Shown here piece by piece: positions 1 through 64,000 of a stretch of DNA of 64,000 nt. The stretch is taken from assembly GCF_019972835.1 (NCBI RefSeq), contig NZ_BPPB01000001.1:62001-126000 (forward strand), given 5' to 3'. The DNA comes from Lactobacillus laiwuensis. Lineage in GTDB: Bacteria; Bacillota; Bacilli; Lactobacillales; Lactobacillaceae. Within the stretch, counting starts at the first letter, position 1. Each line of letters begins with the position of its first letter. The translations under genes were made by a program, and so were the position numbers. The notes below the pieces were generated by a model that made no database searches, was not told where the DNA came from, and saw nothing but the letters and a program-made list of their open reading frames with translations.

Positions 1-612
1 ACGCCAACTGTTGAAGTAGCCGAAGAAAAAATAGAGTCTAAAAAAGGACGTCAAATCGGTATTTTGGGTGGAACATTTAATCCAATTCATTTAGGTCATT
101 TAATAGTAGCGGAGCAAGTAATGACTAAACTCCATCTTGATGAAATTTGGTTTATTCCGACCAATATTCCTCCATTAAAGGATCAGCCAGTAGTTTCTGC
201 ACAAGATCGTGCAAATATGCTTGAGTTGGGTACTCAAGATAATCCTCGGTTCCAAGTAAAATTATTTGAATTATATCGTGGTGGAGTTTCATATACTGTC
301 GATACCTTAAGATATTTACGTGAATCTCAACCTGAAAATCATTATTACTTGATTATAGGCAGCGATCAAGTTAATAATTTAGGTGAATGGAAAGAGCCTA
401 CTAAATTGGCTCAACTGGCAACTCTTGTAGGAGTTCAAAGAGCTGGATACCCCCAAAAAGCTGAATTACCAATGATTTGGGTTGATGTTCCTGCCATTGC
501 AATTAGTTCTACCCTTGTGAGACAAACTATTGCGATTGGGGGCTCAATTAGATACCTTGTACCTGATACAGTAAGAAATTATATTCAGAAAAAAGGTTTA
601 TATCATGAATAA
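1..612 (+). CDS. nadD: Nicotinate-nucleotide adenylyltransferase (5' end outside window)
   Basis: Converts nicotinate mononucleotide and ATP to deamido-NAD in NAD synthesis. The frame is open from base 1, so the start lies upstream; at least 21 residues precede the usual N-terminal core GILGGTFNPIHLGHL. That core holds the T/HxGH nucleotidyltransferase motif, and the ISSTLVR signature lies near the C-terminus. Its last 8 bases overlap yqeK, which is the standard Firmicute order. An internal TTG at 64 would cut into the Rossmann core and is not the start. The N-terminal extension is inferred to be part of the protein because the frame is uninterrupted. Confidence 0.95.
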   Translation, partial: TPTVEVAEEKIESKKGRQIGILGGTFNPIHLGHLIVAEQVMTKLHLDEIWFIPTNIPPLKDQPVVSAQDRANMLELGTQDNPRFQVKLFELYRGGVSYTVDTLRYLRESQPENHYYLIIGSDQVNNLGEWKEPTKLAQLATLVGVQRAGYPQKAELPMIWVDVPAIAISSTLVRQTIAIGGSIRYLVPDTVRNYIQKKGLYHE

Positions 613-1201
613 TTTATTTTTCAAAAAGACTTATTCAGTTCTATCTAGTGCTGAAATTGTGGCTAAAGAAAAAAGTAATATGACTGAAGACCGTTTTGAA
701 CATTGTATTGGAGTTAGCAAAACTGCTAAAAAATTAGCAGAGTTAAACCAATATGATGAAGATAAAGCCGCATTAGCTGGATTTATACATGATTATGCAA
801 AACAAGTTTCAGTTGAGGAATATCGTGAAGTTATTAAAACCAAGGGCTTTGATCAGGACCTGTTAAATTGGAATCGAAGCATTTGGCATGGTATTGTGGG
901 TACATATTTTATCCAGAGAGATCTGAAAATTACTGATACAGAAATTTTAACGGCAGTACGCAGACATACAACAGCTGATGTTGAAATGACGACTTTAGAT
1001 AAAATTGTTTTTATGGCTGATTATATTGAACCTGGCAGGTCGTTTCCAGGAGTTGAAGAAGCGCGTAAAATAACTTATGCTAATATTGACAAGGGAGTCG
1101 GCTATCAATTAGCACATACTCTTGAATTTTTAATTGAGAAAAGAAATAAAATTTATCCACGTACTTTAGACGCTTATAATGTTTGGGGTATTAAAGAATA
1201 A
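605..1201 (+). CDS. yqeK: HD-domain diadenosine tetraphosphate hydrolase YqeK
   Basis: Predicted symmetrical Ap4A hydrolase that splits Ap4A to ADP. The HD metal-binding residues are visible: H33, the H62-D63 pair in GFIHDYAK, and further histidines in WHGIVG and VRRHTT. A conserved ADYIEPGR stretch follows, typical of the YqeK branch. The protein is 198 residues, normal for the family. It overlaps nadD by 8 bases and is followed after 9 bases by rsfS, so the three are probably translated from one message. Family assignment is firm; substrate is taken from characterised homologues. Confidence 0.92.
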   Translation: MNNLFFKKTYSVLSSAEIVAKEKSNMTEDRFEHCIGVSKTAKKLAELNQYDEDKAALAGFIHDYAKQVSVEEYREVIKTKGFDQDLLNWNRSIWHGIVGTYFIQRDLKITDTEILTAVRRHTTADVEMTTLDKIVFMADYIEPGRSFPGVEEARKITYANIDKGVGYQLAHTLEFLIEKRNKIYPRTLDAYNVWGIKE

Positions 1202-1210
1202 GGAGAAAAA

Positions 1211-1558
1211 TTGACTAGTAAAGAAATATTGGCTTTTACTCTAAAGGCAATTAGTGATCGGCATGGAGAAGATACTGCAGCTTACGATATGCAAGGACAT
1301 AGTATTTTAGCTGATTATTATGTTGTGACCAGTGCTGGTTCAAACAGACAATTACATGCTATAGCTAATGCTATCATTGATGAAGCCCACAAGGTTAATT
1401 ATTACGATTATCGCGTTGAAGGCACGAGTGAATCAAATTGGCTTCTGCTCGATTTAGGCGATGTAGTTGTAAATGTTTTTACTGAAGATGCACGTGATTT
1501 TTACAATGTTGAAAAACTGTGGGTTAACGGCAAAAAATTAGAATTAAAGGAAGATTAG
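1211..1558 (+). CDS. rsfS: Ribosomal silencing factor RsfS
   Basis: Binds ribosomal protein L14 and blocks joining of the 30S and 50S subunits when nutrients are short. The 115-residue protein shows the DUF143/Iojap core: ADYYVVTSAGSNRQLHAIA, then the EG..ESNWLLLDLGDVVVNVF segment. The start is TTG at 1211, chosen because AGGAG lies 5 to 6 bases upstream and no better start exists. It follows yqeK by 9 bases and precedes tmcAL by 6. The SAM-dependent methyltransferase often found between rsfS and tmcAL in Firmicutes is absent here. Confidence 0.94.
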   Translation: MTSKEILAFTLKAISDRHGEDTAAYDMQGHSILADYYVVTSAGSNRQLHAIANAIIDEAHKVNYYDYRVEGTSESNWLLLDLGDVVVNVFTEDARDFYNVEKLWVNGKKLELKED

Positions 1559-1564
1559 CTAACC

Positions 1565-2719
1565 ATGAGTGTAGTAGGGATCATTGCGGAATACAATCCC
1601 TTCCATAGTGGGCATGAATTTTTAATGAATCAGGCTCGCTATATTGCAGGCAGTAAAGACCCGATCATTGTTGTCATGTCAGGCAATTATGTTCAGCGTG
1701 GAGAAATGGCAATTATGGATAAATGGTCTCGTGCGCAGGCAGCGCTTGAAAGTGGTGCTGATGTAGTACTTGAACTGCCATTTTCCACTTCGGTTGAACC
1801 AGCTGATTTGTTTGCACTTGGCAGTATCGACCAATTAGTCAAAGTCGGCGTCACTGACTTAATTTTTGGTGTTGAAGACGCTACACAAAATTATGCTTAT
1901 TTAGGTAGTAAGATTGCTGAAATTCCACAAAGTCACATGGACTTTAATGATTACAGTCAAACGTATTCAACCCAATATAATCAAATGGTAGCAAGAGAAG
2001 TTGGTCATGAAGTTAGTGAGCCCAATGCGATTCTTGCTTTGGCTTATGCTGTTGCTAATCATAATTTGGGTACGCCCATAGTTTTGCATCCAGTTAATCG
2101 GATTGGTGCCGGTCATGATGATGTCTTGCAGAGCAATAAAGTTGTTCAAAGCGCCAGTGCAATTCGCAATATGATTCTCCATAATGAAACTAATTATACT
2201 TTAGAACAATGGCTGCCTAAAAAAGAGGTACAGCTTTTATTTCAGCAGAAAAATTATCCAAATTGGAATCTGTTGTTTCCATTCTTGAAGTATAAGTTGG
2301 AATCTTCTTCAGTTTCAGAATTGAGAAAAATATACCAAATGAGTGAAGGCCTTGAGTATAAAATGAAACATGAAATTCATGCAGCACAAACTTTTACAGA
2401 ATTTTTACGAAGAGTAAAGTCAAAGCGTTATACTTATTCTCGCTTGCGTCGTCTTAGCCTGTATACGCTTTTAAATGTAACTCAGGAAGACATGATTGAC
2501 AGCTTTAACCATGAATCGCTTTTACTTCTAGGCTACAGCAGACTCGGGAGAAAATATCTTAAAGAAATCAGAAAAAAGACTTCCGCAAATATTATTTCGA
2601 AGGTTGATCAAAAAAATACTAAAAATGGTTCGATGAAATTACAATTACGTGTTGATCGCTTTTTTGAACAACTTATGGCGGTTGATCAAAACTTTGGACA
2701 ACGTCCGCTGGAGGTTTAA
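1565..2719 (+). CDS. tmcAL: tRNA(Met) cytidine acetate ligase
   Basis: Forms N4-acetylcytidine at the wobble position of elongator tRNA-Met, using acetate and ATP. The N-terminus carries the nucleotidyltransferase motif [16 protein letters not shown], followed by [12 protein letters not shown], both diagnostic of the TmcAL/DUF795 family. At 384 residues it has normal length. It sits 6 bases after rsfS and abuts yceD, so it belongs to the nadD operon. No anomaly seen. Confidence 0.93.
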
Positions 2720-3274
2720 ATGTTAACTTTAAATTTTACTCAAATAAAAAATAGTAATGAACCTCTGACTCATATTGAATGCGAGCTTAAATTAACAGAG
2801 GAATTTATTAAGCGAAGTCACGGTTTAGTTTATCAAGTTGATAATGTAATAGCCTCAGGTGATGCGTTTTACAATCAACCATATGTTACCGGAGACTTTC
2901 AAGTGCAAGCCAGTTTGATTGTTCCTTCTAGCCGCAGTTTGAATCCCGTTGAATATACAGAAAATTTTCACTTTAGTGAAAATTATACTGATATAGATGT
3001 GGCTAAAGAAGAAATTGATGAAAGTGACATCCCGATCGTAAAAGTAAAAAATGAAGTTATTAACTTGCAAAAAGCAGTTGAAGACAATATTTTACTGCAT
3101 ATCCCAACTACAATTTTGACTGCAGAAGAAAGAGAACAAAATATTTATCCTGAAGGAAAGGGTTGGGCTGTGATTTCAGAGGACGAATTTGATAAGAAAG
3201 AAAAGGAACAAATAAATCCTGCCTTTGCTAAATTAAAAGATTTATTTAAAGAAAATAATGAGAACCACAATTAG
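2720..3274 (+). CDS. yceD: YceD/DUF177 family protein
   Basis: A 184-residue DUF177 protein starting on the base after the tmcAL stop codon. The family is conserved in bacteria, is normally encoded directly before rpmF (ribosomal protein L32), and is linked to 23S rRNA metabolism. The recognisable parts are an acidic middle section, a conserved N-L-x-x-x-V-E-D-x-x-L-L-x-I-P segment (residues about 114-130), and a C-terminal NPAFAKLKDLF motif. No rpmF follows: the next 150 bases are non-coding and then a response regulator begins. Function beyond the family is not known to me. Confidence 0.85.
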   Translation: MLTLNFTQIKNSNEPLTHIECELKLTEEFIKRSHGLVYQVDNVIASGDAFYNQPYVTGDFQVQASLIVPSSRSLNPVEYTENFHFSENYTDIDVAKEEIDESDIPIVKVKNEVINLQKAVEDNILLHIPTTILTAEEREQNIYPEGKGWAVISEDEFDKKEKEQINPAFAKLKDLFKENNENHN

Positions 3275-3304
3275 TTAAATAAGAATAATTGAATATAATT
3301 AGAA

Positions 3305-3332
3305 ATCAGTATTGTTGAAATGCTGGTTTTTA
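3305..3332 (+). terminator. Possible terminator of the nadD-yceD operon
   Basis: CAGTATT and AATGCTG form a 7-bp stem with one G-U pair around a short loop, followed by GTTTTTAATCTTGTTTT. The stem is weak, so this is a candidate only. Confidence 0.35.
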
Positions 3333-3371
3333 ATCTTGTTTTAAAAGCATTTTTAAAGTATGCTTTACTTG

Positions 3372-3398
3372 TTGACAAGAATAAAATTAAATTAATCA
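3372..3398 (+). promoter_or_regulatory. Candidate promoter of the two-component operon
   Basis: A perfect TTGACA lies at 3372-3377, with a weak -10 (TAATCA at 3393-3398, 15-base spacing) about 30 bases before the response regulator. An inverted repeat AAAGCAT/ATGCTTT at 3344-3366 sits just upstream and could be an operator. The -10 is poor. Confidence 0.3.
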
Positions 3399-3426
3399 AA
3401 ATTAAGTTTTAAAAGGATGACGAAAA

Positions 3427-4140
3427 ATGGCAAGAATATTAATTGTTGAAGATGAAAAAAATTTGGCGCGTTTTGTGGAATTGGAATTAAAACATGAAAA
3501 ATATGATACTGTGGTTGAAAGTAATGGTCGCAAGGCCTTAGATTTAGCTTTGAAAGAAGATTTTGATGCTATTCTGCTAGATCTTATGCTTCCTGATCTT
3601 AACGGTTTAGAAATTGCCCGTCGAGTTCGTCAAGTTAAGAGTACACCGATCATTATGATGACTGCACGCGATTCTGTCATTGACCGTGTCTCTGGTCTTG
3701 ATCATGGAGCTGACGATTATATTGTTAAGCCATTTGCTATTGAAGAACTTTTGGCGCGCTTACGCGCAGTTTTACGCAGAGTAAAAATTGAAAAAGACGC
3801 TTCAGACGATTCCGTTGAGAAGAAAGTAGTTAAATTCAAGGATCTTACTATTGAAACTGCAAATAGAATTGTTCGCCGTGGCGATGGTAAAGCCGTTGAT
3901 TTAACTAAGCGTGAATATAACTTGCTCATGACCTTGATTAAGAATAAGAACAACGTTGTTAGCCGTGATCAGTTGCTCGCAAAAATTTGGGGACCCGGTT
4001 CAAATATCGAAACTAACGTTGTCGAAGTTTATGTACGTTATTTACGCAATAAAATAGACGTTCCTGGTAGACAATCATATATCAAGACGGTTCGTGGAAC
4101 TGGCTACATGGTAAGAGATGAGGATGATGAAAAGAAGTAA
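3427..4140 (+). CDS. OmpR/PhoB-family response regulator
   Basis: Transcription factor of a two-component pair. The receiver domain occupies residues 1-120, with acidic residues in VEDEKN, the phospho-acceptor D52 in LLDLMLPD, the conserved MTARD and the lysine of DYIVKPF. A winged-helix DNA-binding domain follows (residues about 135-235) with LTKREYNLL and VYVRYLRNKID. At 237 residues it has normal length. It overlaps the kinase gene downstream, so the two are cotranslated. Closest in style to ArlR/CsrR regulators of lactobacilli; the regulon cannot be read from the sequence. Confidence 0.93.
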   Translation: MARILIVEDEKNLARFVELELKHEKYDTVVESNGRKALDLALKEDFDAILLDLMLPDLNGLEIARRVRQVKSTPIIMMTARDSVIDRVSGLDHGADDYIVKPFAIEELLARLRAVLRRVKIEKDASDDSVEKKVVKFKDLTIETANRIVRRGDGKAVDLTKREYNLLMTLIKNKNNVVSRDQLLAKIWGPGSNIETNVVEVYVRYLRNKIDVPGRQSYIKTVRGTGYMVRDEDDEKK

Positions 4141-5701
4141 AAAGAGATCACAAAAAGAGACCAAGCACTCATCGCTTATCTTACGGTGGGTAAGCATCGT
4201 CGCTTTGACGATTATGGTCTCTTTTATTGTATTTTCCGTAATAATATATTCATTTGTTGGTCAGCAATCGATGGTCCAGCAAAAGGAAACATCAAATGAG
4301 ATGGTAAGCAAACTCAATAGTAGTTTGAACAGAATTCCAAATCAATTAGAAATTGCAAACGTTGTTCCTGCATTAACACCATCGACCAGAGAAGTATTAA
4401 AAGGCAATCCTCCGATAGGTTCTGACGAACGCAAAAGCAGTGCTTTTAATGACGATTTGTTGTCATCACTAACAAACCCCGATTTGAGCGTAGTCGTTTA
4501 TAATCTTAGACAAGAGGATGTCTTTGATAATGGTGGCAAACTTTTACCTTTTAAAAAAATAAAAAGTGACTATGAGATGACGCGCGTTAATAAAAATCAT
4601 AAACAAGAATTAATCACTTATCAAAAGGTTAGGGCTGCTCATTCAGGAAAAGTGACAGGATATATTGTTGTTGCTAATAAAATGACCTACTACAATGGGT
4701 TAATGAAAGACCTTTTAAAGTGGATGGTGAGAATTTCTTTAATCGCCATTGTATTTTTTACCTTGGTAGCTTATATAATTGTTAGGGACATTGTTAAGCC
4801 TGTGAAAGAAATGTCACGAGTTGCTATGGAAGTTAATGATGATCCCAATAGTACAGTGAGAATCAAGGATTTTCACCGTCATGATGAATTGCAAGAATTA
4901 GCAGTTTCTTTTAACCAAATGTTAGATCGAATGCAACGTTATATTGATCAGCAAAAAGAATTCGTGGGTGATGTTTCTCATGAGCTCCGCACTCCTGTTG
5001 CAGTAATTGAAGGTCATTTAAACATGCTCAAACGTTGGGGTAAAGATGATCCGGAGATTTTGGAAGAATCAATAGATGCCTCTTTACAAGAAGCTAAAAG
5101 AATGCAACATTTAATTCAAGAAATGCTGGATTTAACGCGTGCAGAACAAATCAATGTGCAGTATCCTAATGCTGTTACCAAGGTTTCTGATGTTCTTAAG
5201 CGGGTTGTCGGTGATATGTCACTTGTTCACAAGGATTTTATTATCAGACTGGACATGGACGATTTACCTCTCGACACGGAAATCCAGATTTATCAAGGAC
5301 ACCTGGAGCAATTACTTGTTATTTTAATTGATAATGGTGTTAAATATTCCACAGACCGCAAGGAAATGAACGTTTCGGCTGGATTATCACAAGATGATGT
5401 ACATATTATAGTCCAAGATTTTGGTGAAGGTATTTCTGAAAAGGAGCAAAGCAAAATCTTCAACAGATTTTACAGAGTTGATAAAGCCAGAACAAGAGAA
5501 AAAGGTGGCAATGGTTTAGGTTTATCAATTGCTCAAAAATTGGTTACCAGTTATCATGGAAAAATCAGTGTTGAGTCCGTAGAGGGTCAAGGCAGTCAGT
5601 TTATAATGGAATTTCCGGCACTTACAAAAGCTCAATCCAAAAAACTTCATAACCGTGAACAAGCTGAAAAAGCAAAGGAAGATAAAAAAGAAACTAAGTA
5701 A
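4118..5701 (+). CDS. Sensor histidine kinase
   Basis: Partner of the preceding regulator. Two membrane segments (residues about 24-50 and 200-223) bracket an extracytoplasmic domain of about 150 residues. A HAMP domain follows, then HisKA with H288 in DVSHELRTPVAVIEG, then an HATPase domain with the N box (LIDNGVKYS), DFGEGI and GGNGLGLSIA. The 527-residue protein ends in a Lys/Glu-rich tail. ATGs at 4118, 4124 and 4127 are all possible; the gene overlaps the regulator by about 20 bases either way. The signal sensed is unknown. Confidence 0.92.
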   Translation: MRMMKRSKKRSQKETKHSSLILRWVSIVALTIMVSFIVFSVIIYSFVGQQSMVQQKETSNEMVSKLNSSLNRIPNQLEIANVVPALTPSTREVLKGNPPIGSDERKSSAFNDDLLSSLTNPDLSVVVYNLRQEDVFDNGGKLLPFKKIKSDYEMTRVNKNHKQELITYQKVRAAHSGKVTGYIVVANKMTYYNGLMKDLLKWMVRISLIAIVFFTLVAYIIVRDIVKPVKEMSRVAMEVNDDPNSTVRIKDFHRHDELQELAVSFNQMLDRMQRYIDQQKEFVGDVSHELRTPVAVIEGHLNMLKRWGKDDPEILEESIDASLQEAKRMQHLIQEMLDLTRAEQINVQYPNAVTKVSDVLKRVVGDMSLVHKDFIIRLDMDDLPLDTEIQIYQGHLEQLLVILIDNGVKYSTDRKEMNVSAGLSQDDVHIIVQDFGEGISEKEQSKIFNRFYRVDKARTREKGGNGLGLSIAQKLVTSYHGKISVESVEGQGSQFIMEFPALTKAQSKKLHNREQAEKAKEDKKETK

Positions 5702-5769
5702 AAAGACCTTTTTAAGTCTATTGATTATTTGTTCATTGTAATCAAATATAGACTTAAAAGGTCTTTTTA
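5699..5769. terminator. Bidirectional terminator
   Basis: A long near-perfect inverted repeat, AAAAGACCTTTTTAAGTCTAT against ATAGACTTAAAAGGTCTTTTT, lies between the convergent kinase and yidC genes. U-runs are present on both strands. Confidence 0.9.
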
Positions 5770-5827
5770 CTTCTTAATTTATATATGAGCCTGAAAGTTG
5801 GATCGCTTTTGGAACCCAATAAAACAA

Positions 5828-6793
5828 CTAGGGCCGTCTTTGCTGCTTTCCTTTGTTGCGATTACGCAAGTTCTTGTGTAATTCTTTTGTTTGCTCAGAC
5901 TGAACCGGAGAAGCCGTTTTAACATTAAGAAGCTCGTCTACTTTTTCTTTTGTTACTACTTCCTTGATAGGTTCACGTTTTAATTCCTCATCAACTTCTT
6001 TTTTAACTTTAGGCATAATGATAAAGGATACAATCAGTTGCTGGATGACAGAGAACACGTTACCAGCTGCCCAATATAAAGCAACGGATCCAGAAACCGA
6101 GAGGCAAATAAAGAGCGTCATAATAGGATTCATGAGCATCATTGACTGCATTTGCTTTTTTTGCTCCTGCGGTATGCCAATAAGTGAAAGGTAACCTTGT
6201 AAGAATGCAAAAATAGTTGCGATAACAGTCACCGAGATGGATCTGCTACTTAATGAAATGCCAAAGAATGAAGAACTAGCTAAGCTTTGTGAGTACATCA
6301 CTGCATCATAAATTCCAATCATAATTGGAAACTGGATAATTAATGGCAAACACCCCATTCCACCTGTTAATGACAAGTGATTACTGGAATATAGTTCACG
6401 TTGCCAGCCAGCCAATGTCATTTGTTGGTCCTGGTTGAGATCTTTGCGCTTCATAGTATCCTGGATTAGCTTCATCTGCGGTTGCAAGCGCGCCATTTTT
6501 TCTTGCTGGGTAGTTGATTTCTTTTGCTGATTAAGCATTAAAGGCAAGAGAATCATTCTCACTACAAATGTCATTATGATAATGGCCCAGCCAGCCCCAT
6601 TAGCTCCACCTATGATATTTGAGAAGTAGAGCATGATGTTTTGCATGGGTTTACCGATAAATTTATAGATTGACCCGTATATAAAGCCTGTTGGAGGCTT
6701 GTTAACCCCACCATTTTGTGCACAAGCAGTCACAAACAGCATGACTGCCAGACAAACACTAATTAATCCGATATATCTGCGAAATTTTTTCAT
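5828..6793 (-). CDS. yidC: Membrane protein insertase YidC2/OxaA2 (lipoprotein)
   Basis: Inserts proteins into the cytoplasmic membrane, alone or with Sec. The N-terminus is a lipoprotein signal with lipobox VTAC. The Oxa1 core follows, with the catalytic-groove arginine in FVVRMILLPLM, the hydrophilic NQQKKSTTQQEKMARLQP loop and five membrane segments. The C-terminal tail is rich in Lys and Arg and ends KGKQQRRP, typical of the Gram-positive YidC2 that interacts with the ribosome. At 321 residues it has normal length. Upstream start ATG is preceded by GGGTGA. It lies 33 bases after acylphosphatase on the same strand. A second paralogue beside rnpA is expected elsewhere in the genome. Confidence 0.93.
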   Translation of the reverse strand: MKKFRRYIGLISVCLAVMLFVTACAQNGGVNKPPTGFIYGSIYKFIGKPMQNIMLYFSNIIGGANGAGWAIIIMTFVVRMILLPLMLNQQKKSTTQQEKMARLQPQMKLIQDTMKRKDLNQDQQMTLAGWQRELYSSNHLSLTGGMGCLPLIIQFPIMIGIYDAVMYSQSLASSSFFGISLSSRSISVTVIATIFAFLQGYLSLIGIPQEQKKQMQSMMLMNPIMTLFICLSVSGSVALYWAAGNVFSVIQQLIVSFIIMPKVKKEVDEELKREPIKEVVTKEKVDELLNVKTASPVQSEQTKELHKNLRNRNKGKQQRRP

Positions 6794-6826
6794 TCAATTC
6801 ACCCAATTATTATTTTTTGCCAATAA

Positions 6827-7159
6827 CTAATATAATACATGAAAACCACTCATTTTGCTTACTTTTGTTAGTTTTTCTTTTTTGATATTTGAAATACGCG
6901 CAAATTGCGAAATATTCTTAGGCAATTCAGCACAAAATTGATTGACTCGGCTTAATTCAGCTTGTAAAGTAATTGTGACAGTTTCATCACTGTTATTGCG
7001 AACATTGCCAGTCATCCCCATTTTTTGCGCAAGATTTAATACGCTCCAGCGAAAACCTACACCTTGAACGATACCTGAAACGGTTAATTGCCAAGTTTCT
7101 TTTGAATCATTGGTCGGATTGCTTTTTCTTTTATTCTTGTGCTTGTTAAAAAATCCCAT
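6827..7159 (-). CDS. acyP: Acylphosphatase with basic N-terminal extension
   Basis: Hydrolyses acyl-phosphates such as acetyl- or carbamoyl-phosphate. The signature VSGIVQGVGFRWSV contains the phosphate-binding loop and catalytic Arg, and GNVRNNSDETV contains the catalytic Asn. The core is about 90 residues. An extra N-terminal stretch of about 20 Lys/Asn-rich residues precedes it. The start is supported by AGGAAGGA. It is probably cotranscribed with yidC, and is divergent from the SpoU methyltransferase. In many Firmicutes acyP lies between a SpoU methyltransferase and yidC2, as here. Confidence 0.92.
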   Translation of the reverse strand: MGFFNKHKNKRKSNPTNDSKETWQLTVSGIVQGVGFRWSVLNLAQKMGMTGNVRNNSDETVTITLQAELSRVNQFCAELPKNISQFARISNIKKEKLTKVSKMSGFHVLY

Positions 7160-7252
7160 AATAATCCTTCCTAGTCCTGCTTTCTTGATTTTAACATTTT
7201 ATCAGCTTGAAATTAAAATAATATATTGATGAAGATGAAAGAAGAGATTTAG

Positions 7253-8023
7253 ATGTCAGAACAGATAACTTCCGTAAATAATAAGCTAATAAAAAATTTA
7301 ACTAAATTAAAACAAAAAAAATATCGACAAGAAAATGGCTTATATATGATTGAAGGTTTTCACCTGGTTACAGAGGCTTTTAAGGCCAAAAAAAGCTACG
7401 AGTATCTTTTAGGGACTGAGGAAGCTTTAGCGGAGATCAAAGATATTTTTCCCCAACTAGTGGCAAGCCAAAAAACTGTCATAATCAATTTATCCGTTGC
7501 TCACCATCTTGCAAGTACAAAAAATTCTCAAAATATTTTTATGGTTTTAAAGATTGGTCAACCTCAAAACTATCATTTAAATTTTGGTAAGTGGGTATTG
7601 CTAGATCATCTGGCAGATCCTGGCAATGTGGGAACAATTATCAGAACTGCAGATGCAGCGGGATTTAATGGTGTCGTTTTATCCCCTGAAAGTGTTGACA
7701 TCTATAATCCCAAGACTCAGCGCGCAATGCAGGGCAGTCAATTCCATATCAATGTAATTACGGAAAACTTATTAACAGTTATAAAAGAAATGCAAGATAA
7801 TACCATACCAATTTATTCAAGTATGTTAGATAAAAACGCCAAGGAATTACCAGAATTTAAAAAAGTACAGCAAGTTGGTATTGTTATTGGTAACGAAGCA
7901 CATGGCGTTACTTCAGAGGTAGCAGAAATCTGTGATCAGAAACTATATATTCCTATCAAAGGTCAAGCCGAATCTTTAAACGCTGCTGTGGCTGCCGGCA
8001 TCATCATTTACTATTTCTCTTAA
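7253..8023 (+). CDS. SpoU/TrmH-family RNA 2'-O-methyltransferase
   Basis: A SAM-dependent 2'-O-ribose methyltransferase acting on tRNA or 23S rRNA. The N-terminal substrate-binding domain (residues 1-95) is followed by the SPOUT knot, with DHLADPGNVGTIIRTADAAG, the GNEAHGV motif and the C-terminal LNAAVAAGI. At 256 residues it has normal length for the YsgA/TrmH-like branch found next to acyP and upstream of pheST in Firmicutes. The exact RNA target cannot be read. Confidence 0.9.
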   Translation: MSEQITSVNNKLIKNLTKLKQKKYRQENGLYMIEGFHLVTEAFKAKKSYEYLLGTEEALAEIKDIFPQLVASQKTVIINLSVAHHLASTKNSQNIFMVLKIGQPQNYHLNFGKWVLLDHLADPGNVGTIIRTADAAGFNGVVLSPESVDIYNPKTQRAMQGSQFHINVITENLLTVIKEMQDNTIPIYSSMLDKNAKELPEFKKVQQVGIVIGNEAHGVTSEVAEICDQKLYIPIKGQAESLNAAVAAGIIIYYFS

Positions 8024-8033
8024 CTCTTAATGC

Positions 8034-8062
8034 TTGTTTTTAGTAAGTATATTTAATATAAT
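8034..8062 (+). promoter_or_regulatory. Promoter of the HxlR regulator
   Basis: TTGTTT (8034-8039) and a perfect TATAAT (8057-8062) are separated by 17 bases, about 40 bases before the HxlR start. Confidence 0.65.
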
Positions 8063-8103
8063 AAAAGGCGAAACAGACACTTTCTTGTGGGAGGGACAGT
8101 ATC

Positions 8104-8454
8104 ATGCCTCAAGGTATTAAGGACAAAAATTGTGCTGGTTGTGGTGCTCCTAATTATGAGTACTGTAAACATTTTATTAACGCATTTAAAATTATTGGTA
8201 AAAAGTGGAACGGTTTAATTATTAGTTCACTCTGTGCCGGAGATTATATGCGCTTTAAAGACTTAGCACAATGCGTGTTGCCTTGCTCTGACCGTGTTTT
8301 AGTTGAAAGATTAAAAGAATTAGAAAAAGAAGATATTGTTAACCGTTCAGTTGATGGTAAAACAAAGATTATTTCTTACAGTCTGACACAAAAGGGTGAA
8401 GAATTAAAGCCCGTTTTTGATCAAATTCATGGTTGGGCCGATAAATGGGTCTAA
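8104..8454 (+). CDS. HxlR-family transcriptional regulator with N-terminal cysteine cluster
   Basis: A 116-residue winged-helix protein of the HxlR type. The GKKWNGLIISSL helix, the MRFKDLAQ segment and RVLVERLKELEKEDIVNRSV fit the family fold. It is unusually cysteine-rich: C10, C13 and C21 in the N-terminal CAGCGAPNYEYC, plus one in SSLCAG and two in CVLPC. HxlR proteins often sense electrophiles or thiol stress through cysteines, so redox or metal sensing is a reasonable inference. No obvious target gene is adjacent; the T-box-pheST unit follows with its own promoter. Confidence 0.85.
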   Translation: MPQGIKDKNCAGCGAPNYEYCKHFINAFKIIGKKWNGLIISSLCAGDYMRFKDLAQCVLPCSDRVLVERLKELEKEDIVNRSVDGKTKIISYSLTQKGEELKPVFDQIHGWADKWV

Positions 8455-8468
8455 TTTGTCTAATCCTC

Positions 8469-8497
8469 TTGCATGTTTTTTAAAAAAGATATATTCT
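8469..8497 (+). promoter_or_regulatory. Promoter of the pheST T-box transcript
   Basis: TTGCAT (8469-8474) and TATTCT (8492-8497) are separated by 17 bases, just upstream of the T-box stem I. Confidence 0.6.
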
Positions 8498-8504
8498 ATT
8501 AACT

Positions 8505-8722
8505 AATTACAAAGAGTAAGACTAGTAGCAGCGATCATTTAGTCAGAGAGACCTTTTTATTGAGCTGAAAGAAAGGTTTAAACGGAACTGTGAATTTCAT
8601 CTTACTAGTAGAATCTAATCCATTCCGGTATTCACCGTTATCGAAACATGAGTGTGGGCTTTCTGAGTCCAAACTAGGGTGGTACCGCGAAGCTTCGTCC
8701 CTTTAGGGATGAAGCTTTTTTG
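8505..8722 (+). promoter_or_regulatory. T-box leader responding to uncharged tRNA-Phe
   Basis: The conserved T-box AGGGTGGTACCGCG is at 8676-8689. It is followed by a terminator stem (AAGCTTCGTCCC against GGGATGAAGCTT) and a U-run. Stem I closes with AGTAAGA pairing TCTTACT around 8515 and 8601. The specifier is TTC (8596-8598) in AATTTCATC, a phenylalanine codon followed by the usual A. It controls pheS directly downstream. Confidence 0.93.
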
Positions 8723-8745
8723 TTTGATTTGAAAGGAAAAGTTTT

Positions 8746-9795
8746 ATGGACTTATTTGACAGGTTAAAAGAACTGCGTGAAAAAGGTCTTGATGAGATCG
8801 ATAAGGCTAAAAATGAAGAAAAGTTAAATGACGTTCGCGTTAAATTAACTGGTCGTAAAAGTGAATTGACAACCATTCTTCATTCCATGAAAGATATTGA
8901 TCCCAGTGATCGCCGTGAAGTTGGACAAAGAGTTAATAAACTGCGTGATCTTTTTAACAGTAAGCTTGATGATGCTAAAACTGAGATAGTAGAGGCCTTA
9001 GTCGAAGAGCAGCTGGAAAAAGAAAAAATAGATGTCACTTTACCTGGAAGGGAAATGCATCTTGGTACAAAGCATCCAATCAATATCATTTTGGATGATC
9101 TCGAAAAATATTTTATTGGCATGGGTTATAAAGTTGTGCAAGGACCAGAGATTGAAACTGATCATTATTGTTTTGAAATGATGAATTTGCCAAAAGATCA
9201 CCCGGCAAGAGACATGCAAGAAACCTTTTATATAGATGCTGAAGACTTATTACGTTCTCAGACTTCTGGTGACCAGGCACGAGTATTAGAAAAACATGAT
9301 TTTGCCAAGGGTCCTTTAAAGATGGTAGGACCGGGTAAAGTATATCGCCGTGATGACGATGATGCTACTCACTCACATCAGTTTATGCAAATGGAAGGTC
9401 TGGTAGTTGATAAAAATATTACAATGGGTGATTTAAAGGGAACTTTAGAGTTAATGGCTAAGCATATTTTCGGTCAAGATCGTGAAACCCGATTGCGTCC
9501 CAGCTACTTTCCTTTTACTGAGCCATCAGTTGAAATGGATGTTTCCTGCTTTAATTGCAATGGCAAAGGCTGCTCCATTTGTAAATATACTGGTTGGATA
9601 GAAGTTTTAGGTGCTGGAATGGTTCACCCCAACGTTTTGCAAAATGCTGGAGTTGATCCTAATGTTTATGGCGGCTTTGCCTTTGGCGTGGGATTAGATC
9701 GTTTTGCCATTCTTAAATATGGTATAGATGATATCCGTGATTTCTATACTAATGATGTCCGTTTCTTAGAACAATTCAGCAGGGAGGAAAGATAA
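8746..9795 (+). CDS. pheS: Phenylalanyl-tRNA synthetase alpha subunit
   Basis: Catalytic subunit of the alpha2beta2 enzyme that charges tRNA-Phe. The N-terminal coiled coil (residues 1-85) is followed by class II motif 1 and motif 2 (KVYRRDDDDATHSHQFMQME). A C-x2-C-x4-C-x2-C cluster lies at FNCNGKGCSICK. Motif 3 is FGVGLDRFAILKYG. At 349 residues it has normal length. GAAAGGA lies 8 bases upstream. It abuts pheT and is controlled by the Phe T-box. Confidence 0.97.
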   Translation: MDLFDRLKELREKGLDEIDKAKNEEKLNDVRVKLTGRKSELTTILHSMKDIDPSDRREVGQRVNKLRDLFNSKLDDAKTEIVEALVEEQLEKEKIDVTLPGREMHLGTKHPINIILDDLEKYFIGMGYKVVQGPEIETDHYCFEMMNLPKDHPARDMQETFYIDAEDLLRSQTSGDQARVLEKHDFAKGPLKMVGPGKVYRRDDDDATHSHQFMQMEGLVVDKNITMGDLKGTLELMAKHIFGQDRETRLRPSYFPFTEPSVEMDVSCFNCNGKGCSICKYTGWIEVLGAGMVHPNVLQNAGVDPNVYGGFAFGVGLDRFAILKYGIDDIRDFYTNDVRFLEQFSREER

Positions 9796-12213
9796 ATGCT
9801 AGTTTCATACAATTGGTTAAAAGATTTTATTGAGTTAGACCAAGATCCCAAGGATTTAGCTGAAAAGATAACACGTACAGGTGTTGAAATAGCTGAAGTC
9901 AAACATCCTGAAGAAGGTATGAAAAAAATGGTTGTGGGCCATATTATTGACTGTGAACCTGTTGCTGGTACTCATCTAAATTTAACTCATGTTGATGTTG
10001 GTGAAAGTGAGACTCATCAAATTGTTTGTGGTGCACCAAATGTTGCCGCAGGAGAAGATGTAGTGGTGGCTTTACCTGGAGCCAGGATTGCCAATAATGT
10101 AAAAATTAAAAAAAGTAAATTACGTGGAATCGAATCAAATGGAATGATTTGCGGTTTACAGGAAATAGGATTTCCTGATAATGTCGTCCCTGAAAAATAT
10201 GCCAATGGTATTTATGTTTTTCCGCAAGATGCAGACTTAAAACCGGGGCAATCAGCCTTTGAACCTCTAGGAATGGATGACTATATTTTTGACTTTGACA
10301 TTACTCCTAATCGCGCTGATACGTTATCAATGGAAGGGTCAGCTTATGAGGTTGGTGCTATTATTGACACACCTGTCAGAGTTGAAGACATAACTCTCAA
10401 AGAAGATGGTCCGGACTGGACCCAAGATTTTACAGTAGATGTTGATCCTGAGCTTGCACCTAAGTTCTATTTACGCAAAATCAGTAATGTGAAAATAGGG
10501 GACAGTCCACTTTGGCTTCAAAGACGGCTTTGGAATGCCGGCATTAGACCCATTAATAATGTTGTTGACGTAACAAATTATATTATGCTTTTAACAGGCC
10601 AGCCGATGCACAGTTATGATGCTCGTGCTTTTAAAACAAATAAGTTAGTGGTCAGAAAAGCTGAAAAGAACGAAAAATTGACACTTTTAAACAATAAAGA
10701 AGTTGATCTTGATCCTAATGACATTGTTATCACGAATGGTGAAGAAGTTGTGATGATGGCAGGAGTTATGGGCGGTCTTAATTCTGAAATTGAAGCTGAT
10801 ACTACTGATGTTTTGTTAGAGTCTGCTATTTTTGATCCAACCTTAATTAGAAAAGCGGCTCTGCGTCACGCTAATCGAACAGAAGCTTCTAGTCGTTATG
10901 AAAAAGGCGTTAACTGGGATGCGACGACAAAAGCATTAGATATGGCTGCCTTTTTATTACGTAACGATGCTTCAGGAAAGATTGATCAAGGCGTGATTAC
11001 GGGTAGTGCTGAGAAAAGGCAACCAGTACAAATTAAAACAACTATTTCTTACATTAATAAAGTTTTGGGTACTGCGATTTCTCCAACAGAGATAGCTGCT
11101 ATTTTTTCCCGCTTGAATTTCAAGGCAGAAATTAATAGTGATGAGTTAACTGTTGATGTTCCTGCAAGGCGTTGGGATATTTCTATTCCGGCTGATTTGG
11201 TTGAAGAAGTTGGGCGCTTATATGGCTATGACAATATCAAGTCTACACAACCAGTTTTAGCTGAGACCCATGGAGGCTATTCCAAGACTGAAGAAACAAT
11301 CAGGCATATTAAAGATATTGTTCGTGGTCAAGGACTAATAGAAGCAATTTCATATTCATTAACATCACCTGAAAAAGCAATTGCTTTTACAAAAGAACCT
11401 AAGAAACTTGTTAAAGTGCAAATGCCTTTGAATTCAAGTCGATCAACTCTAAGGCAAAATTTAATGACAGGCTTGGTTGATGCTGTTGGTTACAATATGG
11501 CTCGTAAACAAAATCAACTGGCAATTTTTGAGCAAGGACGCGTCTATGATTTCGACAATAATACCTATAATGAACATGAGCATTTGGCTACACTTTATAC
11601 CGGTAACGCTTTCTTTGAAAATTGGCAACACGATAATGAAAAAATTGATTTCTTCTTTGTTAAAGGTCAACTGACAAATTTATTTTTAGCAATGGGCATT
11701 GATTTAAATGATGTTGAATATAAAGCTGAAATAATAATGGCTATGCACCCTACAAGAACAGCTGGTATTTATATTAAAGGCAATTATGTGGGTATGATTG
11801 GAATGATTGGTCGACCAGTAACTGAAACCAGCAAAACAATGAAAGGAAATGAGATCTACGGCTATGAATTAGATCTTGATATTATCGTGCCACTAATATT
11901 GAACCCGCAAACAACTGCACAAACTGCACCAAAATTCCCTGCGATTGAGCGTGATCTTTCTATCCTAGTAGATCAAGATGTTGCTAATCAAACAGTTGAA
12001 GATGTTATCAAAGCAAATGGCGGCAAGTACCTTCATGATTTGCGTATCATTGATGTATATCGTGGGTCTCATATTGCTGATGATAAAAAGAGCTTCGCAT
12101 ATCGTCTAACGTTTTTAAATGAAAATGATACATTAACTGATTCAGTTGTTAACGAGGCGGTGAATTCTATTGATTCAAGTCTCGAAAAGCAGCTTAAAGC
12201 AGAAATACGCTAA
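9796..12213 (+). CDS. pheT: Phenylalanyl-tRNA synthetase beta subunit
   Basis: Second subunit of PheRS, responsible for tRNA binding and editing of mischarged Tyr-tRNA-Phe. Domains in order: an EMAP/OB-type tRNA-binding domain (residues about 40-155), the B3/B4 editing domain, B5 (about 405-480), the catalytic-like core, and a C-terminal ferredoxin-fold anticodon-binding domain beginning KFPAIERDLSILVD. The 805-residue length is normal. It begins on the base after the pheS stop codon. Confidence 0.97.
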   Translation: MLVSYNWLKDFIELDQDPKDLAEKITRTGVEIAEVKHPEEGMKKMVVGHIIDCEPVAGTHLNLTHVDVGESETHQIVCGAPNVAAGEDVVVALPGARIANNVKIKKSKLRGIESNGMICGLQEIGFPDNVVPEKYANGIYVFPQDADLKPGQSAFEPLGMDDYIFDFDITPNRADTLSMEGSAYEVGAIIDTPVRVEDITLKEDGPDWTQDFTVDVDPELAPKFYLRKISNVKIGDSPLWLQRRLWNAGIRPINNVVDVTNYIMLLTGQPMHSYDARAFKTNKLVVRKAEKNEKLTLLNNKEVDLDPNDIVITNGEEVVMMAGVMGGLNSEIEADTTDVLLESAIFDPTLIRKAALRHANRTEASSRYEKGVNWDATTKALDMAAFLLRNDASGKIDQGVITGSAEKRQPVQIKTTISYINKVLGTAISPTEIAAIFSRLNFKAEINSDELTVDVPARRWDISIPADLVEEVGRLYGYDNIKSTQPVLAETHGGYSKTEETIRHIKDIVRGQGLIEAISYSLTSPEKAIAFTKEPKKLVKVQMPLNSSRSTLRQNLMTGLVDAVGYNMARKQNQLAIFEQGRVYDFDNNTYNEHEHLATLYTGNAFFENWQHDNEKIDFFFVKGQLTNLFLAMGIDLNDVEYKAEIIMAMHPTRTAGIYIKGNYVGMIGMIGRPVTETSKTMKGNEIYGYELDLDIIVPLILNPQTTAQTAPKFPAIERDLSILVDQDVANQTVEDVIKANGGKYLHDLRIIDVYRGSHIADDKKSFAYRLTFLNENDTLTDSVVNEAVNSIDSSLEKQLKAEIR

Positions 12214-12216
12214 TGG

Positions 12217-12244
12217 TTGACATTAATCGTTAAAGTAATATCAT
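12217..12244 (+). promoter_or_regulatory. Promoter of greA
   Basis: TTGACA (12217-12222) and TATCAT (12239-12244) with 16-base spacing lie immediately after the pheT stop. Confidence 0.65.
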
Positions 12245-12288
12245 AGATCTTTGCAAAAAGAAATTTAACTTTAAGGAGTGGAAATTTA

Positions 12289-12765
12289 ATGCCTGAAAAA
12301 TCTTATCCGATGACTGCTGAAGGAAAAGAAAAACTGGAAGCAGAATTAAAAAATCTAAAAGTCGTGAAGCGCCCTGAAGTGATTGAAAGAATTAAAGTTG
12401 CTCGTTCTTATGGTGACTTGTCCGAAAACTCTGAATATGACGCTGCCAAAGACGAACAGAGCCATTTAGAAGATCGTATTAGCGTTGTTGAAGAAATGCT
12501 TAAGTATGCACATGTGGTTGACGCTAACTCTAGTGATCCAGATGAAGTTGCAGTGGGTAAAACAGTAACTTATACGGAAGTTGGTGAAGATGAACCAGAA
12601 ACATATACCATCGTTGGTAGTGATGAATCTGATCCGATGAATGGTAAGATTTCTAACGATTCGCCAATAGCCCAAGCAATTTTAGGCAAGAAAAAAGGCG
12701 AAACAGTAACTATATCAACACCTGGTGGTAAATTTGATGTAGTGATCAATAAAGTAGAGGAATAG
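12289..12765 (+). CDS. greA: Transcription elongation factor GreA
   Basis: Rescues backtracked RNA polymerase by stimulating transcript cleavage. The N-terminal coiled coil carries [16 protein letters not shown], with the acidic tip residues that reach the active site. A C-terminal FKBP-like domain ends [16 protein letters not shown]. At 158 residues it has normal length. It has its own promoter and is closed by the shared terminator downstream. Confidence 0.96.
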
Positions 12766-12801
12766 TTAGCAGTCTTTACAAAAATGTTTTACTATTTTCG
12801 A

Positions 12802-12863
12802 TAAAAAAGACCAGAGCATATACGTTTTCTTAAAATGAAAAACGTAAAGTTCTGGTCTTTTTT
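12802..12863. terminator. Bidirectional terminator between greA and the sugar kinase
   Basis: AAAAAAGACCAGA at the left and TCTGGTCTTTTTT at the right, with an inner ACGTTTT/AAAACGT stem, lie between convergent genes and serve both strands. Confidence 0.9.
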
Positions 12864-12872
12864 GTGGCAGAT

Positions 12873-13787
12873 TTAGTGACTGGTGAAATAGCGGTAATCT
12901 TTGCTTCTATCAAAGATTACTCCGCGTGCATTCTCACCGTTAGAAATTGAAAATTGTGCCTCTGGATATTTTTCCCGAACTTTATCTTCAAGAAAATCTC
13001 GCAGCATGTGATTGTTAGCTAGTACAGATCCGGTTAATGCAATTTTCATTGGTTTAGGGTTTTCATAACGATTCATGCCAATAATAATATCACGCGCAAG
13101 AAGTTCTGCTTGTTCCTTAATTACCTTTAATGCAAAAGGATTGCCGTTATCGGCTAATTGAGCTACATTCACTGCCATAGAAGCAAAGTCAGCGTTTGCT
13201 GTTTTATAAAATTTAGCAGTAGCGTCGTTGAGGTTGTCAACATTGAACAATTTATTGAACATAGGAATTAGTTCATTTTCTTCTCGTTTGTCCCAACTAA
13301 GCAGAGCTGATTTCAAGGCAGACAGAGCAATGGCATATCCGGATCCTTCATCACCTAAAATGGAGCCATATCCACCCGTTGTGATAATTCTGCCATTTTG
13401 CAAACCATTAAAAACAGAACCAGTCCCTGCAATTACTAAACCACCATCTTCACCTTCAAGACCATTATAAAGAGCTAGAAGGGAATCAGTAATTGCTCTA
13501 GTCGGTAAGTTATTAGCTTTTGCCGAAATTTCAGCTGCTATTTCCGGAGCATGACCAACCACAGATAAGCCAGCTATTCCGCATAAAATACGTTGGCAAT
13601 CACCATCGATTTCATCAATTAACTTGTTAATAGCATTGGTAATATTGGTTATTGCATTGTCATAATTTGTATTTACCTGACCTGGTCCAGCTTTAGCACG
13701 TGCCAGTTCCTGACCTTTTAAGTCATAAGCAATTGCTATAGTATGGGTTCCGCCAGCGTCAACCCCAATTTGAAATTTAAGTGTCAT
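12873..13787 (-). CDS. BadF/BadG-type ATPase, probable N-acetylglucosamine kinase
   Basis: An ASKHA-fold sugar kinase of 304 residues. PHOSPHATE 1 is GVDAGGTHTIAIAYD at the N-terminus. A second glycine loop, VIAGTGSVFNG, and GGYGSILGDEGSGYAIA are characteristic of the eukaryotic-type GlcNAc kinase/BadF family. Probable role: ATP-dependent phosphorylation of GlcNAc or a related amino sugar recovered from cell wall or diet. It is a single gene, convergent with greA, with no sugar-catabolic neighbours, so the substrate remains an inference. Confidence 0.82.
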   Translation of the reverse strand: MTLKFQIGVDAGGTHTIAIAYDLKGQELARAKAGPGQVNTNYDNAITNITNAINKLIDEIDGDCQRILCGIAGLSVVGHAPEIAAEISAKANNLPTRAITDSLLALYNGLEGEDGGLVIAGTGSVFNGLQNGRIITTGGYGSILGDEGSGYAIALSALKSALLSWDKREENELIPMFNKLFNVDNLNDATAKFYKTANADFASMAVNVAQLADNGNPFALKVIKEQAELLARDIIIGMNRYENPKPMKIALTGSVLANNHMLRDFLEDKVREKYPEAQFSISNGENARGVIFDRSKDYRYFTSH

Positions 13788-13998
13788 AGTTTTGTCTTCT
13801 TTCTATAATTTTTCTCCCACCAATATTTTATTACAAATGAATAACTAACAGAAGATTTTTTCATAAAGTGTTTATAACTAGTTTATTGCTTGTCATTTAC
13901 ACGTTATCTATTAAAGTTTTTTCAAAACGTTAACATCTCGATAGATTTGTCATCTAGTTTTTGCTAAAATTACACTAGTTTAGTGAGGATGAGTCTAA

Positions 13999-16098
13999 TT
14001 GAATTTTTTTAAGAAAAAACTGAAGACGAAAAATAATAATTCCAAAAAACAGGCTTCTACTCCAATTAGGATGAAGATAATTTTGGGAATTATTTTTGTC
14101 CTTTTTGCTACGTTAATTGGACAACTGGCATATTTGCAAATAGGCTATGGTTCACGCTTCAAGGCTGAAGTGCAAAAATCTAATTCTGCTGTAGTTTCCA
14201 GTCAAGTTCCTCGCGGAGTGATGTATGACAGCAAGGGACGCGTATTGGTAGGAAATAGAGCTAAGAATGCTATTACCTATACCAAAAGTGTTTCTACTAC
14301 GAGTGAAGATATTTATGCAATTTCAAATTCTCTTAGTCAATATATTTCAATTAAAGACGAAAAGCCGACTCAGCAGCAAGTAATTGATTACTATTTGGCT
14401 AATAAAAAAAATAGTGCTAAAGAAGCTGCTAAAGTTCCTAAATCTGTCAGAGAAACTCAGGATGATAATTTAATTAATAAAAGAATCCAAGAGCAGGTTG
14501 GTTCTGAACATGTTAAATTAAGTGCACGTGAGAAAACAGCGGCTTTAATTTACAACAAGATTTCTGGAGCCTATACTCTTTCTACAATTTATATAAAAAA
14601 TAATCATCTGACAGACAAAGAAATCGCAGAAGTGGGTGAGCATCTTTCAGATTTGCCCGGCGTAGGCATTGGTACCGACTGGCAAAGATCATATCCCAAC
14701 GGTTCTTCTATTCGCAGTATTATTGGATCAGTATCAACGGAGAAGGCTGGTTTACCTAGTGATAATTTACAATATTATTTAACTAACGGCTATTCTAGAA
14801 ATGACAGAGTAGGTACATCATATTTGGAAGAAAAATATGAACCATTGCTAAAAGGAACGAAAGCCACAAGTAAAGTTTGGACTAAAAATTCAGGTGATAT
14901 CGAACAATCGAAAGCGGTATATTCTGGTCAAGCCGGTGCAAGCTTGGTCTTGACTCTTGATGCTAAGTATCAAAAAGAAGTTCAAAGTTCATTAGAAAAA
15001 ATTTATGCTGCGGCTGTTGGCTCCGGTGCTGCTCACTATTCAAATGGTGCCTATGCTGTTGCCATGAACCCCAAAACCGGTGCCATTTTAGCTATGGCTG
15101 GTATTAGTCGTGATCCCAAAAAGAATAAAACCACTAATAATGCATTAGGCGTAATTAATCAGTCTTTTGTAATGGGTTCAGCTGTTAAAGGCGCAATGGT
15201 AGGTGGAGGTCTAATTAATAAGGTAATTACACCAACAAATAATGTAATGCCTGATACACCAGTTTACTTGCCAAGTACTCCAGTTAAAAAGTCCGTTTAT
15301 CCAATAGGTACTTTTGGGGCTCTTGATGCAGAAACTGCACTTGAAGTTTCCAGTAATATTTACATGATGCACCTAGCAATGAAATGGGTTAAAGCTTCAT
15401 ATGTTCCTAAAACAAAAATCTACATGCCACAAACAGCGTTCGAACCTTTACGACATAATTTTAATATGTTTGGTTTGGGACAAAAGACTGGTATTGACTT
15501 GCCGGGCGAAATTTCAGGAATTCAAGGCAAATCATTTAATGATCAAGGATTGGTTCTTTCGGGTTCTGTGTTAGACTTGTCTTACGGCAACTATGATGCT
15601 TATACCCTGATTCAAATGGCTCAGTATGTTTCTACTATTGCAAATGGCGGTTATAGAATGCAGCCTTATGTCGTGCAATCAATTGGCCGAACTTCAAATA
15701 ATGGCAAAAAAATTTATGTGGATTACAATAAGAAACCAGAAGTTCAGTTACGCATACCCTGGACCTCAGATGAACTGAATATTGTTAGACAAGGATTTTG
15801 GCGTGTTGTTCATGGTACAAATTCTTGGGGAACAGCGCATAAATTAAAAAACGTAAAGCCTTCTATTTCCGGCAAATCAGGAACAGCCCAGACATTTTAT
15901 TACGATCCAGATAATCCTAAGCAAAAAAATCCGCCTGAGCTGGTCAATGCTACTTTCGTTGGCTATGCACCCTCAAATAATCCTCAAATAGCGACAGCGG
16001 TAATATTCCCAGGACTTGATCCCGAACTCGAAGGTTCCTACACTCTACAAATGACTAAAGCGATGGTACAGGACTACTTCAAATTACATAAAAAATAG
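13999..16098 (+). CDS. Class B penicillin-binding protein (PBP2B/PbpA-like transpeptidase)
   Basis: Membrane-anchored D,D-transpeptidase that cross-links peptidoglycan. One membrane segment (residues about 25-48) follows a basic cytoplasmic tail. A dimerisation/pedestal region follows with RGVMYDSKGRVL. The transpeptidase domain has the catalytic S394-x-x-K (SAVK), SSN (451-453) and K626-S-G-T. The start is TTG at 13999 with GAGGATGAG upstream. At 699 residues it matches PBP2b of lactobacilli. It is followed by rpmG, as in other lactobacilli. Confidence 0.92.
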   Translation: MNFFKKKLKTKNNNSKKQASTPIRMKIILGIIFVLFATLIGQLAYLQIGYGSRFKAEVQKSNSAVVSSQVPRGVMYDSKGRVLVGNRAKNAITYTKSVSTTSEDIYAISNSLSQYISIKDEKPTQQQVIDYYLANKKNSAKEAAKVPKSVRETQDDNLINKRIQEQVGSEHVKLSAREKTAALIYNKISGAYTLSTIYIKNNHLTDKEIAEVGEHLSDLPGVGIGTDWQRSYPNGSSIRSIIGSVSTEKAGLPSDNLQYYLTNGYSRNDRVGTSYLEEKYEPLLKGTKATSKVWTKNSGDIEQSKAVYSGQAGASLVLTLDAKYQKEVQSSLEKIYAAAVGSGAAHYSNGAYAVAMNPKTGAILAMAGISRDPKKNKTTNNALGVINQSFVMGSAVKGAMVGGGLINKVITPTNNVMPDTPVYLPSTPVKKSVYPIGTFGALDAETALEVSSNIYMMHLAMKWVKASYVPKTKIYMPQTAFEPLRHNFNMFGLGQKTGIDLPGEISGIQGKSFNDQGLVLSGSVLDLSYGNYDAYTLIQMAQYVSTIANGGYRMQPYVVQSIGRTSNNGKKIYVDYNKKPEVQLRIPWTSDELNIVRQGFWRVVHGTNSWGTAHKLKNVKPSISGKSGTAQTFYYDPDNPKQKNPPELVNATFVGYAPSNNPQIATAVIFPGLDPELEGSYTLQMTKAMVQDYFKLHKK

Positions 16099-16180
16099 AA
16101 TTTTGTGAATATTACTGGTAATAATAATGGAAAAATGCTAAGATAATACAGTCAGAATAAAAGCGTAGGTGGTGAAAGAA

Positions 16181-16330
16181 ATGGCAGATAACATCATTTT
16201 GGAATGCACCGAATGTGGCGATAGAAGTTACTTATCTAAGAAAAACAAGCGTAAGCATCCGGAACGTTTAAGTTTGAAGAAGTATTGCCCAGTTGAAAGA
16301 CATACTACTCTTCATCGTGAAACTAAGTAA
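16181..16330 (+). CDS. rpmG: Ribosomal protein L33 (49 residues)
   Basis: A short 50S subunit protein. The N-terminal [17 protein letters not shown] and C-terminal [11 protein letters not shown] fit the L33 family. GGTGAAAG lies before the ATG. The usual second CxxC pair is incomplete: the segment reads [10 protein letters not shown], so only three of four zinc cysteines remain. This marks a zinc-independent or partially degenerate form. It lies between the PBP gene and a strong terminator. Confidence 0.93.
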
Positions 16331-16342
16331 TTAACCAATATG

Positions 16343-16370
16343 GCAGGAGCCTATGCTCCTGCTATTTTTT
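16343..16370 (+). terminator. Terminator after rpmG
   Basis: GCAGGAGC-CTAT-GCTCCTGC, a perfect 8-bp stem, followed by TATTTTTT. Confidence 0.92.
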
Positions 16371-16383
16371 ATATGGAAGAATC

Positions 16384-16962
16384 ATGACAAAAGCAAAAAA
16401 AGAAATTAGAAAACAACAAGTAGAAAAACTAAGTAGTTTTGCGGAAACATCTCAAAAAAGTACTGAAGATCAAATTCTGCTCAAAAATATTATGAATTCT
16501 GAACTCCTTGACAAATGCCAAAGTATTGGGATAACTTCTTCTCTTACTTATGAGGTAGATACCTCAGGCCTAATTGCTCAGCTATGGGATCAAGGAAAAG
16601 ATGTTTTTTTAGCACGGGCTAATGATAACAGTGAACGTTCACAAGATTTTATTTATTATAGTTATATGACCAAGTTAACTAAGTCTAAATTTGGTGTTGA
16701 AGAAGTAAGTGAACCTGACGCTCAGATCAATAATGATCTGGACTTAATTATTGTGCCTGGACTGGCTTTTGCTTTAGACTCACATCAACGTTTGGGCTTT
16801 GGCGGAGGCTATTATGATCGTTTTTTGGCAAAACATCCTAGTTCAAAGACAGTAGCCTTGGTCAATTCAAAGATGATTTTTGAAACTGCAGCTTGGAAAA
16901 TAGAATCTACTGATGTTCCAATTCAAACAATTATCACTCCTGAATCAATTTTATCGAAATAA
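16384..16962 (+). CDS. 5-formyltetrahydrofolate cyclo-ligase
   Basis: ATP-dependent conversion of 5-formyl-THF to 5,10-methenyl-THF, in folate one-carbon metabolism. The diagnostic C-terminal motif GLAFALDSHQRLGFGGGYYDRFL is present, with VPIQTIIT after it. At 192 residues it has normal length. It begins 14 bases after the rpmG terminator and is followed 12 bases later by the rhomboid gene, a pairing common in lactobacilli. Confidence 0.93.
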   Translation: MTKAKKEIRKQQVEKLSSFAETSQKSTEDQILLKNIMNSELLDKCQSIGITSSLTYEVDTSGLIAQLWDQGKDVFLARANDNSERSQDFIYYSYMTKLTKSKFGVEEVSEPDAQINNDLDLIIVPGLAFALDSHQRLGFGGGYYDRFLAKHPSSKTVALVNSKMIFETAAWKIESTDVPIQTIITPESILSK

Positions 16963-16973
16963 CTGAGGCTATT

Positions 16974-17654
16974 ATGAACCAGCGACAAAACCTGAAAAAT
17001 TGTTATATAACTGTCAGTATATTAGTTGTTCTTTTTTTGGTCTTTTTAATTGAAACTGCAATAGGTGGCTCCGAAAACATCTATGTTCTAATGAAATTAG
17101 GAGCTATGAAAAATGATGCTATCGTTATAGGTAATCAGTGGTGGCGCCTGTTTACTGCACAATTTTTGCATATTGGAATTATGCACTTAATATCAAATGC
17201 AGTGATGATCTATTATCTGGGAGTTTATATGGAAACAATAATAGGTCATTGGCGCTTTTTAGCTATCTATTTGCTTTCAGGCATCGGTGGAAACCTCTTA
17301 AGCCTGGCTTGGGGAAACGATAACGCTATTAGTGCTGGTGCTTCAACTGCTTTATTTGGTCTTTTTGGAGCAATGACAGCTATTGCATTGCAAAATCGTG
17401 CGAATCCAATTCTTGTTTATCTCGGCAGACAATCATTTTGGCTGGCATTGATTAATATAGGCCTTGACCTTTTTGCTCCTAATATCGATATTCCAGGCCA
17501 TATTGGCGGTTTTATAACCGGATTTTTAATTGCTGTGATTTTGGGTGAAAGAAACTTAAGAAAGTATTCAATGAAAATGCGTGTTGTTGCAGTATGTGCT
17601 CTAATAATTTATTGTGTGGCAGCTGTCAGAATGGGTATGGTAATCAGTTTATAA
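16974..17654 (+). CDS. Rhomboid-family intramembrane serine protease
   Basis: Cleaves substrates within the membrane. Seven hydrophobic segments are visible. The catalytic Ser lies in GASTALFGLFGA and the His in PGHIGGFITGF, forming the Ser-His dyad. HxxxN-type residues appear in HIGIMHLISNAVMIY. At 226 residues it matches the GluP/YqgP core without the extra N-terminal domain. Its stop codon overlaps the yqgQ start. Natural substrates are unknown. Confidence 0.93.
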   Translation: MNQRQNLKNCYITVSILVVLFLVFLIETAIGGSENIYVLMKLGAMKNDAIVIGNQWWRLFTAQFLHIGIMHLISNAVMIYYLGVYMETIIGHWRFLAIYLLSGIGGNLLSLAWGNDNAISAGASTALFGLFGAMTAIALQNRANPILVYLGRQSFWLALINIGLDLFAPNIDIPGHIGGFITGFLIAVILGERNLRKYSMKMRVVAVCALIIYCVAAVRMGMVISL

Positions 17655-17872
17655 TGAAAACTTTGTATGATGTGCAACAACTTTTGGAAAAATACGGCAT
17701 TTTTGTCCATGTCGGCAAGAGAATTTGGGACATTGAACTGATGGCTCTTGAACTAGATAACATCAACCGTTCACATTTAATCGATAAACATGATTATTTA
17801 GTTGCAAAAATAATACTGCGGCGAGAATACGAATATGAAGAACGCAGAAATGGCAATAAGCCTGGCTCTTAA
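17654..17872 (+). CDS. yqgQ: YqgQ/DUF910 family protein
   Basis: A 72-residue helical protein of the YqgQ family, which binds single-stranded nucleic acid in structural studies. MKTLYDVQQLLEKYG, VGKRIWDIELMALEL and AKIILRREYEYE match the family. The ATG overlaps the rhomboid TAA (TAATG), so the two are translationally coupled. In many Firmicutes yqgQ lies between a rhomboid and glk; here a rhodanese follows instead. Confidence 0.88.
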   Translation: MKTLYDVQQLLEKYGIFVHVGKRIWDIELMALELDNINRSHLIDKHDYLVAKIILRREYEYEERRNGNKPGS

Positions 17873-17926
17873 GCTATATTAAGAGTATATTGTTTTTAGA
17901 AACTTTTAGTAGGAGAAATATAATTT

Positions 17927-18331
17927 ATGTCAACTTTTTTATTTATTCTAGATGCAGTTTTAATTATAATAATTTTAGCTTTTGTGGCAGTCTGGTTATG
18001 GAATAAAATACAGACTAAGCGCTTGGGCGGTGGAGACTTGTCCAACGATGAATTTAATAAGGGAATGCGTAAAGCACAGGTAGTAGATTTACGTGAAAAA
18101 GAACCTTTCAAAAGAAAACATATTGATGGCGCCAGAAACTTACCTTATACAATGCTTAAGTATCAATATACTGAATTAAGGTCTGATCTTCCGGTTTATT
18201 TATACTCCGATTCTTTATCAGTTACTTTACGTGCTGCCAGATTTTTACAGAAAAAGAACTTTTCTTCTATCAAATGGTTAAAAAATGGCTTTGATGAATG
18301 GAACGGACGTACTAAAAAATCCAAATATTGA
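17927..18331 (+). CDS. Membrane-anchored rhodanese-like protein lacking the catalytic cysteine
   Basis: One N-terminal membrane helix (residues about 3-25) is followed by a rhodanese fold with VVDLREKEPFKRKHIDGARNLPY. Where an active rhodanese has CxxGxR, this one reads LYSDSLSVTLRA, and the 134-residue protein contains no cysteine at all. It therefore cannot perform sulfur transfer and is probably a structural or binding module. It resembles the YqhL-type proteins next to yqgQ/glk. A terminator follows. Confidence 0.85.
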   Translation: MSTFLFILDAVLIIIILAFVAVWLWNKIQTKRLGGGDLSNDEFNKGMRKAQVVDLREKEPFKRKHIDGARNLPYTMLKYQYTELRSDLPVYLYSDSLSVTLRAARFLQKKNFSSIKWLKNGFDEWNGRTKKSKY

Positions 18332-18335
18332 TTAG

Positions 18336-18371
18336 AAAACATGTTTGTTGATTTTTCAAACGTGTTTTTTC
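18336..18371 (+). terminator. Terminator after the rhodanese gene
   Basis: AAAACATGTTTG and CAAACGTGTTTT form a 12-bp stem with one G-U pair around a 9-base loop, ending in a U-run. Confidence 0.88.
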
Positions 18372-18398
18372 TATATTATTAATTGAATGAGGAAAAAG

Positions 18399-19319
18399 AT
18401 GCAGAAAGTTCTGGCAATCGTTGGCCCAACCGCAATTGGAAAGACTTCCTTGGCAATTCAGCTCGCTCAAAAAGTAAATGCTGAAATTATTTCGGGTGAT
18501 TCAATGCAGGTTTATAAAGAGGTGGCTATTGGAACAGCTAAAGCAACTCCAGCCGAGCAAAAGACGATTCGACATTACCTTGTTGATACTCAATCAGTTT
18601 TTGAGCCCTATTCCGTGATAGATTTTATTGATCAGGCTGAGAAAGCCATTGAGCAAATCGCTGCCAAAGGTAAGCTGCCACTTTTAGTAGGTGGTACCGG
18701 TTTTTATGTCAATGCACTTTTAAACAAAATGAAATTAGGAGAACCAACTCGCCAAGAATCAGTGATTACAGATAAATGGGAAAAATTTTTGCAGGAACAG
18801 GGGAAAAATAAATTATGGGCAGAATTAGCTAAGCGAGATCCAGATGCTGCTCAAAAAATTCCTTTAAATAATACCCGACGCGTTTTAAGGGCACTAACAG
18901 TTATAGAGCGTACGGGGAAAAAGTTTTCTCAACAGCAAAAAACCATTGAAGCAAGATATGATTACCTTATCATTGGACTCAATTCTGACCGTCCTATAAT
19001 TTATCGTAGGATCAATGAGCGTGTTGATCAAATGATGGAACAAGGCTTGCTTGAAGAAGCAAAATTTATTTATCAAAATCGTGCTCAAGAATATACAATC
19101 CTGCAGGCTATTGGTTATAAAGAGTTTTTTCCCTATTTTGCAAAACAAAATAACCTTGAAAATTGCGTTTCAAATTTAAAAACAGCTTCAAGAAGATATG
19201 CTAAGAGGCAGCTGACGTATTTTCGCCACCAATTACCTGTCACTTGGTTTGATCCGCTTAAAGATCCGAATTGTTTAAATAAAATTACACAGAAAGTTGA
19301 GGAATGGTTAAATGAATGA
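18399..19319 (+). CDS. miaA: tRNA dimethylallyltransferase
   Basis: Adds a dimethylallyl group to A37 of tRNAs that read UNN codons. The P-loop is GPTAIGKTSLA, followed by ISGDSMQVYK and GGTGFYVNALL. I chose ATG at 18399 because GAGG lies 7 bases before it; an in-frame ATG at 18387 has no ribosome site. The protein has 306 residues. Its end overlaps ynbB by 8 bases. The order miaA-ynbB-glnA is conserved, but glnR is missing from its usual place. Confidence 0.95.
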   Translation: MQKVLAIVGPTAIGKTSLAIQLAQKVNAEIISGDSMQVYKEVAIGTAKATPAEQKTIRHYLVDTQSVFEPYSVIDFIDQAEKAIEQIAAKGKLPLLVGGTGFYVNALLNKMKLGEPTRQESVITDKWEKFLQEQGKNKLWAELAKRDPDAAQKIPLNNTRRVLRALTVIERTGKKFSQQQKTIEARYDYLIIGLNSDRPIIYRRINERVDQMMEQGLLEEAKFIYQNRAQEYTILQAIGYKEFFPYFAKQNNLENCVSNLKTASRRYAKRQLTYFRHQLPVTWFDPLKDPNCLNKITQKVEEWLNE

Positions 19320-20562
19320 TTGGCCAGAAAAATTAAATAAATTAGTAGCTGAAACAGACAAGCAAATAGCACCCCAATTAGCAAAAATTGATCAAAATAT
19401 CTTATTTAATCAAAATAAAGTGTTACAGGCATTCAAAGATAAAGCCGTTGCTGAATCTGATTTAATTGGTAGTACTGGCTACGGGTCTGATGACAGTGGT
19501 AGAGATAAGCTAGATCGTATTTACGCCCAAATTTTTAACACTGAAGATGCCTTAATCCGTTCACAGTTTGTTTCTGGTACCCATACTTTAGCCACTGCAA
19601 TGGCAGGAAATTTGCTGCCGGGTGATGAATTAACCTATTTAACTGGGATGCCTTATGATACCTTGCAACAGGTGATTGGAATTGCCGGCAACGGTCGTGG
19701 TAGCTTAAAACAATATGGTGTTAAGTTTTCTCACGTTGATTTGTTGTCTGACGGCAGTGTTGATTTTGCTTCTGCACGAAAATTGTTGGCAGAACGTCAG
19801 CCTAAAATGGTAGTTATCCAGCGTTCACGAGGCTATAATACAAGACCAAGCTTTACAGTGGCAAAAATCAAACCAATGATTGCAATGATTAGGGAAGTTT
19901 CACCGAAAAGTATAGTTTTTGTTGATAATTGCTATGGAGAATTTTCTGAGCAACATGAACCTACTGAATATGGTGCTGACATAATGGCTGGTTCTTTAAT
20001 TAAGAATGCTGGTGGTGGCTTAGCAAAAATAGGTGGCTATGTTGTTGGCAAACATGAATTAATTGAAAATACTGCGGCAAGGCTTACGGCAGGTGGCATA
20101 GGTCGCGAAGAAGGAGCCAGCTTAAACAATAATCTTGATTATTTTGAGGGACTTTTTGTATCACCAAGTGTGACTGGTAATGCTATTAAAGGTGCAGTTT
20201 ATGCCTCGGCATTATTAGAAAAGATGGGCTTAGAGGTTTCACCAAAATGGAATGAAGAGCGAACTGACTTAATTCAAACAGTAATTTTCCATGACAAGGA
20301 CAAAATGATCAGATTTGCCAAAACTTTACAGAAAAACTCACCGATTAATTCATTTGTCGATCCTATTCCAAGTAATGATACGGGATATGAAGATCAAGTA
20401 ATTATGGCTGATGGTTCATTTATTGAAGGTGCAAGTATTGAATTTTCTGGAGATGGTCCTATTAGACCACCGTATGCTTTATATATGCAAGGCGGTCTGA
20501 CTTATGCCCATGTGAAAATAGCGATTACAAATGCAGTCAATGAATTATTTTTTCAGAAATAA
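19312..20562 (+). CDS. ynbB: YnbB-type PLP-dependent protein (methionine gamma-lyase family)
   Basis: A fold-type I PLP enzyme of the family labelled aluminium resistance or methionine gamma-lyase. The PLP lysine is in GSLIKNAGGGLAKIGGY. The substrate-pocket motifs GSTGYGSDDSGRDKLD and QFVSGTHTLATAM are family-specific. At 416 residues it has normal length. It is coupled to miaA by an 8-base overlap. True activity is not established for the YnbB subgroup. Confidence 0.88.
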   Translation: MNDWPEKLNKLVAETDKQIAPQLAKIDQNILFNQNKVLQAFKDKAVAESDLIGSTGYGSDDSGRDKLDRIYAQIFNTEDALIRSQFVSGTHTLATAMAGNLLPGDELTYLTGMPYDTLQQVIGIAGNGRGSLKQYGVKFSHVDLLSDGSVDFASARKLLAERQPKMVVIQRSRGYNTRPSFTVAKIKPMIAMIREVSPKSIVFVDNCYGEFSEQHEPTEYGADIMAGSLIKNAGGGLAKIGGYVVGKHELIENTAARLTAGGIGREEGASLNNNLDYFEGLFVSPSVTGNAIKGAVYASALLEKMGLEVSPKWNEERTDLIQTVIFHDKDKMIRFAKTLQKNSPINSFVDPIPSNDTGYEDQVIMADGSFIEGASIEFSGDGPIRPPYALYMQGGLTYAHVKIAITNAVNELFFQK

Positions 20563-20615
20563 TCAAAGATATTTATAAATGTAAAGTAAAAGTTTGGTAA
20601 AGTTTTGCTATTTTT

Positions 20616-20632
20616 TGTTAGACCACTTTACA
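20616..20632. promoter_or_regulatory. GlnR/TnrA-type operator upstream of glnA
   Basis: TGTTAGACCACTTTACA matches the GlnR consensus TGTNAN7TNACA at every fixed position. Its right arm overlaps the candidate -35 of glnA, as expected for repression under nitrogen excess. Confidence 0.8.
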
Positions 20633-20655
20633 AGGTTTTAATCATTTGCTAATCT
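20627..20655 (+). promoter_or_regulatory. Candidate glnA promoter
   Basis: TTTACA (20627-20632) and TAATCT (20650-20655) are 17 bases apart. The -10 is weak; the overlap with the GlnR box supports the call. Confidence 0.45.
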
Positions 20656-20657
20656 TA

Positions 20658-20697
20658 AGTCTAGTTTTAAACCAGAAAAAATTATTTGGTTTAGACT
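20658..20697 (+). promoter_or_regulatory. Hairpin in the glnA leader
   Basis: AGTCTA...AAACCA pairs with TGGTTTAGACT, with a 5-base bulge on the left arm. No U-run follows, so it is not a terminator. It may stabilise the message or mask part of the leader. Confidence 0.45.
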
Positions 20698-20733
20698 GTA
20701 CCAATTATTGTATGATTTTTTAGGTGGAGAAGC

Positions 20734-22071
20734 ATGACAAAGAAAATTTCAGCAGATGACATAAGGAAAAGTGTCAAAGAAGAAGATGTCAGATTTATTA
20801 GGCTGGCTTTTACAGACATTAATGGGACATTGAAAGCAGTTGAAGTCCCTAATAGCCAGTTAGACAAAGTCTTAAGCAATGATGTCCGGTTTGATGGTTC
20901 TTCAATTGATGGATTCGTGCGTTTGGAAGAGAGTGATATGGTATTATATCCTGATTTTTCCACTTGGTCCGTTTTGCCATGGAGTGATAAGACTGGGGGC
21001 AAAATCGGCTGCTTAACCTGTTCTGTTCATACTACAGATGGCAAGCCTTTTGCAGGCGATCCTCGTAATAATCTTGAAAGAATCATTGGTCAAATGAAGG
21101 ATATGGGTTTCACTGCATTTGATATTGGGTTTGAGGCTGAATTTCATTTGCTCAAACTTGATAGTGACGGAAATTGGACAACTCAAGTTCCAGATCATGC
21201 ATCTTATTTTGATCTCACTTCTAATGACGAAAGTGCCAGTTGCCGCCGAGATATTGTTGAAACTTTGGAAAGCATTGGCTTTGAAGTGGAAGCTGCTCAC
21301 CACGAAGTTGGTGACGGCCAACAAGAAATTGACTTTAGATTTGACGACGCTTTGTCAACAGCCGATCGTGTGCAAACTTTTAAGATGATTGTGCGTGAGA
21401 TAGCTAAAAGACATGGGTTATTTGCTACATTTATGGCTAAGCCCTTGCAAGGTCAAGCTGGCAACGGGATGCATACCAACATGTCTTTATTCAAAGGTAA
21501 TAAAAATGCATTTTATGATAAAAATAATAAATATCATTTATCCAAGACTGCTTTGTACTTTTTAAATGGCATTTTGGAGCATGCACGAGCAATTACGGCA
21601 GTGGGAAATCCAACTGTTAACTCATATAAGCGCTTAATCCCCGGTTTTGAGGCACCAGTATATATTTCTTGGGCTTCAAAGAATCGTTCACCTATGGTTA
21701 GGGTACCTTCTGCAGGGGAATTAAATACTCGTCTTGAAATGCGTTCTGCTGATCCTACAGCTAACCCTTATTTACTTTTAGCCGCATGTTTAAGTGCAGG
21801 AATGGCTGGAATTAAGGAAGAAAAGATGCCTATGGACCCAGTCACCTGCAACTTATTTGATTTAAGTGAAGAACAACTTAATGAAATGGGAATCAAACCT
21901 CTTCCTTCTACATTGCACAATGCATTAAAAGCTTTTAAGAAAGATAAATTAATTCAAAATGCTTTAGGAGAACATTTAACTCAGAGCTTTATTGATTCTA
22001 AAGAGTTAGAATGGGCGCAATACACTCAAACTGTTTCTGTTTGGGAAAGAAATCGTTATATGGGCTACTAA
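20734..22071 (+). CDS. glnA: Glutamine synthetase, type I
   Basis: Makes glutamine from glutamate, ammonia and ATP. Family motifs are present: [17 protein letters not shown] (substrate loop), GFEAEFHLL (metal ligands), [33 protein letters not shown], and [15 protein letters not shown]. At 445 residues it is the short GSI-alpha type of Firmicutes, which lacks the adenylylation site and is controlled by GlnR and feedback. AGGTGGAG lies before the ATG. It is monocistronic here, ending at a terminator about 120 bases downstream. Confidence 0.97.
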
Positions 22072-22193
22072 AACAATTTGTTTTATGATAAGAGTAAAAT
22101 TTAAAAACTGTAAATTTTTGATAAGGAAATAATGTAAAGTCTGATAAAGAGCGGACTAATTTATTTTCCTTGTCCGTGACCAATAATTATAAT

Positions 22194-22223
22194 GTCAAGC
22201 TACACATTAGCTTGACTTTTTTT
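22194..22223 (+). terminator. Terminator after glnA
   Basis: GTCAAGCTA-CACAT-TAGCTTGAC, a perfect 9-bp stem, followed by seven T. It lies 122 bases after the glnA stop. Confidence 0.92.
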
Positions 22224-22619
22224 ATTTTAGAAAAGTTTTAACCGTACGAACTAATTTTGCTATTTAAAAGGACTAACTACATTTTGTTTGATAACAAATT
22301 ATAAATATTTATTAAGTGTTGCTATGTAATTATTTTTTCATTTTATTGCTATAATAGTATAAATAAAATATGAGTTAATAACATATACGCTTTTTTTGTG
22401 TGTACTTTCAAAAATAAATAACTATATTTAAATTGTTTTAATTACATATAATATTATTAACGTTATTTATAATAAAAATATGTGCAATTAAACTTTATAA
22501 AATATACTTTGCTTTTTTATAACTATTCACATTAATAGTATTATTTGTTATTTAAATATAATGTAAGTGCTTTTATAACCTTTTGCAATAAAAACTTGTT
22601 TTTAAAATTAAATAATTTA

Positions 22620-22648
22620 TTGACATTTATGACTACATTTATTAGGAT
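22620..22648 (+). promoter_or_regulatory. Candidate promoter inside the AT-rich gap
   Basis: A perfect TTGACA (22620-22625) and TAGGAT (22643-22648) are 17 bases apart. A transcript from here would reach the terminator at 23106, about 450 bases. Confidence 0.4.
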
Positions 22649-22894
22649 TATATTATCTAATAAATTTAACCATATATTAGACATAGTTTCAGAGAGGTAG
22701 TGTTATTTTAAATAATTTAGGTTATTTGAATTAAAAAATTTAATTAATAGTTTAAGAAAGGAAATGTTATATAATAAAAAAAGCTACTTCAATGTAGTGA
22801 TCAATTGAATTTGCTTTCCGCGATGCAAAGTTATGAATAAATTTACAAGGTATTTCATCATGCTAAAGATTATATTTATTCTTAACGCAGAAAA

Positions 22895-22940
22895 TTAGTA
22901 GCGAGAAAAATTAAATATGGTAAATTCAACTCACTACTAA
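22895..22940. repeat. Inverted repeat in the AT-rich gap
   Basis: TTAGTAGCGAG (22895-22905) and CTCACTACTAA (22930-22940) form an 11-bp stem with one G-U or A-C pair and a 24-base loop. This is notable in otherwise structureless sequence. Confidence 0.5.
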
Positions 22941-23072
22941 AATTAATAATATTAAAGAAAGAAATTTACTGTTGTGAAATTTTTACCTTAAATGAAGTAA
23001 AGAAACAAGCATGTAGATTTAATTAAAATTCTTCTATGAATAAACATCTTAAAATCACATATACACTAACTT

Positions 23073-23106
23073 AAAGGTTGTACGGAAATTTCATACAACC
23101 TTTTTT
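23073..23106 (+). terminator. Orphan intrinsic terminator
   Basis: AAAGGTTGTA and TACAACCTTT form a perfect 10-bp stem with an 11-base loop followed by a T-run. No gene ends nearby, since glnA already has its own terminator 850 bases upstream. This implies an unseen transcript. Confidence 0.8.
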
Positions 23107-23182
23107 GGTCAAACTATATAACTTTAGAAGGAATGTCTAGCATTATGTATAGCCCCTATTCAAATGCTATCGCATGGTTGAC

Positions 23183-23202
23183 AACTAAAATGTTTTTTAG
23201 TT
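23183..23202. promoter_or_regulatory. Palindrome at the MFS promoter region
   Basis: AACTAAAA-TGTT-TTTTAGTT, a perfect 8-bp inverted repeat, directly follows a TTGACA at 23178-23183. It is positioned like an operator for the transporter gene. Confidence 0.45.
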
Positions 23203-23276
23203 AATTTTATTATTCGAATATGTCAACTTTTAAGTGATATGATAAATAAGTTAGGTTTTGAGTAAGTGAGGTAAAA

Positions 23277-24461
23277 ATGACAAAAGAAAAGGCAATTTAT
23301 ACTAAAGATGTGATACTAGTTATGGCAGCTTCATTCTTTTTTATGTTTAGTACTATGTTTGTGAACCCTCTGATTAACGGCTATGCTAAAAGTTTGGGAG
23401 CTAGTAGTGGTTTTGCTGGCTTGATTGTGGGAATTATGAGTATAGCAGCAATGTTTTTGCGACCGATTGCAGGTAATTTGACGGATAAATTTTCGAAATA
23501 CCGTTTATCTTTTATCGGAGGAATTCTCATAGTGGTCGGTGTAACTGGCTACGTAATAGCACCAGCAAGCAATTGGCTGCTCCTTTTTCGTTTAATTAAC
23601 GGCTCAGGTTATGTTCTTTGCACCGTTTGCATGACGACTTGGCTTGCCTTTTTGGTGCCACGTGCTCACGTTGGTCAGGCAATGGGATTTTATGGTCTGA
23701 TGAATGCACTTGCGATGGCTGTTGCTCCAGCGCTTGCTATTAGTACTTATCAAAAAACAGGATACAGAACTGCTATCATTGCTTCTGCTGTTTCGGCCGT
23801 TTTAATGGTCATTATAATTCAATTTGTTGGCAATAAGGCAAAACCAAAAGAAGTTAAACAATTAGAAAAGAAAAAATCATTTTTGCATCTTAAAATTATT
23901 CAAAAAAACGTATTGCCTATAGCAATGCTCACTACTTTATTTGCATTTCCTTATTTTGCCACACAAGCCGATCTGGTTACTTACGTTGAAGAGCGTCATT
24001 TGAGTGTAAATGTAGGCTCCTATTTTTTAATTTATGCTGTTGTACTATTGCTTATTCGAATAGTTTTAAAAAATCTCTTTGATACTGTTAAATTTGGCAC
24101 TTGGTTTTGGGTTAGTGTTGCTGCCACCCTTATTTACCTAATTTTGCTGGCAACAATGAAAAATAACTGGATAATGGCTCTCGCAGCTGCTTTTATGGCT
24201 ATTGGCTATGGTTTAATGTATTCAGTTTTACAGTCAACTGCAATGCTATTGGCTCCCATAAGCGAACAAGGTTTAGCAAGTAGCACGTTTTACTTAGGAC
24301 TTGACATTGGTATGGCGTTTGGTCCAATAATCATGGGATTTATAAATGACTTATTACCAGTCAAATACTTTTATTTAGTGCAGTTAATTTTAATACCTTT
24401 CATGATATTGATCTATTTCCATTATCGTGATCGTCTGAATGGTGCAATTAGACATCATTAA
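23277..24461 (+). CDS. MFS transporter
   Basis: A 394-residue major facilitator with twelve predicted membrane segments. The loop-2 signature GNLTDKFSKYRLS resembles the MFS G-x-x-x-D-R/K-x-G-R motif, and LDIGMAFGPIIMG near the C-terminus fits efflux-type members. GAGGTAAA precedes the ATG. It stands alone between the AT-rich gap and the pyrE terminator. The substrate cannot be deduced; drug or metabolite export is the usual guess for this subgroup. Confidence 0.85.
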   Translation: MTKEKAIYTKDVILVMAASFFFMFSTMFVNPLINGYAKSLGASSGFAGLIVGIMSIAAMFLRPIAGNLTDKFSKYRLSFIGGILIVVGVTGYVIAPASNWLLLFRLINGSGYVLCTVCMTTWLAFLVPRAHVGQAMGFYGLMNALAMAVAPALAISTYQKTGYRTAIIASAVSAVLMVIIIQFVGNKAKPKEVKQLEKKKSFLHLKIIQKNVLPIAMLTTLFAFPYFATQADLVTYVEERHLSVNVGSYFLIYAVVLLLIRIVLKNLFDTVKFGTWFWVSVAATLIYLILLATMKNNWIMALAAAFMAIGYGLMYSVLQSTAMLLAPISEQGLASSTFYLGLDIGMAFGPIIMGFINDLLPVKYFYLVQLILIPFMILIYFHYRDRLNGAIRHH

Positions 24462-24477
24462 CCTTTTTTCAAATAAA

Positions 24478-24530
24478 AGAAAAACTGACTAGTCTTGTTA
24501 TAGCAAAAGATTAGTCAGCTTTTAATATCT
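24478..24530. terminator. Bidirectional terminator between MFS gene and pyrE
   Basis: CTGACTAGTCTT and AAGATTAGTCAG (24485-24519) form a stem with one G-U pair, flanked by A-rich and T-rich runs serving the two convergent genes. Confidence 0.8.
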
Positions 24531-24553
24531 CATAAAACAATTAGCTTTGCTTT

Positions 24554-25189
24554 TTATTGGAATTTTTTACCCCATTCCCAAGGATCTTCGTGCCAGGTCT
24601 TCAAAGCTTCATATTCTGTTGGAGTTATATATTTCATCTCTTTTTCTTTTTGGAGTAGTTCAGGATATGTTAACAGAGGACTGTAATCAACTTTAGCTTG
24701 AGCAAAGTTAGCTTTAGTATCTTTTAAATAATAGGTAAATATTGAGCTCACGCCGATTACATTACCGCCTTCTTTTTCAGTTGCTTTTACCGCATTAATA
24801 ACTGACCCACCAGTGGTAATTAAATCGTCGATTAATACAATTCTGTCGTGGCTATTAAAAAGTCCTTCAATTTGTTTACCTTTTCCATGATCTTTTGGTT
24901 TTGGGCGTACATAAATCATTGGCAAATTCAGTTTGTCAGCCACCCATGCTGCATGGGGAATACCCGCCGTAGCAACTCCCCCAATCACGCTTACATCTGG
25001 ATACTTTTCTTTAATAAGACCTGCTAAATCTGAAGCAATCCAGTCACGCAAGTCTGGATAGGAAACAGTTAATCTTAAATCAGTATAAATGGGAGATAAC
25101 ATGCCACTTGCATAAGTGAATGGTTTGTCAGGGGATATTGTAATAATTTTTTTATCAACTAACTTATTAATAATTTGATCTTGATGCAT
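24554..25189 (-). CDS. pyrE: Orotate phosphoribosyltransferase
   Basis: Joins orotate to PRPP to give OMP, the fifth step of UMP synthesis. The PRPP-binding motif RIVLIDDLITTGGS and the Lys-rich catalytic loop RPKPKDHGKGKQIEG are present. I start at the ATG 10 bases after an AAGGAG; a TTG three codons earlier is possible. The protein has 211 residues. It follows pyrF with no gap, so the two form one minus-strand operon under the PyrR attenuator. Confidence 0.95.
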   Translation of the reverse strand: MHQDQIINKLVDKKIITISPDKPFTYASGMLSPIYTDLRLTVSYPDLRDWIASDLAGLIKEKYPDVSVIGGVATAGIPHAAWVADKLNLPMIYVRPKPKDHGKGKQIEGLFNSHDRIVLIDDLITTGGSVINAVKATEKEGGNVIGVSSIFTYYLKDTKANFAQAKVDYSPLLTYPELLQKEKEMKYITPTEYEALKTWHEDPWEWGKKFQ

Positions 25190-25190
25190 T

Positions 25191-25898
25191 TTACTCAAAC
25201 TCCTTTTTAATTTCTCGATAAACTAAAGCAGGATCTTCAGCCTGCGTAATTGGTCGACCCACTACAAGAGCACTTGAACCAAATTCTTTAGCCTTTTGTG
25301 GCGTGGCTATACGCTTTTGATCATCAGTGATGCTATTTGACAATCTTATTCCCGGTGTTACATATAAAAAGTCAGAACCAACCTGTTTTTTTAATTTTTT
25401 TACCTCAAGTGGTGAGCAGATAACACCATCTGCTCCAGCTTTTTTTGCAGTTTGTGCCAGACTAACTACTTGCTCTGCCATTGATAATGAACAGTTTTGT
25501 TCATTTGCCAAAATTTTTTCTGAAATTGAGGTCAATTCTGTAACTGCTAGTAATTTAGGAGTATTGTTTCCAGTTGGTGTGCCATCTATCAAGCCTTTTT
25601 TTGCGGCGGAAATCATTTCACTGCCACCTAGAGCATGAATAGTCGTGCAAAAAATACCTAAATGAGCAATTTGCCTAGCAGCTCGATAAACTGTATTGGG
25701 AATATCGTGTAATTTAAGATCTAAAAAAATATGATAGCCTTGATTTACTAATTTTTCTACAAAATCGGATCCATAATGGTAATAAAGTTCCATGCCGATC
25801 TTTAAGTATGTTTCTTGGGGCTGTCCCAATTTTGCTAGTAATTCATGAACCTTATTTTGGCTGTCAAAGTCCAAAGCTACAAACACTGCTTTTTCCAT
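25191..25898 (-). CDS. pyrF: Orotidine 5'-phosphate decarboxylase
   Basis: Decarboxylates OMP to UMP, the last step of the pathway. The signature DLKLHDIPNTVYRA holds the catalytic Asp-Lys-Asp set, and LYVTPGIRL plus VVGRPITQAEDP form the phosphate site. The start is ATG at 25898 with GGAGG upstream; an in-frame ATG at 25913 lies inside the attenuator and is rejected. The protein has 235 residues. Confidence 0.95.
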   Translation of the reverse strand: MEKAVFVALDFDSQNKVHELLAKLGQPQETYLKIGMELYYHYGSDFVEKLVNQGYHIFLDLKLHDIPNTVYRAARQIAHLGIFCTTIHALGGSEMISAAKKGLIDGTPTGNNTPKLLAVTELTSISEKILANEQNCSLSMAEQVVSLAQTAKKAGADGVICSPLEVKKLKKQVGSDFLYVTPGIRLSNSITDDQKRIATPQKAKEFGSSALVVGRPITQAEDPALVYREIKKEFE

Positions 25899-25911
25899 TA
25901 AAAACCTCCAC

Positions 25912-26005
25912 AAAAAAAGTCTATTCTGGTACGAGAGTGCATCAAAATAGACCTTTTATATTTAATTTAAGTCATGTTTTTAACTTGCGGTCTCTCTGTA
26001 CCGTT
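25912..26005 (-). promoter_or_regulatory. PyrR attenuator upstream of pyrFE
   Basis: On the minus strand a PyrR-binding-loop-like segment GTACAGAGAGACCGCAAGTT (about 25983-26002) precedes a terminator whose stem AGGTCTATT/AATAGACTTTTTTT ends 13 bases before pyrF. This is the usual layout of UMP-PyrR controlled termination. Confidence 0.85.
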
Positions 26006-26023
26006 TAAAGTTTATCAATAATG

Positions 26024-26052
26024 AGATTACCATTTTTATTTATAAAATACAA
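26024..26052 (-). promoter_or_regulatory. Candidate pyrFE promoter
   Basis: On the minus strand TTGTAT (26052-26047) and TAATCT (26029-26024) are separated by 17 bases, about 20 bases before the PyrR loop. Confidence 0.45.
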
Positions 26053-26131
26053 TAAAATTTTGTTTTTAAAAAGTAAAGAAATTGTGTAAAATATATCCAA
26101 AAATAATTGTACTGACAGTGAGCTTACATTT

Positions 26132-27067
26132 TTGGAGGGTAATATGACAAATATAAGTGTAAAATTGCCTGGATTTACTTTAAAAAACCCGGTGATGCCG
26201 GCTAGTGGTACTTTCGGCTTCGGGGATGTACCAGCAGCAAAAAAATTTGACTTGAATGAACTGGGAGCACTAGTTATTAAAACTACTACACCTAAGCCAA
26301 GTTTAGGAAATCCGCAACCCCAAATTGCAGTTTTAGATAATGGCGTATTAAATTCAGTTGGGTTGACCAATCCAGGGGTTGATAAAGTTATTAGCGATAA
26401 GTTGCCTGCTATTAAAAAGCAATATCCAGCTCTACCAATAATTGCCAGTGTTGGTGGTGAAAGTGAAGATGGCTATCTTGAAGTTGCCCAAAAACTGTCA
26501 GATTCAAAAATGGTTACTGCTCTTGAAATTAATGTTTCTTGCCCCAATGTGGCTAAAGGTGGAATGTCATTTGGTGTTCACCCAAGAGTGGTGGAGAAGC
26601 TAACTGCTGCAATAAAAAATACAGTTGATTTGCCCGTTTTTGTAAAGTTGACACCTAATGTAACTGATATAGTTGCATTAGCGCAGGCTGCTGAAACAGG
26701 TGGTGCTGATGGCTTATCTTTAATAAATACTGTAACTGGTATGAGGATTAACATAAAGACTCGCAAACCTCTGCTTGGAAATAATTTTGGTGGATACTCT
26801 GGTTCTGCAGTGAAGCCCATTGCCTTATATCAGATTAATCAGGTAAGACGGGTTACTAATTTACCAATTATCGGTATGGGGGGAATTGCCTCTGCTGAAG
26901 ATGTGGTCGAATTTATGCTTGCTGGTGCTAACGCTGTTGCAGTAGGTAGTGCACATTTTAAAGATCCTTTAGCTTGCCTTCATATTGTCCATGACTTACC
27001 GCAGGTTTTGAATAATTTAGGAGTCAATGATATTAAAGATTTAGTTGGTCAGGTTGAATATAATTAA
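26132..27067 (+). CDS. pyrD: Dihydroorotate dehydrogenase (class 1, 1B-like catalytic subunit)
   Basis: Oxidises dihydroorotate to orotate with FMN. The catalytic Cys is in [15 protein letters not shown], a form typical of class 1B (PyrDB) rather than 1A. The FMN phosphate site is [25 protein letters not shown]. At 311 residues it has normal length. GGAGGG precedes the ATG. No pyrK, the electron-transfer partner of class 1B enzymes, is encoded in this window. It has no PyrR attenuator in front and is divergent from pyrF. Confidence 0.93.
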
Positions 27068-27099
27068 AAAGCTAGCATCAGCAATATCCAACTTTACTA

Positions 27100-27128
27100 T
27101 TGACAATTTGAATTTGAAACAGTATATT
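27100..27128 (+). promoter_or_regulatory. Promoter of the pyrR-pyrBC-carAB transcript
   Basis: TTGACA (27100-27105) and TATATT (27123-27128) with 17-base spacing lie just after pyrD and before the first plus-strand PyrR loop. Confidence 0.75.
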
Positions 27129-27150
27129 TAAACTGATGTCCTTTAAAATT

Positions 27151-27235
27151 AGTCCCGTGAGGCTAGCAAGGAAAGCTCAATTAAGTATTGACTTTTACAA
27201 AGCATTTAGTCTCAAATAGATTAAGTGCTTTTTTC
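27151..27235 (+). promoter_or_regulatory. PyrR attenuator upstream of pyrR
   Basis: The PyrR-binding loop AGTCCCGTGAGGCTAGCAAG (27151-27170) is followed by a terminator, AAGCATTTAGTCT against AGATTAAGTGCTT, with six T. It gives autoregulation of pyrR. Confidence 0.88.
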
Positions 27236-27262
27236 ATGGGCAATATACTACAGGAGAAAAAA

Positions 27263-27805
27263 ATGACAAAAGAAATTTGGGACGCGTCAGCAATGAAAAG
27301 AGCGTTGACAAGAATTACTTATGAAATCATTGAACGAAATAAGGGCACGGAGAATTTGGTTCTGGTAGGAATAAAAACTCGTGGTGTATATTTAGCTCAA
27401 CGCATTCATGATCGTATTCAGAAGCTTGAAGGTGTTGATGTTCCACTTGGCCAACTTGATATTACCTTATATCGTGATGATCGTCATGATGCAACATTAA
27501 AATTAGATCCCGTTGTTAATTCAAGTGAACTGGGAGTTGAAATTAACAATAAACACGTGATATTAGTAGACGATGTGATTTTTACTGGTAGAACAATCAG
27601 AGCGGCAATGGATGCTTTAATGGATAAAGGCAGACCTAGTTCAATTGCCGTTGCTGCTTTGGTTGACCGTGGTCATCGCGAACTTCCAATTCGAGCAGAT
27701 TTTGTTGGTAAAAACATTCCAACTTCATCACATGAAGAGATAGCTGTTCATGTAGAAGAAATTGATAATAAAGACAATGTGGAATTAAAGCCATTGCCAC
27801 AATAA
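27263..27805 (+). CDS. pyrR: PyrR: pyrimidine attenuation regulator and uracil phosphoribosyltransferase
   Basis: Binds pyr mRNA when UMP or UTP is high and promotes termination; also has UPRTase activity. The PRPP motif is [18 protein letters not shown], and the conserved RTKGVYLA-like segment reads [12 protein letters not shown]. The start is ATG at 27263 after AGGAGAAAAA; a longer frame from 27188 runs through the attenuator terminator and is rejected. The protein has 180 residues, normal for PyrR. Confidence 0.95.
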
Positions 27806-27828
27806 AAAATTAATTCAACCGTTTAATT

Positions 27829-27938
27829 GGCTCCAGAGAGGGTCAGAAGGGTTTGAGTTCATTTTATTGAGTCTCTAACTATACTAAAAACCCTTTTGCT
27901 AAACCTGGAGCTGAAAAAGCTTTAGGTTTATTTTTTTG
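27829..27938 (+). promoter_or_regulatory. PyrR attenuator between pyrR and pyrB
   Basis: The PyrR loop GGCTCCAGAGAGGGTCAGAA (from 27829) is followed by an AAGGGTTT/AAACCCTT antiterminator pairing and a terminator AAACCTGGAGCT-GAAAA-AGCTTTAGGTTT with a T-run. It sits directly before pyrB. Confidence 0.9.
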
Positions 27939-27951
27939 GAAGAGAGTAAAA

Positions 27952-28908
27952 ATGAAAAATATTAATCTGATTACCCTAAAATCATTTGTAAGTGTCGAAA
28001 ACTTAACAGTTGAAGAAGTAATGGCGCTTATTGAAAGAGCAGAGTTCTTTAAAAAAGGTGGTGCCCGTCCACACCTAACAAACCCAGTTTTTGTCACAAA
28101 CATGTTTTTTGAAAATTCTAGCAGAACTCACACGAGTTTTGAAATGGCAGAAAGAAAATTGGGTTTAAGTGTAATACCATTTGATCCTGCACACAGTTCA
28201 ACCAAAAAAGGGGAAACGCTTTATGATACTTCGCTTATTATGGCAGCTCTTGGGATTGATCTTGAAGTTATCAGGCATACTGAAAATGAATACTATAACC
28301 AACTGATACATCCCAAACAAAACCAACACCTTGATATAGGCGTGATAAATGCCGGAGATGGAAGCGGTCAGCACCCATCACAATGTATGCTTGACATGAT
28401 GACAATTCATGAGCATTTTGGCCATTTTAAGGGTCTTAAAGTAGCTATCGTAGGAGATATTACTAATTCTCGAGTTGCTAAAAGTAATATGGAACTTTTG
28501 ACCAGGCTGGGAGCCAAGGTTTATTTCTCTGGTCCTGATTATTGGTATGACACACAATACGATAAGTATGGTGAATATATGCCAATTGATGATTTAATTA
28601 ATCAAATGGATGTGATGATGCTATTACGTGTGCAACACGAAAGACACGCAGGAGATCCTAACGAAGCAAAATTTGACGCCAAAAGCTACCATGAAAAATT
28701 TGGTATTAATCAAAAAAGGTATGAGCAAATGAAAGATGATGCTATTATCATGCACCCGGGTCCGATTAACCATGATGTTGAACTTAGCGGTGACTTAGTT
28801 GAAGCTCCAAAGTGTCGGTTTGTAAGGCAAATGGAAAATGGCGTTTTTATGAGAATGGCAATGATTGAAGCAGTTATGCGTGGTCGCAAATTAGGGGGTT
28901 TGTCTTGA
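27952..28908 (+). CDS. pyrB: Aspartate carbamoyltransferase
   Basis: Condenses carbamoyl phosphate and aspartate, the committed step. The carbamoyl-phosphate loop is [20 protein letters not shown], with [11 protein letters not shown] after it, and the C-terminal [11 protein letters not shown] supplies substrate contacts. The 318-residue length matches the catalytic chain; no regulatory pyrI is present. It overlaps pyrC by 4 bases (TGATGA region), giving coupling. Confidence 0.97.
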
Positions 28909-30185
28909 TGACAACTGTGATTAAAAATGGCTATATTTATACTGATGGAGAAATAGTACATGGTGACCTTTTAATTAAAAATGGCCTAATTTCTGCAATT
29001 GGTATTGGTTTAAAAGCAGAAAATATAATTGATGCCAAAAAGCAATTAGTAAGCCCAGGACTTGTTGATGTACATGTTCATTACAGAGATCCTGGACAAA
29101 CTGATAAAGAAAATGTCAGAACCGGTTCGCTGGCAGCAGCACATGGTGGTTTCACTACTGTTTCTGCAATGCCGAATGTAGTACCGGTACCCAATACACC
29201 AGAGCTGATGGGTAAAATGGTGAAAAACAACTGTGAAAATGGTGTAATTCATGTTTTGCAATATGCACCAATTACTGTTAATGAAGATACTAACGAAATT
29301 CCTGATTATGCAGCTCTAAAAAAAGCCGGCTGTATTGCACTAAGCAATGATGGCAAAGGTGTGCAAAATGCTCGCACTATGTATTTAGCAATGCAAAAAG
29401 CTCAGGCTAATAATTTAATTATTGCCGAACATGCTCAAGATGATTCATTGTTCAATCATGGCGTTATAAATGAAGGTAGAAAAGCAAGTGAATTTAATTT
29501 AGCTCCGATTACTGAATTAGCTGAAACTACTCAAATTGCCCGAGATTTATTATTGGCTCAAAAGACTGGCGTTCATTACCATGTTTGCCATGTTTCTACT
29601 AAGAAAGGCGTTGAATTGATCAGAATTGCTAAAAGTAAAGGTATTAATGTTACCAGCGAAGTTGCTCCTCATCATCTTCTATTAGGAGAAGAAGATATTA
29701 TCAGTGATAATGCTAATTTTAAAATGAATCCGCCTTTGAGAACCAAAGGAGATCAAGAAGCACTTATAGCTGGATTACTTGATGGCACAATTGACATGAT
29801 AGCTACTGATCATGCTCCTCATACTGCAAGTGATAAGCAAAATGGTTTTGCCACGGCTGCATTTGGTATTGTTGGCAGTGAAACGGCTTTTAGTGAGCTC
29901 TACACTAAATTTGTTAAAACTGGTATTTTTACTCTGGAGCAGTTATTAAATTGGCTCACTTTGGCTCCCGCTAAAACTTTTGGTTTGGAAAAAGCTGGAA
30001 AAATAGCTTTAGGTCAACCGGCAGATATTGCAATTTTCGATCTTCACAAAAAAGAAGCTATTAATGCAGCTAATTTTAAGTCTAAGGGAAGGAATACTCC
30101 TTTTAATAGTGATGCAGTTTATGGCCAAACTGTTTTAACAATGGTCGACGGCCAGATTGTTTTTCAAAGTGAGGAAAGTAAATGA
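28905..30185 (+). CDS. pyrC: Dihydroorotase
   Basis: Cyclises carbamoyl-aspartate to dihydroorotate. The amidohydrolase metal motif [16 protein letters not shown] is present, with later His residues in AEHAQDD and [12 protein letters not shown], and the catalytic Asp in ATDHAPH. At 426 residues it is the type I (PyrC class I) enzyme. It overlaps both pyrB and carA by 4 bases. Confidence 0.97.
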
Positions 30186-31267
30186 GATATTTAATTTTAG
30201 AAGATGGCAGTATATTTGCAGGCGAAGGCTTTGGTGGAAGTCAAGCGACTAAAGGTGAAGTCGTGTTTACAACCGGAATGACAGGTTATCAAGAGGCAAT
30301 TACCGATCAATCGTATGCTGATCAAATTTTAGTTTTTACTAATCCGTTAATTGGCAATTATGGGATCACGCTGGCAGATTATGAATCACTTGAGCCGGGC
30401 ATAAAAGGAGTGATTTGCCATGAAGTGGCACGACACCCTGATAATTGGCGCATGCAAACTACTTTACCAGATTTTTTAAAGAGTCTAGATGTACCTGGTA
30501 TTCAAGGAATAGATACCAGAAAATTGGTTAAAAAATTACGTGCCTACGGTACAATGAAGGGTCAAATTTGTGATTCTAAGGAGAATGCTGCTGCGATTGC
30601 AGAGCAATTAAAAGCAAGTCAACTTTCAAAGGACGTAGTTAAAAGAGTTGCGACTACAAAAGCTTATCCTGTGCCAGGCTCAAAGCGCAATATTGTTGTA
30701 GTAGATTTTGGACTAAAAAATAGTATTTTGCGTGAATTAAGCAAACGAGATTGCAACTGTATAGTTTTGCCTTATATTACTTCAGCTGAAAAAATATTAT
30801 CTCTTCATCCGGATGGCGTTTTGCTGTCTAATGGACCTGGAGATCCTTTAGAAATGCGGGGTGCCGTCAAAATGGTTCAAGAAGTAGAAAAGCAGGTACC
30901 ATTAATGGGAATCTGCATGGGTCACCAGGTTTTTGCTCTGGCTAATGGTGCAAAAACTTATAAAATGAAATTTGGTCATCGGGGATTTAATCATCCTGTA
31001 CGGGAAATAGCTACTGGAAATATTGGCTTTACCTCACAGAATCATGGCTATGCTGTTAGCCGAGATTCAATTGATCCTGATATTTTAATGGTTACTCATG
31101 TTGAAGTTAATGACGGTACTATCGAAGGTTTGCGGCACAAGAAATATCCTGCTTTTTCCGTCCAATTTCACCCTGATAGTACGCCTGGCCCTCACGATGA
31201 AGAAGGCATCTTTGATTACTTTATGCAAATGATTGACCAAAGAAAGGATGTTAAAAATCATGCCTAA
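30182..31267 (+). CDS. carA: Carbamoyl-phosphate synthase small (glutaminase) chain
   Basis: Hydrolyses glutamine and passes ammonia to CarB. The N-terminal domain with [14 protein letters not shown] and a class I glutamine amidotransferase domain are present. The nucleophile Cys is in GICMGHQ, and the His and Glu partners in [12 protein letters not shown]. At 361 residues it has normal length. It overlaps pyrC by 4 bases and carB by 8, all within one PyrR-controlled operon. Confidence 0.97.
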
Positions 31268-34200
31268 AAGAACTGATATAAAAAAAATAATGGTAATTGG
31301 TTCAGGACCAATTATTATTGGTCAGGCTGCAGAATTTGATTATTCCGGTACTCAAGCATGCCTTGCTTTGCGTGAAGAAGGTTATGAAGTGGTTCTGGTT
31401 AATTCTAATCCGGCCACAATTATGACTGATACCACAATAGCCGATAAAGTTTATATAGAACCATTAACTTTAGAATCAGTATCACGTATTATCCGCAAAG
31501 AATTTCCTGATGCTATTTTACCGACTTTAGGTGGTCAAGTTGGTTTAAATATGGCTTTATCATTAGCTAAAAGTGGTATTTTAGATGAACTAAACATTGA
31601 ATTATTGGGAACAAAGCTCAATTCAATTGAACAAGCCGAAGACAGAGAAAAATTTAAAGAATTGTGTCAAGAATTAGGAGAGCCAGTGCCACCTTCAACT
31701 AGTGTCAAGACAGTGCAAGAAGCATTAGATTTTGGAGACAAGATTGGTTACCCCATTATTGTTCGCCCGGCATTCACTATGGGTGGAACTGGTGGCGGTA
31801 TTTGCAATGACAGGGATGAACTAGCTAAAATTGCTAAAAACGGTTTGGAATTGTCACCAGTTACCGAATGCTTAATTGAGCGTTCAATTGCAGGATATAA
31901 AGAAATTGAATTTGAAGTCATGAGAGATCATGACGATAATGCCATGATTGTTTGTTGTATGGAAAACTTCGATCCTGTTGGTATCCATACGGGTGACTCA
32001 ATTGTTTTTTCACCGTCTCAGACATTATCTGACAAAGAATATCAGATGTTGCGTGACTGTTCTTTAAAACTTATTCGGGCACTAAAAATTGAAGGTGGTT
32101 GCAATGTTCAATTAGCCCTTGATCCAAACAGTTTTAATTATGATGTCATTGAGGTTAATCCCCGGGTTTCGCGTTCTTCTGCATTAGCGTCAAAGGCTAC
32201 TGGCTATCCCATTGCCAAGATGGCTGCTAAAATCGCTGTGGGTCTGACTTTAGATGAAATTAAAAATCCGGTAACAGGCACTACATTTGCTGAATTTGAA
32301 CCAGCACTGGACTATGTGGTCTGCAAGATCCCTCGTTGGCCCTTTGATAAGTTTGCCAAAGCAAATCGTGAACTGGGAACCCAAATGAAAGCAACTGGAG
32401 AAGTCATGGCGATTGGCAGGACAGCTGAAGAAGCGTTTCAAAAAGCTGTGCGCTCTTTAGAAATTGACCAAAAAGATTTTTATTCAACTGAAGCTCATGA
32501 TGCAAGTGATGAAGAACTGGAAAATAAACTTGTTAAAGCTCAAGATGATCGTCTCTTTTATTTAGCGGAGGCTTTTCGCAGAGACTATGCAATGTCAGAC
32601 TTACATGAATTAACCAAAATTAATTTCTATTTTCTAGATATTGTTAAGCATATTGTTGATTTAGAAAAAACTATTGCGGCTAATCCAGATGATCTGGCTG
32701 TGCTCAAAAATGCTAAGAAATACGGCTTTAGTGACCATACTATCGCCAATTTATGGAATGAGGATGAAGACCAAGTGCGTAATTTACGCAAGAGAAATCA
32801 TCTTTTACCCGTTTACAAAATGGTTGATACATGTGCTGGGGAATTCGTCTCAGAAACACCATACTTTTACTCTACTTATGATACGGAAAATGAGAGTCGG
32901 AAGAATAGTAAAAAATCAGTTTTAGTTGTTGGTTCAGGACCTATCAGGATTGGTCAGGGTGTAGAATTTGACTATGCCACTGTTCATTGTGTCAAAGCAT
33001 TACAAAAAATGGGTTATGAAGCCATTGTAATTAATTCAAATCCAGAAACCGTTTCAACCGACTTTTCTGTTTCTGATAAATTATATTTTGAGCCACTCAC
33101 TTTAGAAGATGTCTTAAATGTCTGTGATCTTGAGCAGCCTGAAGGTGTAATTATCCAGTTTGGTGGTCAAACTTCAATTAATTTGGCAGCTGGGCTAGAA
33201 AAGCATGGTGTTAAAATCTTGGGTACCAGTGTGGAAGACTTGAACAGAGCTGAAGATCGCGAATTATTTGATCAAGTAGTAAAAGAATTGGGCTTAAAGC
33301 AACCGCAAGGAATTACGACTACTACACATGATGGTGTTATCAAAGCAGCAGACAAGTTGGGGTATCCGGTTTTAGTCAGACCAAGTTATGTTTTGGGTGG
33401 AAAAGCAATGGAAATTGTTTATAATCAGCCAGAACTTGAAGACTATTTGCAAAATCATGTGGATATTGCAAGCAGTCATCCAATCTTAGTTGATGATTAT
33501 CTTGATGGGCGCGAGTGTGATGTCGATGCAATTTGCGATGGCGAAAGGGTCCTTATTCCCGGAATAATGGAACATATTGAACATGCTGGAGTTCACTCCG
33601 GAGATTCCATGGCTGTTTATCCCGCTCAAACATTTTCTCCCGCAATTAAACAAAAAATAGCGGACATTACTAAGAAGTTAGCGTTAAAGCTTAATTGTCG
33701 CGGAATAATGAATTTGCAGTTAATTGAGCGCAATGGTGAAATTTATATTATTGAGGTCAATCCTCGTGCTAGTCGTACTGTACCTTTTTTAAGTAAGATT
33801 ACTTCTATTGAAATGGCGCAGGTGGCAACAAGAGTAATTATGGGTGAAAGCTTACAGGAGCAAGGTTATGATGATGGCCTGGCACCAGAAACCAAAATGA
33901 TTAGTGTTAAAGCCCCAGTGTTCTCATTTAGCAAGCTTTCTGATGTTGACAGCTACTTAGGACCGGAAATGAAGTCAACTGGTGAGGTCATGGGTAGTGA
34001 TTTTAGTTTTCCTAAGGCACTTTACAAAGCCTTCTCAGGTGCAAACATGCATATTCCGGACAGTGGCAATATTTTATTAACAATCGAAGATCGTGATAAA
34101 CAAAAAATTTTGCCTATTGCCAAAAGATTTGCCCAAATCGGTTACCGTATTTTTGCTACCAGTGGTACAGCAACATTTTTAAAACAAAATCATTTACATG

Positions 34201-34442
34201 TTGCTTTGGTAGATAAAATTCATGAAGACACTGACACAAATATCCTAAATGAATTGAAAAATGGCAAAATCGATTTGGTAATTAATACTATGGGCCATGA
34301 TCTTGCTAAAACATCTGACGGCTTTGTCATTCGTCAGACTGCTATTCAGCAAAACATTCCGTTAATTACAAGCCTGGATACTGCACGTGCATTGCTAACT
34401 GCTTTAGAAAACAGGTCGTTTGCTACAATAAACATAAAATAG
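31260..34442 (+). CDS. carB: Carbamoyl-phosphate synthase large chain
   Basis: Makes carbamoyl phosphate from bicarbonate, ammonia and two ATP. Two homologous ATP-grasp halves are visible. The first begins [22 protein letters not shown], and the second (from about 550) has [22 protein letters not shown]-terminal MGS-like allosteric domain follows. I start at ATG 31260 (MPKRTDIKK), with AAAGGA upstream; the frame extends nine codons further but without a site. The protein has 1060 residues, and the operon ends here. Confidence 0.97.
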
Positions 34443-34455
34443 AATTTTGAAATTT

Positions 34456-34490
34456 AAAAAGCAGCTGCGTTTTTAACACAGCTGCTTTTT
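34456..34490 (+). terminator. Terminator of the pyr-car operon
   Basis: AAAAAGCAGCTG and CAGCTGCTTTTT form a perfect 12-bp stem around an 11-base loop. It lies 14 bases after carB. Confidence 0.93.
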
Positions 34491-34531
34491 ATGTTTAACT
34501 TTGAAAGGTACTGGCATAAATAAAATTTAAT

Positions 34532-36931
34532 TTATTTAGTACTAAATTTAATGGCGGTTTCAGCCAGATCAATTGTGTAGTCTGTATTTTCAAGAGGCCT
34601 TTTCGTCATTCCCTGGTCAGTTGAATAAATAATTAAGCAAAGTTTGCTGCCTGCCGGCATTGTGTAATAAGTTGGTTGTAATTTAAATTGCAAGTCATAA
34701 AACTCACCGGCTTTAATACTACTTGGCTTTTTCATATCTGCATAATTCTGCAGATTCATGTGCGCCTTGGTAATTAATTTGGCGTGAGTTAGTTTGTCAG
34801 GCATAAATTCTTGTAAAGAGTCAAGTTGAAAATGGAAGCCCAGTTCTTGTCCACCAGGCATTAAAATTTTAGGGGTAGGAGTCAAACGCTTGCGATCAGC
34901 AATTTCTACTAAAGCAACAGAAATCTGTCCTTTGTTAAGACTGGATGAAACACGTAGCCGGATTGCTGGACGTCCCACAATTGTTACTGGATGAATAAAT
35001 TCGTCGCTGGTAAAACGCAAGCTGGCTTTTGCCCACTTTGCTTCACCACAAATAAATTGGTATTGCCAGTCATTCTCAGAAATTTTTGCCTTCTTAAATT
35101 CAGTTCCGCCTGTATCAGTAAAGGAAAGTTTTTGATTGCTGCTAGTATCTTTGGTTAACTCATTATCGGAATTAGGGAAATAAACAGTTTCGCTGCCAAT
35201 GTCATTACTCCAATCCTTTTCTTTGTGCCACTGATCTGCTTTTAGATTATCCTGAATAAGCACAGTTGGCCACTGATTATAGGCGTTATTTTCTACTCCC
35301 AAGAGTTCATGAACCAGCCATAAGTTCATTAGGTCAGTAAAATCAATTGAAACCAAATTATTCATATTATAATGGGGTCCCTGATGCAAGAAAAGGTGAT
35401 GTGCAATAGGAAGGTCTTTGACCTTTTGCCAAACTTTATAGACGTTCTTAGGCTTGACATTCCAGTCATTTAAACCATGGACGCTAATCCAGGAACATTT
35501 AATATTATCAGTATGGTGGCGATAATTGCGCTTTTCCCAGAAATCAGAATACTGACCAGTCTTGCGATCGGCCTTTTCTAATAAAATCTTCTGCATTTCG
35601 TCAAACTTAGGTTTAATTTTTAAATAATCTCCAGCATCCCACAAGTTCGATTGACAAGTTTCTGCAAGCATATCCAGATCTTCACCTTGGCAATCTTCTG
35701 GTGCAATCACCAAGCCATGTTCGCGGTAATAATCATACCAAGAAGAAATGGCAGCCTCAGAAATAACTGTTTTTAGGCCAGGTACACCCGTAGTAGCAAT
35801 GGCTATTTGCAAAGTGCCTAAATATGAACGACCTGTCATCCCAATTTTTTTGTTACACCAAGTTGCTTTGGTTTCGTGCTGCCTCGTTCTATCTTTATAA
35901 GCAATGCGATCTCCATGCAACCATTCAAGTATTTCTTTGGCGCTTTCGGTTTCTTCCGGAGCACCAGTAATTCTGAGACCGTCGCTGCCTCGCGTTCCGA
36001 TAGCGCCAGCAAACACGCTGGCAAAGCCACGAGCCAGCATATATTCATTCAGACCGTAGGAAGATTTGCCGACAGCTTGTTCTACCGGCCTAGATGAGTT
36101 TTCACTATCCAGTGGCTTTTTGGCTTTAACTATTGCAGAAGCCTGATATTGTGGATTAGTCCACTCAGTTGCATCAGTCAAATTTTCATCTACGTTGTGG
36201 TTGCGCTTTTCATTATCAATGATACCGCCAAAATAGGGACTAGCAGTGTAAAGAGCAGGAACCGGTAAAGTTTCACTTTCAATTGGACGAAAAATTGTCG
36301 TTTGCAAAAGGTCACTCTTCCCGTCACCGTCTGTATCCAAATCACTTTCAACATAAACGACTTCTCGGATCACTTTGCTGGTATCAAAAACAGGCATGCT
36401 TTTACCATTAAAAAAGAGAAACTTATTCTGCGCAAATTCCGTTTTTCTATTGTAAAAATAACCTTGACCAGCCATGACATCTATTAGCAGTTGTCCATTT
36501 TTGGCACGAGTATTAAGCAAACGATAAAAAGCTTGAATAAGAGATTTCTTGTCGTTAATTTTCTCAATGTAAGGTAATGCCTGCTTTTTCATAAAAGCCA
36601 AAGGGTTATTTAGCTGATAATCGTAGCCAACATGATAGCCAAGAAGCTGCAATGCAACATTATAAAATTGGTTAGAAGCAATTTCCTCGGGATTGGTATC
36701 TAAAAAAGCATTAAGAGGCTGGACACTTGAAACTGCAAACTCAGCTAATTTTGCTTTGCGAGCACTTTCGTCGCAAGGGCTAATCACCGCCACTGCATTT
36801 GCGATCAGCTCTCCTAAAAGATTGGAAAAAGAACGTTTTTCATAATCTATTGGTAAAAATTTAATTTGCAATAATTCTTTAACTTCTGTTTTGTAATCAG
36901 TTTCCACATAAGCGTATTGGTTATACTTCAT
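34532..36931 (-). CDS. pepX: Xaa-Pro dipeptidyl-peptidase PepX
   Basis: A cytoplasmic serine peptidase that releases X-Pro dipeptides from casein-type peptides. The catalytic Ser is in [12 protein letters not shown], and the charge-relay His in FLHQGPHYN. The N-terminal helical dimerisation domain and the C-terminal jelly-roll domain of the S15 family are both present. At 799 residues it matches lactobacillar PepX. AAGGAG lies 8 bases before the ATG. It is a monocistron on the minus strand, convergent with the pyr-car operon. Confidence 0.97.
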
Positions 36932-36990
36932 AAAATTCTCCTTTTTGTATTATTTTACCTGTTAACAATGATATTAGAAAGCTGATTAAT

Positions 36991-37025
36991 AAAAAAGAAG
37001 GTACTGTTTTCAATACCTCCTTTTT
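36991..37025 (-). terminator. Terminator after the ArsC/Spx-like gene
   Basis: On the minus strand AAAAAGGAGGTA and TACCTTCTTTTTT form a 12-pair stem with one mismatch, ending in T. It separates this gene from pepX. Confidence 0.85.
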
Positions 37026-37036
37026 AAATATTAAAT

Positions 37037-37393
37037 TTATAACCAAACTTTTTCGTAAATTTTTTCATTAAAACCGCAAGTCAGTTTTTTACCTTCAACA
37101 ACCAGAGGCCTTTTTATTAGTTTTCCATTTTTGGACATCATGTCAGCGGCATCTGCAATTGACATACCTGCAATTTGATCTTTAAGGTGTAATTTGCGAT
37201 AGTCTTGACCGTGAGTGTTGAAAAAATATTTTAAGCCACGATCTTGATGCTGGCTCAGCCATTTTACTAGATCTTCTTTTTTTGGCGGTTCTTCGACCAA
37301 ATCTTGAAAATCGAACTCAACATTGTGCTCTGTCAGCCATTTTTGAGCAGCCCTTGAAGTAGAGCAACGCTTGTAACCATAGAATTTTATCAT
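37037..37393 (-). CDS. ArsC/Spx-family thioredoxin-fold protein with CxxS
   Basis: A 118-residue protein with the N-terminal FYGYKRCSTSRAAQKWL and the C-terminal KRPLVVEGKKLTCGF typical of ArsC/Spx/MgsR relatives. The redox motif is C-S-T-S, not the CxxC of Spx, so disulfide switching as in Spx is not possible at this site. It is closest to YusI-type proteins of unknown function. ATG at 37393 is chosen because AAGGAG lies 9 bases upstream; ATG at 37399 is only 3 bases from it. Confidence 0.85.
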   Translation of the reverse strand: MIKFYGYKRCSTSRAAQKWLTEHNVEFDFQDLVEEPPKKEDLVKWLSQHQDRGLKYFFNTHGQDYRKLHLKDQIAGMSIADAADMMSKNGKLIKRPLVVEGKKLTCGFNEKIYEKVWL

Positions 37394-37415
37394 ATTCATA
37401 CTCTCCTTTACTTCA

Positions 37416-37421
37416 ATTATA
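37416..37421 (-). promoter_or_regulatory. Extended -10 of the ArsC/Spx-like gene
   Basis: The minus strand reads TTGCTATAATTG, an extended -10 with perfect TATAAT about 22 bases before the start codon. The -35 is weak. Confidence 0.5.
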
Positions 37422-37461
37422 GCAATAAGACTGATAAACCAGAAGAGTAGAGTATTTTAAA

Positions 37462-38499
37462 CTAACTAAAATCCAGTTCAAAGTCTTTACTAGTAAAAAG
37501 ATGAACTTTGTTATTAAAAAGGTAATTCATTGCGATGCCTAATGCAATTGGTAACACGAAGAAAAGAACAGCAATTAATATAATATTAACAAAATTCGCT
37601 GGGCGATTTGCCATGGCGGCAATAGGGCCAATTAAACCTGAAAAGCCAAATCCTGCACTCATTGGTGTACCCTGAATTTGAAATACTGCACCTAAGGCAC
37701 CCATTATACCGGCATTAATTAAAAGCGGGATAAGTAATTTGGGATTAGTCATTAGATTAGCCATTTGCATTTTAGGAGAACCTAAGAAGTGGGCAATTGA
37801 TGTACCAAAACTATTTGATTTCCAACCGAAAACAGCTAAAGAGAAAGCAACGGCTGTGATACCTAAATTGGCAGAACCGGAAGCTATGCCAGAAATGCTT
37901 ATCGCGGTGGCAATACCGACTGAAGAAATAGGGGAAACTATAAGTAACCCAAAAACTATTCCCATTAGCATTCCCATAATAATTGGCTGCAATGCCGTCA
38001 ATTTTTCAACTCCGACACCGATCAAACTAGTTAATTGGCCAACAGGGATACGGGTAAGACAGCCAATTCCTCCAGCTATTAGCAGAACAAGTAATGGAAC
38101 TAATAGAATTGTGTATGCTTTCAATTTCTTACCAAAAAACAAAACTAAGCCGTAAGCTATCATAATAGTGATGGCAGTATTAATAACATCACCACTGCCC
38201 ATAACCGCGACTTTGCCTTTGTTCATCACAAAGTTGCCAGCTCCAGCTGTTGCCGCTAAAGCAATAGATGAAGTTTGGATTGGTGTTAATTTACCAGTCA
38301 TACCTACACAAACAGCACTGATTGCTGGCAACAATGCCGAAGCAAAGGTGGTTAAAGCTAAAATAAAGCTTAATTGGGGCATGCTTGGCAGCAATGCTTT
38401 TACCAGTTGGTTAATTAATGCTCCAGGAATTAAAGCAACAACAATACCTGTTGATAAGCCATTTAGTGTATCTAACGTAATCTTTTTTAAAGTATTCAT
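37462..38499 (-). CDS. Stand-alone PTS-EIIC-type membrane transporter (PTS_EIIC_2 family)
   Basis: A 345-residue, very hydrophobic protein with about ten membrane segments, recognisable as the PTS_EIIC_2 family (LNGLSTGIVVALIPGAL, AGNFVMNKGKVAVMGSGDVIN, NSFGTSIAHFLGSPKMQMANL). No EIIA or EIIB domain is fused or adjacent, so phosphotransfer is doubtful and a secondary transporter is possible. ATG at 38499 has GGGAGAG before it; the longer frame to 38595 runs through the attenuator terminator. The upstream aromatic leader peptide suggests regulation by Tyr, Phe or Trp supply, and so possible transport of aromatic compounds. That is an inference. Confidence 0.85.
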   Translation of the reverse strand: MNTLKKITLDTLNGLSTGIVVALIPGALINQLVKALLPSMPQLSFILALTTFASALLPAISAVCVGMTGKLTPIQTSSIALAATAGAGNFVMNKGKVAVMGSGDVINTAITIMIAYGLVLFFGKKLKAYTILLVPLLVLLIAGGIGCLTRIPVGQLTSLIGVGVEKLTALQPIIMGMLMGIVFGLLIVSPISSVGIATAISISGIASGSANLGITAVAFSLAVFGWKSNSFGTSIAHFLGSPKMQMANLMTNPKLLIPLLINAGIMGALGAVFQIQGTPMSAGFGFSGLIGPIAAMANRPANFVNIILIAVLFFVLPIALGIAMNYLFNNKVHLFTSKDFELDFS

Positions 38500-38510
38500 T
38501 TTACTCTCCC

Positions 38511-38549
38511 AATAAAAAAACTCACACAGATGACGACAACTGTGTGAGT
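38511..38549 (-). terminator. Attenuator terminator before the transporter
   Basis: On the minus strand ACTCACACAG-TTGTCGTCAT-CTGTGTGAGT forms a perfect 10-bp stem followed by seven T, ending 11 bases before the transporter start. It is in the leader, not after a gene. Confidence 0.92.
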
Positions 38550-38613
38550 CTTCAGAGAAGAAAGTACTTAAATCTTTAAAACACACAATTGTCATGAAGA
38601 TTGAACTGTGTGT
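38550..38613 (-). promoter_or_regulatory. Alternative antiterminator/protector helices of the aromatic leader
   Basis: Three competing segments are visible on the minus strand. Region 1, ACACACAGTT (38613-38604), pairs with region 2, AATTGTGTGT (38590-38581). Region 2, GACAATTGTGT (38593-38583), can instead pair with ACACAGTTGTC (38545-38535), the left arm of the terminator; each helix has one G-U pair. In addition CTTCAG inside the leader ORF (38656-38651) is complementary to CTGAAG (38555-38550), just before the terminator. Thus 1:2 permits termination and 2:3 prevents it, the standard attenuator logic. Confidence 0.75.
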
Positions 38614-38637
38614 CTAAGACAATGACAAACTAGGCAC

Positions 38638-38709
38638 TCAGATCAAATAGCTGAAGTACCAGAAATAATATTTAACTTGCGGTTGATTAATTTTTTTAAT
38701 TGCCGTCAT
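38638..38709 (-). CDS. Aromatic-rich leader peptide (23 residues)
   Basis: A short ORF beginning ATG at 38709 with GAGAGG 9 bases upstream, and ending in TGA. Residues 13-23 read KYYFWYFSYLI: four Tyr, two Phe and one Trp codons among eight consecutive codons. It is transcribed from a good promoter about 25 bases upstream, and followed by alternative hairpins and a terminator before the transporter. It looks like a control peptide whose translation senses aromatic aminoacyl-tRNA supply. The N-terminal half (MTAIKKINQPQV) is unremarkable. Confidence 0.82.
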   Translation of the reverse strand: MTAIKKINQPQVKYYFWYFSYLI

Positions 38710-38740
38710 AATCTTTACCTCTCATAAATATTTAAGCAAT

Positions 38741-38769
38741 ATCATAACTTAATAGTATAAAAAAAGCAA
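38741..38769 (-). promoter_or_regulatory. Promoter of the aromatic leader-transporter transcript
   Basis: On the minus strand TTGCTT (38769-38764) and TATGAT (38746-38741) are separated by exactly 17 bases. The predicted transcript start is about 38735, leaving a leader of about 235 bases. Confidence 0.75.
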
Positions 38770-38906
38770 GAGAATTTTTAAAGAAAAAAATTCTTTGGTA
38801 TATCAAGCTTTAAGCATCTAATAGTCTTTTTGTTGGGAAAGAAAAAGTTAGTTAATTATTAAAAAAATATTTTTTCTTTTTCAATTAGCAAAATAGCTTG
38901 CAAAAA

Positions 38907-38930
38907 TTTGAATAACTTTTTTGAATAACT
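38907..38930 (+). repeat. Tandem direct repeat
   Basis: TTTGAATAACT occurs at 38907-38917 and again at 38920-38930, a 13-base period. It lies 70 bases before the small membrane protein gene in an AT-rich stretch (38770-39001) that otherwise holds no feature I can name. Confidence 0.5.
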
Positions 38931-39001
38931 GGTTGGTAACGACTAAAATAATGACAAGTAAAAATAATAATTCAGTTTTGTAATAAAAAATATAGAAAGA
39001 A

Positions 39002-39487
39002 GTGTTTATTATCTCACTGTTTATTAATTGCATCAGTTTTTTAGGAGATTGGTTGTTGTTTGCCTTTCCTCTTTATCAAGGATTAATGGAGCTTTATGAT
39101 TATGAATGGTTTTTGAAGGAATTTAACCAATCAAGTAAAGCACAACCAAAAATTTCTCCTTTGTACTGGATTATACCTATTGTAAAAATTTATCTTGAAA
39201 AACGGCGTGCAGTCAAAATTCTAGGTAGTATTATCAAAAATGAATCTGATTTGCGTACAGCTATGAGTTTTATTGATAAGGCTACTGCCTGGTACTTTGT
39301 TTCACTTGGTGGTTGGTTGAAGATGGTATCTTCTCTATATGAATTTATCGGAGAACTTCATGAAGACAGCATTTTATTGCTGGTTATCGGAACAGTTGTT
39401 TTAACTTTTTTGGGAATTTTCTCAGGTTATTACCGGTTAAATCCTAAACGGCAAAGGGTGTTGATATCAAAAATCAAGAAGAATTAG
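39002..39487 (+). CDS. Hypothetical small membrane protein
   Basis: 161 residues starting at GTG, with GAAAG a few bases upstream. Hydrophobic segments lie at about residues 1-25, 50-65 and 122-143, with basic loops (YLEKRRAVKIL, LNPKRQRVLISKIKKN). I do not recognise the family. It stands alone, with a terminator 10 bases after its stop codon. Confidence 0.6.
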   Translation: MFIISLFINCISFLGDWLLFAFPLYQGLMELYDYEWFLKEFNQSSKAQPKISPLYWIIPIVKIYLEKRRAVKILGSIIKNESDLRTAMSFIDKATAWYFVSLGGWLKMVSSLYEFIGELHEDSILLLVIGTVVLTFLGIFSGYYRLNPKRQRVLISKIKKN

Positions 39488-39492
39488 CGATC

Positions 39493-39534
39493 AAAAAAAG
39501 AACTATAACACGCTTTGTTATAGCTCTTTTTTTT
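39493..39534 (+). terminator. Terminator after the small membrane protein gene
   Basis: AAAAAAAGAACTATAACA and TGTTATAGCTCTTTTTTTT pair with one mismatch around a CGCTT loop. It may also end the tRNA-Arg transcript on the minus strand. Confidence 0.88.
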
Positions 39535-39540
39535 GAAAAA

Positions 39541-39614
39541 TGATCCGGGTGAGATTCGAACCCACGACCCACGGTTTAGAAGACCGTTGCTCTATCCAGC
39601 TGAGCTACCAGACC
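39541..39614 (-). tRNA. tRNA-Arg (anticodon TCT)
   Basis: The 74-base cloverleaf is complete on the minus strand. The acceptor GGTCTGG pairs CCGGATC with two G-U pairs, D-arm stem GCTC/GAGC, anticodon stem ACGGT/ACCGT with loop CTTCTAA, and T-arm GTGGG-TTCGAAT-CTCAC. The anticodon TCT reads AGA. The CCA end is not encoded. It is a single tRNA gene. Confidence 0.96.
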
Positions 39615-39746
39615 GATAGTTTTGCGTATTCCCGCGCAAGAACATTAACTATTATAGAGAAAAGTTTTTGTAATTGCAACCGGAAATTTCTTTTTTATCC
39701 AACTTATTTTTAAAGTCAAATAGATAATAAAGAAGTACAAATTGAT

Positions 39747-39776
39747 TTGTTAATTGTATTTCATAATCTGTATAAT
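39747..39776 (+). promoter_or_regulatory. Promoter of the DUF2207 gene
   Basis: TTGTTA (39747-39752) and a perfect TATAAT (39771-39776) are 18 bases apart, with the start codon 35 bases downstream. Confidence 0.6.
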
Positions 39777-39810
39777 AAAGAAAAGCGAAGAACGAAAGAC
39801 AGGAAAATAC

Positions 39811-41574
39811 ATGAAACATAAAATTATAAAATTGATATCTCTACTGGGAGTTCTATTATTTTGTTTTGTTTCTGGACAAGAAGTAAAAGCCGATGTTGAT
39901 TATGATATTGCTAAAAACATCACTACAGCTAAAGTTAACTCAGACGGCTCGTTGACGATGAAAAGGGCAATTACGTATAAATTCAACAGCTCTGCACATG
40001 GAGTTTTTTATCGCCAAAATCTACAATCGAATCAGAAAATCGATGATGCGTCAGTAAAAGTGGCAGATGGCAACGACAAGGGTCACAAAACTGATGATTA
40101 TGATCTTAAAAGAAATAAAAAGGGCTACCGTTTTAAAGTATTTCATAATATAAAGAGTAATAGTCGCTTTACTGTTACTTATTTTTACCGTATCACTAAT
40201 GCCATTACCAATTACCGTGATGTAGCCGAACTTAATTTTAAAATTATTGGCGACGGTTGGGACACCAGCTTAGACTATGTTAAAGCAAGCGTGATTTTTC
40301 CAGGATCTGTTAAAGGTCTAAAAGCATGGGCCCACGGACCACTTGATGGCCATCTGCAAGTTAATCCTCAAAAAGGAAAAATTGTCATGACAGCTGAAAA
40401 TCTTGCTGGTGACATGGGTATTGAAGTTCATACTATTTTCCCTCCTAAAATTACTGCCAACAATCAAAATGTCAAAAATAAGAATCACAGGCAGGCAGTG
40501 ATAAAGCAAGAAAAAGAGTTAGCGCGAAATACGGAATTAAAGCAAAAAAGAGGGGTAAGAAGAAGTCTCTGGCTAATTGCTGTGAGTATAATAGCAGGAC
40601 TTTTAGGTATCATTAAGGGTTTTAGGGCCAAAAAGATTGGTTTTAAGCCCCGCAAAATTCGTGAATTAGCCCATAACTATGAAATACCTGATGTGGATCC
40701 CATATTAGCGCAAATTTTGGATACTGCAAAGCAACCGGATAATCGCGCGTTTACCGCTTATTTGATGGAACTGGCAGCGCAGAAAAAAATTAGGATTGAA
40801 GATTATAAAGCCCATCTTAAAACTTATTATCGGATAACCGCGATAGACGAAAGTATTGTTGATGAAAGCCGATTAATGAAAACACTCTTTAACAAGATTG
40901 GGGATGGAACTAGTTTTACAACACAAGCCCTAAAAAAATATCATGGAAAAAAACTAGGCCGCGACTTTGATTTTTGGGCAGGAGATTATTTTGATAGTAA
41001 AGAAAAGCAAATTTATTTGCCTGATTCATTGATAAATCGAAAAAATAAAAATATTGCTATCATAATTTTAATGATGGTCATCAGTTTCGCTGCTTCGGTA
41101 GTAGCTCTTATAAGCTCACTTAAATTTATCTTAGTAATAGTTTTTGGCGAAGCTTTGATTCTGATTTTGAGTTTACTGGCTCTAATTTTTAATATCAAAC
41201 GTACCGGTATATATTCTGAAAAAGGAAAAATTGAAACCGAAAAGATACGTGGTTTCAAGAAAATGTTGAAAGATATCGGTAAGTTTAAGATGAAGGATGT
41301 GGGTGACATCATTTTATGGGAAGACATCATGCCTTATGCTGTTGCTTTTGGTTTAGCTAATAAAGTAATGAAACAGCTCAAAATCGAATTTAGTCAAGAA
41401 GAATTGGCAAAGAGTGATTACTTTTACTATGGTTTTGCCTCTAATACCGGCAAAGATAGCTTTTCTGCCAACTTTGATTCTTGCTTTAACGACAGTATAT
41501 CTACTGGTTCAAGCAGCTTTTCCAGTGGTTCATCCGGTGGCTTTGGTGGAGGTTCCGGTGGTGGAGCTTTCTAG
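39811..41574 (+). CDS. DUF2207 domain membrane protein with Gly/Ser-rich tail
   Basis: 587 residues. A signal peptide (IKLISLLGVLLFCFVSGQEVKA) is followed by an extracytoplasmic DUF2207 domain of about 230 residues. A membrane segment lies near residue 255, a cytoplasmic region follows, and a pair of membrane helices lies near 412-460. The tail SSFSSGSSGGFGGGSGGGAF resembles the TPM/DUF2207 family ending. ATG at 39811 is chosen for AGGAAA upstream and the proper signal peptide; an upstream in-frame ATG at 39754 is less likely. Function unknown. Confidence 0.85.
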   Translation: MKHKIIKLISLLGVLLFCFVSGQEVKADVDYDIAKNITTAKVNSDGSLTMKRAITYKFNSSAHGVFYRQNLQSNQKIDDASVKVADGNDKGHKTDDYDLKRNKKGYRFKVFHNIKSNSRFTVTYFYRITNAITNYRDVAELNFKIIGDGWDTSLDYVKASVIFPGSVKGLKAWAHGPLDGHLQVNPQKGKIVMTAENLAGDMGIEVHTIFPPKITANNQNVKNKNHRQAVIKQEKELARNTELKQKRGVRRSLWLIAVSIIAGLLGIIKGFRAKKIGFKPRKIRELAHNYEIPDVDPILAQILDTAKQPDNRAFTAYLMELAAQKKIRIEDYKAHLKTYYRITAIDESIVDESRLMKTLFNKIGDGTSFTTQALKKYHGKKLGRDFDFWAGDYFDSKEKQIYLPDSLINRKNKNIAIIILMMVISFAASVVALISSLKFILVIVFGEALILILSLLALIFNIKRTGIYSEKGKIETEKIRGFKKMLKDIGKFKMKDVGDIILWEDIMPYAVAFGLANKVMKQLKIEFSQEELAKSDYFYYGFASNTGKDSFSANFDSCFNDSISTGSSSFSSGSSGGFGGGSGGGAF

Positions 41575-41590
41575 TATAAGTTTTGATTTT

Positions 41591-41617
41591 AAGTCTAGCA
41601 TAACGCTGGACTTTTTT
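41591..41617 (+). terminator. Terminator after the DUF2207 gene
   Basis: AAGTCTAGC-ATAAC-GCTGGACTT with one G-U pair, followed by TTTT. Confidence 0.88.
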
Positions 41618-41661
41618 GCTTTTGCTATACTTAAGTAAATAATATAAAGACAGGTAAAAAT

Positions 41662-42993
41662 ATGTTCGATTATCGCAATAATTTAATAAGGATTCTTAAT
41701 CAGACTGCCGGAGATGAGAAGAGCCTTAAGAATGGCTTGGCTGCAATAAAACTGATCTTAGGTATGACCGATAGGGATGAAAAAACCAATTCAACCGTAA
41801 AAGATAAAGATACTGTAGAAGTTGATTTACAGCAGCTTAATTTATTATTAACAAGTCTAACGCGACTAATTACTAATCCGACAAACATTTCAGCTAAAAA
41901 TACAGTGCTTTCGGCTACGCAGAAATTAACGCTTGCCCAAGGTATCAATAAAGAATACCGTCAAAATTTAGTTGATTTAAAAGAAGCAATAAAGTCACTT
42001 GGGACTTCAAAAGATTTAATCAATAAAAAAGTATTTGAGCAAGCAGTTGCTACACCTAAAAAACCTCCAAGGGATTACCGTAAAGGAAAGCGGTATACAG
42101 TGGTTCGTTTATTGTCAGGCTGTGATTTGATTAATGATAGCAATAGGACCGTTTATACGTTAAAAGAATCACAGATCCATTCCCTGAATTTGAAAAGTGG
42201 AGATATCGTTGAAGCTGTACCAGAAGAAAAAAGTTCTCATTATGAAGCGACTATTTTAAGGATTGTTGGCTATCGTGATTTGCCCAGTATGGAAGTTGAT
42301 TCTATTTCAACCTTTAAGTATGCAGTAGTTCAAGGACGAACCGGACATCTGGCTATTTCACGTAACGCTCATGGTAAGAAATTGCGGGTTCATGGTAAAG
42401 CAATTCTTTTACCAGTTGATTCGAGCAAATATTGGGATGAAAATATTAAGTTAGTTGATGGTTCAATAGTAGACTTAGCTTGGTATGATGGGGACGTGCG
42501 TCTGAAAAAAAATCCGGCTGAGGCAATTCAAATTCGCTGGGTTTATCAAATTGAACAGTCCCAGAAATCTATTGGCACAAAAAAGAAAAAAAGTACTGCT
42601 GAATCAAAGAAAGTTGATTTGCCTAAACTAGCGATGGACCTACATTATCAAAGAGTTGGAATTGCCATTGGTAATAATCAAAATGAAGCTATGCTTGAAG
42701 GAATAGTTAATCGTTATGGCGGCATTCCAATTCCTATTGATGCTTTTCAGGGCAGAAAAAAAGTTATTGAAAACCAAATTAAAGATCTAGATATCGTGAT
42801 TTTGGTTACGGCTTTTGCAGCTCATGACAGTACTTGGAATATCAGAGAATTTGCAAGTAAATACCATATCAAGTTTGCCGTTAGTTCAAGTAAAGGCTAT
42901 CAAGCGTTTGAGCGAGCATTATATCGGGCTGAAAAAGGTCTACCAGCATACGAAGGCAATCAGACTATTAGATACGAACTTGCTGAACAGTAA
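41662..42993 (+). CDS. DUF2325 domain-containing protein
   Basis: 443 residues. The C-terminal 110 residues form a DUF2325 domain (VGIAIGNNQNEAMLEGIV, then DIVILVTAFAAHDSTWNIRE and KFAVSSSKGYQAFERAL), a Rossmann-like module. Ahead of it lie an N-terminal helical region (residues 1-130) and a beta-rich middle part, beginning GKRYTVVRLLSGCDLIND, that looks like a small-barrel or RNA-binding-like module. Function unknown. It is transcribed alone, between the DUF2207 terminator and yitT. Confidence 0.85.
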   Translation: MFDYRNNLIRILNQTAGDEKSLKNGLAAIKLILGMTDRDEKTNSTVKDKDTVEVDLQQLNLLLTSLTRLITNPTNISAKNTVLSATQKLTLAQGINKEYRQNLVDLKEAIKSLGTSKDLINKKVFEQAVATPKKPPRDYRKGKRYTVVRLLSGCDLINDSNRTVYTLKESQIHSLNLKSGDIVEAVPEEKSSHYEATILRIVGYRDLPSMEVDSISTFKYAVVQGRTGHLAISRNAHGKKLRVHGKAILLPVDSSKYWDENIKLVDGSIVDLAWYDGDVRLKKNPAEAIQIRWVYQIEQSQKSIGTKKKKSTAESKKVDLPKLAMDLHYQRVGIAIGNNQNEAMLEGIVNRYGGIPIPIDAFQGRKKVIENQIKDLDIVILVTAFAAHDSTWNIREFASKYHIKFAVSSSKGYQAFERALYRAEKGLPAYEGNQTIRYELAEQ

Positions 42994-43149
42994 TATTTAT
43001 AATTTCTTAATAATTTAAGAAAAATTCCTCAGAGTTATAGTTTAAGCGATTTTAAGAATGATCAAGAATAACCAAAACCCATATTCCTTGCATAATTTAG
43101 CTACTTTCCTGTAAAATGTAAAATAACAATTTTATGGAAGGAAGATGAG

Positions 43150-43989
43150 ATGGATTCACAAAAGCAAACCCATACGTGGCAATACTGGCTCTTTTTCTTG
43201 GCTGGTCTGGAAATAATAACAATATCAATTAACTTCTTTTATGCTCCAATAAATGTTGCTGCTGGAGGCTCGACCGGGATCTCAATATTGATTGATGCTG
43301 TTTGGGGAATTAACCGCTCAATTTCGGTATTTGTGGTTAATGGCTTAATGCTAATTTTAGCTGCCGTCTTTTTGGGCAAACAAACTTTAAAAAAAGTTGC
43401 ATTGGGCAGTCTTTTAGTACCTGTCTTAATGGCAATTACCCCTAGCTTTAAACTAACTTCAAATAATATGCTGGCGGTAATTTATGGTGGGGTTTTAATG
43501 GGCATTGGTGTTACAATGCTCTACCGGATTAATGCTTCATCTGGCGGAACCACAATTCCCCCACTAATTATAAAAAAATATTTTTATGTTGACCCTGCTA
43601 TATCGCTCATGGTCATTGATATGTCGGTCATTGTACTGAACATTTTTGTTGATGGAACTGAAGCATTTTTACTGGCAGCTTTTTCTCAGGTCATTACTAC
43701 TATTACTATGCGATATACTGAAACTGGTTTTGATAAAAAATATCAAGTGCGCATAATGAGTAACACTAAATTAGATAAAATTAGGCAAATGCTCCAGCAG
43801 GATTACGATGGCCTGACTGTTTATAACGTTGTGGGTGGATACAGTGACCAAGATAAGCAACAATTAGTTATAATTGTTGATACTAATGAATATGGTCAAT
43901 TAGTTGCCAAAGCCCGCGAAATTGACAGTGAAGCATTTATTGTTACCGAAAATATTGCTAAAGTACACGGTGGTAAGTGGCAGATTTAA
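43150..43989 (+). CDS. YitT family membrane protein (DUF2179 C-terminal domain)
   Basis: 279 residues. Five to six membrane segments in the first 200 residues carry the family signatures INFFYAPINVAAGGSTGIS and RINASSGGTTIPPLI. A cytoplasmic DUF2179 domain follows (residues about 205-279). GGAAGGAAG lies before the start. The transported substrate is unknown for this family. A short hairpin terminator follows. Confidence 0.88.
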   Translation: MDSQKQTHTWQYWLFFLAGLEIITISINFFYAPINVAAGGSTGISILIDAVWGINRSISVFVVNGLMLILAAVFLGKQTLKKVALGSLLVPVLMAITPSFKLTSNNMLAVIYGGVLMGIGVTMLYRINASSGGTTIPPLIIKKYFYVDPAISLMVIDMSVIVLNIFVDGTEAFLLAAFSQVITTITMRYTETGFDKKYQVRIMSNTKLDKIRQMLQQDYDGLTVYNVVGGYSDQDKQQLVIIVDTNEYGQLVAKAREIDSEAFIVTENIAKVHGGKWQI

Positions 43990-43997
43990 TGCCAATT

Positions 43998-44021
43998 TAC
44001 CCAATAAAAAGGGTATTTTTT
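43998..44021 (+). terminator. Terminator after yitT
   Basis: TACCC-AATAAAAA-GGGTA followed by TTTTTT. Short stem, but correctly placed. Confidence 0.65.
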
Positions 44022-44031
44022 ATTGCCAACT

Positions 44032-44138
44032 AGACTTAAGAGTAGTATTATGTAGTAGTTGTATTTGTGGGTTCCTCCACATCTGCAACCGCACATTTCG
44101 GGGTAATAAGTCTTTTACGGAGCACCTCGATTGGCGAG
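44032..44138 (+). promoter_or_regulatory. Structured rplU leader (probable L21 autoregulatory element)
   Basis: AGACTTA (44032-44038) pairs TAAGTCT (44107-44113), closing a domain that contains the hairpin TGTGG-GTTCCT-CCACA (44066-44081). A second hairpin, CTCG/CGAG (44126-44138), lies just before the rplU ribosome site. Ribosomal protein L21 leaders at this position are known from Firmicutes; membership in that RNA family is inferred. Confidence 0.6.
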
Positions 44139-44164
44139 TCTAAGTAAATTTTGGAGGGTAGTAA

Positions 44165-44479
44165 ATGTACGCAATTATTAAAACCGGTGGCAAGCAATAT
44201 AAAGTTGCTGAAGGCGATAGTGTTTTTGTTGAAAAGCTTGATGCTGCAGAAGGCAAAGAAGTTACTTTTGATGAAGTAGTTCTTACTTCTGATGGCAAAG
44301 ATGTTAAAGTTGGTACACCGTTAGTTAAAGGTGCTAAAGTTGTTGCTAAAGTTGAAAAGCAAGGTAAGGAAAAGAAGGTAGTTACTTTCAAGTACAAGCC
44401 TAAGAAGCACTCACATTCAAAATATGGTCACCGTCAACCTTATACTAAGGTTACAGTTGAAAAAATTGAATTAAACTAG
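44165..44479 (+). CDS. rplU: Ribosomal protein L21
   Basis: 50S subunit protein that contacts 23S rRNA and L20. [20 protein letters not shown] is the hallmark N-terminus and [19 protein letters not shown] the conserved basic C-terminus. At 104 residues it has normal length. GGAGGG precedes the ATG. Only 10 bases separate it from rpmA, so the prp gene usually placed here in Firmicutes is missing. Confidence 0.97.
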
Positions 44480-44489
44480 AGGTGAAGTA

Positions 44490-44786
44490 ATGATGAATAT
44501 TTTAAATCTTAAATTATTAGCCCACCACAAGGGTGGAGGTTCTACTGCCAATGGTCGTAATTCAGCTGGACGTCGTTTAGGCGCTAAAGCTGCAGATGGT
44601 CAAACCATTCATGCTGGTTCAATTATTTATCGTCAACGTGGTACAAAGATTCACCCTGGTAAGAATGTTGGTCAAGGTGGAGACGATACTTTATTTGCCT
44701 TAGTAAATGGAGTAGTAAAATTTGAGCGGAAAGATAAATACAGAAAACAAGTTTCTGTTATTCCGGTTGAAGAAGAAGCTAAGTAA
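44490..44786 (+). CDS. rpmA: Ribosomal protein L27 with atypical N-terminal extension
   Basis: 50S protein reaching the peptidyl transferase centre. The mature core [21 protein letters not shown] is intact. Before it lies the Firmicute-type extension, here [10 protein letters not shown]. In species with the protease Prp this peptide ends LQFF or similar and is removed before the Ala. Here the residues before Ala are LKLL, and no prp gene is adjacent. Either of two neighbouring ATGs may be the start. GAGGTGA precedes them. Confidence 0.95.
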
Positions 44787-44802
44787 TTTAGTTCTTAAGC
44801 AA

Positions 44803-44836
44803 GAAGACGAAAAGCATATGCTTCTCGTCTTTTTTC
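44803..44836 (+). terminator. Terminator after rpmA
   Basis: AAGACGAAAAGC and GCTTCTCGTCTT pair, with one mismatch, around ATAT; a T-run follows. Confidence 0.9.
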
Positions 44837-44923
44837 TGTTTTAATTTGTAAAGATAAGTTAGTAATGTATCTCTTTTTAGGGTTAAAATTAAGGTAAAGA
44901 TTGATATACAGGAGATTATGGGT

Positions 44924-46033
44924 ATGACTGAAAAGGAAGAACTAATAACGCTGCTTAACAGGCGAATAAATAAGGTTACCGAACTAATTAAAAAACGTAA
45001 TGCCGATGGACTGTTAATTTTTAACCAAGCAAATTATCGTTACCTGACTAATTTTACTGGTGAAGAAGCTCAATTGATTTTAACTTCAAAAGGAGATCGA
45101 ATTTTACTTTCTGACTCACGGTTTGACGATCAGATTAAAGCCGAAGCCCCTGGTGAAATTAGGGTGGTAATGAAAAAAGAAGGTCAAGACCTTGAAATTT
45201 CTAAACAATTAAAAGAGGCAAATTTAAAAAAAGTTTTAATTGAAGGTGAATTCGTTTCTGCAGTTGAGTTTGCAAACTTGCAAAGATTAAATCCTAGTAT
45301 CGATTTCGAAATATGCGAGGAACTAGTCGAACAAGTACGTAATGTTAAAGACGCACTTGAATTAGAAACATTGCGTACAGCGATTAACATTTCAATGGAT
45401 AGCTTTAATGAAATATTGCCTTTGATTAAGCCAGGTGCTGTTGAACGAAAAATCGGAGCAAAATTAGATTACTACTTTAAAATTAATGGCGGTGATGGCC
45501 CTAGTTTCGATACTATTATTGCCTCAGGAGTGCGTTCTGCATGGGCTCATGGTGTTGCTAGCGATAAAATGATTGAAGATGGCGATATGGTTGTAATTGA
45601 TTTTGGTGCGTTTTACCATGGCTATGCTGCTGATATTACCAGAACTATTGCTGTTGGCAAAGTTGACCAGGAAATGCACAAAATTTATGAAATTGTTCAT
45701 GAAGCACAGAGGCGTGGTATTGAAGCTGCTATTGCAGGTAATCATGGTAGTGATGTTGATCGAGCAGCCAGAAGTTACATTACAGAGCAAGGATATGGAC
45801 AGTATTTTGGTCATGGCATTGGCCATGGCATCGGATTAGAAATACATGAATTATGTCAACCTGCCTTGCCTTTTGGTAAACAAGAACTTGTTAATAACAT
45901 GGTTCATACTGTTGAACCGGGAATTTATTTGCCAAATAAAGGCGGTGTCAGAATTGAAGACGACATTTTAATTCATAATCAAACCCCTGAGACACTATCT
46001 ACTTTACCTAAAGACAACTTAATTTCTTTATAA
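44924..46033 (+). CDS. pepP: Xaa-Pro aminopeptidase P-type (M24 family)
   Basis: Metallopeptidase releasing N-terminal residues before Pro. The creatinase N-domain (residues 1-130) is followed by the pita-bread fold. Metal ligands are in VVIDFGAFYHGYAADITRT (two Asp), GHGIGHGIGLEIHE (His), TVEPGIY (Glu) and RIEDDI (Glu). I favour ATG 44924, 9 bases from GGAG; ATG 44918 lies only 3 bases from it. About 369 residues, placed directly before efp as in most Firmicutes. Confidence 0.93.
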   Translation: MTEKEELITLLNRRINKVTELIKKRNADGLLIFNQANYRYLTNFTGEEAQLILTSKGDRILLSDSRFDDQIKAEAPGEIRVVMKKEGQDLEISKQLKEANLKKVLIEGEFVSAVEFANLQRLNPSIDFEICEELVEQVRNVKDALELETLRTAINISMDSFNEILPLIKPGAVERKIGAKLDYYFKINGGDGPSFDTIIASGVRSAWAHGVASDKMIEDGDMVVIDFGAFYHGYAADITRTIAVGKVDQEMHKIYEIVHEAQRRGIEAAIAGNHGSDVDRAARSYITEQGYGQYFGHGIGHGIGLEIHELCQPALPFGKQELVNNMVHTVEPGIYLPNKGGVRIEDDILIHNQTPETLSTLPKDNLISL

Positions 46034-46105
46034 AAGATAAATAATAATTATAGTAAAATCGCTTACTAATTGGTAAGATAATATTATGGAGATGAGGTAC
46101 TCAAT

Positions 46106-46675
46106 ATGACAATGATTTCAGTAAATGAATTTAAAAATGGTTTGACTATTAAGTATAATAATGACTTATGGCGTATAGTTGAATTTCAACATGTTAAACC
46201 TGGTAAGGGCAGTGCATTTGTTCGCTCAAAGCTAAAGAGTTTGAACACAGGTGCTGTACAGGAATATACTTTCCGCTCTACTGCAAAAGTTGAAACTGCA
46301 GAAATAGAAACAAAATCTATGCAGTACCTATATAATGATGGTGCCAGTTACGTTTTTATGGATACTAACACTTATGACCAGTTGGCAATTCCTAACGAAC
46401 AAGTAAAAGATGAAGCCAAGTTCTTGAAGGAAAATATGAATGTAAGTGTCATTATGCATGATGGTAAAACCTTAGGAATTCAATTACCGAATACTGTTGA
46501 ATTGACGGTTGCCAAAACGGAGCCTAATATTAAGGGTGATACTTCATCAGGTGGTGGAAAGCCTGCAACTATGGAAACGGGCCTTGTAGTAAACGTACCT
46601 TTCTTTATTAATGAGGGAGACGTTTTAGTAATTAATACTGTCGATGGTACATACGTATCTCGCGCAAATAAATAA
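46106..46675 (+). CDS. efp: Elongation factor P
   Basis: Relieves ribosome stalling at proline stretches, a fitting neighbour for an X-Pro peptidase. The KOW-like N-domain is followed by two OB domains. The tip loop reads [14 protein letters not shown], with the lysine of PGKG at the modifiable position, and the C-terminus has [14 protein letters not shown]. At 189 residues it is slightly long because of the C-terminal insertion typical of Firmicutes. GAGGTAC precedes the ATG. Confidence 0.96.
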
Positions 46676-46692
46676 ATTTTCGAGGTAAAAAA

Positions 46693-47151
46693 ATGGCAGA
46701 TAGTTCAAAAATTGTCTTAGATGATCAAAATAACGGCGAAGAAATTGAAATTGATCCTAGTGTTCTTGAAGTTATTATGGGCATTGCTGCCGAAAAAGTA
46801 GATGGAGTTGCCGAAATGCACGGTGACGTCAAGTCCGGAATTAACCGCGTATTAGGAAGAGAAGATCGTGGCAGAGGTGTATCTGTTAATATTGATGATG
46901 AGCATAACTTGATTGCCGATGTTTATGTCAGTATTGAAGCCGGTAAAAATGTGCCTGAAATAGCAATGAATTTGCAAAAGACTTTAAAGCAACAGGTTTT
47001 ACAGATGACCGATTTAACTCTTAGTGAAATTAATGTGCATGTTACAGGACTTGAATTTCCAGATGATGATAATGAAGATGGCAGCGGCACCTCTCAGCTA
47101 TTTTCCGACATAGATGAAAAGGGTAAAAATGAATCAACACGAGAGTCGTAG
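46693..47151 (+). CDS. yqhY: Asp23/Gls24 family protein YqhY
   Basis: 152 residues. The Asp23 domain runs from IDPSVLEVIMGIAAEKVDGVAEMHG to SEINVHVTGLEF. An acidic linker and tail follow. In B. subtilis YqhY lies between accBC and nusB and affects acetyl-CoA carboxylase activity; here it is between efp and nusB. It overlaps nusB by 23 bases, so the two are cotranslated. Confidence 0.92.
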   Translation: MADSSKIVLDDQNNGEEIEIDPSVLEVIMGIAAEKVDGVAEMHGDVKSGINRVLGREDRGRGVSVNIDDEHNLIADVYVSIEAGKNVPEIAMNLQKTLKQQVLQMTDLTLSEINVHVTGLEFPDDDNEDGSGTSQLFSDIDEKGKNESTRES

Positions 47152-47521
47152 AGTCGCAATGCAAGCTGTTTATTTGTCTAATCAAGACTTAAAATATACG
47201 GCTAATGAAGTTGAAGCTAAAACTGTCGCAATGCTTGATTTAAAAGTACTTTCTGCCTATTCAAAAGAATTAATTGAAGGCGTAATAGAAAAACGGGATG
47301 AATTAAAGGGTGAACTCGCCAGCTATTTAAAAAAGAACTGGCGTATTAACCGTATTAATCAAATTTCGTTGGCCATTTTGGAAGTTGCTTTGTATGAAAT
47401 TAAATACAGTAAGGAAATTGAGCCAAAAGCTGCGGTAAATGAAGCTTTGAACTTATGTGATGAGTTTGCTGATCCTAAAGATAAGCCATTTATTAATGGT
47501 ATGTTGGCAAATTTTATCTAA
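47129..47521 (+). CDS. nusB: Transcription antitermination factor NusB
   Basis: Binds boxA RNA with S10 for rRNA antitermination. ESRRVAMQAVYLSNQD at the N-terminus and the C-terminal KAAVNEALNLCDEFADPKDKPFINGMLANF are family signatures. ATG at 47129 (MNQHESRR) is preceded by AAAAGGG; an in-frame ATG five codons upstream is less suited. The protein has 130 residues and lies before a terminator. Confidence 0.95.
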   Translation: MNQHESRRVAMQAVYLSNQDLKYTANEVEAKTVAMLDLKVLSAYSKELIEGVIEKRDELKGELASYLKKNWRINRINQISLAILEVALYEIKYSKEIEPKAAVNEALNLCDEFADPKDKPFINGMLANFI

Positions 47522-47530
47522 AAATAACTT

Positions 47531-47559
47531 ATAGTCGGCTTTATGCCGACTATTTTTTT
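47531..47559 (+). terminator. Terminator between nusB and folD
   Basis: ATAGTCGGC-TTTAT-GCCGACTAT, a perfect 9-bp stem, followed by a T-run. Confidence 0.93.
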
Positions 47560-47576
47560 AGAAAAGGAAATAAAAA

Positions 47577-48428
47577 ATGGGTCAACTTTTAGACGGCAAG
47601 CAGTTAGCTAATATTCGCGCTGAAGTTCTTCAAAAACAAGTTTTAACTTTGAAGAAGGCAGGAATACAACCTCAATTTTGCGTAATTAATATTGGTAATG
47701 ATCCCAGTAGCAAAATCTACTTAAAAACTAAAAAAAGAAGAGCAGATCAAATTGGTATTAAGCAAAAATTGTTTCAATTACCGTCTACTGTGACACAAAA
47801 AAATTTGTTAGAGTTAATTGATCGCCTAAATAATGAAAAGTCTGTCAATGGTATTATGATTCAGCTGCCAGTACCAAAACAAATCATTTTAAATGAGGCA
47901 CTAGCTGCTATTGATCCAAATAAGGACGTTGACTGTCTTACTCCAGCAAATGTAGGTCGTTTATGGCAAGGAGATCATTTTGTTGAACCTGCAACTGCAC
48001 ATGGTATTTTAGCTTTATTAGATCACTATCATATTAGTTTAAAAGGAAAAAATGCAGTGATTATAGGTAGAAGCAGCATTGTGGGTAAACCTTTAGCTGC
48101 ATTGATGCTTGAAAGGGATGCAACTGTTTCTATATTGCATTTAAAAACAAAAAATTTGACCGAGTATACCAAAAAAGCAGATATCTTGGTTTCAGCAACA
48201 GGAGAACATAATTTAGTAACTGCTGATATGATTAAGAAAAATGCAGTTATTATAGATGTAGGGATAAGTCGATTTAATGGCAAAACAGTTGGAGACGTTG
48301 ATTTTGAGCAAGTTGCTCCAATTGCGAGTTTCATAACTCCGGTTCCAGGTGGAATTGGTCCTCTTACGGTTGAGTCTCTTATGGAACAAGTTGTTCAGTT
48401 GACGAGGAGAAATAATGGAAAGCAGTAA
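47577..48428 (+). CDS. folD: Methylenetetrahydrofolate dehydrogenase/cyclohydrolase FolD
   Basis: Bifunctional one-carbon enzyme. The catalytic Lys lies in SSKIYLKTKKRRADQIGI. The NADP site is VIIGRSSIVGKPLA, and the C-terminal PVPGGIGPLTVESLME is diagnostic. At 283 residues it has normal length. It overlaps xseA by 14 bases and heads an operon that runs to the GNAT gene. Confidence 0.97.
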   Translation: MGQLLDGKQLANIRAEVLQKQVLTLKKAGIQPQFCVINIGNDPSSKIYLKTKKRRADQIGIKQKLFQLPSTVTQKNLLELIDRLNNEKSVNGIMIQLPVPKQIILNEALAAIDPNKDVDCLTPANVGRLWQGDHFVEPATAHGILALLDHYHISLKGKNAVIIGRSSIVGKPLAALMLERDATVSILHLKTKNLTEYTKKADILVSATGEHNLVTADMIKKNAVIIDVGISRFNGKTVGDVDFEQVAPIASFITPVPGGIGPLTVESLMEQVVQLTRRNNGKQ

Positions 48429-49782
48429 GTACTTAACAGTTACGGACTTAAATTACTATATAACTCAAAAATTTAAAAACGATCCTTATTTACACAAAGT
48501 TTTTCTTCAAGGTGAATTGTCTAATTTTCGTTATCGGCGTAATTCACATCAGTATTTTTCACTAAAAGATGAAAAATCGAAGATAAATGTGGTCATGTTT
48601 CGTTCATATTTTGATAAAGTGAAATTTAAGCCTGAAGAAGGCATGAAAGTATATGTAACTGGCTATGTTAGCGTATATGGGCCACAGGGCTCTTACCAAT
48701 TTTATGCCGAATCTATGGAGCCTGCAGGATTAGGGGCATTATATGAACAATTACAGCAATTGCAAAAAAAGCTGGCTAGTGAGGGGCTTTTCGATCAGAG
48801 ATTTAAAAAACCACTTCCTCATTATCCAGATTACATTGCTGTTGTAACGAGTGCTTCTGGTGCAGTAATCCATGATATCCTAGTAACTGTTAATAGGAGA
48901 TTTCCTCATGCAGAAGTGGATTTGTTTCCAGCTCAAGTTCAGGGAGATTCTGCTGCTGACTCATTAATAGCGTCAATGAAGCAAATAGCTCAGTTTAAAG
49001 ATAAATATGACGTTATGATCATTGGTAGAGGTGGAGGGTCGCTTGAAGATCTATGGCCCTTTAATGAGGAAAGCGTAGTACGACAAGTATTTGATATGAA
49101 AATGCCGGTCATTTCTTCTGTTGGTCACGAAACTGACACTACACTATGTGATTTAGTTGCTGATGTAAGAGCAGCAACTCCAACTGCTGCAGCCGAATAC
49201 GCCACTCCTAATTTACCAGATGAATTGATAAATATTCGCCAAATGCAAAACAGCCTTGTTTCCAGTATACAAAACATAATTAGGGTACGTCGTGATGCCT
49301 TAAGTCGCATTAATAATTCTGTTATCATGAGAGAACCTGTAAGACTATATGATGAGCAGGCACAAACCTTAGACCTTTTACGAGACAGACTTCATAATGA
49401 TATGGTGCGGCAATTGGAACGCAAAAGGCAAAATTACCAGTTGGCAAAACAAAGCCTGGTTACAGTCAGCCCCATTAAAAAAATCAAGTCTTTTTTGCAG
49501 CAAACAGATTTTTATTATCAGAGATTAGTTGTTAATACAGAACATTTTTTACAGGGAAAACGTAATGTTTTAGGCCAATCAGAACAACAACTTAACGATT
49601 ATGATCCCGACAGAATTTTACGAAGAGGATATGCATATGTTAAAGACCAAAAGAATAAAACTGTCAATTCCGTAAGTCAAATTGCGGTTAAAGATGAAAT
49701 CAGCATCAAATTTAAAGATGGTTTAGCAACAGCAGTTATCAGTTCAATAAGGAGAGAAAAAAATGGCAACCAAGAAAAATAA
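48415..49782 (+). CDS. xseA: Exodeoxyribonuclease VII large subunit
   Basis: Catalytic subunit of the single-strand nuclease. An N-terminal OB domain (residues 1-100, GELSNFRYRRNSHQYFSLKD) is followed by the catalytic domain with GRGGGSLEDLWPFNEE and VGHETDTTLCDLVADVRAATPTA. Long coiled coils reach to the C-terminus. At 455 residues it has normal length. It overlaps folD and xseB. Confidence 0.96.
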   Translation: MESSKYLTVTDLNYYITQKFKNDPYLHKVFLQGELSNFRYRRNSHQYFSLKDEKSKINVVMFRSYFDKVKFKPEEGMKVYVTGYVSVYGPQGSYQFYAESMEPAGLGALYEQLQQLQKKLASEGLFDQRFKKPLPHYPDYIAVVTSASGAVIHDILVTVNRRFPHAEVDLFPAQVQGDSAADSLIASMKQIAQFKDKYDVMIIGRGGGSLEDLWPFNEESVVRQVFDMKMPVISSVGHETDTTLCDLVADVRAATPTAAAEYATPNLPDELINIRQMQNSLVSSIQNIIRVRRDALSRINNSVIMREPVRLYDEQAQTLDLLRDRLHNDMVRQLERKRQNYQLAKQSLVTVSPIKKIKSFLQQTDFYYQRLVVNTEHFLQGKRNVLGQSEQQLNDYDPDRILRRGYAYVKDQKNKTVNSVSQIAVKDEISIKFKDGLATAVISSIRREKNGNQEK

Positions 49783-50005
49783 TTTTGAAGAGGAATTGAC
49801 TGAATTACAAACAATTGTTAATAACTTAGAAAAAGGCGATATTCCTTTGGAGGATGCACTTGAGCAGTTCAAAGCTGGAAAAAAATTAAGTAATGATTTA
49901 AATAAAAAATTAACTGAAGCCGAAGAAACAGTAGCTAAATTAATTGATAGTGATGGAACAGAGCATAAGCTTGATCCTAATGATGCTGCTGCCCCTGAAA
50001 AATAG
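49763..50005 (+). CDS. xseB: Exodeoxyribonuclease VII small subunit
   Basis: 80 residues that bind several copies per XseA. NNFEEELTELQTIVNNLEKGDIPLEDALEQFKAG is the family core. It overlaps the end of xseA by 20 bases. GGAGAG precedes the ATG. Confidence 0.95.
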   Translation: MATKKNNFEEELTELQTIVNNLEKGDIPLEDALEQFKAGKKLSNDLNKKLTEAEETVAKLIDSDGTEHKLDPNDAAAPEK

Positions 50006-50017
50006 AGAAGATTTGAC

Positions 50018-50884
50018 ATGAATTTTAAAGAATTTAAAGAAAAGTGGACTCCGATAGTAGATAGTTACTTAAAAGAGCATTTGACAAGTGAAGTTTCTGA
50101 CAAGAAAATAAGTCAGATTATGTCTTATTCAGTAATGGCTGGAGGCAAAAGGTTGCGTCCCCTGCTTTTTTTAGCAACGCTTGACGCACTTAAAGTAAAA
50201 ATAAATGACGAAGAAGTCAGGATTGCAAGTGGAATTGAGCTGATTCACACTTATTCGTTAATTCATGATGACTTGCCGGCTATGGATAATGACGATTATC
50301 GCAGAGGAAAATTAACGAGTCACAAAAAATGGGGGGAAGCTGAAGCCATCCTTGCTGGAGATGCTTTATTACCAATGGGTATTGAATGGATTTCTGAGGG
50401 CAGTAATTCAGCTAAATTAGTTAAAATAATTACCCAAGCTGTTGGTCCTAACGGCATGGTTGGTGGACAATATTTAGACATTGATTCTACCAATAATGAT
50501 AGTGTCGCAAACAATTCTGCATTTATTAATAAAATGGAGTGGTTAAAAACAGGTTGCTTAATTAAAGCGTGTGTCGCAATGGCAGTTGAATATGGTGATG
50601 CTAATTCTTCTCAAAAAAAGACGCTAATTCAGTTTGCTGAAGATTTTGGAAGATCATATCAAATTTATGATGATTTAGTAGATGTGGTTGAAACTTCTGC
50701 AGAGGCGGGTAAAAAAACTCATAAAGATTTAGAAAGCGGCAAAAATAATACCTTGACTTTGCTTGGTATTTCAAGAAGTCGTAAAGAGCTGACTGATTTA
50801 ATGATTGATGCTCAAAAGTGCTTAAAATCTGTTGATGCGAATGTTTTAGCTGGATTTCTTGATTTATATAAAAAGGTATTGTAA
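50018..50884 (+). CDS. ispA: Polyprenyl (farnesyl/geranylgeranyl) diphosphate synthase
   Basis: Condenses isopentenyl and allylic diphosphates to short-chain prenyl diphosphates for isoprenoid lipids. The first aspartate-rich motif is LIHDDLPAMDNDDYRRG and the second is YDDLVDVVE. At 288 residues it has normal length. Its stop abuts the tlyA start. Product length cannot be read with certainty. Confidence 0.94.
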   Translation: MNFKEFKEKWTPIVDSYLKEHLTSEVSDKKISQIMSYSVMAGGKRLRPLLFLATLDALKVKINDEEVRIASGIELIHTYSLIHDDLPAMDNDDYRRGKLTSHKKWGEAEAILAGDALLPMGIEWISEGSNSAKLVKIITQAVGPNGMVGGQYLDIDSTNNDSVANNSAFINKMEWLKTGCLIKACVAMAVEYGDANSSQKKTLIQFAEDFGRSYQIYDDLVDVVETSAEAGKKTHKDLESGKNNTLTLLGISRSRKELTDLMIDAQKCLKSVDANVLAGFLDLYKKVL

Positions 50885-51697
50885 ATGGTCAAAGAAAGAG
50901 CGGATGTATTATTAGTCAGACAAGGCATGTTTCATTCTCGAACTCAGGCTCAACGGGCGATCATGGCAGGGTTAGTATCAGATCATAATCATCAGAGAAT
51001 TGATAAAAGTGGTACTAACTTACCGGTTGATGAAAAGTTTTTTGTAAAAAAATCGGATAAGAAGTACGTATCAAGGGGTGGTTTTAAACTGGCCAAGGCC
51101 TTAAAATCCTTTCAAATTGATTTGACCAATAAAATTTGCTTAGACATCGGTGCTTCTACTGGGGGATTTACTGATGTCGCTTTACAAAATAAGGCTAAGA
51201 TGGTTTATGCCCTCGATGTAGGCTACAATCAACTTGCTTGGCAATTGCGTGATGATCCGCGCGTTATAGTAATGGAGAAGCAAAATTTTCGTTACAGTAA
51301 GCCTGAAGATTTTACTCATGGTCAACCTGATTTTGCAATGACTGATGTTTCCTTTATTTCTTTAGATTTAATTATGCCGCCAATGTTTCAGATTCTAAAA
51401 GATAAATGTGAAGCAGTTTGTCTGATAAAGCCTCAATTTGAAGCTGGTCCAGAACATGTCGGTAAACATGGCATAGTACATGATCATGATGTCCATTGTG
51501 CCGTTATCAGACATACCATTGATCAGGCAAGGGCTAATGGCTTTAACGTGCTCAGCCTTGATTATTCACCAATAAAAGGTGGTAAAGGCAATATTGAGTT
51601 TTTGATACATCTACAAAAAGACGAAAAAGATGGTGGTAAATTAATATGGTCTGGGAACCCAGAAGATATAGTTGCTCAGGCTGTTGCCAATCTTTAG
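50885..51697 (+). CDS. tlyA: TlyA-type rRNA cytidine-2'-O-methyltransferase
   Basis: 270 residues. The N-terminal S4 RNA-binding domain (ERADVLLVRQGMFHSRTQAQRAIMAG) is followed by a Rossmann-type methyltransferase with CLDIGASTGGFTDVAL and the TDVSFISLDLIMP motif. In other bacteria the family 2'-O-methylates 16S and 23S rRNA. It follows ispA without a gap and precedes recN by 9 bases. In many Firmicutes argR lies between tlyA and recN; it is not here. Confidence 0.92.
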   Translation: MVKERADVLLVRQGMFHSRTQAQRAIMAGLVSDHNHQRIDKSGTNLPVDEKFFVKKSDKKYVSRGGFKLAKALKSFQIDLTNKICLDIGASTGGFTDVALQNKAKMVYALDVGYNQLAWQLRDDPRVIVMEKQNFRYSKPEDFTHGQPDFAMTDVSFISLDLIMPPMFQILKDKCEAVCLIKPQFEAGPEHVGKHGIVHDHDVHCAVIRHTIDQARANGFNVLSLDYSPIKGGKGNIEFLIHLQKDEKDGGKLIWSGNPEDIVAQAVANL

Positions 51698-51706
51698 GAG
51701 AAAAAA

Positions 51707-53395
51707 ATGTTAGTTGAACTGGATATTAAAAATTTTGCAATTATTAAAGCATTGAAGGTTCGCTTTCAAGAAAATATGACCGTGCTAATAGGTGAAACTG
51801 GGGCAGGTAAATCAATTATTATCGATGCAGTTTCATTATTAATGGGAAGTCGCAGTCAAAAAGAAATGATCCGTAGCGGTGAAAAAAAGGCTGTCATTAC
51901 AGGCTTATTTGACGTTGATCATGAATCTAAAAAAATTGCTGCAATTTGCGAAAAGTACGGTATACCTGATGCAGATAAGCAATTAATTATCAGCCGGGAA
52001 ATAGCTGCTAAGGGAAGAAATATTGTTCGGATAAATGGACAATTAACTACAATTAATGTATTGAAAGAATTAGGTAATTTTCTGGTTGATATTCATGGTC
52101 AAAATGATCAACAAATATTGATGGATCAAGATCGACAAATCGATCTGGTCGATAATTATGCTCCAGTAGAATTTAAAGAGGAACTTAATCTTTATCAGGA
52201 TAATTTTCAAAAATGGCAAAAATTAACTTCTCAAATTAATCATTTGCATAAAGATGCCCAGGAATTAGCCCAAAAACAAGATATATTATCCTTTCAAAAT
52301 GATGAATTGTCCAAAGCAGACCTGAAAGATCCTCATGAAGATGATCAGCTTGAAGAAGAATATAACGAACTAAATAACTACCAAAAAATTGTCGATACTG
52401 CCAACTATTTAATGCAATTATATGACGATGAAGACCATGGCATTGAAACTCTGTTGGGTAATGCTCAAGGAGCAGCCAGCGAGTTAACGGAATATGGCGC
52501 TAAATTCAAAGATATTGCCAAAACTATTGACGATGGAGTTTTTGCTTTAAGTGATGCCCGGAGTGAATTATCAAATGTACTTGATGAAATGGATTTTGAT
52601 GAGGAAAGATTTCAATACGTTTCAAACAGGTTAGATTTGCTTAATTCATTGAAGAAAAAATATGGTCCTTCGTTAGAAGATGTTTTTGCCTTTTATGCCA
52701 AAATTCAAAAAGAATTGAGTCAATACGAGACAGGTGGACTCGATGAAGAAAAGTTGCAAAAGCAGCTTAAAGTTCTGGAAGAAAAACTCAAAACTGAAGC
52801 ACAAAATCTCCATGAGACAAGAAAAAAAGTAGCTGCAACACTTGAAAGTAAAATCAAGCAGGAACTATCAGATTTATACATGGCAAAAGCTCGTTTTAGG
52901 ATTGATTTTTCGACAACAAAAACTTTCACCAACAAAGGTACGGATAATATTGTATTTTTAATTGCACCAAATCCGGGTGAGGAATTAATGCCATTAGTCA
53001 AAATTGTATCTGGTGGTGAGCAATCACGGCTGATACTGGCATTAAAAGCAATTTTCAGTAAAGTTGAACCTGTAGGTACAATGATTTTTGATGAAATTGA
53101 TACTGGGGTTTCTGGCCGTGTCTCAGCAGCAATAGGTCAAAAATTACATTCAATCGGTGAAAATAAGCAAGTAATCGCCATAACGCACTCACCACAAGTT
53201 GCTGCTGCTAGTGATCAAAAATATTTAGTAGCAAAAAAAGTTGAAGATGGTGCTACATACACCCAAATAGGTCCATTAACTCAAGAGGAAACAGTGACTG
53301 CGATTGCAGAAATGATGGCCGGAAGCGATGTAACACAAGCAGCTAAGCAAAATGCTAAAGACCTGATGAAAAGTTTTAAAAGGAAGAAGAAATGA
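51707..53395 (+). CDS. recN: DNA repair protein RecN
   Basis: SMC-like ATPase that gathers DNA ends for recombinational repair. Walker A is GETGAGKSIII, Walker B is TMIFDEIDTGVSG, and the signature VSGGEQSRL precedes it. Central coiled coils lie at about residues 160-370. At 562 residues it has normal length. AGGAG lies 6 bases upstream. Its stop overlaps the GNAT start (ATGA). I see no SOS box directly before it, since it lies inside an operon. Confidence 0.96.
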   Translation: MLVELDIKNFAIIKALKVRFQENMTVLIGETGAGKSIIIDAVSLLMGSRSQKEMIRSGEKKAVITGLFDVDHESKKIAAICEKYGIPDADKQLIISREIAAKGRNIVRINGQLTTINVLKELGNFLVDIHGQNDQQILMDQDRQIDLVDNYAPVEFKEELNLYQDNFQKWQKLTSQINHLHKDAQELAQKQDILSFQNDELSKADLKDPHEDDQLEEEYNELNNYQKIVDTANYLMQLYDDEDHGIETLLGNAQGAASELTEYGAKFKDIAKTIDDGVFALSDARSELSNVLDEMDFDEERFQYVSNRLDLLNSLKKKYGPSLEDVFAFYAKIQKELSQYETGGLDEEKLQKQLKVLEEKLKTEAQNLHETRKKVAATLESKIKQELSDLYMAKARFRIDFSTTKTFTNKGTDNIVFLIAPNPGEELMPLVKIVSGGEQSRLILALKAIFSKVEPVGTMIFDEIDTGVSGRVSAAIGQKLHSIGENKQVIAITHSPQVAAASDQKYLVAKKVEDGATYTQIGPLTQEETVTAIAEMMAGSDVTQAAKQNAKDLMKSFKRKKK

Positions 53396-54276
53396 TACTT
53401 GTTGAAAAAGTAACTTTGAATGAAAAAGAAATTAGACAGGCAAATGAACTAACTGAAAAAGTTAAAAAAGCTGATAAAACTTATTCAAATTTTTACTTAA
53501 GTAATCAATTTAATTATTTTCAAGATATGCCAACTTTCATTTTGGCTTATGATGAAAATAAGTTAGTTGGGTTAACCATGCTATATGCAGATGAGTGTCC
53601 TGAAGAAGAGGTGGAAGTCAACTTAGAAGTTGCTCCGGAATTTCGCAGACAACAGATTGCTACAGGAATGTTTGAGCATGCGAAAAGAATTATGGTGCAA
53701 TATGGTTATCACAAATGGGTGTTTGTGACAGAAAAAGTTTTTTTAGAAAAAAATCCAAGTTTTTTGAAAAATATGAGTTTAAAAGTTGTTCCAGAAGATT
53801 CAGATTATTATATGCGAACTGTAGAACCAGTAATGATTGAAAAGACTGACAAATTAAACCAAGTTCTAGCAGTTAAGCCTTTAACAATGAGCTATGTTGA
53901 TCAAGTTGCTAAGGCTCACAGCCGTGCATTTGGGGAAGATGTTGAAACTTCTACTAAATATATCAAGAATTCCCTGGCAGATAAAAAAACTAAAAGCTTT
54001 ATTTTATTAAAAGTAAATGAAGTTGTCGGCTATTGCGCTGTGGATCATGGTGAAAATGAGGACTATTTCTTCGGATTGTTTATTGATAAGCCATTTCGTG
54101 GACAAGGTTTTGGCACTTTTTTTATTAAAAAGATGACTGCAATTTTGCAAAAGGAAGGCAGCAGCGTTTTTGCTTTAAATGCTGATGTTGACAATAAAGC
54201 GGCAATTCACATTTATGAAAAAGCTGGTTTCAAAATATTAAGCGAAACATTGTATTTAAAAAGCCAAGAATCATAA
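53392..54276 (+). CDS. Two-domain GNAT acetyltransferase
   Basis: 294 residues with two GNAT modules. The first (about 1-135) carries LEVAPEFRRQQIATGMFEHA, and the second (about 155-294) carries GLFIDKPFRGQGFGTFFIKK with the acetyl-CoA loop RGQGFG. The first module's loop (RRQQIA) is degenerate, so only the second is likely to be active. It is translationally coupled to recN by a 4-base overlap. The substrate is unknown. Confidence 0.88.
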   Translation: MILVEKVTLNEKEIRQANELTEKVKKADKTYSNFYLSNQFNYFQDMPTFILAYDENKLVGLTMLYADECPEEEVEVNLEVAPEFRRQQIATGMFEHAKRIMVQYGYHKWVFVTEKVFLEKNPSFLKNMSLKVVPEDSDYYMRTVEPVMIEKTDKLNQVLAVKPLTMSYVDQVAKAHSRAFGEDVETSTKYIKNSLADKKTKSFILLKVNEVVGYCAVDHGENEDYFFGLFIDKPFRGQGFGTFFIKKMTAILQKEGSSVFALNADVDNKAAIHIYEKAGFKILSETLYLKSQES

Positions 54277-54287
54277 TGATTCTTGGC
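54258..54287. terminator. Terminator shared by the GNAT and YolD-like genes
   Basis: GCCAAGAATCA-TTA-TGATTCTTGGC, an 11-bp perfect stem, overlaps the GNAT stop codon. On the minus strand it is followed at once by TTTTT, a strong terminator for the YolD-like gene; on the plus strand the T-run is six bases away. Confidence 0.85.
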
Positions 54288-54311
54288 AATGCGTTTTTAT
54301 AATGAAATTTA

Positions 54312-54590
54312 TTATGCGAAATCAATTCTAAATATAGTATCAATATCAATTATTTTTATTAGTTTTTTATTTGCTAAACGTAAAATAAAACGACCTGCAG
54401 AAACTCGTTTTATGATTTGTCCGATTTCACTCGTTCCGTCTTGATAACTTACCAATACATAGGAGCGATGGACTAGGGCGCTATTAAGAGCAGCTAATAT
54501 TTCATAGTAGTATTGACTGTAAATACTTAATTTATCTTCATCATAATCGAAAAAATAGTGATAAATTTTCTTAAGTGAGTTTTTCATCAA
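54312..54590 (-). CDS. YolD-like protein
   Basis: 92 residues. The C-terminal 60 fit the YolD-like family: YEILAALNSALVHRSYVLVSYQDG, then GQIIKRVSAGRFILRLANKKLIKIIDIDTIFRI. YolD-like genes usually sit beside UvrX-type Y-family polymerases in Firmicutes, but no polymerase is adjacent. AGGGGTGG precedes the ATG. Two SOS boxes upstream indicate control by LexA, which fits DNA-damage use. Family confidence is moderate because the protein is short. Confidence 0.7.
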   Translation of the reverse strand: MMKNSLKKIYHYFFDYDEDKLSIYSQYYYEILAALNSALVHRSYVLVSYQDGTSEIGQIIKRVSAGRFILRLANKKLIKIIDIDTIFRIDFA

Positions 54591-54609
54591 ACCACCCCTT
54601 AGAGTTAAC

Positions 54610-54623
54610 CGAACATTTGTTTG
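54610..54623. promoter_or_regulatory. SOS (LexA) box, gene-proximal
   Basis: CGAACATTTGTTTG matches the Gram-positive LexA consensus CGAAC-N4-GTTYG. It lies 20 bases before the YolD-like start on its minus strand. Confidence 0.8.
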
Positions 54624-54638
54624 ACAAATTATATTATA

Positions 54639-54652
54639 AGAACATTTGTTCC
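54639..54652. promoter_or_regulatory. SOS (LexA) box, distal
   Basis: AGAACATTTGTTCC has GAAC-N4-GTTC dyad symmetry with the same spacer (ATTT) as the proximal box, centred 29 bases away. A TATAAT lies between them on the minus strand. Confidence 0.8.
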
Positions 54653-54775
54653 AAAAAACAAGTATTTAAGCAAATTTTTTTAAGAGAATTTTGATTTGTT
54701 GAAAATATCATAACTTGAAAATATTTTCATTTTAGTGCAAACTAGATACAATAGCTTTTTGTAAGGGAGTATGGC

Positions 54776-55390
54776 ATGGCAGAAAAAGGTTTGTTACTTG
54801 TTCTTTCTGGCCCTTCGGGAGTAGGTAAGGGTACCGTTAAAAGTGCAATCGTGAAAAATAAAGTTTTTCCGTTTGAATATTCAGTATCAATGACTACCAG
54901 GAAACCCAGGCCTGGAGAAATAAACGGCAAGGACTATTATTTTGTTACTCAAGAACGGTTTAAGCAGGCTATCAGTCAAAATGAACTTTTGGAGTATAAT
55001 CAATATGTAAATAATTTTTATGGCACTCCTAAGGCACCAGTGAAAAAAATGCTTGATGAAGGTAAGGACGTGCTTTTAGAAATTGATGTCAATGGTGCTA
55101 AGAAGGTTAGGAAACAGATGCCTGATGGTGTCTTCATCTTTTTAACACCACCTGATTTACATACTTTGCATACTAGATTAGAAAATCGGGGTACTGAATC
55201 CGAGGATGTAATTATGGGTCGAATAAAACAGGCTCGTCAAGAAATTCTGGTAATGCAGGATTATGATTATGCAGTAGTTAATGATACAGTAGCAAATGCT
55301 GTTGATCATATAAAAGCGATTGTTGAAGCTGAACACGTGAGTGTTAAACGTGTCATTGATACATATCGGAAAATGGTTAAGGAGGATTAA
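54776..55390 (+). CDS. gmk: Guanylate kinase
   Basis: Phosphorylates GMP to GDP. The P-loop is [15 protein letters not shown] and the GMP-binding part is [21 protein letters not shown]. At 204 residues it has normal length. It heads the gmk-rpoZ pair and is divergent from the YolD-like gene. Confidence 0.97.
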
Positions 55391-55391
55391 A

Positions 55392-55610
55392 TTGAGAGTT
55401 ACGTATCCATCTATAGATAAATTGTTGGCCCAGGTTGATTCGAGATATTCTTTATCAGTTCTTGCTGCAAAAAGAGCACACGAACTTGAGGACGGCGAAC
55501 CTGAAGCTCTGAAAAATTATAAATCACAAAAACCAGTTGGCAAAGCTTTAGAAGAAATTGAAGCTGGCAAAGTTACCGTTGATCCCAAGCATCGTGAGGT
55601 TAATCAGTAA
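55392..55610 (+). CDS. rpoZ: RNA polymerase omega subunit
   Basis: 72 residues that help assemble RNA polymerase. [28 protein letters not shown] is the omega core and [14 protein letters not shown] follows. The start is TTG at 55392 with AAGGAGGA 6 bases upstream, one base after the gmk stop. The in-frame ATG at 55341 lies inside gmk and is rejected. Confidence 0.95.
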
Positions 55611-55623
55611 TTAATAAAGTTTT

Positions 55624-55660
55624 ATGACCTCCATCCTAAGAAAGATGGAGGTCATTTTTT
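55624..55660 (+). terminator. Terminator between rpoZ and priA
   Basis: ATGACCTCCATC-CTAAGAAA-GATGGAGGTCAT, a perfect 12-bp stem followed by TTTT. Confidence 0.93.
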
Positions 55661-55672
55661 AAAGGTGATTAA

Positions 55673-58072
55673 ATGATTGCACAGGTTATTGTTGATGTTG
55701 CAGCTAAGCAAACAGATCGCATTTTTGAATATCATATTCCTGATGAGTTAGGTGAAGTAGAAATTGGCTCCAGGGTTTTTGTACCTTTTGGTCCACGCAA
55801 ATTACAGGGTTTCGTAGTTGGTTTGAGTAACAAAAGTCAATATCAAGGTAAATTGAAAGACTTGCTTTTGGTGGTAGATGAAATGCCCCCTCTAACCTCT
55901 GAATTAATTAAATTATCAAAAGATTTGGCTGATCATGTCTATTCTTATCGAATTACTATTCTTAAAACAATGCTTCCTAGAGTTATGCGTGCCAATTATC
56001 GTAAAATTCTGGTACCGGAATCTTCTAAAGCAAAAAAAATGACTATTTTTCAAGGAAAGCCGTTAGATTTAAATACGATTAATGATAATAAACAAATTGC
56101 TGAAATTCGCAAATTGTTAAGGAAAAATATGGCCAAAATTGAGTATGTTGTTGAAAATCGGGCTCGGGTCAAAACTGAAAATGAGTATTCACTGACGAAT
56201 AATAAAAAAGAATATATAAATATATATGAATCTTTAAGAAAAAATGCTGTTAAACAAAAGCAGCTCATTATGTATATAATTGAAAATTACGATAAATTTC
56301 CAAAAATGCAGAGAGAGATCGAAAATAATGCAAATCTCAGCACTGTTTCATTAACGAATGCTGTCAAAAGAGGCTGGCTTAGAAAAAAACCGGCTGAAAT
56401 TTATCGTGATCCACTAACAAATTATGAGCAGGAAGAAAAATCAGATAAAAAAATCAAGCTTAACACTGAACAAAAGAACGCATTAGCTAAAATAGAACCA
56501 GCAATCATCAAGAAAAAAGCACGTACTTTTTTATTAGAAGGTGTTACTGGCAGTGGTAAGACAGAAGTCTACTTAAATGCTATAAGTACTACTTTAAAGG
56601 CTGGAAAAAATGCCTTAATGATGGTTCCTGAAATATCCTTAACCCCGCAAATGGTAAGCCAAGTGAAGAATCGTTTTGGTCAGCAAGTAGCAGTTCTACA
56701 CAGTGGATTATCAGAAGGAGAACTGTATGATGAATGGCGTCGCATACGCCGAGGCGAAGCACGCGTTGTTGTTGGTGCTCGAAGTGCTGTCTTTGCTCCT
56801 TTAAAGAATATTGGATTAATAGTGATAGACGAAGAGCATGAATCTTCTTATAAACAAGAAGATAATCCGCGTTATCATGCTAGAGATGTTGCAGTTTGGC
56901 GCAGCAACTATAACTCCTGTCCCCTTGTGTTAGGCAGCGCAACACCCTCATTAGGAAGCAGAGCTCGAGCACAAAAAGATGTTTATCAATTATTGAGACT
57001 ACCACATCGTGCTAACCAGCAAAGTTTGCCAGAAGTTAAGTTAATAGACTTAAAAAAGGCTCATTTTAATGGTGGGCAATTTGACCTATCTATTCAACTG
57101 GTTGAGGCAATAAAAAAAAGGATTGCCAAAAAAGAACAAGTTATTTTAATGCTAAATAGGAGAGGCTTCGCCAACTTTATGTTATGTCGTGAATGCGGCT
57201 ATGTTATGAAATGCCCAAATTGCGACTTATCTTTAACAATGCATAAAGATACCAATAAAATGCAGTGTCATTATTGTGGCTTTTCTACTGCGATTCCTGA
57301 AAAATGTCCTAATTGTCAAAGCACAAAAATCCGCTTCTTGGGTACCGGCACACAAAAAATTATGACAGAGCTTGAAAAAATAATACCAGGTTGCCGTATT
57401 TTGCGAATGGATGTTGATACTACACGAAGAAAAGGATCATTTAAAAGGATCTTAGATGCTTTTGGCAATCGTGAAGCAGATATCCTGCTAGGTACGCAAA
57501 TGATTGCCAAAGGACTGGATTTTCCCAATGTGACCCTAGTAGGCGTTGTTAATGCTGATACCGGATTATGGTTACCAGATTACAACGCCTCTGAAAGAAC
57601 GTTTGAGTTGTTAACACAAGTGGCAGGACGAGCTGGACGAGCCCAAAAGAAAGGTGAGGTAATTATCCAAACTTTTAATCCTGATCACTATGCCATTAAG
57701 TTAGCTGAAACTCAGGATTATGAACAGTTTTATCAATATGAGATGCGTGTTCGACATACCGGTAATTATCCGCCTTATTTTTATACAGTGTTAATTTCTG
57801 TTGCGGCAAAAAAAGAACAAAATGCTGCTAGAGAAGCTTTTAAAATCAAAAAATGGTTACAACCAAAATTACACAAGTCAACAATAATTTTAGGTCCAAC
57901 TCCTAGTGCAATTTCTCGTTTAAAAAATCAATATTATTATCAAATACTGGTAAAATATAAAAAAGAAGATAATTTAAACAAGTTATTACACCAAATTCAA
58001 GACTCAGCGCAAAAGATTAAAAAATATGGTTTGTCTGTTTATATTGACAATGAACCAGAGCGCATAATGTAA
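55673..58072 (+). CDS. priA: Primosomal helicase PriA
   Basis: Reloads replication forks at restart sites. The N-terminal DNA-binding domain is followed by the helicase with Walker A GVTGSGKTEV and DEEH box VIDEEHESSYKQ. A zinc-cluster region has eight cysteines (CRECGYVMKCPNC and MQCHYCGFSTAIPEKCPNC). The C-terminal helicase motif reads GTQMIAKGLDFPNV. At 799 residues it has normal length. AAAGGTGA precedes the ATG. Confidence 0.97.
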   Translation: MIAQVIVDVAAKQTDRIFEYHIPDELGEVEIGSRVFVPFGPRKLQGFVVGLSNKSQYQGKLKDLLLVVDEMPPLTSELIKLSKDLADHVYSYRITILKTMLPRVMRANYRKILVPESSKAKKMTIFQGKPLDLNTINDNKQIAEIRKLLRKNMAKIEYVVENRARVKTENEYSLTNNKKEYINIYESLRKNAVKQKQLIMYIIENYDKFPKMQREIENNANLSTVSLTNAVKRGWLRKKPAEIYRDPLTNYEQEEKSDKKIKLNTEQKNALAKIEPAIIKKKARTFLLEGVTGSGKTEVYLNAISTTLKAGKNALMMVPEISLTPQMVSQVKNRFGQQVAVLHSGLSEGELYDEWRRIRRGEARVVVGARSAVFAPLKNIGLIVIDEEHESSYKQEDNPRYHARDVAVWRSNYNSCPLVLGSATPSLGSRARAQKDVYQLLRLPHRANQQSLPEVKLIDLKKAHFNGGQFDLSIQLVEAIKKRIAKKEQVILMLNRRGFANFMLCRECGYVMKCPNCDLSLTMHKDTNKMQCHYCGFSTAIPEKCPNCQSTKIRFLGTGTQKIMTELEKIIPGCRILRMDVDTTRRKGSFKRILDAFGNREADILLGTQMIAKGLDFPNVTLVGVVNADTGLWLPDYNASERTFELLTQVAGRAGRAQKKGEVIIQTFNPDHYAIKLAETQDYEQFYQYEMRVRHTGNYPPYFYTVLISVAAKKEQNAAREAFKIKKWLQPKLHKSTIILGPTPSAISRLKNQYYYQILVKYKKEDNLNKLLHQIQDSAQKIKKYGLSVYIDNEPERIM

Positions 58073-58086
58073 AGGGGAAATGATTA

Positions 58087-59031
58087 ATGACATCAATAAT
58101 TTTTTTAGGAACACCTAAATTTGCTGTACCAATTTTAGAGGCTCTTTCAGAGAATGATTATGAAATAAAAGCCGTGGTTACTCAACCTGATAAAAAAGTT
58201 GGACGAAAACAAAAAGTCACTGAAACGCCGGTAAAACTATTAGCTAAAAAATTGAATTTACCTGTTTTTCAGCCTGAGCATTTGGGAAAGTCTGATGAAT
58301 TGATTGATTTGATAAAAATGCATGCTGATTTAATTATTACTGCTGCTTATGGTCAGTTTTTACCAAGTAAGTTTTTGCAATCAGCAAAAATTGCTGCTGT
58401 TAACGTTCATGGTTCTCTATTACCAAAATATCGTGGCGGTGCTCCTATTCAATATGCTCTTATTAACGGTGATAAACAAACCGGAGTAACCATTATGGAA
58501 ATGGTTAAGCAAATGGATGCAGGTGACATTTACTCTCAAAAAACAATAGATATTCAAAAAGAGGATAATGCGGGAACCTTATTTGAAAAACTATCTCTTT
58601 TAGGTCGTGACTTGTTACTCCAAACTTTACCTCAAATTATTGCTAATCCGCAGAAAAAGACAGCGCAAGATCAAAATAAAGTGGTTTTTTCACCAAATAT
58701 CAGCAAAAAACAGGAACAAATAAAATTAAATATGACCGCGACTGAGGCTAATAATTTAATTCGAGGTCTTAATCCTGATCCAGGAGCTTATTTGCTCATT
58801 GCTGGTAAAAGATTTAAAATATGGCAAGCTGAAGTTGCTGGCGATACGACTGCATTTCCTGCTGGAGTTGTCGTTGATAATAAAAAACGATTTGCAATTA
58901 GTTTTGCTAATCATACCGTTTTGAATTTACTTGAAGTTCAGCCTTCTGGAAAGAAAAAAATGGTAATTAAAAGTTTTTTGAACGGTCAGGGTAAAAACTT
59001 CAGTAAAGGTGATAAGATTGTCAGTTCATAA
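58087..59031 (+). CDS. fmt: Methionyl-tRNA formyltransferase
   Basis: Formylates initiator Met-tRNA with 10-formyl-THF. The N-terminal Rossmann domain begins IIFLGTPKFAVPIL. The catalytic Asn-His-Asp set lies in VNVHGSLLPKYRGGAPIQ and MVKQMDAGDIYSQ. A C-terminal OB-like domain follows. At 314 residues it has normal length. AAAGGGGA precedes the ATG. The operon is priA-fmt-rsmB-stp-prkC-rsgA-rpe. Confidence 0.97.
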   Translation: MTSIIFLGTPKFAVPILEALSENDYEIKAVVTQPDKKVGRKQKVTETPVKLLAKKLNLPVFQPEHLGKSDELIDLIKMHADLIITAAYGQFLPSKFLQSAKIAAVNVHGSLLPKYRGGAPIQYALINGDKQTGVTIMEMVKQMDAGDIYSQKTIDIQKEDNAGTLFEKLSLLGRDLLLQTLPQIIANPQKKTAQDQNKVVFSPNISKKQEQIKLNMTATEANNLIRGLNPDPGAYLLIAGKRFKIWQAEVAGDTTAFPAGVVVDNKKRFAISFANHTVLNLLEVQPSGKKKMVIKSFLNGQGKNFSKGDKIVSS

Positions 59032-60343
59032 AAGTGCACGTGCGGTAGCACTTGCAACCTTGATTCGAGTATTTCGTGATGGCTCTTATTCAAATATCAG
59101 TTTTAACAATAGTTTGCAGGAAACGAAGCTGTCTCAGGCTGACCAAAATTTGGCGACACGAATCGTGTATGGCACTATTCAGGAAAAAATATATTTGGAA
59201 TATCAGTTTCAAGGTTTATTAAAAACTGAACTTAAAGAAGATTATCTTTTGCCATTGCTACTAATGTCCGCCTATCAAATTTTATTTATGAACAGCATAC
59301 CAGATCGAGCCGTTCTAAACGAAGCTAATAATTTGGCTAAGGAATTTGGTAGAAAGCATTCGGCTGGATTTAAGATTGTTAATGGTATTTTGCGGTCTTT
59401 CTTGAGAAGAGGCAAGATTTTACCCGATGCTGAAGACAAAGTACTTTTTTTAAGTGTTAAAGAAAGTACTCCCCAGTGGCTTGTTCAGTACCTTATTAAT
59501 AATTGGGGTGAAAACAAAGCGGCCTCGATTTTGTCCAGTATTAATAAACCAGCTAAAAATACTGTTAGAATTTCAGGCTTGGCTGATTTCAATTTAGTTA
59601 AAGAAGAATTAACTAAATTAGGATTTTCTCCTGCTAAATCTCAAATTGCTGAAGATGAATTGGTTTTAACACATGGTGGAGTTTTTAAAACTTCTTTATT
59701 CAAAGAAGGGAAATTGACAATCCAGGACGAAGCTGCTAGTTTGGCAGTAAGTGCTTTCACTTTTACTGGCAATGAAGAAGTTCTTGATGCCTGTAGTGCA
59801 CCAGGTGGAAAAACTGTTCAAATTGCTGAAAAGCTAAAACAAGGTCATGTTACTGCTCTTGATATTCACAAAAATAAATTGGGTTTGGTTAAGCAAAATG
59901 GTAAAAGAATGAATGTGGCATCAAGAATAAATGTTAAAACGATGGATGCCAGAAAAGCTGATCAAACATTTAAAAAAGGACAGTTTGACAAGATCTTGGT
60001 GGATGCTCCATGTTCTGGATTAGGTCTTATTAGAAGAAAACCGGAAATTCGCTATACTAAAACTTTACACGATTTAAGTAAATTACGAGAAATACAATTA
60101 GATATTTTAGACCATGTGAGTACCTTGTTAAGTCGGGATGGCGAATTGGTTTATTCTACTTGTACTATTACACGAGAAGAAGATGAAGACGTTGTTAAGG
60201 CTTTTTTAAAAAGTCATACTCAGTTTGAATTACAACCTTTCACTGCGGGTAAGCTTAAAGCAACAAAAGGGATGTTAAAAATTTTACCTGATAGTTATGG
60301 CAGTGACGGTTTTTTTATTGCTAAGTTTAAAATGCGAGGTTAA
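59018..60343 (+). CDS. rsmB: 16S rRNA m5C967 methyltransferase RsmB
   Basis: An N-terminal NusB-like domain (residues 1-130) is followed by a SAM-dependent m5C methyltransferase with DACSAPGGKTVQIAE, VDAPCSGLGLIRRKPE and the nucleophilic cysteine motif YSTCTITREEDE. TTG at 59018 is chosen because AAAGGTGA lies 6 bases upstream; GTG at 59009 lies on that site. The protein has 441 residues. It overlaps fmt by 14 bases. Confidence 0.94.
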   Translation: MSVHKSARAVALATLIRVFRDGSYSNISFNNSLQETKLSQADQNLATRIVYGTIQEKIYLEYQFQGLLKTELKEDYLLPLLLMSAYQILFMNSIPDRAVLNEANNLAKEFGRKHSAGFKIVNGILRSFLRRGKILPDAEDKVLFLSVKESTPQWLVQYLINNWGENKAASILSSINKPAKNTVRISGLADFNLVKEELTKLGFSPAKSQIAEDELVLTHGGVFKTSLFKEGKLTIQDEAASLAVSAFTFTGNEEVLDACSAPGGKTVQIAEKLKQGHVTALDIHKNKLGLVKQNGKRMNVASRINVKTMDARKADQTFKKGQFDKILVDAPCSGLGLIRRKPEIRYTKTLHDLSKLREIQLDILDHVSTLLSRDGELVYSTCTITREEDEDVVKAFLKSHTQFELQPFTAGKLKATKGMLKILPDSYGSDGFFIAKFKMRG

Positions 60344-60347
60344 AGTT

Positions 60348-61097
60348 TTGATTAGAACAGCATTTGCATCTAGTATTGGACGAATACGCAAAAGTAATCA
60401 GGATTCTGTCCAGGTTTTCAAAAACAAAAAGAACGCTTTGTTGGCCATAGTGTGTGATGGTATGGGTGGACATCAGGGAGGCGATGTAGCCTCAACTATG
60501 GCTGTAAGTCATTTGGGTCATAATTTTGGCGTTACTGATTTTTACGATTCTGACAGCGCACGGAAGTGGCTCAACGTCCAGTTAAGTAATGAAAATGAAA
60601 CTATACTAAGAACTGCAGATCGCTTTCCAGATCTAAATGGTATGGGTACTACTATTGTACTGGCTGCTATTTTTAACAACGAAGCTTTAATTGCACATCT
60701 GGGGGATTCAAGAGCATATGGTTATTCTGATGGCAAATTCATCCAGTTAGTTGAAGATCATTCCCTTGTTAATGAGTTAGTAAAATTAGGACAAATTACG
60801 AAGCAACAGGCTAGAAATCATCCTCAAAAAAATATTATTACTCAATCACTGGGGGTTTCAAGTACAATTGATCCAGAGTTTAAACAGGTCACTTTAAATG
60901 ATAACGATATTATTTTGCTTTGTACTGATGGGTTAACAAACTCATTAAGTGACCCACAGATTCAGCAAATTCTTGCGACAAAAGATTTATCATTAAAGAG
61001 TCGGTGCCAAAAATTGATTGATGAAGCTAACCGTTTAGGTGGTGAGGACAACATTACTGCTTGCTTAATTCTAAACGAAGGCGGTGACGGTAAATGA
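60348..61097 (+). CDS. stp: PP2C-type Ser/Thr protein phosphatase
   Basis: Dephosphorylates targets of the neighbouring kinase. Metal-site motifs are SNQDSVQV, VCDGMGGHQGGDVAS, HLGDSRAYGYSDG, LCTDGLTNSLSD and GGEDNITA. The start is TTG at 60348, 4 bases after the rsmB stop, with GAGGT upstream; an in-frame ATG inside rsmB is rejected. The protein has 249 residues. It overlaps prkC by 4 bases (ATGA). Confidence 0.95.
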   Translation: MIRTAFASSIGRIRKSNQDSVQVFKNKKNALLAIVCDGMGGHQGGDVASTMAVSHLGHNFGVTDFYDSDSARKWLNVQLSNENETILRTADRFPDLNGMGTTIVLAAIFNNEALIAHLGDSRAYGYSDGKFIQLVEDHSLVNELVKLGQITKQQARNHPQKNIITQSLGVSSTIDPEFKQVTLNDNDIILLCTDGLTNSLSDPQIQQILATKDLSLKSRCQKLIDEANRLGGEDNITACLILNEGGDGK

Positions 61098-63079
61098 TAA
61101 ATAAGGGCTATTTGTTAGGCGATCGTTACCGTATAATCGATACTTTGGGTGAAGGTGGCATGGCAAATGTTTATCTTGCTGAAGACATAATTTTACAACG
61201 AAAAGTTGCGGTTAAAATTTTGCGTCTTGATTTGCAAAAAGAACCGCAAACTTTGGCTCGTTTTCAAAGAGAAGCTCTGGCAACAAGCGAATTGAGCCAT
61301 CCTAATATAGTAATGGTTCTTGATGTTGGCACTGATCATGGACTGCCATACATGGTAATGGAATATGTCGATGGACCGGATTTAAAAGATTATATTATAG
61401 CAAATTCTCCTTTGCATTTAGGAGATATTATCCGCATTATGGATCAAATACTGAGTGCAATGTCCTTGGCTCATAAACATAATGTTATTCACAGAGATCT
61501 AAAACCGCAAAATATTTTAATGGATAAGCATGGAAATATAAAAATTGCCGATTTTGGCATTGCTGTGGCTCTTAATCAGAATTCAGTTACCCAAACTAAC
61601 TCAGCGATTGGTTCTGTCCATTACATGTCTCCTGAGCAAACGAGGGGAGGACTCGTCACCAAGCAGTCTGATATTTACTCTTTAGGCATAATTCTATATG
61701 AATTAATTACTGGTCATGTTCCATTTAACGGAGACTCAGCTGTTTCAATTGCTTTAAAGCACGCACAAGAGCCAATTCCCTCAATACGAAAACAAGACCC
61801 AAACATTCCCCAATCTTTGGAAAATGTTGTTTTAAGAGCTACCGCTAAAGATCCACGTGACAGATATGATTCAGCCAAAGAAATGAAAGATGATCTCGAC
61901 AGTAGTTTAGAGCCAGGTAGAGCTAATGAACCGGTTTTTAAGCCAACTCATGGCAATAATGATGACGAAACCATTATTTTACCTAATTTTAAATCTGATC
62001 CAAATAGCAATAGATTAACTGAAGAAAGCAGAATACAAAATGATGAGACAGGCGATAAGTCCAAAGTAAATCATTCCAGTTTTACACAGGCTTTGCGTAA
62101 ACATAAATGGTGGTGGCTTTTTGTTGGAATTGCTGCGGTTTTAATCGTTGGATTAATGTTTTTTGTTTTAAACAGCAACAATCATAAAGATGTACGTATT
62201 CCAGACGTCACCAATATGAGTGAAAAAAAAGCAAGAAACAAACTGGAGAACGTAGGATTGAAAGTAGGTAAAATAAGACACAGAAGTTCTGACAGTATAG
62301 ATCGTGGTAAAGTAATTGAAACTTCACCTACTGCAGGAGTAGAAATAAAACGAGGCAGATACATTGATCTTTATATATCAGATGGAGCAGGTATGGTAAG
62401 AGTACCTGATGTCACTGGAGACGAATATGAAATAGCAGTACACAAGCTAGAAAAATTGGGCTTTGAAATAATTCGCGAAAACCAATTTTCTTCTAACGTT
62501 CCACCTGATCATGTTATTTCTCAAAGTGTTGCAGCTGATGTGGAGGTAAAGCCAGACCAAACAACCATTACTTTAACTGTGTCAGAAGGAAAGAATCATC
62601 GTCCAAAAGATCATATGACTAAATTACCGGATCTAACTAATTATTCATTGAAGGAAGCACAAGAATTTGCACATAAGCATGGTTTAACTCTGCAAGTCAG
62701 TTCTGCGTATTCAAATAAAGTTAAAAAGGGTATGATTATTTCAATGAGTCCGGCAGTTGGTACCAGAGTACCAAGGGGAAGTACAATTTCAGTTAATGTT
62801 TCTGAAGGTGCAAAAAAAGAGCGTGATCTAACAGCTATAAAAAATTTCACAGTTAGTTATGAAGATAATGATGAAGATGATTCAGATGACAAGCGGGGAA
62901 ATCATGTTCAAATTTATGTTTCAGATGATAAACATTCAATTGATAATATTTATCGGGATCTATACATTAAAAAAGATATGAATTTTTCAATCCCATTTGA
63001 GCTTAAGGATGGCCCTGGTCAGTTGAAAGTAGTGCGCGACGGTCAGACAATTTTGAATGAGAAGGTCAAAAATGATTAA
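61094..63079 (+). CDS. prkC: PASTA-domain Ser/Thr protein kinase
   Basis: Membrane kinase that reads muropeptide or lipid II signals and controls wall growth and division. Kinase domain (residues 1-270): GEGGMANVY loop, K41, [10 protein letters not shown] and DFGIAVA. A membrane helix lies near 337-358. Three PASTA repeats follow (about 362-429, 432-501, 509-572), each beginning with an I/V/L-P-D-V/L-T motif and holding an S-P-x-A-G-type turn. A further extracellular tail of about 85 residues ends the protein. At 661 residues it has normal length. It overlaps rsgA by 8 bases. Confidence 0.97.
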
Positions 63080-63965
63080 AGAAGATCAGGGAATTGTTAC
63101 GGGTCTGATTGCTGGCTTTTATGATGTTCAGACGAGCACTGATACAATAAGAACCCGTGCCAGAGGGGTTTTTCGTAAAAATAATCTAAAGCCTGCTGTT
63201 GGTGATCACGTTAAGATTCAAATTGATGATCAGGGCACAAGTTATTTGGTTGCCGTGTTGCCTCGCCAAAACCTGATTGGTCGTCCTGCTGTAGCCAATG
63301 TGACTCAAATTTTACTCGTAATGTCTGCTGTACAACCAGATTTTTCATTGCAATTGTTAGATCGCTTTCTGACTTATTTTTCTTGGAAAAACATTGCTGT
63401 AAGTATTTTTTTATCGAAAAGAGATTTAGTTAGTATATCCGACCTAGATAAAATTCAAAAAAATTTAAATTATTATCAAGAAGTAGGCTATAAGGTCTAT
63501 TTTAGTAAAAAAGAAGTTGCCAGTAATTTGCCTAATGACATTGGTTCCCAGCAGATATGGACTTTAGCAGGTCAATCTGGTGCGGGCAAATCAACTTTAA
63601 TTAACTCACTAAAAAGTGGCCTGCACCAAGAAACTGGGATTATTTCAAATTCCTTAAATCGTGGCAAGCACACAACAAGAACGGTAAATCTTTTCTCTTT
63701 AGGTAAGGGTTACCTTGCGGATACACCAGGGTTTTCAGCAATTGATTTAACTCCAATTAAAATAAATGAATTATGCAATTATTTTATTGAGTTTAGAAGA
63801 GCAAGTAAATTCTGTAAATTCCGTGGTTGCCAACATCTTAATGAACCCAAGTGCAGAGTAAAAGAACTAGTTGAAACAGGCGAAATAAAAAAAAGCCGCT
63901 ATGATGATTACTTGTTATTGCGCAAAGAAATAGAAAATGGCAAATTACCAGAATATTTAAAGTAA
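63072..63965 (+). CDS. rsgA: Ribosome small-subunit-dependent GTPase RsgA
   Basis: Checks late 30S assembly. An N-terminal OB domain is followed by a circularly permuted GTPase with G4-like LSKRDL, G1 [14 protein letters not shown] and G3 DTPGF. A zinc motif lies at [17 protein letters not shown] at 63072 has AAGGTC upstream; a frame start at 63057 lies further inside prkC and is less likely. The protein has 297 residues. Confidence 0.96.
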
Positions 63966-63975
63966 GGAGAATACA

Positions 63976-64000
63976 GTGATAGCACCATCAATATTAAATA
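63976..64000 (+). CDS. rpe: Ribulose-phosphate 3-epimerase, first codons only
   Basis: GTG start after AAGGAG, reading MIAPSILN, which is the conserved beginning of ribulose-5-phosphate epimerases and holds the expected Ser. The rpe gene follows rsgA in the standard operon order. The rest lies outside the window. Confidence 0.85.

Follow-up and report, generated by a model that had tools for sequence, protein, structure and literature searches.

The locus studied here lies at positions 38511-38769 on the minus strand of the window, i.e., of the whole stretch of 64,000 nt of DNA that was analysed. In the order of transcription, it comprises a promoter-like sequence, a short open reading frame (ORF) with a Shine-Dalgarno-like ribosome site, a series of segments that can pair in alternative ways, an intrinsic terminator and finally the gene of a PTS_EIIC_2 membrane protein, which is presumed to be the controlled gene. 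The respective coordinates are listed in Table 1.

Table 1. Features of the leader and the gene that follows it, in window coordinates.
Feature	Coordinates	Strand	Basis or remark
Promoter-like TTGCTT-17-TATGAT	38741..38769	-	sequence; TTGCTT 38769-38764, TATGAT 38746-38741
Shine-Dalgarno-like GAGAGGT of the leader ORF	38717..38723	-	sequence, orthologue comparison
Leader ORF, 23 codons, MTAIKKINQPQVKYYFWYFSYLI*	38638..38709	-	codons 14-19 and 21 are aromatic
Segment a, GGUACUU (codons Trp-Tyr-Phe), 5' strand of helix A	38654..38660	-	
Segment b, UUGAUCUG, last codons and stop codon, 5' strand of helix B	38639..38646	-	weak here: U-U mismatch
Segment c, GAGUGCC, overlaps the stop codon, 3' strand of helix A	38633..38639	-	
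Region 1, ACACACAGUU, partner of region 2	38604..38613	-	
3' strand of helix B, CAGUUCAA, overlaps region 1	38601..38608	-	
Region 2, GACAAUUGUGUGU	38581..38593	-	with region 1 via 38590-38581, with region 3 via 38593-38582
GUACUU, second possible partner of segment c (helix P0)	38562..38567	-	seen in the genus
Region 3, CACACAGUUGUC, antiterminator strand	38535..38546	-	
Intrinsic terminator 3:4, seven T	38514..38548	-	stem 38548-38540 / 38529-38521; T 38520-38514
PTS_EIIC_2 membrane protein (PF13303), 345 aa, presumed controlled gene	37462..38499	-	Pfam E 1.2e-89

The elements named in the preliminary description, i.e., a promoter with a spacing of 17, a 23-codon ORF with a ribosome site and seven aromatic codons out of eight, as well as a terminator with seven T before the PTS_EIIC_2 gene, are all present in the sequence. 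The aromatic residues within codons 14 to 21 are 4 Tyr, 2 Phe and 1 Trp. Region 1 starts 24 bases past the stop codon of the leader, as had been stated, and the distance from the T-run to the ATG of the transporter has to be corrected from 11 to 14 bases. The codon pattern for YYFW[FY]F has a single occurrence in the window's genome, namely at this leader.

The promoter-like TTGCTT-17-TATGAT is absent from the list of a consensus-based scan because its TTGCTT matches only 3/6 consensus positions; a -10-like TATGAT/TATCAT box is seen again in the orthologues of the genus. With 20 promoter-like sites in the region, their number is not clearly above that of shuffled sequences (mean 13.4, sd 3.5). 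The terminator (38514-38548) was missed by a simple terminator scan, presumably since its loop exceeds the limit of the scan. The leader as such folds far better than its shuffles: we obtained a z-score of -4.07 for 38511-38745 and of -4.61 for 38511-38640, where most of the ORF is left out, with 0/200 shuffles as good in either case.

Alternative helices and their conservation within the genus

The segments from Table 1 can be arranged into five putative helices, each of which would exclude its neighbour: A, B, 1:2, 2:3 (the antiterminator) and 3:4 (the terminator). Helix A would join the aromatic codons with the bases around and just after the stop codon, helix B the last codons plus the stop codon with region 1. 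A ribosome that awaits Phe-, Tyr- or Trp-tRNA would cover the 5' strand of helix A. While it stalls, the freed last codons and stop codon would bind region 1 (helix B), region 2 would pair with region 3 and transcription would read through. If aromatic amino acids are sufficient, the ribosome would reach the stop codon and leave, such that A and 1:2 could form, the terminator would fold and the gene would be off. That is, A and B, B and 1:2, 1:2 and 2:3 as well as 2:3 and 3:4 would be mutually exclusive, and a ribosome on the run would therefore lead to read-through and a departed ribosome to termination.

By our reading, helix B is how a stalled ribosome would act on region 1, a point that had been left open so far. 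A CTTCAG/CTGAAG helix inside the ORF had been suggested for transmitting the stall; we rejected this candidate, given that CTGAAG is found in just 3/16 aligned leaders and that CTTCAG is part of helix A.

Among 61 genomes of the genus, we found 16 close loci with 75-100% protein identity (L001-L016, where L002 is the window's own). All of them keep a short aromatic ORF that has a Shine-Dalgarno sequence, shows at least five aromatic residues in 8 codons and is located 197-219 bases before the matched gene start (16/16). The run itself varies between YYFWYF, IYFWYF-like, YYYWYF, YYFRYF and YYFGYF.

For the covariation analysis, an alignment of 16 leaders was used from which four near-identical loci were dropped and to which other loci of the genus (e.g., L036, L044) were added. 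Within these 16 leaders, 98.2% of the cells of helix A are paired, 88.5% of helix 1:2, 96.3% of helix 2:3 and 100% of helix 3:4. One pair is changed on both sides in helix A, one in 1:2, 6/12 in 2:3 and 5/9 in 3:4, i.e., double-sided changes are present in each of the three helices (1:2, 2:3, 3:4) whose covariation the preliminary description had put forward as a check.

We also combined the helices into the sets expected for the two states. The termination set (A, 1:2 and 3:4) shows 95.1% paired cells and 7 pairs changed on both sides, where 0/500 shuffles are as high for both measures. Respective values of the antitermination set (B and 2:3) are 93.0% and 7 pairs, reached by 4 and 2 of 500 shuffles; for this set, one of five covariation measures (further pair types) is not above the shuffles (192/500). 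When the partners are slid against each other, both sets show sharply less pairing and lower scores. Helix B is weak in the window, with a U-U mismatch, and lost in L013.

Segment c has a second possible partner downstream. All six pairs of this helix P0 (38562-38567 with 38634-38639) are present in 13/16 leaders of the genus, and P0 would favour termination.

Leaders in other genera and the position of the ribosome

Within the Lactobacillaceae, 117/397 genomes have an orthologue of the PTS_EIIC_2 protein (E-value of 1e-60 or better), at 118 places. We read 87 of these places (L044-L130); the remainder are loci of the genus that were already included, or were left out. Aromatic leaders of very different sequence precede the transporter or its operon at 59/87 orthologue loci. 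Of these leaders, 30 are placed within the first 1.5-2 kb and 29 lie farther away, ahead of the operon's first gene; the follow-up upstream covered 33 loci (32 among the 87) and found leaders at 29. The 28/87 loci without a leader include six operon-type loci that were not followed upstream (L066, L072, L092, L093, L095, L116). At 22/87 loci, there is no leader within 1.5-2 kb upstream (about 3 kb for three).

The encoded peptides differ almost wholly yet stay aromatic, e.g., RYYFWFFRV, SFYFWFFRHDL, FYYFWFFHKCL, VFFWFWNSHS, NFWFWFFDN, SFYFYFAWYDNVSK and AYYYLYFNS. A comparison of homologous leaders had been proposed to decide whether the ORF and its aromatic codons are kept along with the terminator; where a leader is found, ORF, aromatic run and terminator indeed stay together while nearly all else changes. 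In other families of the order, leaders are present at 2/20 loci (L184, L191). Among these 20 loci, 13 adjoin an apparent dihydrolipoamide dehydrogenase gene, as judged by eye (for L172, Pfam reports a pyridine nucleotide-disulphide oxidoreductase), and seem to be another kind of locus. The leader is found in 22 genera, 20 of them from the window's family (g1, 3, 5, 6, 8, 9, 12, 13, 14, 17, 19, 20, 21, 23, 25, 27, 30, 31, 34, 38) and 2 from another (g85, g87). Named relatives are Bombilactobacillus (L042, L043) and Lentilactobacillus (L040).

We extracted 76 leaders (75 distinct ORFs), of which 46 were hand-picked as divergent representatives. The leaders L154 and L077 with weak runs were kept, and the terminator picked for L043 was replaced by hand. 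Terminators are found in 46/46 divergent leaders, and in 44/46 the Shine-Dalgarno match covers four or more bases, where the start codon was chosen by that match. On average, the ORF frame shows 5.35 aromatics per best 6 codons vs. 1.80 and 1.80 in the other frames (46 leaders), a comparison that is partly circular since the leaders were selected for their run. Run codons include Phe in 46 leaders, Tyr in 43 and Trp in 28, with all three in 26.

The YYFW[FY]F codon pattern yields 46 matches vs. 9 for the pattern read backwards, and 17/30 inspected matches are leaders before an aminotransferase, transporter or transketolase. A looser pattern, [FY]Y[FY]W[FY]F, was discarded, with many chance matches among the matches listed. 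Genus g4 shows a conserved FYFWFFFA stretch before rpoB at 12 loci (L255-L260, L262-L265, L267, L268); it has no ATG, looks like RNA sequence and was not counted as a leader ORF. L017 and L019 have FFSFYYW leaders before aminotransferase-transporter operons, with a downstream architecture that is longer and different. Within viral contigs, no relative of the transporter was found.

Helices A and B change in step between genera, as judged by eye. Examples for helix A are ACUUUUGG..UUCCAU with gUGGAAgCCAAAAGU (L050) and UUCUGG..UUGACA with UGUCAA..CCAGAA (L040). For helix B, these are UAAUCUGUG/CACAGAUUA (L042), AGCAAUCUG/CAGAUUGCU (L043), GUAUCUAA/UUAGAUAC (L061) and GUGUUUG/CAAACAC (L144). We compared the pairing of cognate halves with that of other pairings for the 46 leaders. 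The own halves of helix A are among the best 5% of pairings in 20/46 leaders and in the better half in 41/46. The respective result for helix B is modest (7/46 and 31/46), with the fixed windows being too blunt for it.

To relate the fold to the position of the ribosome, the 46 divergent leaders were folded from the ribosome edge to the terminator loop, and the probability that region 3 is bound upstream was read out. The mean probability is 0.735 for a ribosome on the run, 0.603 for a ribosome at the stop codon and 0.593 without ribosome. Stalling on the run exceeds the stop position in 36/46 leaders; the difference is above 0.2 in 15 vs. 1 in the reverse direction. A ribosome placed 4-7 codons before the run results in 0.623, with the run position being higher in 33/45. 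The effect is seen with footprint edges of 10, 13 and 16 bases alike and disappears upon shuffling of the spacer (stall exceeds stop in 18, 26, 23, 28 and 23 of 46). In a stricter kinetic variant, where region 2 is free before region 3 is made, the effect is small (32/46, p 0.006; compared to no ribosome 28/46, p 0.08), and the p-values of the folding test are too small, as the sequences are related and their kinship is ignored. In L017, the order is the opposite of that predicted (0.44 when stalled, 0.71 at the stop codon).

As for the leader of the window itself, the probabilities at the point where region 3 has just been transcribed are 0.77 when stalled, 0.77 at the stop codon and 0.62 without ribosome. 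In terms of energy, 2:3 is favoured over 1:2 by 4.6-5.8 kcal/mol for an A-site on Tyr14 to Trp17, by 4.9 on Tyr18, 3.0 on Phe19, 1.9 on Ser20, 5.2 on Tyr21 and 3.8 kcal/mol at the stop codon, and without ribosome 1:2 is favoured over 2:3 by 4.7 kcal/mol. In the stalled state, an extended helix B (-9.6 kcal/mol) can form as long as region 2 has yet to be transcribed. Once region 2 is made and region 3 is not, 1:2 beats helix B even when the ribosome is stalled (-14.4 vs. -11.0). For the window, the folding model thus appears to separate stall from release, but not well from a ribosome on the stop codon.

We consider it very probable that the leader acts as a transcription attenuator mediated by the ribosome, which senses how much charged aromatic tRNA is available and turns the transporter gene on when any of these runs short. 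Direct analysis supports this in terms of anatomy, conservation, covariation and, computed across relatives, the dependence of the fold on ribosome position. That the ORF is translated, that ribosomes stall on it upon starvation and that the gene is then induced is what we infer for the living cell.

Instead of tRNA charging, the nascent peptide could be what is sensed. In such a TnaC-like arrest-peptide sensor, the aromatic peptide together with a free aromatic amino acid or aryl acid would stall the ribosome, and the response would be to excess, not shortage. We find an [LM]N motif before the run in 38/76 leaders, while 14.2 are expected from residue shuffling, and its Leu is encoded by TTG, TTA, CTG and CTT. 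These synonymous codons suggest that the peptide is under some selection and that the ORF is hence translated, which is in line with an arrest peptide, as are the enzymes of the operons, since they could also be catabolic. A sensor of this kind is nevertheless unlikely: the distance from run to stop codon ranges from 1 to 12 codons, F, Y and W interchange within the run (46 leaders), and antitermination is, on average, predicted to be stronger for a ribosome on the run than for one at the stop codon. That is, critical residues at a fixed distance from stall or stop, as in the TnaC type, are not found in these leaders. The variable distance along with interchangeable residues would rather fit sensing by codons, i.e., the attenuator.

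Known leaders, T-boxes and the aspC motif

Leader-peptide control of amino acid genes is textbook knowledge for Gram-negatives and thought to be rare in Bacillota. In the his leader of Salmonella and E. coli, six segments A-F form five alternative helices with the terminator last, and a stalled ribosome removes the first helix. The window's leader resembles the his operon leader (RF00514) in its short ORF with a run of regulatory codons and in its chain of five helices that ends in a terminator. It differs in its aromatic codons, in its lineage and in that segment b, not c, binds region 1. Within the pheA, pheST and trp leaders of E. coli, the ribosome reads aromatic codons to set the terminator, for one amino acid each. 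In contrast, Phe, Tyr and Trp codons are mixed here and interchange between relatives, and the target genes are others. At the respective cut-offs, the leader of the window has no match to any Rfam family; the His, Trp and Phe leaders as well as the T-box are absent among the 7 matches up to an E-value of 10.

T-boxes likewise sense tRNA charging and had been named as the norm by which lactic acid bacteria sense aromatic amino acids. This holds for pheST, which is preceded by a T-box within the window (8503-8705), but not for the genes considered here: there is no T-box (RF00230) at the locus of the leader, and 0/60 scanned loci out of the 87 related ones show one in the stretches covered. For aromatic amino acids, both kinds of sensing, by T-box and by leader peptide, thus seem to be in use in the window's genome.

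For some Bacillota, leader-peptide attenuation has been described with His codons before hisS-type or his genes; the accessible parts of these sources describe none for aromatic amino acids (PMC2965389, PMC9413887). That is, the kind of control is shared with our leader while the codons differ. A leucine-rich leader peptide is named in the title of a study on Staphylococcus aureus (PMC5794164). Within the open-licence literature, no description of an aromatic leader peptide in lactic acid bacteria was found among the matches listed; the aromatic leader attenuator is apparently widespread and undescribed there.

The aspC motif (RF04313) ranks among the strong riboswitch candidates; its >1000 members precede aminotransferase genes and share few conserved nucleotides, and it was published without mention of an ORF in the accessible part of the source (Narunsky et al. 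2024, PMC11109978). RF04313 matches 5/7 genomes of genus g30, 2 of them over the cut-off, and 0/14 controls. All 5 matches (L111-L114, L119) carry the ORF MTKIQTQSNKNYYWFTRFPA or its kin before an aminotransferase and PTS_EIIC_2. The match overlaps the ORF with its Tyr-Tyr-Trp-Phe codons and, by eye, can form the helices A, B, 1:2, 2:3 and 3:4. At the cut-off, RF04313 matches neither the window nor 59/60 scanned loci (only L111), and L112 and L114 match below it. In the ribosome test, L112 shows the expected difference between run and stop codon (0.72 vs. 0.45), and L111 shows none (0.66 at either position). No ribosome site was identified by Shine-Dalgarno match in L111 or L112. For g30, the aspC motif is apparently a leader-peptide attenuator of the kind described here.

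One may turn this around and read the leader as a riboswitch or protein-bound RNA whose ORF is accidental, as proposed for the aspC motif. The strong conserved structure is compatible with this, and so is the motif's listing as a strong riboswitch candidate in the accessible part of its source. We regard such an RNA as very unlikely, since the aromatic codons stay in frame and mostly follow a ribosome site, even though almost nothing of the RNA sequence is kept from genus to genus. Furthermore, no conserved aptamer-like core is seen in the leaders, and the accessible text of the aspC authors itself notes few conserved nucleotides.

Presumably controlled genes and aromatic metabolism

The PTS_EIIC_2 protein of the window is 99-100% identical to those of L. 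kimbladii, L. kullabergensis and L. huangpiensis (bee-gut Lactobacillus). By sequence, it has no credible solved relative. Its predicted structure (pLDDT 85.9) resembles glucose-PTS IIC (Foldseek probability 1.00 for three entries; TM 0.44-0.54 by query length). No EIIA/EIIB partner adjoins the gene; its neighbours are the gene of an Spx/MgsR-family protein and a 161-aa ORF without family. Judging from the predicted fold, the transporter may be a PTS membrane domain turned plain carrier. The Spx/MgsR-family gene (37037-37399) is found on the same strand about 60 bases past the transporter, perhaps on a shared transcript, and the 161-aa ORF (39002-39487), for which neither Pfam nor NCBIfam gives a match, is divergent and upstream of the leader.

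In many genera, the leader precedes an operon of a class I aminotransferase, a D-2-hydroxyacid dehydrogenase and PTS_EIIC_2, where Pfam assigns Aminotran_1_2 and 2-Hacid_dh to one tested example of each enzyme. The nearest NCBIfam models of the operon enzymes are below cut-off, for the aminotransferase narrowly (NF005588, 568.7 of 576 bits). Among the solved relatives are an aromatic aminotransferase and a D-2-hydroxyisocaproate dehydrogenase; aspartate aminotransferases and D-lactate dehydrogenases score higher.

Two genera deviate in the gene that follows the leader. At 6/6 loci read from genus g38 (L270-L275), the leader is located before an aminotransferase (Pfam on one). No genome of g38 is among the holders of a PTS_EIIC_2 orthologue, and the stop codon is followed by a different hairpin, GTGTTTGTGCC..GGTGCAAACAC. 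A homologous leader is present in 7/8 genomes of genus g34 (L237-L243), before a transketolase in 7/7 cases (Pfam on two). This second kind of target would raise the aromatic precursor erythrose 4-phosphate.

In general, aminotransferases, D-2-hydroxyacid dehydrogenases and transketolases bear on the supply or turnover of aromatic amino acids. We infer that this also applies to the operon enzymes found here and, above all, to the transporter. Chorismate synthase was not found in the window's genome and is present in 14/14 control genomes; the organism should therefore need aromatic amino acids from outside. Its transporter would import an aromatic amino acid or the keto or hydroxy acid of one. 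The previous suggestion that the protein handles an aromatic amino acid, a precursor or a derivative is strengthened by the aminotransferase-dehydrogenase operons and the absence of chorismate synthase.

Elsewhere, the window's genome holds three aminotransferases (47-50% identity) and five D-2-hydroxyacid dehydrogenase matches, with no leader in about 1.5 kb upstream of these genes. An aromatic stretch in L227, about 1 kb before an aminotransferase with another gene in between, was judged to be a chance occurrence: it follows a T-run, lies in AT-rich sequence and has no ribosome site.

The genes behind the leader also bear on the question of specificity. Many leader peptides of Bacillota sense antibiotics, and the leader might accordingly respond to slow translation in general (e.g., caused by ribosome-targeting antibiotics) with no amino acid specificity. 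Such a sensor is extremely unlikely, given that the run is aromatic in all 22 genera with a leader and that the genes downstream are amino-acid, transporter and transketolase genes, not resistance genes. A constitutive leader, i.e., a plain terminator with a fortuitous small ORF, would agree with the thermodynamic model that barely separates stall from stop in the window, but can practically be dismissed, since covariation is seen within the genus for the alternative helices and since the same arrangement precedes genes of linked function in 22 genera.

Besides the attenuator at the window's locus, there is a wider, joint reading of these observations, which we put forward as a tentative possibility. 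All leaders would represent one homologous, Lactobacillales-wide attenuator that senses the aromatic pool with exchangeable Phe, Tyr and Trp codons. It would govern a so far unrecognised salvage route: aryl-lactates or aryl-pyruvates would enter through the orphan PTS_EIIC_2 protein and be oxidised by the D-2-hydroxyacid dehydrogenase, and the aminotransferase would make the amino acid. In one genus, it would have moved to transketolase for erythrose-4-phosphate, and the aspC class, mostly known from environmental DNA, would be this attenuator.

With its presence in 22 genera of lactic acid bacteria, such a relay would constitute a regulon in organisms of food as well as of bee and human guts. 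For a published riboswitch candidate that has more than 1000 members, it would provide an explanation that can be tested. The orphan transporter family, in turn, would gain a testable role in aromatic metabolism and a link to phenyllactate-type chemistry.
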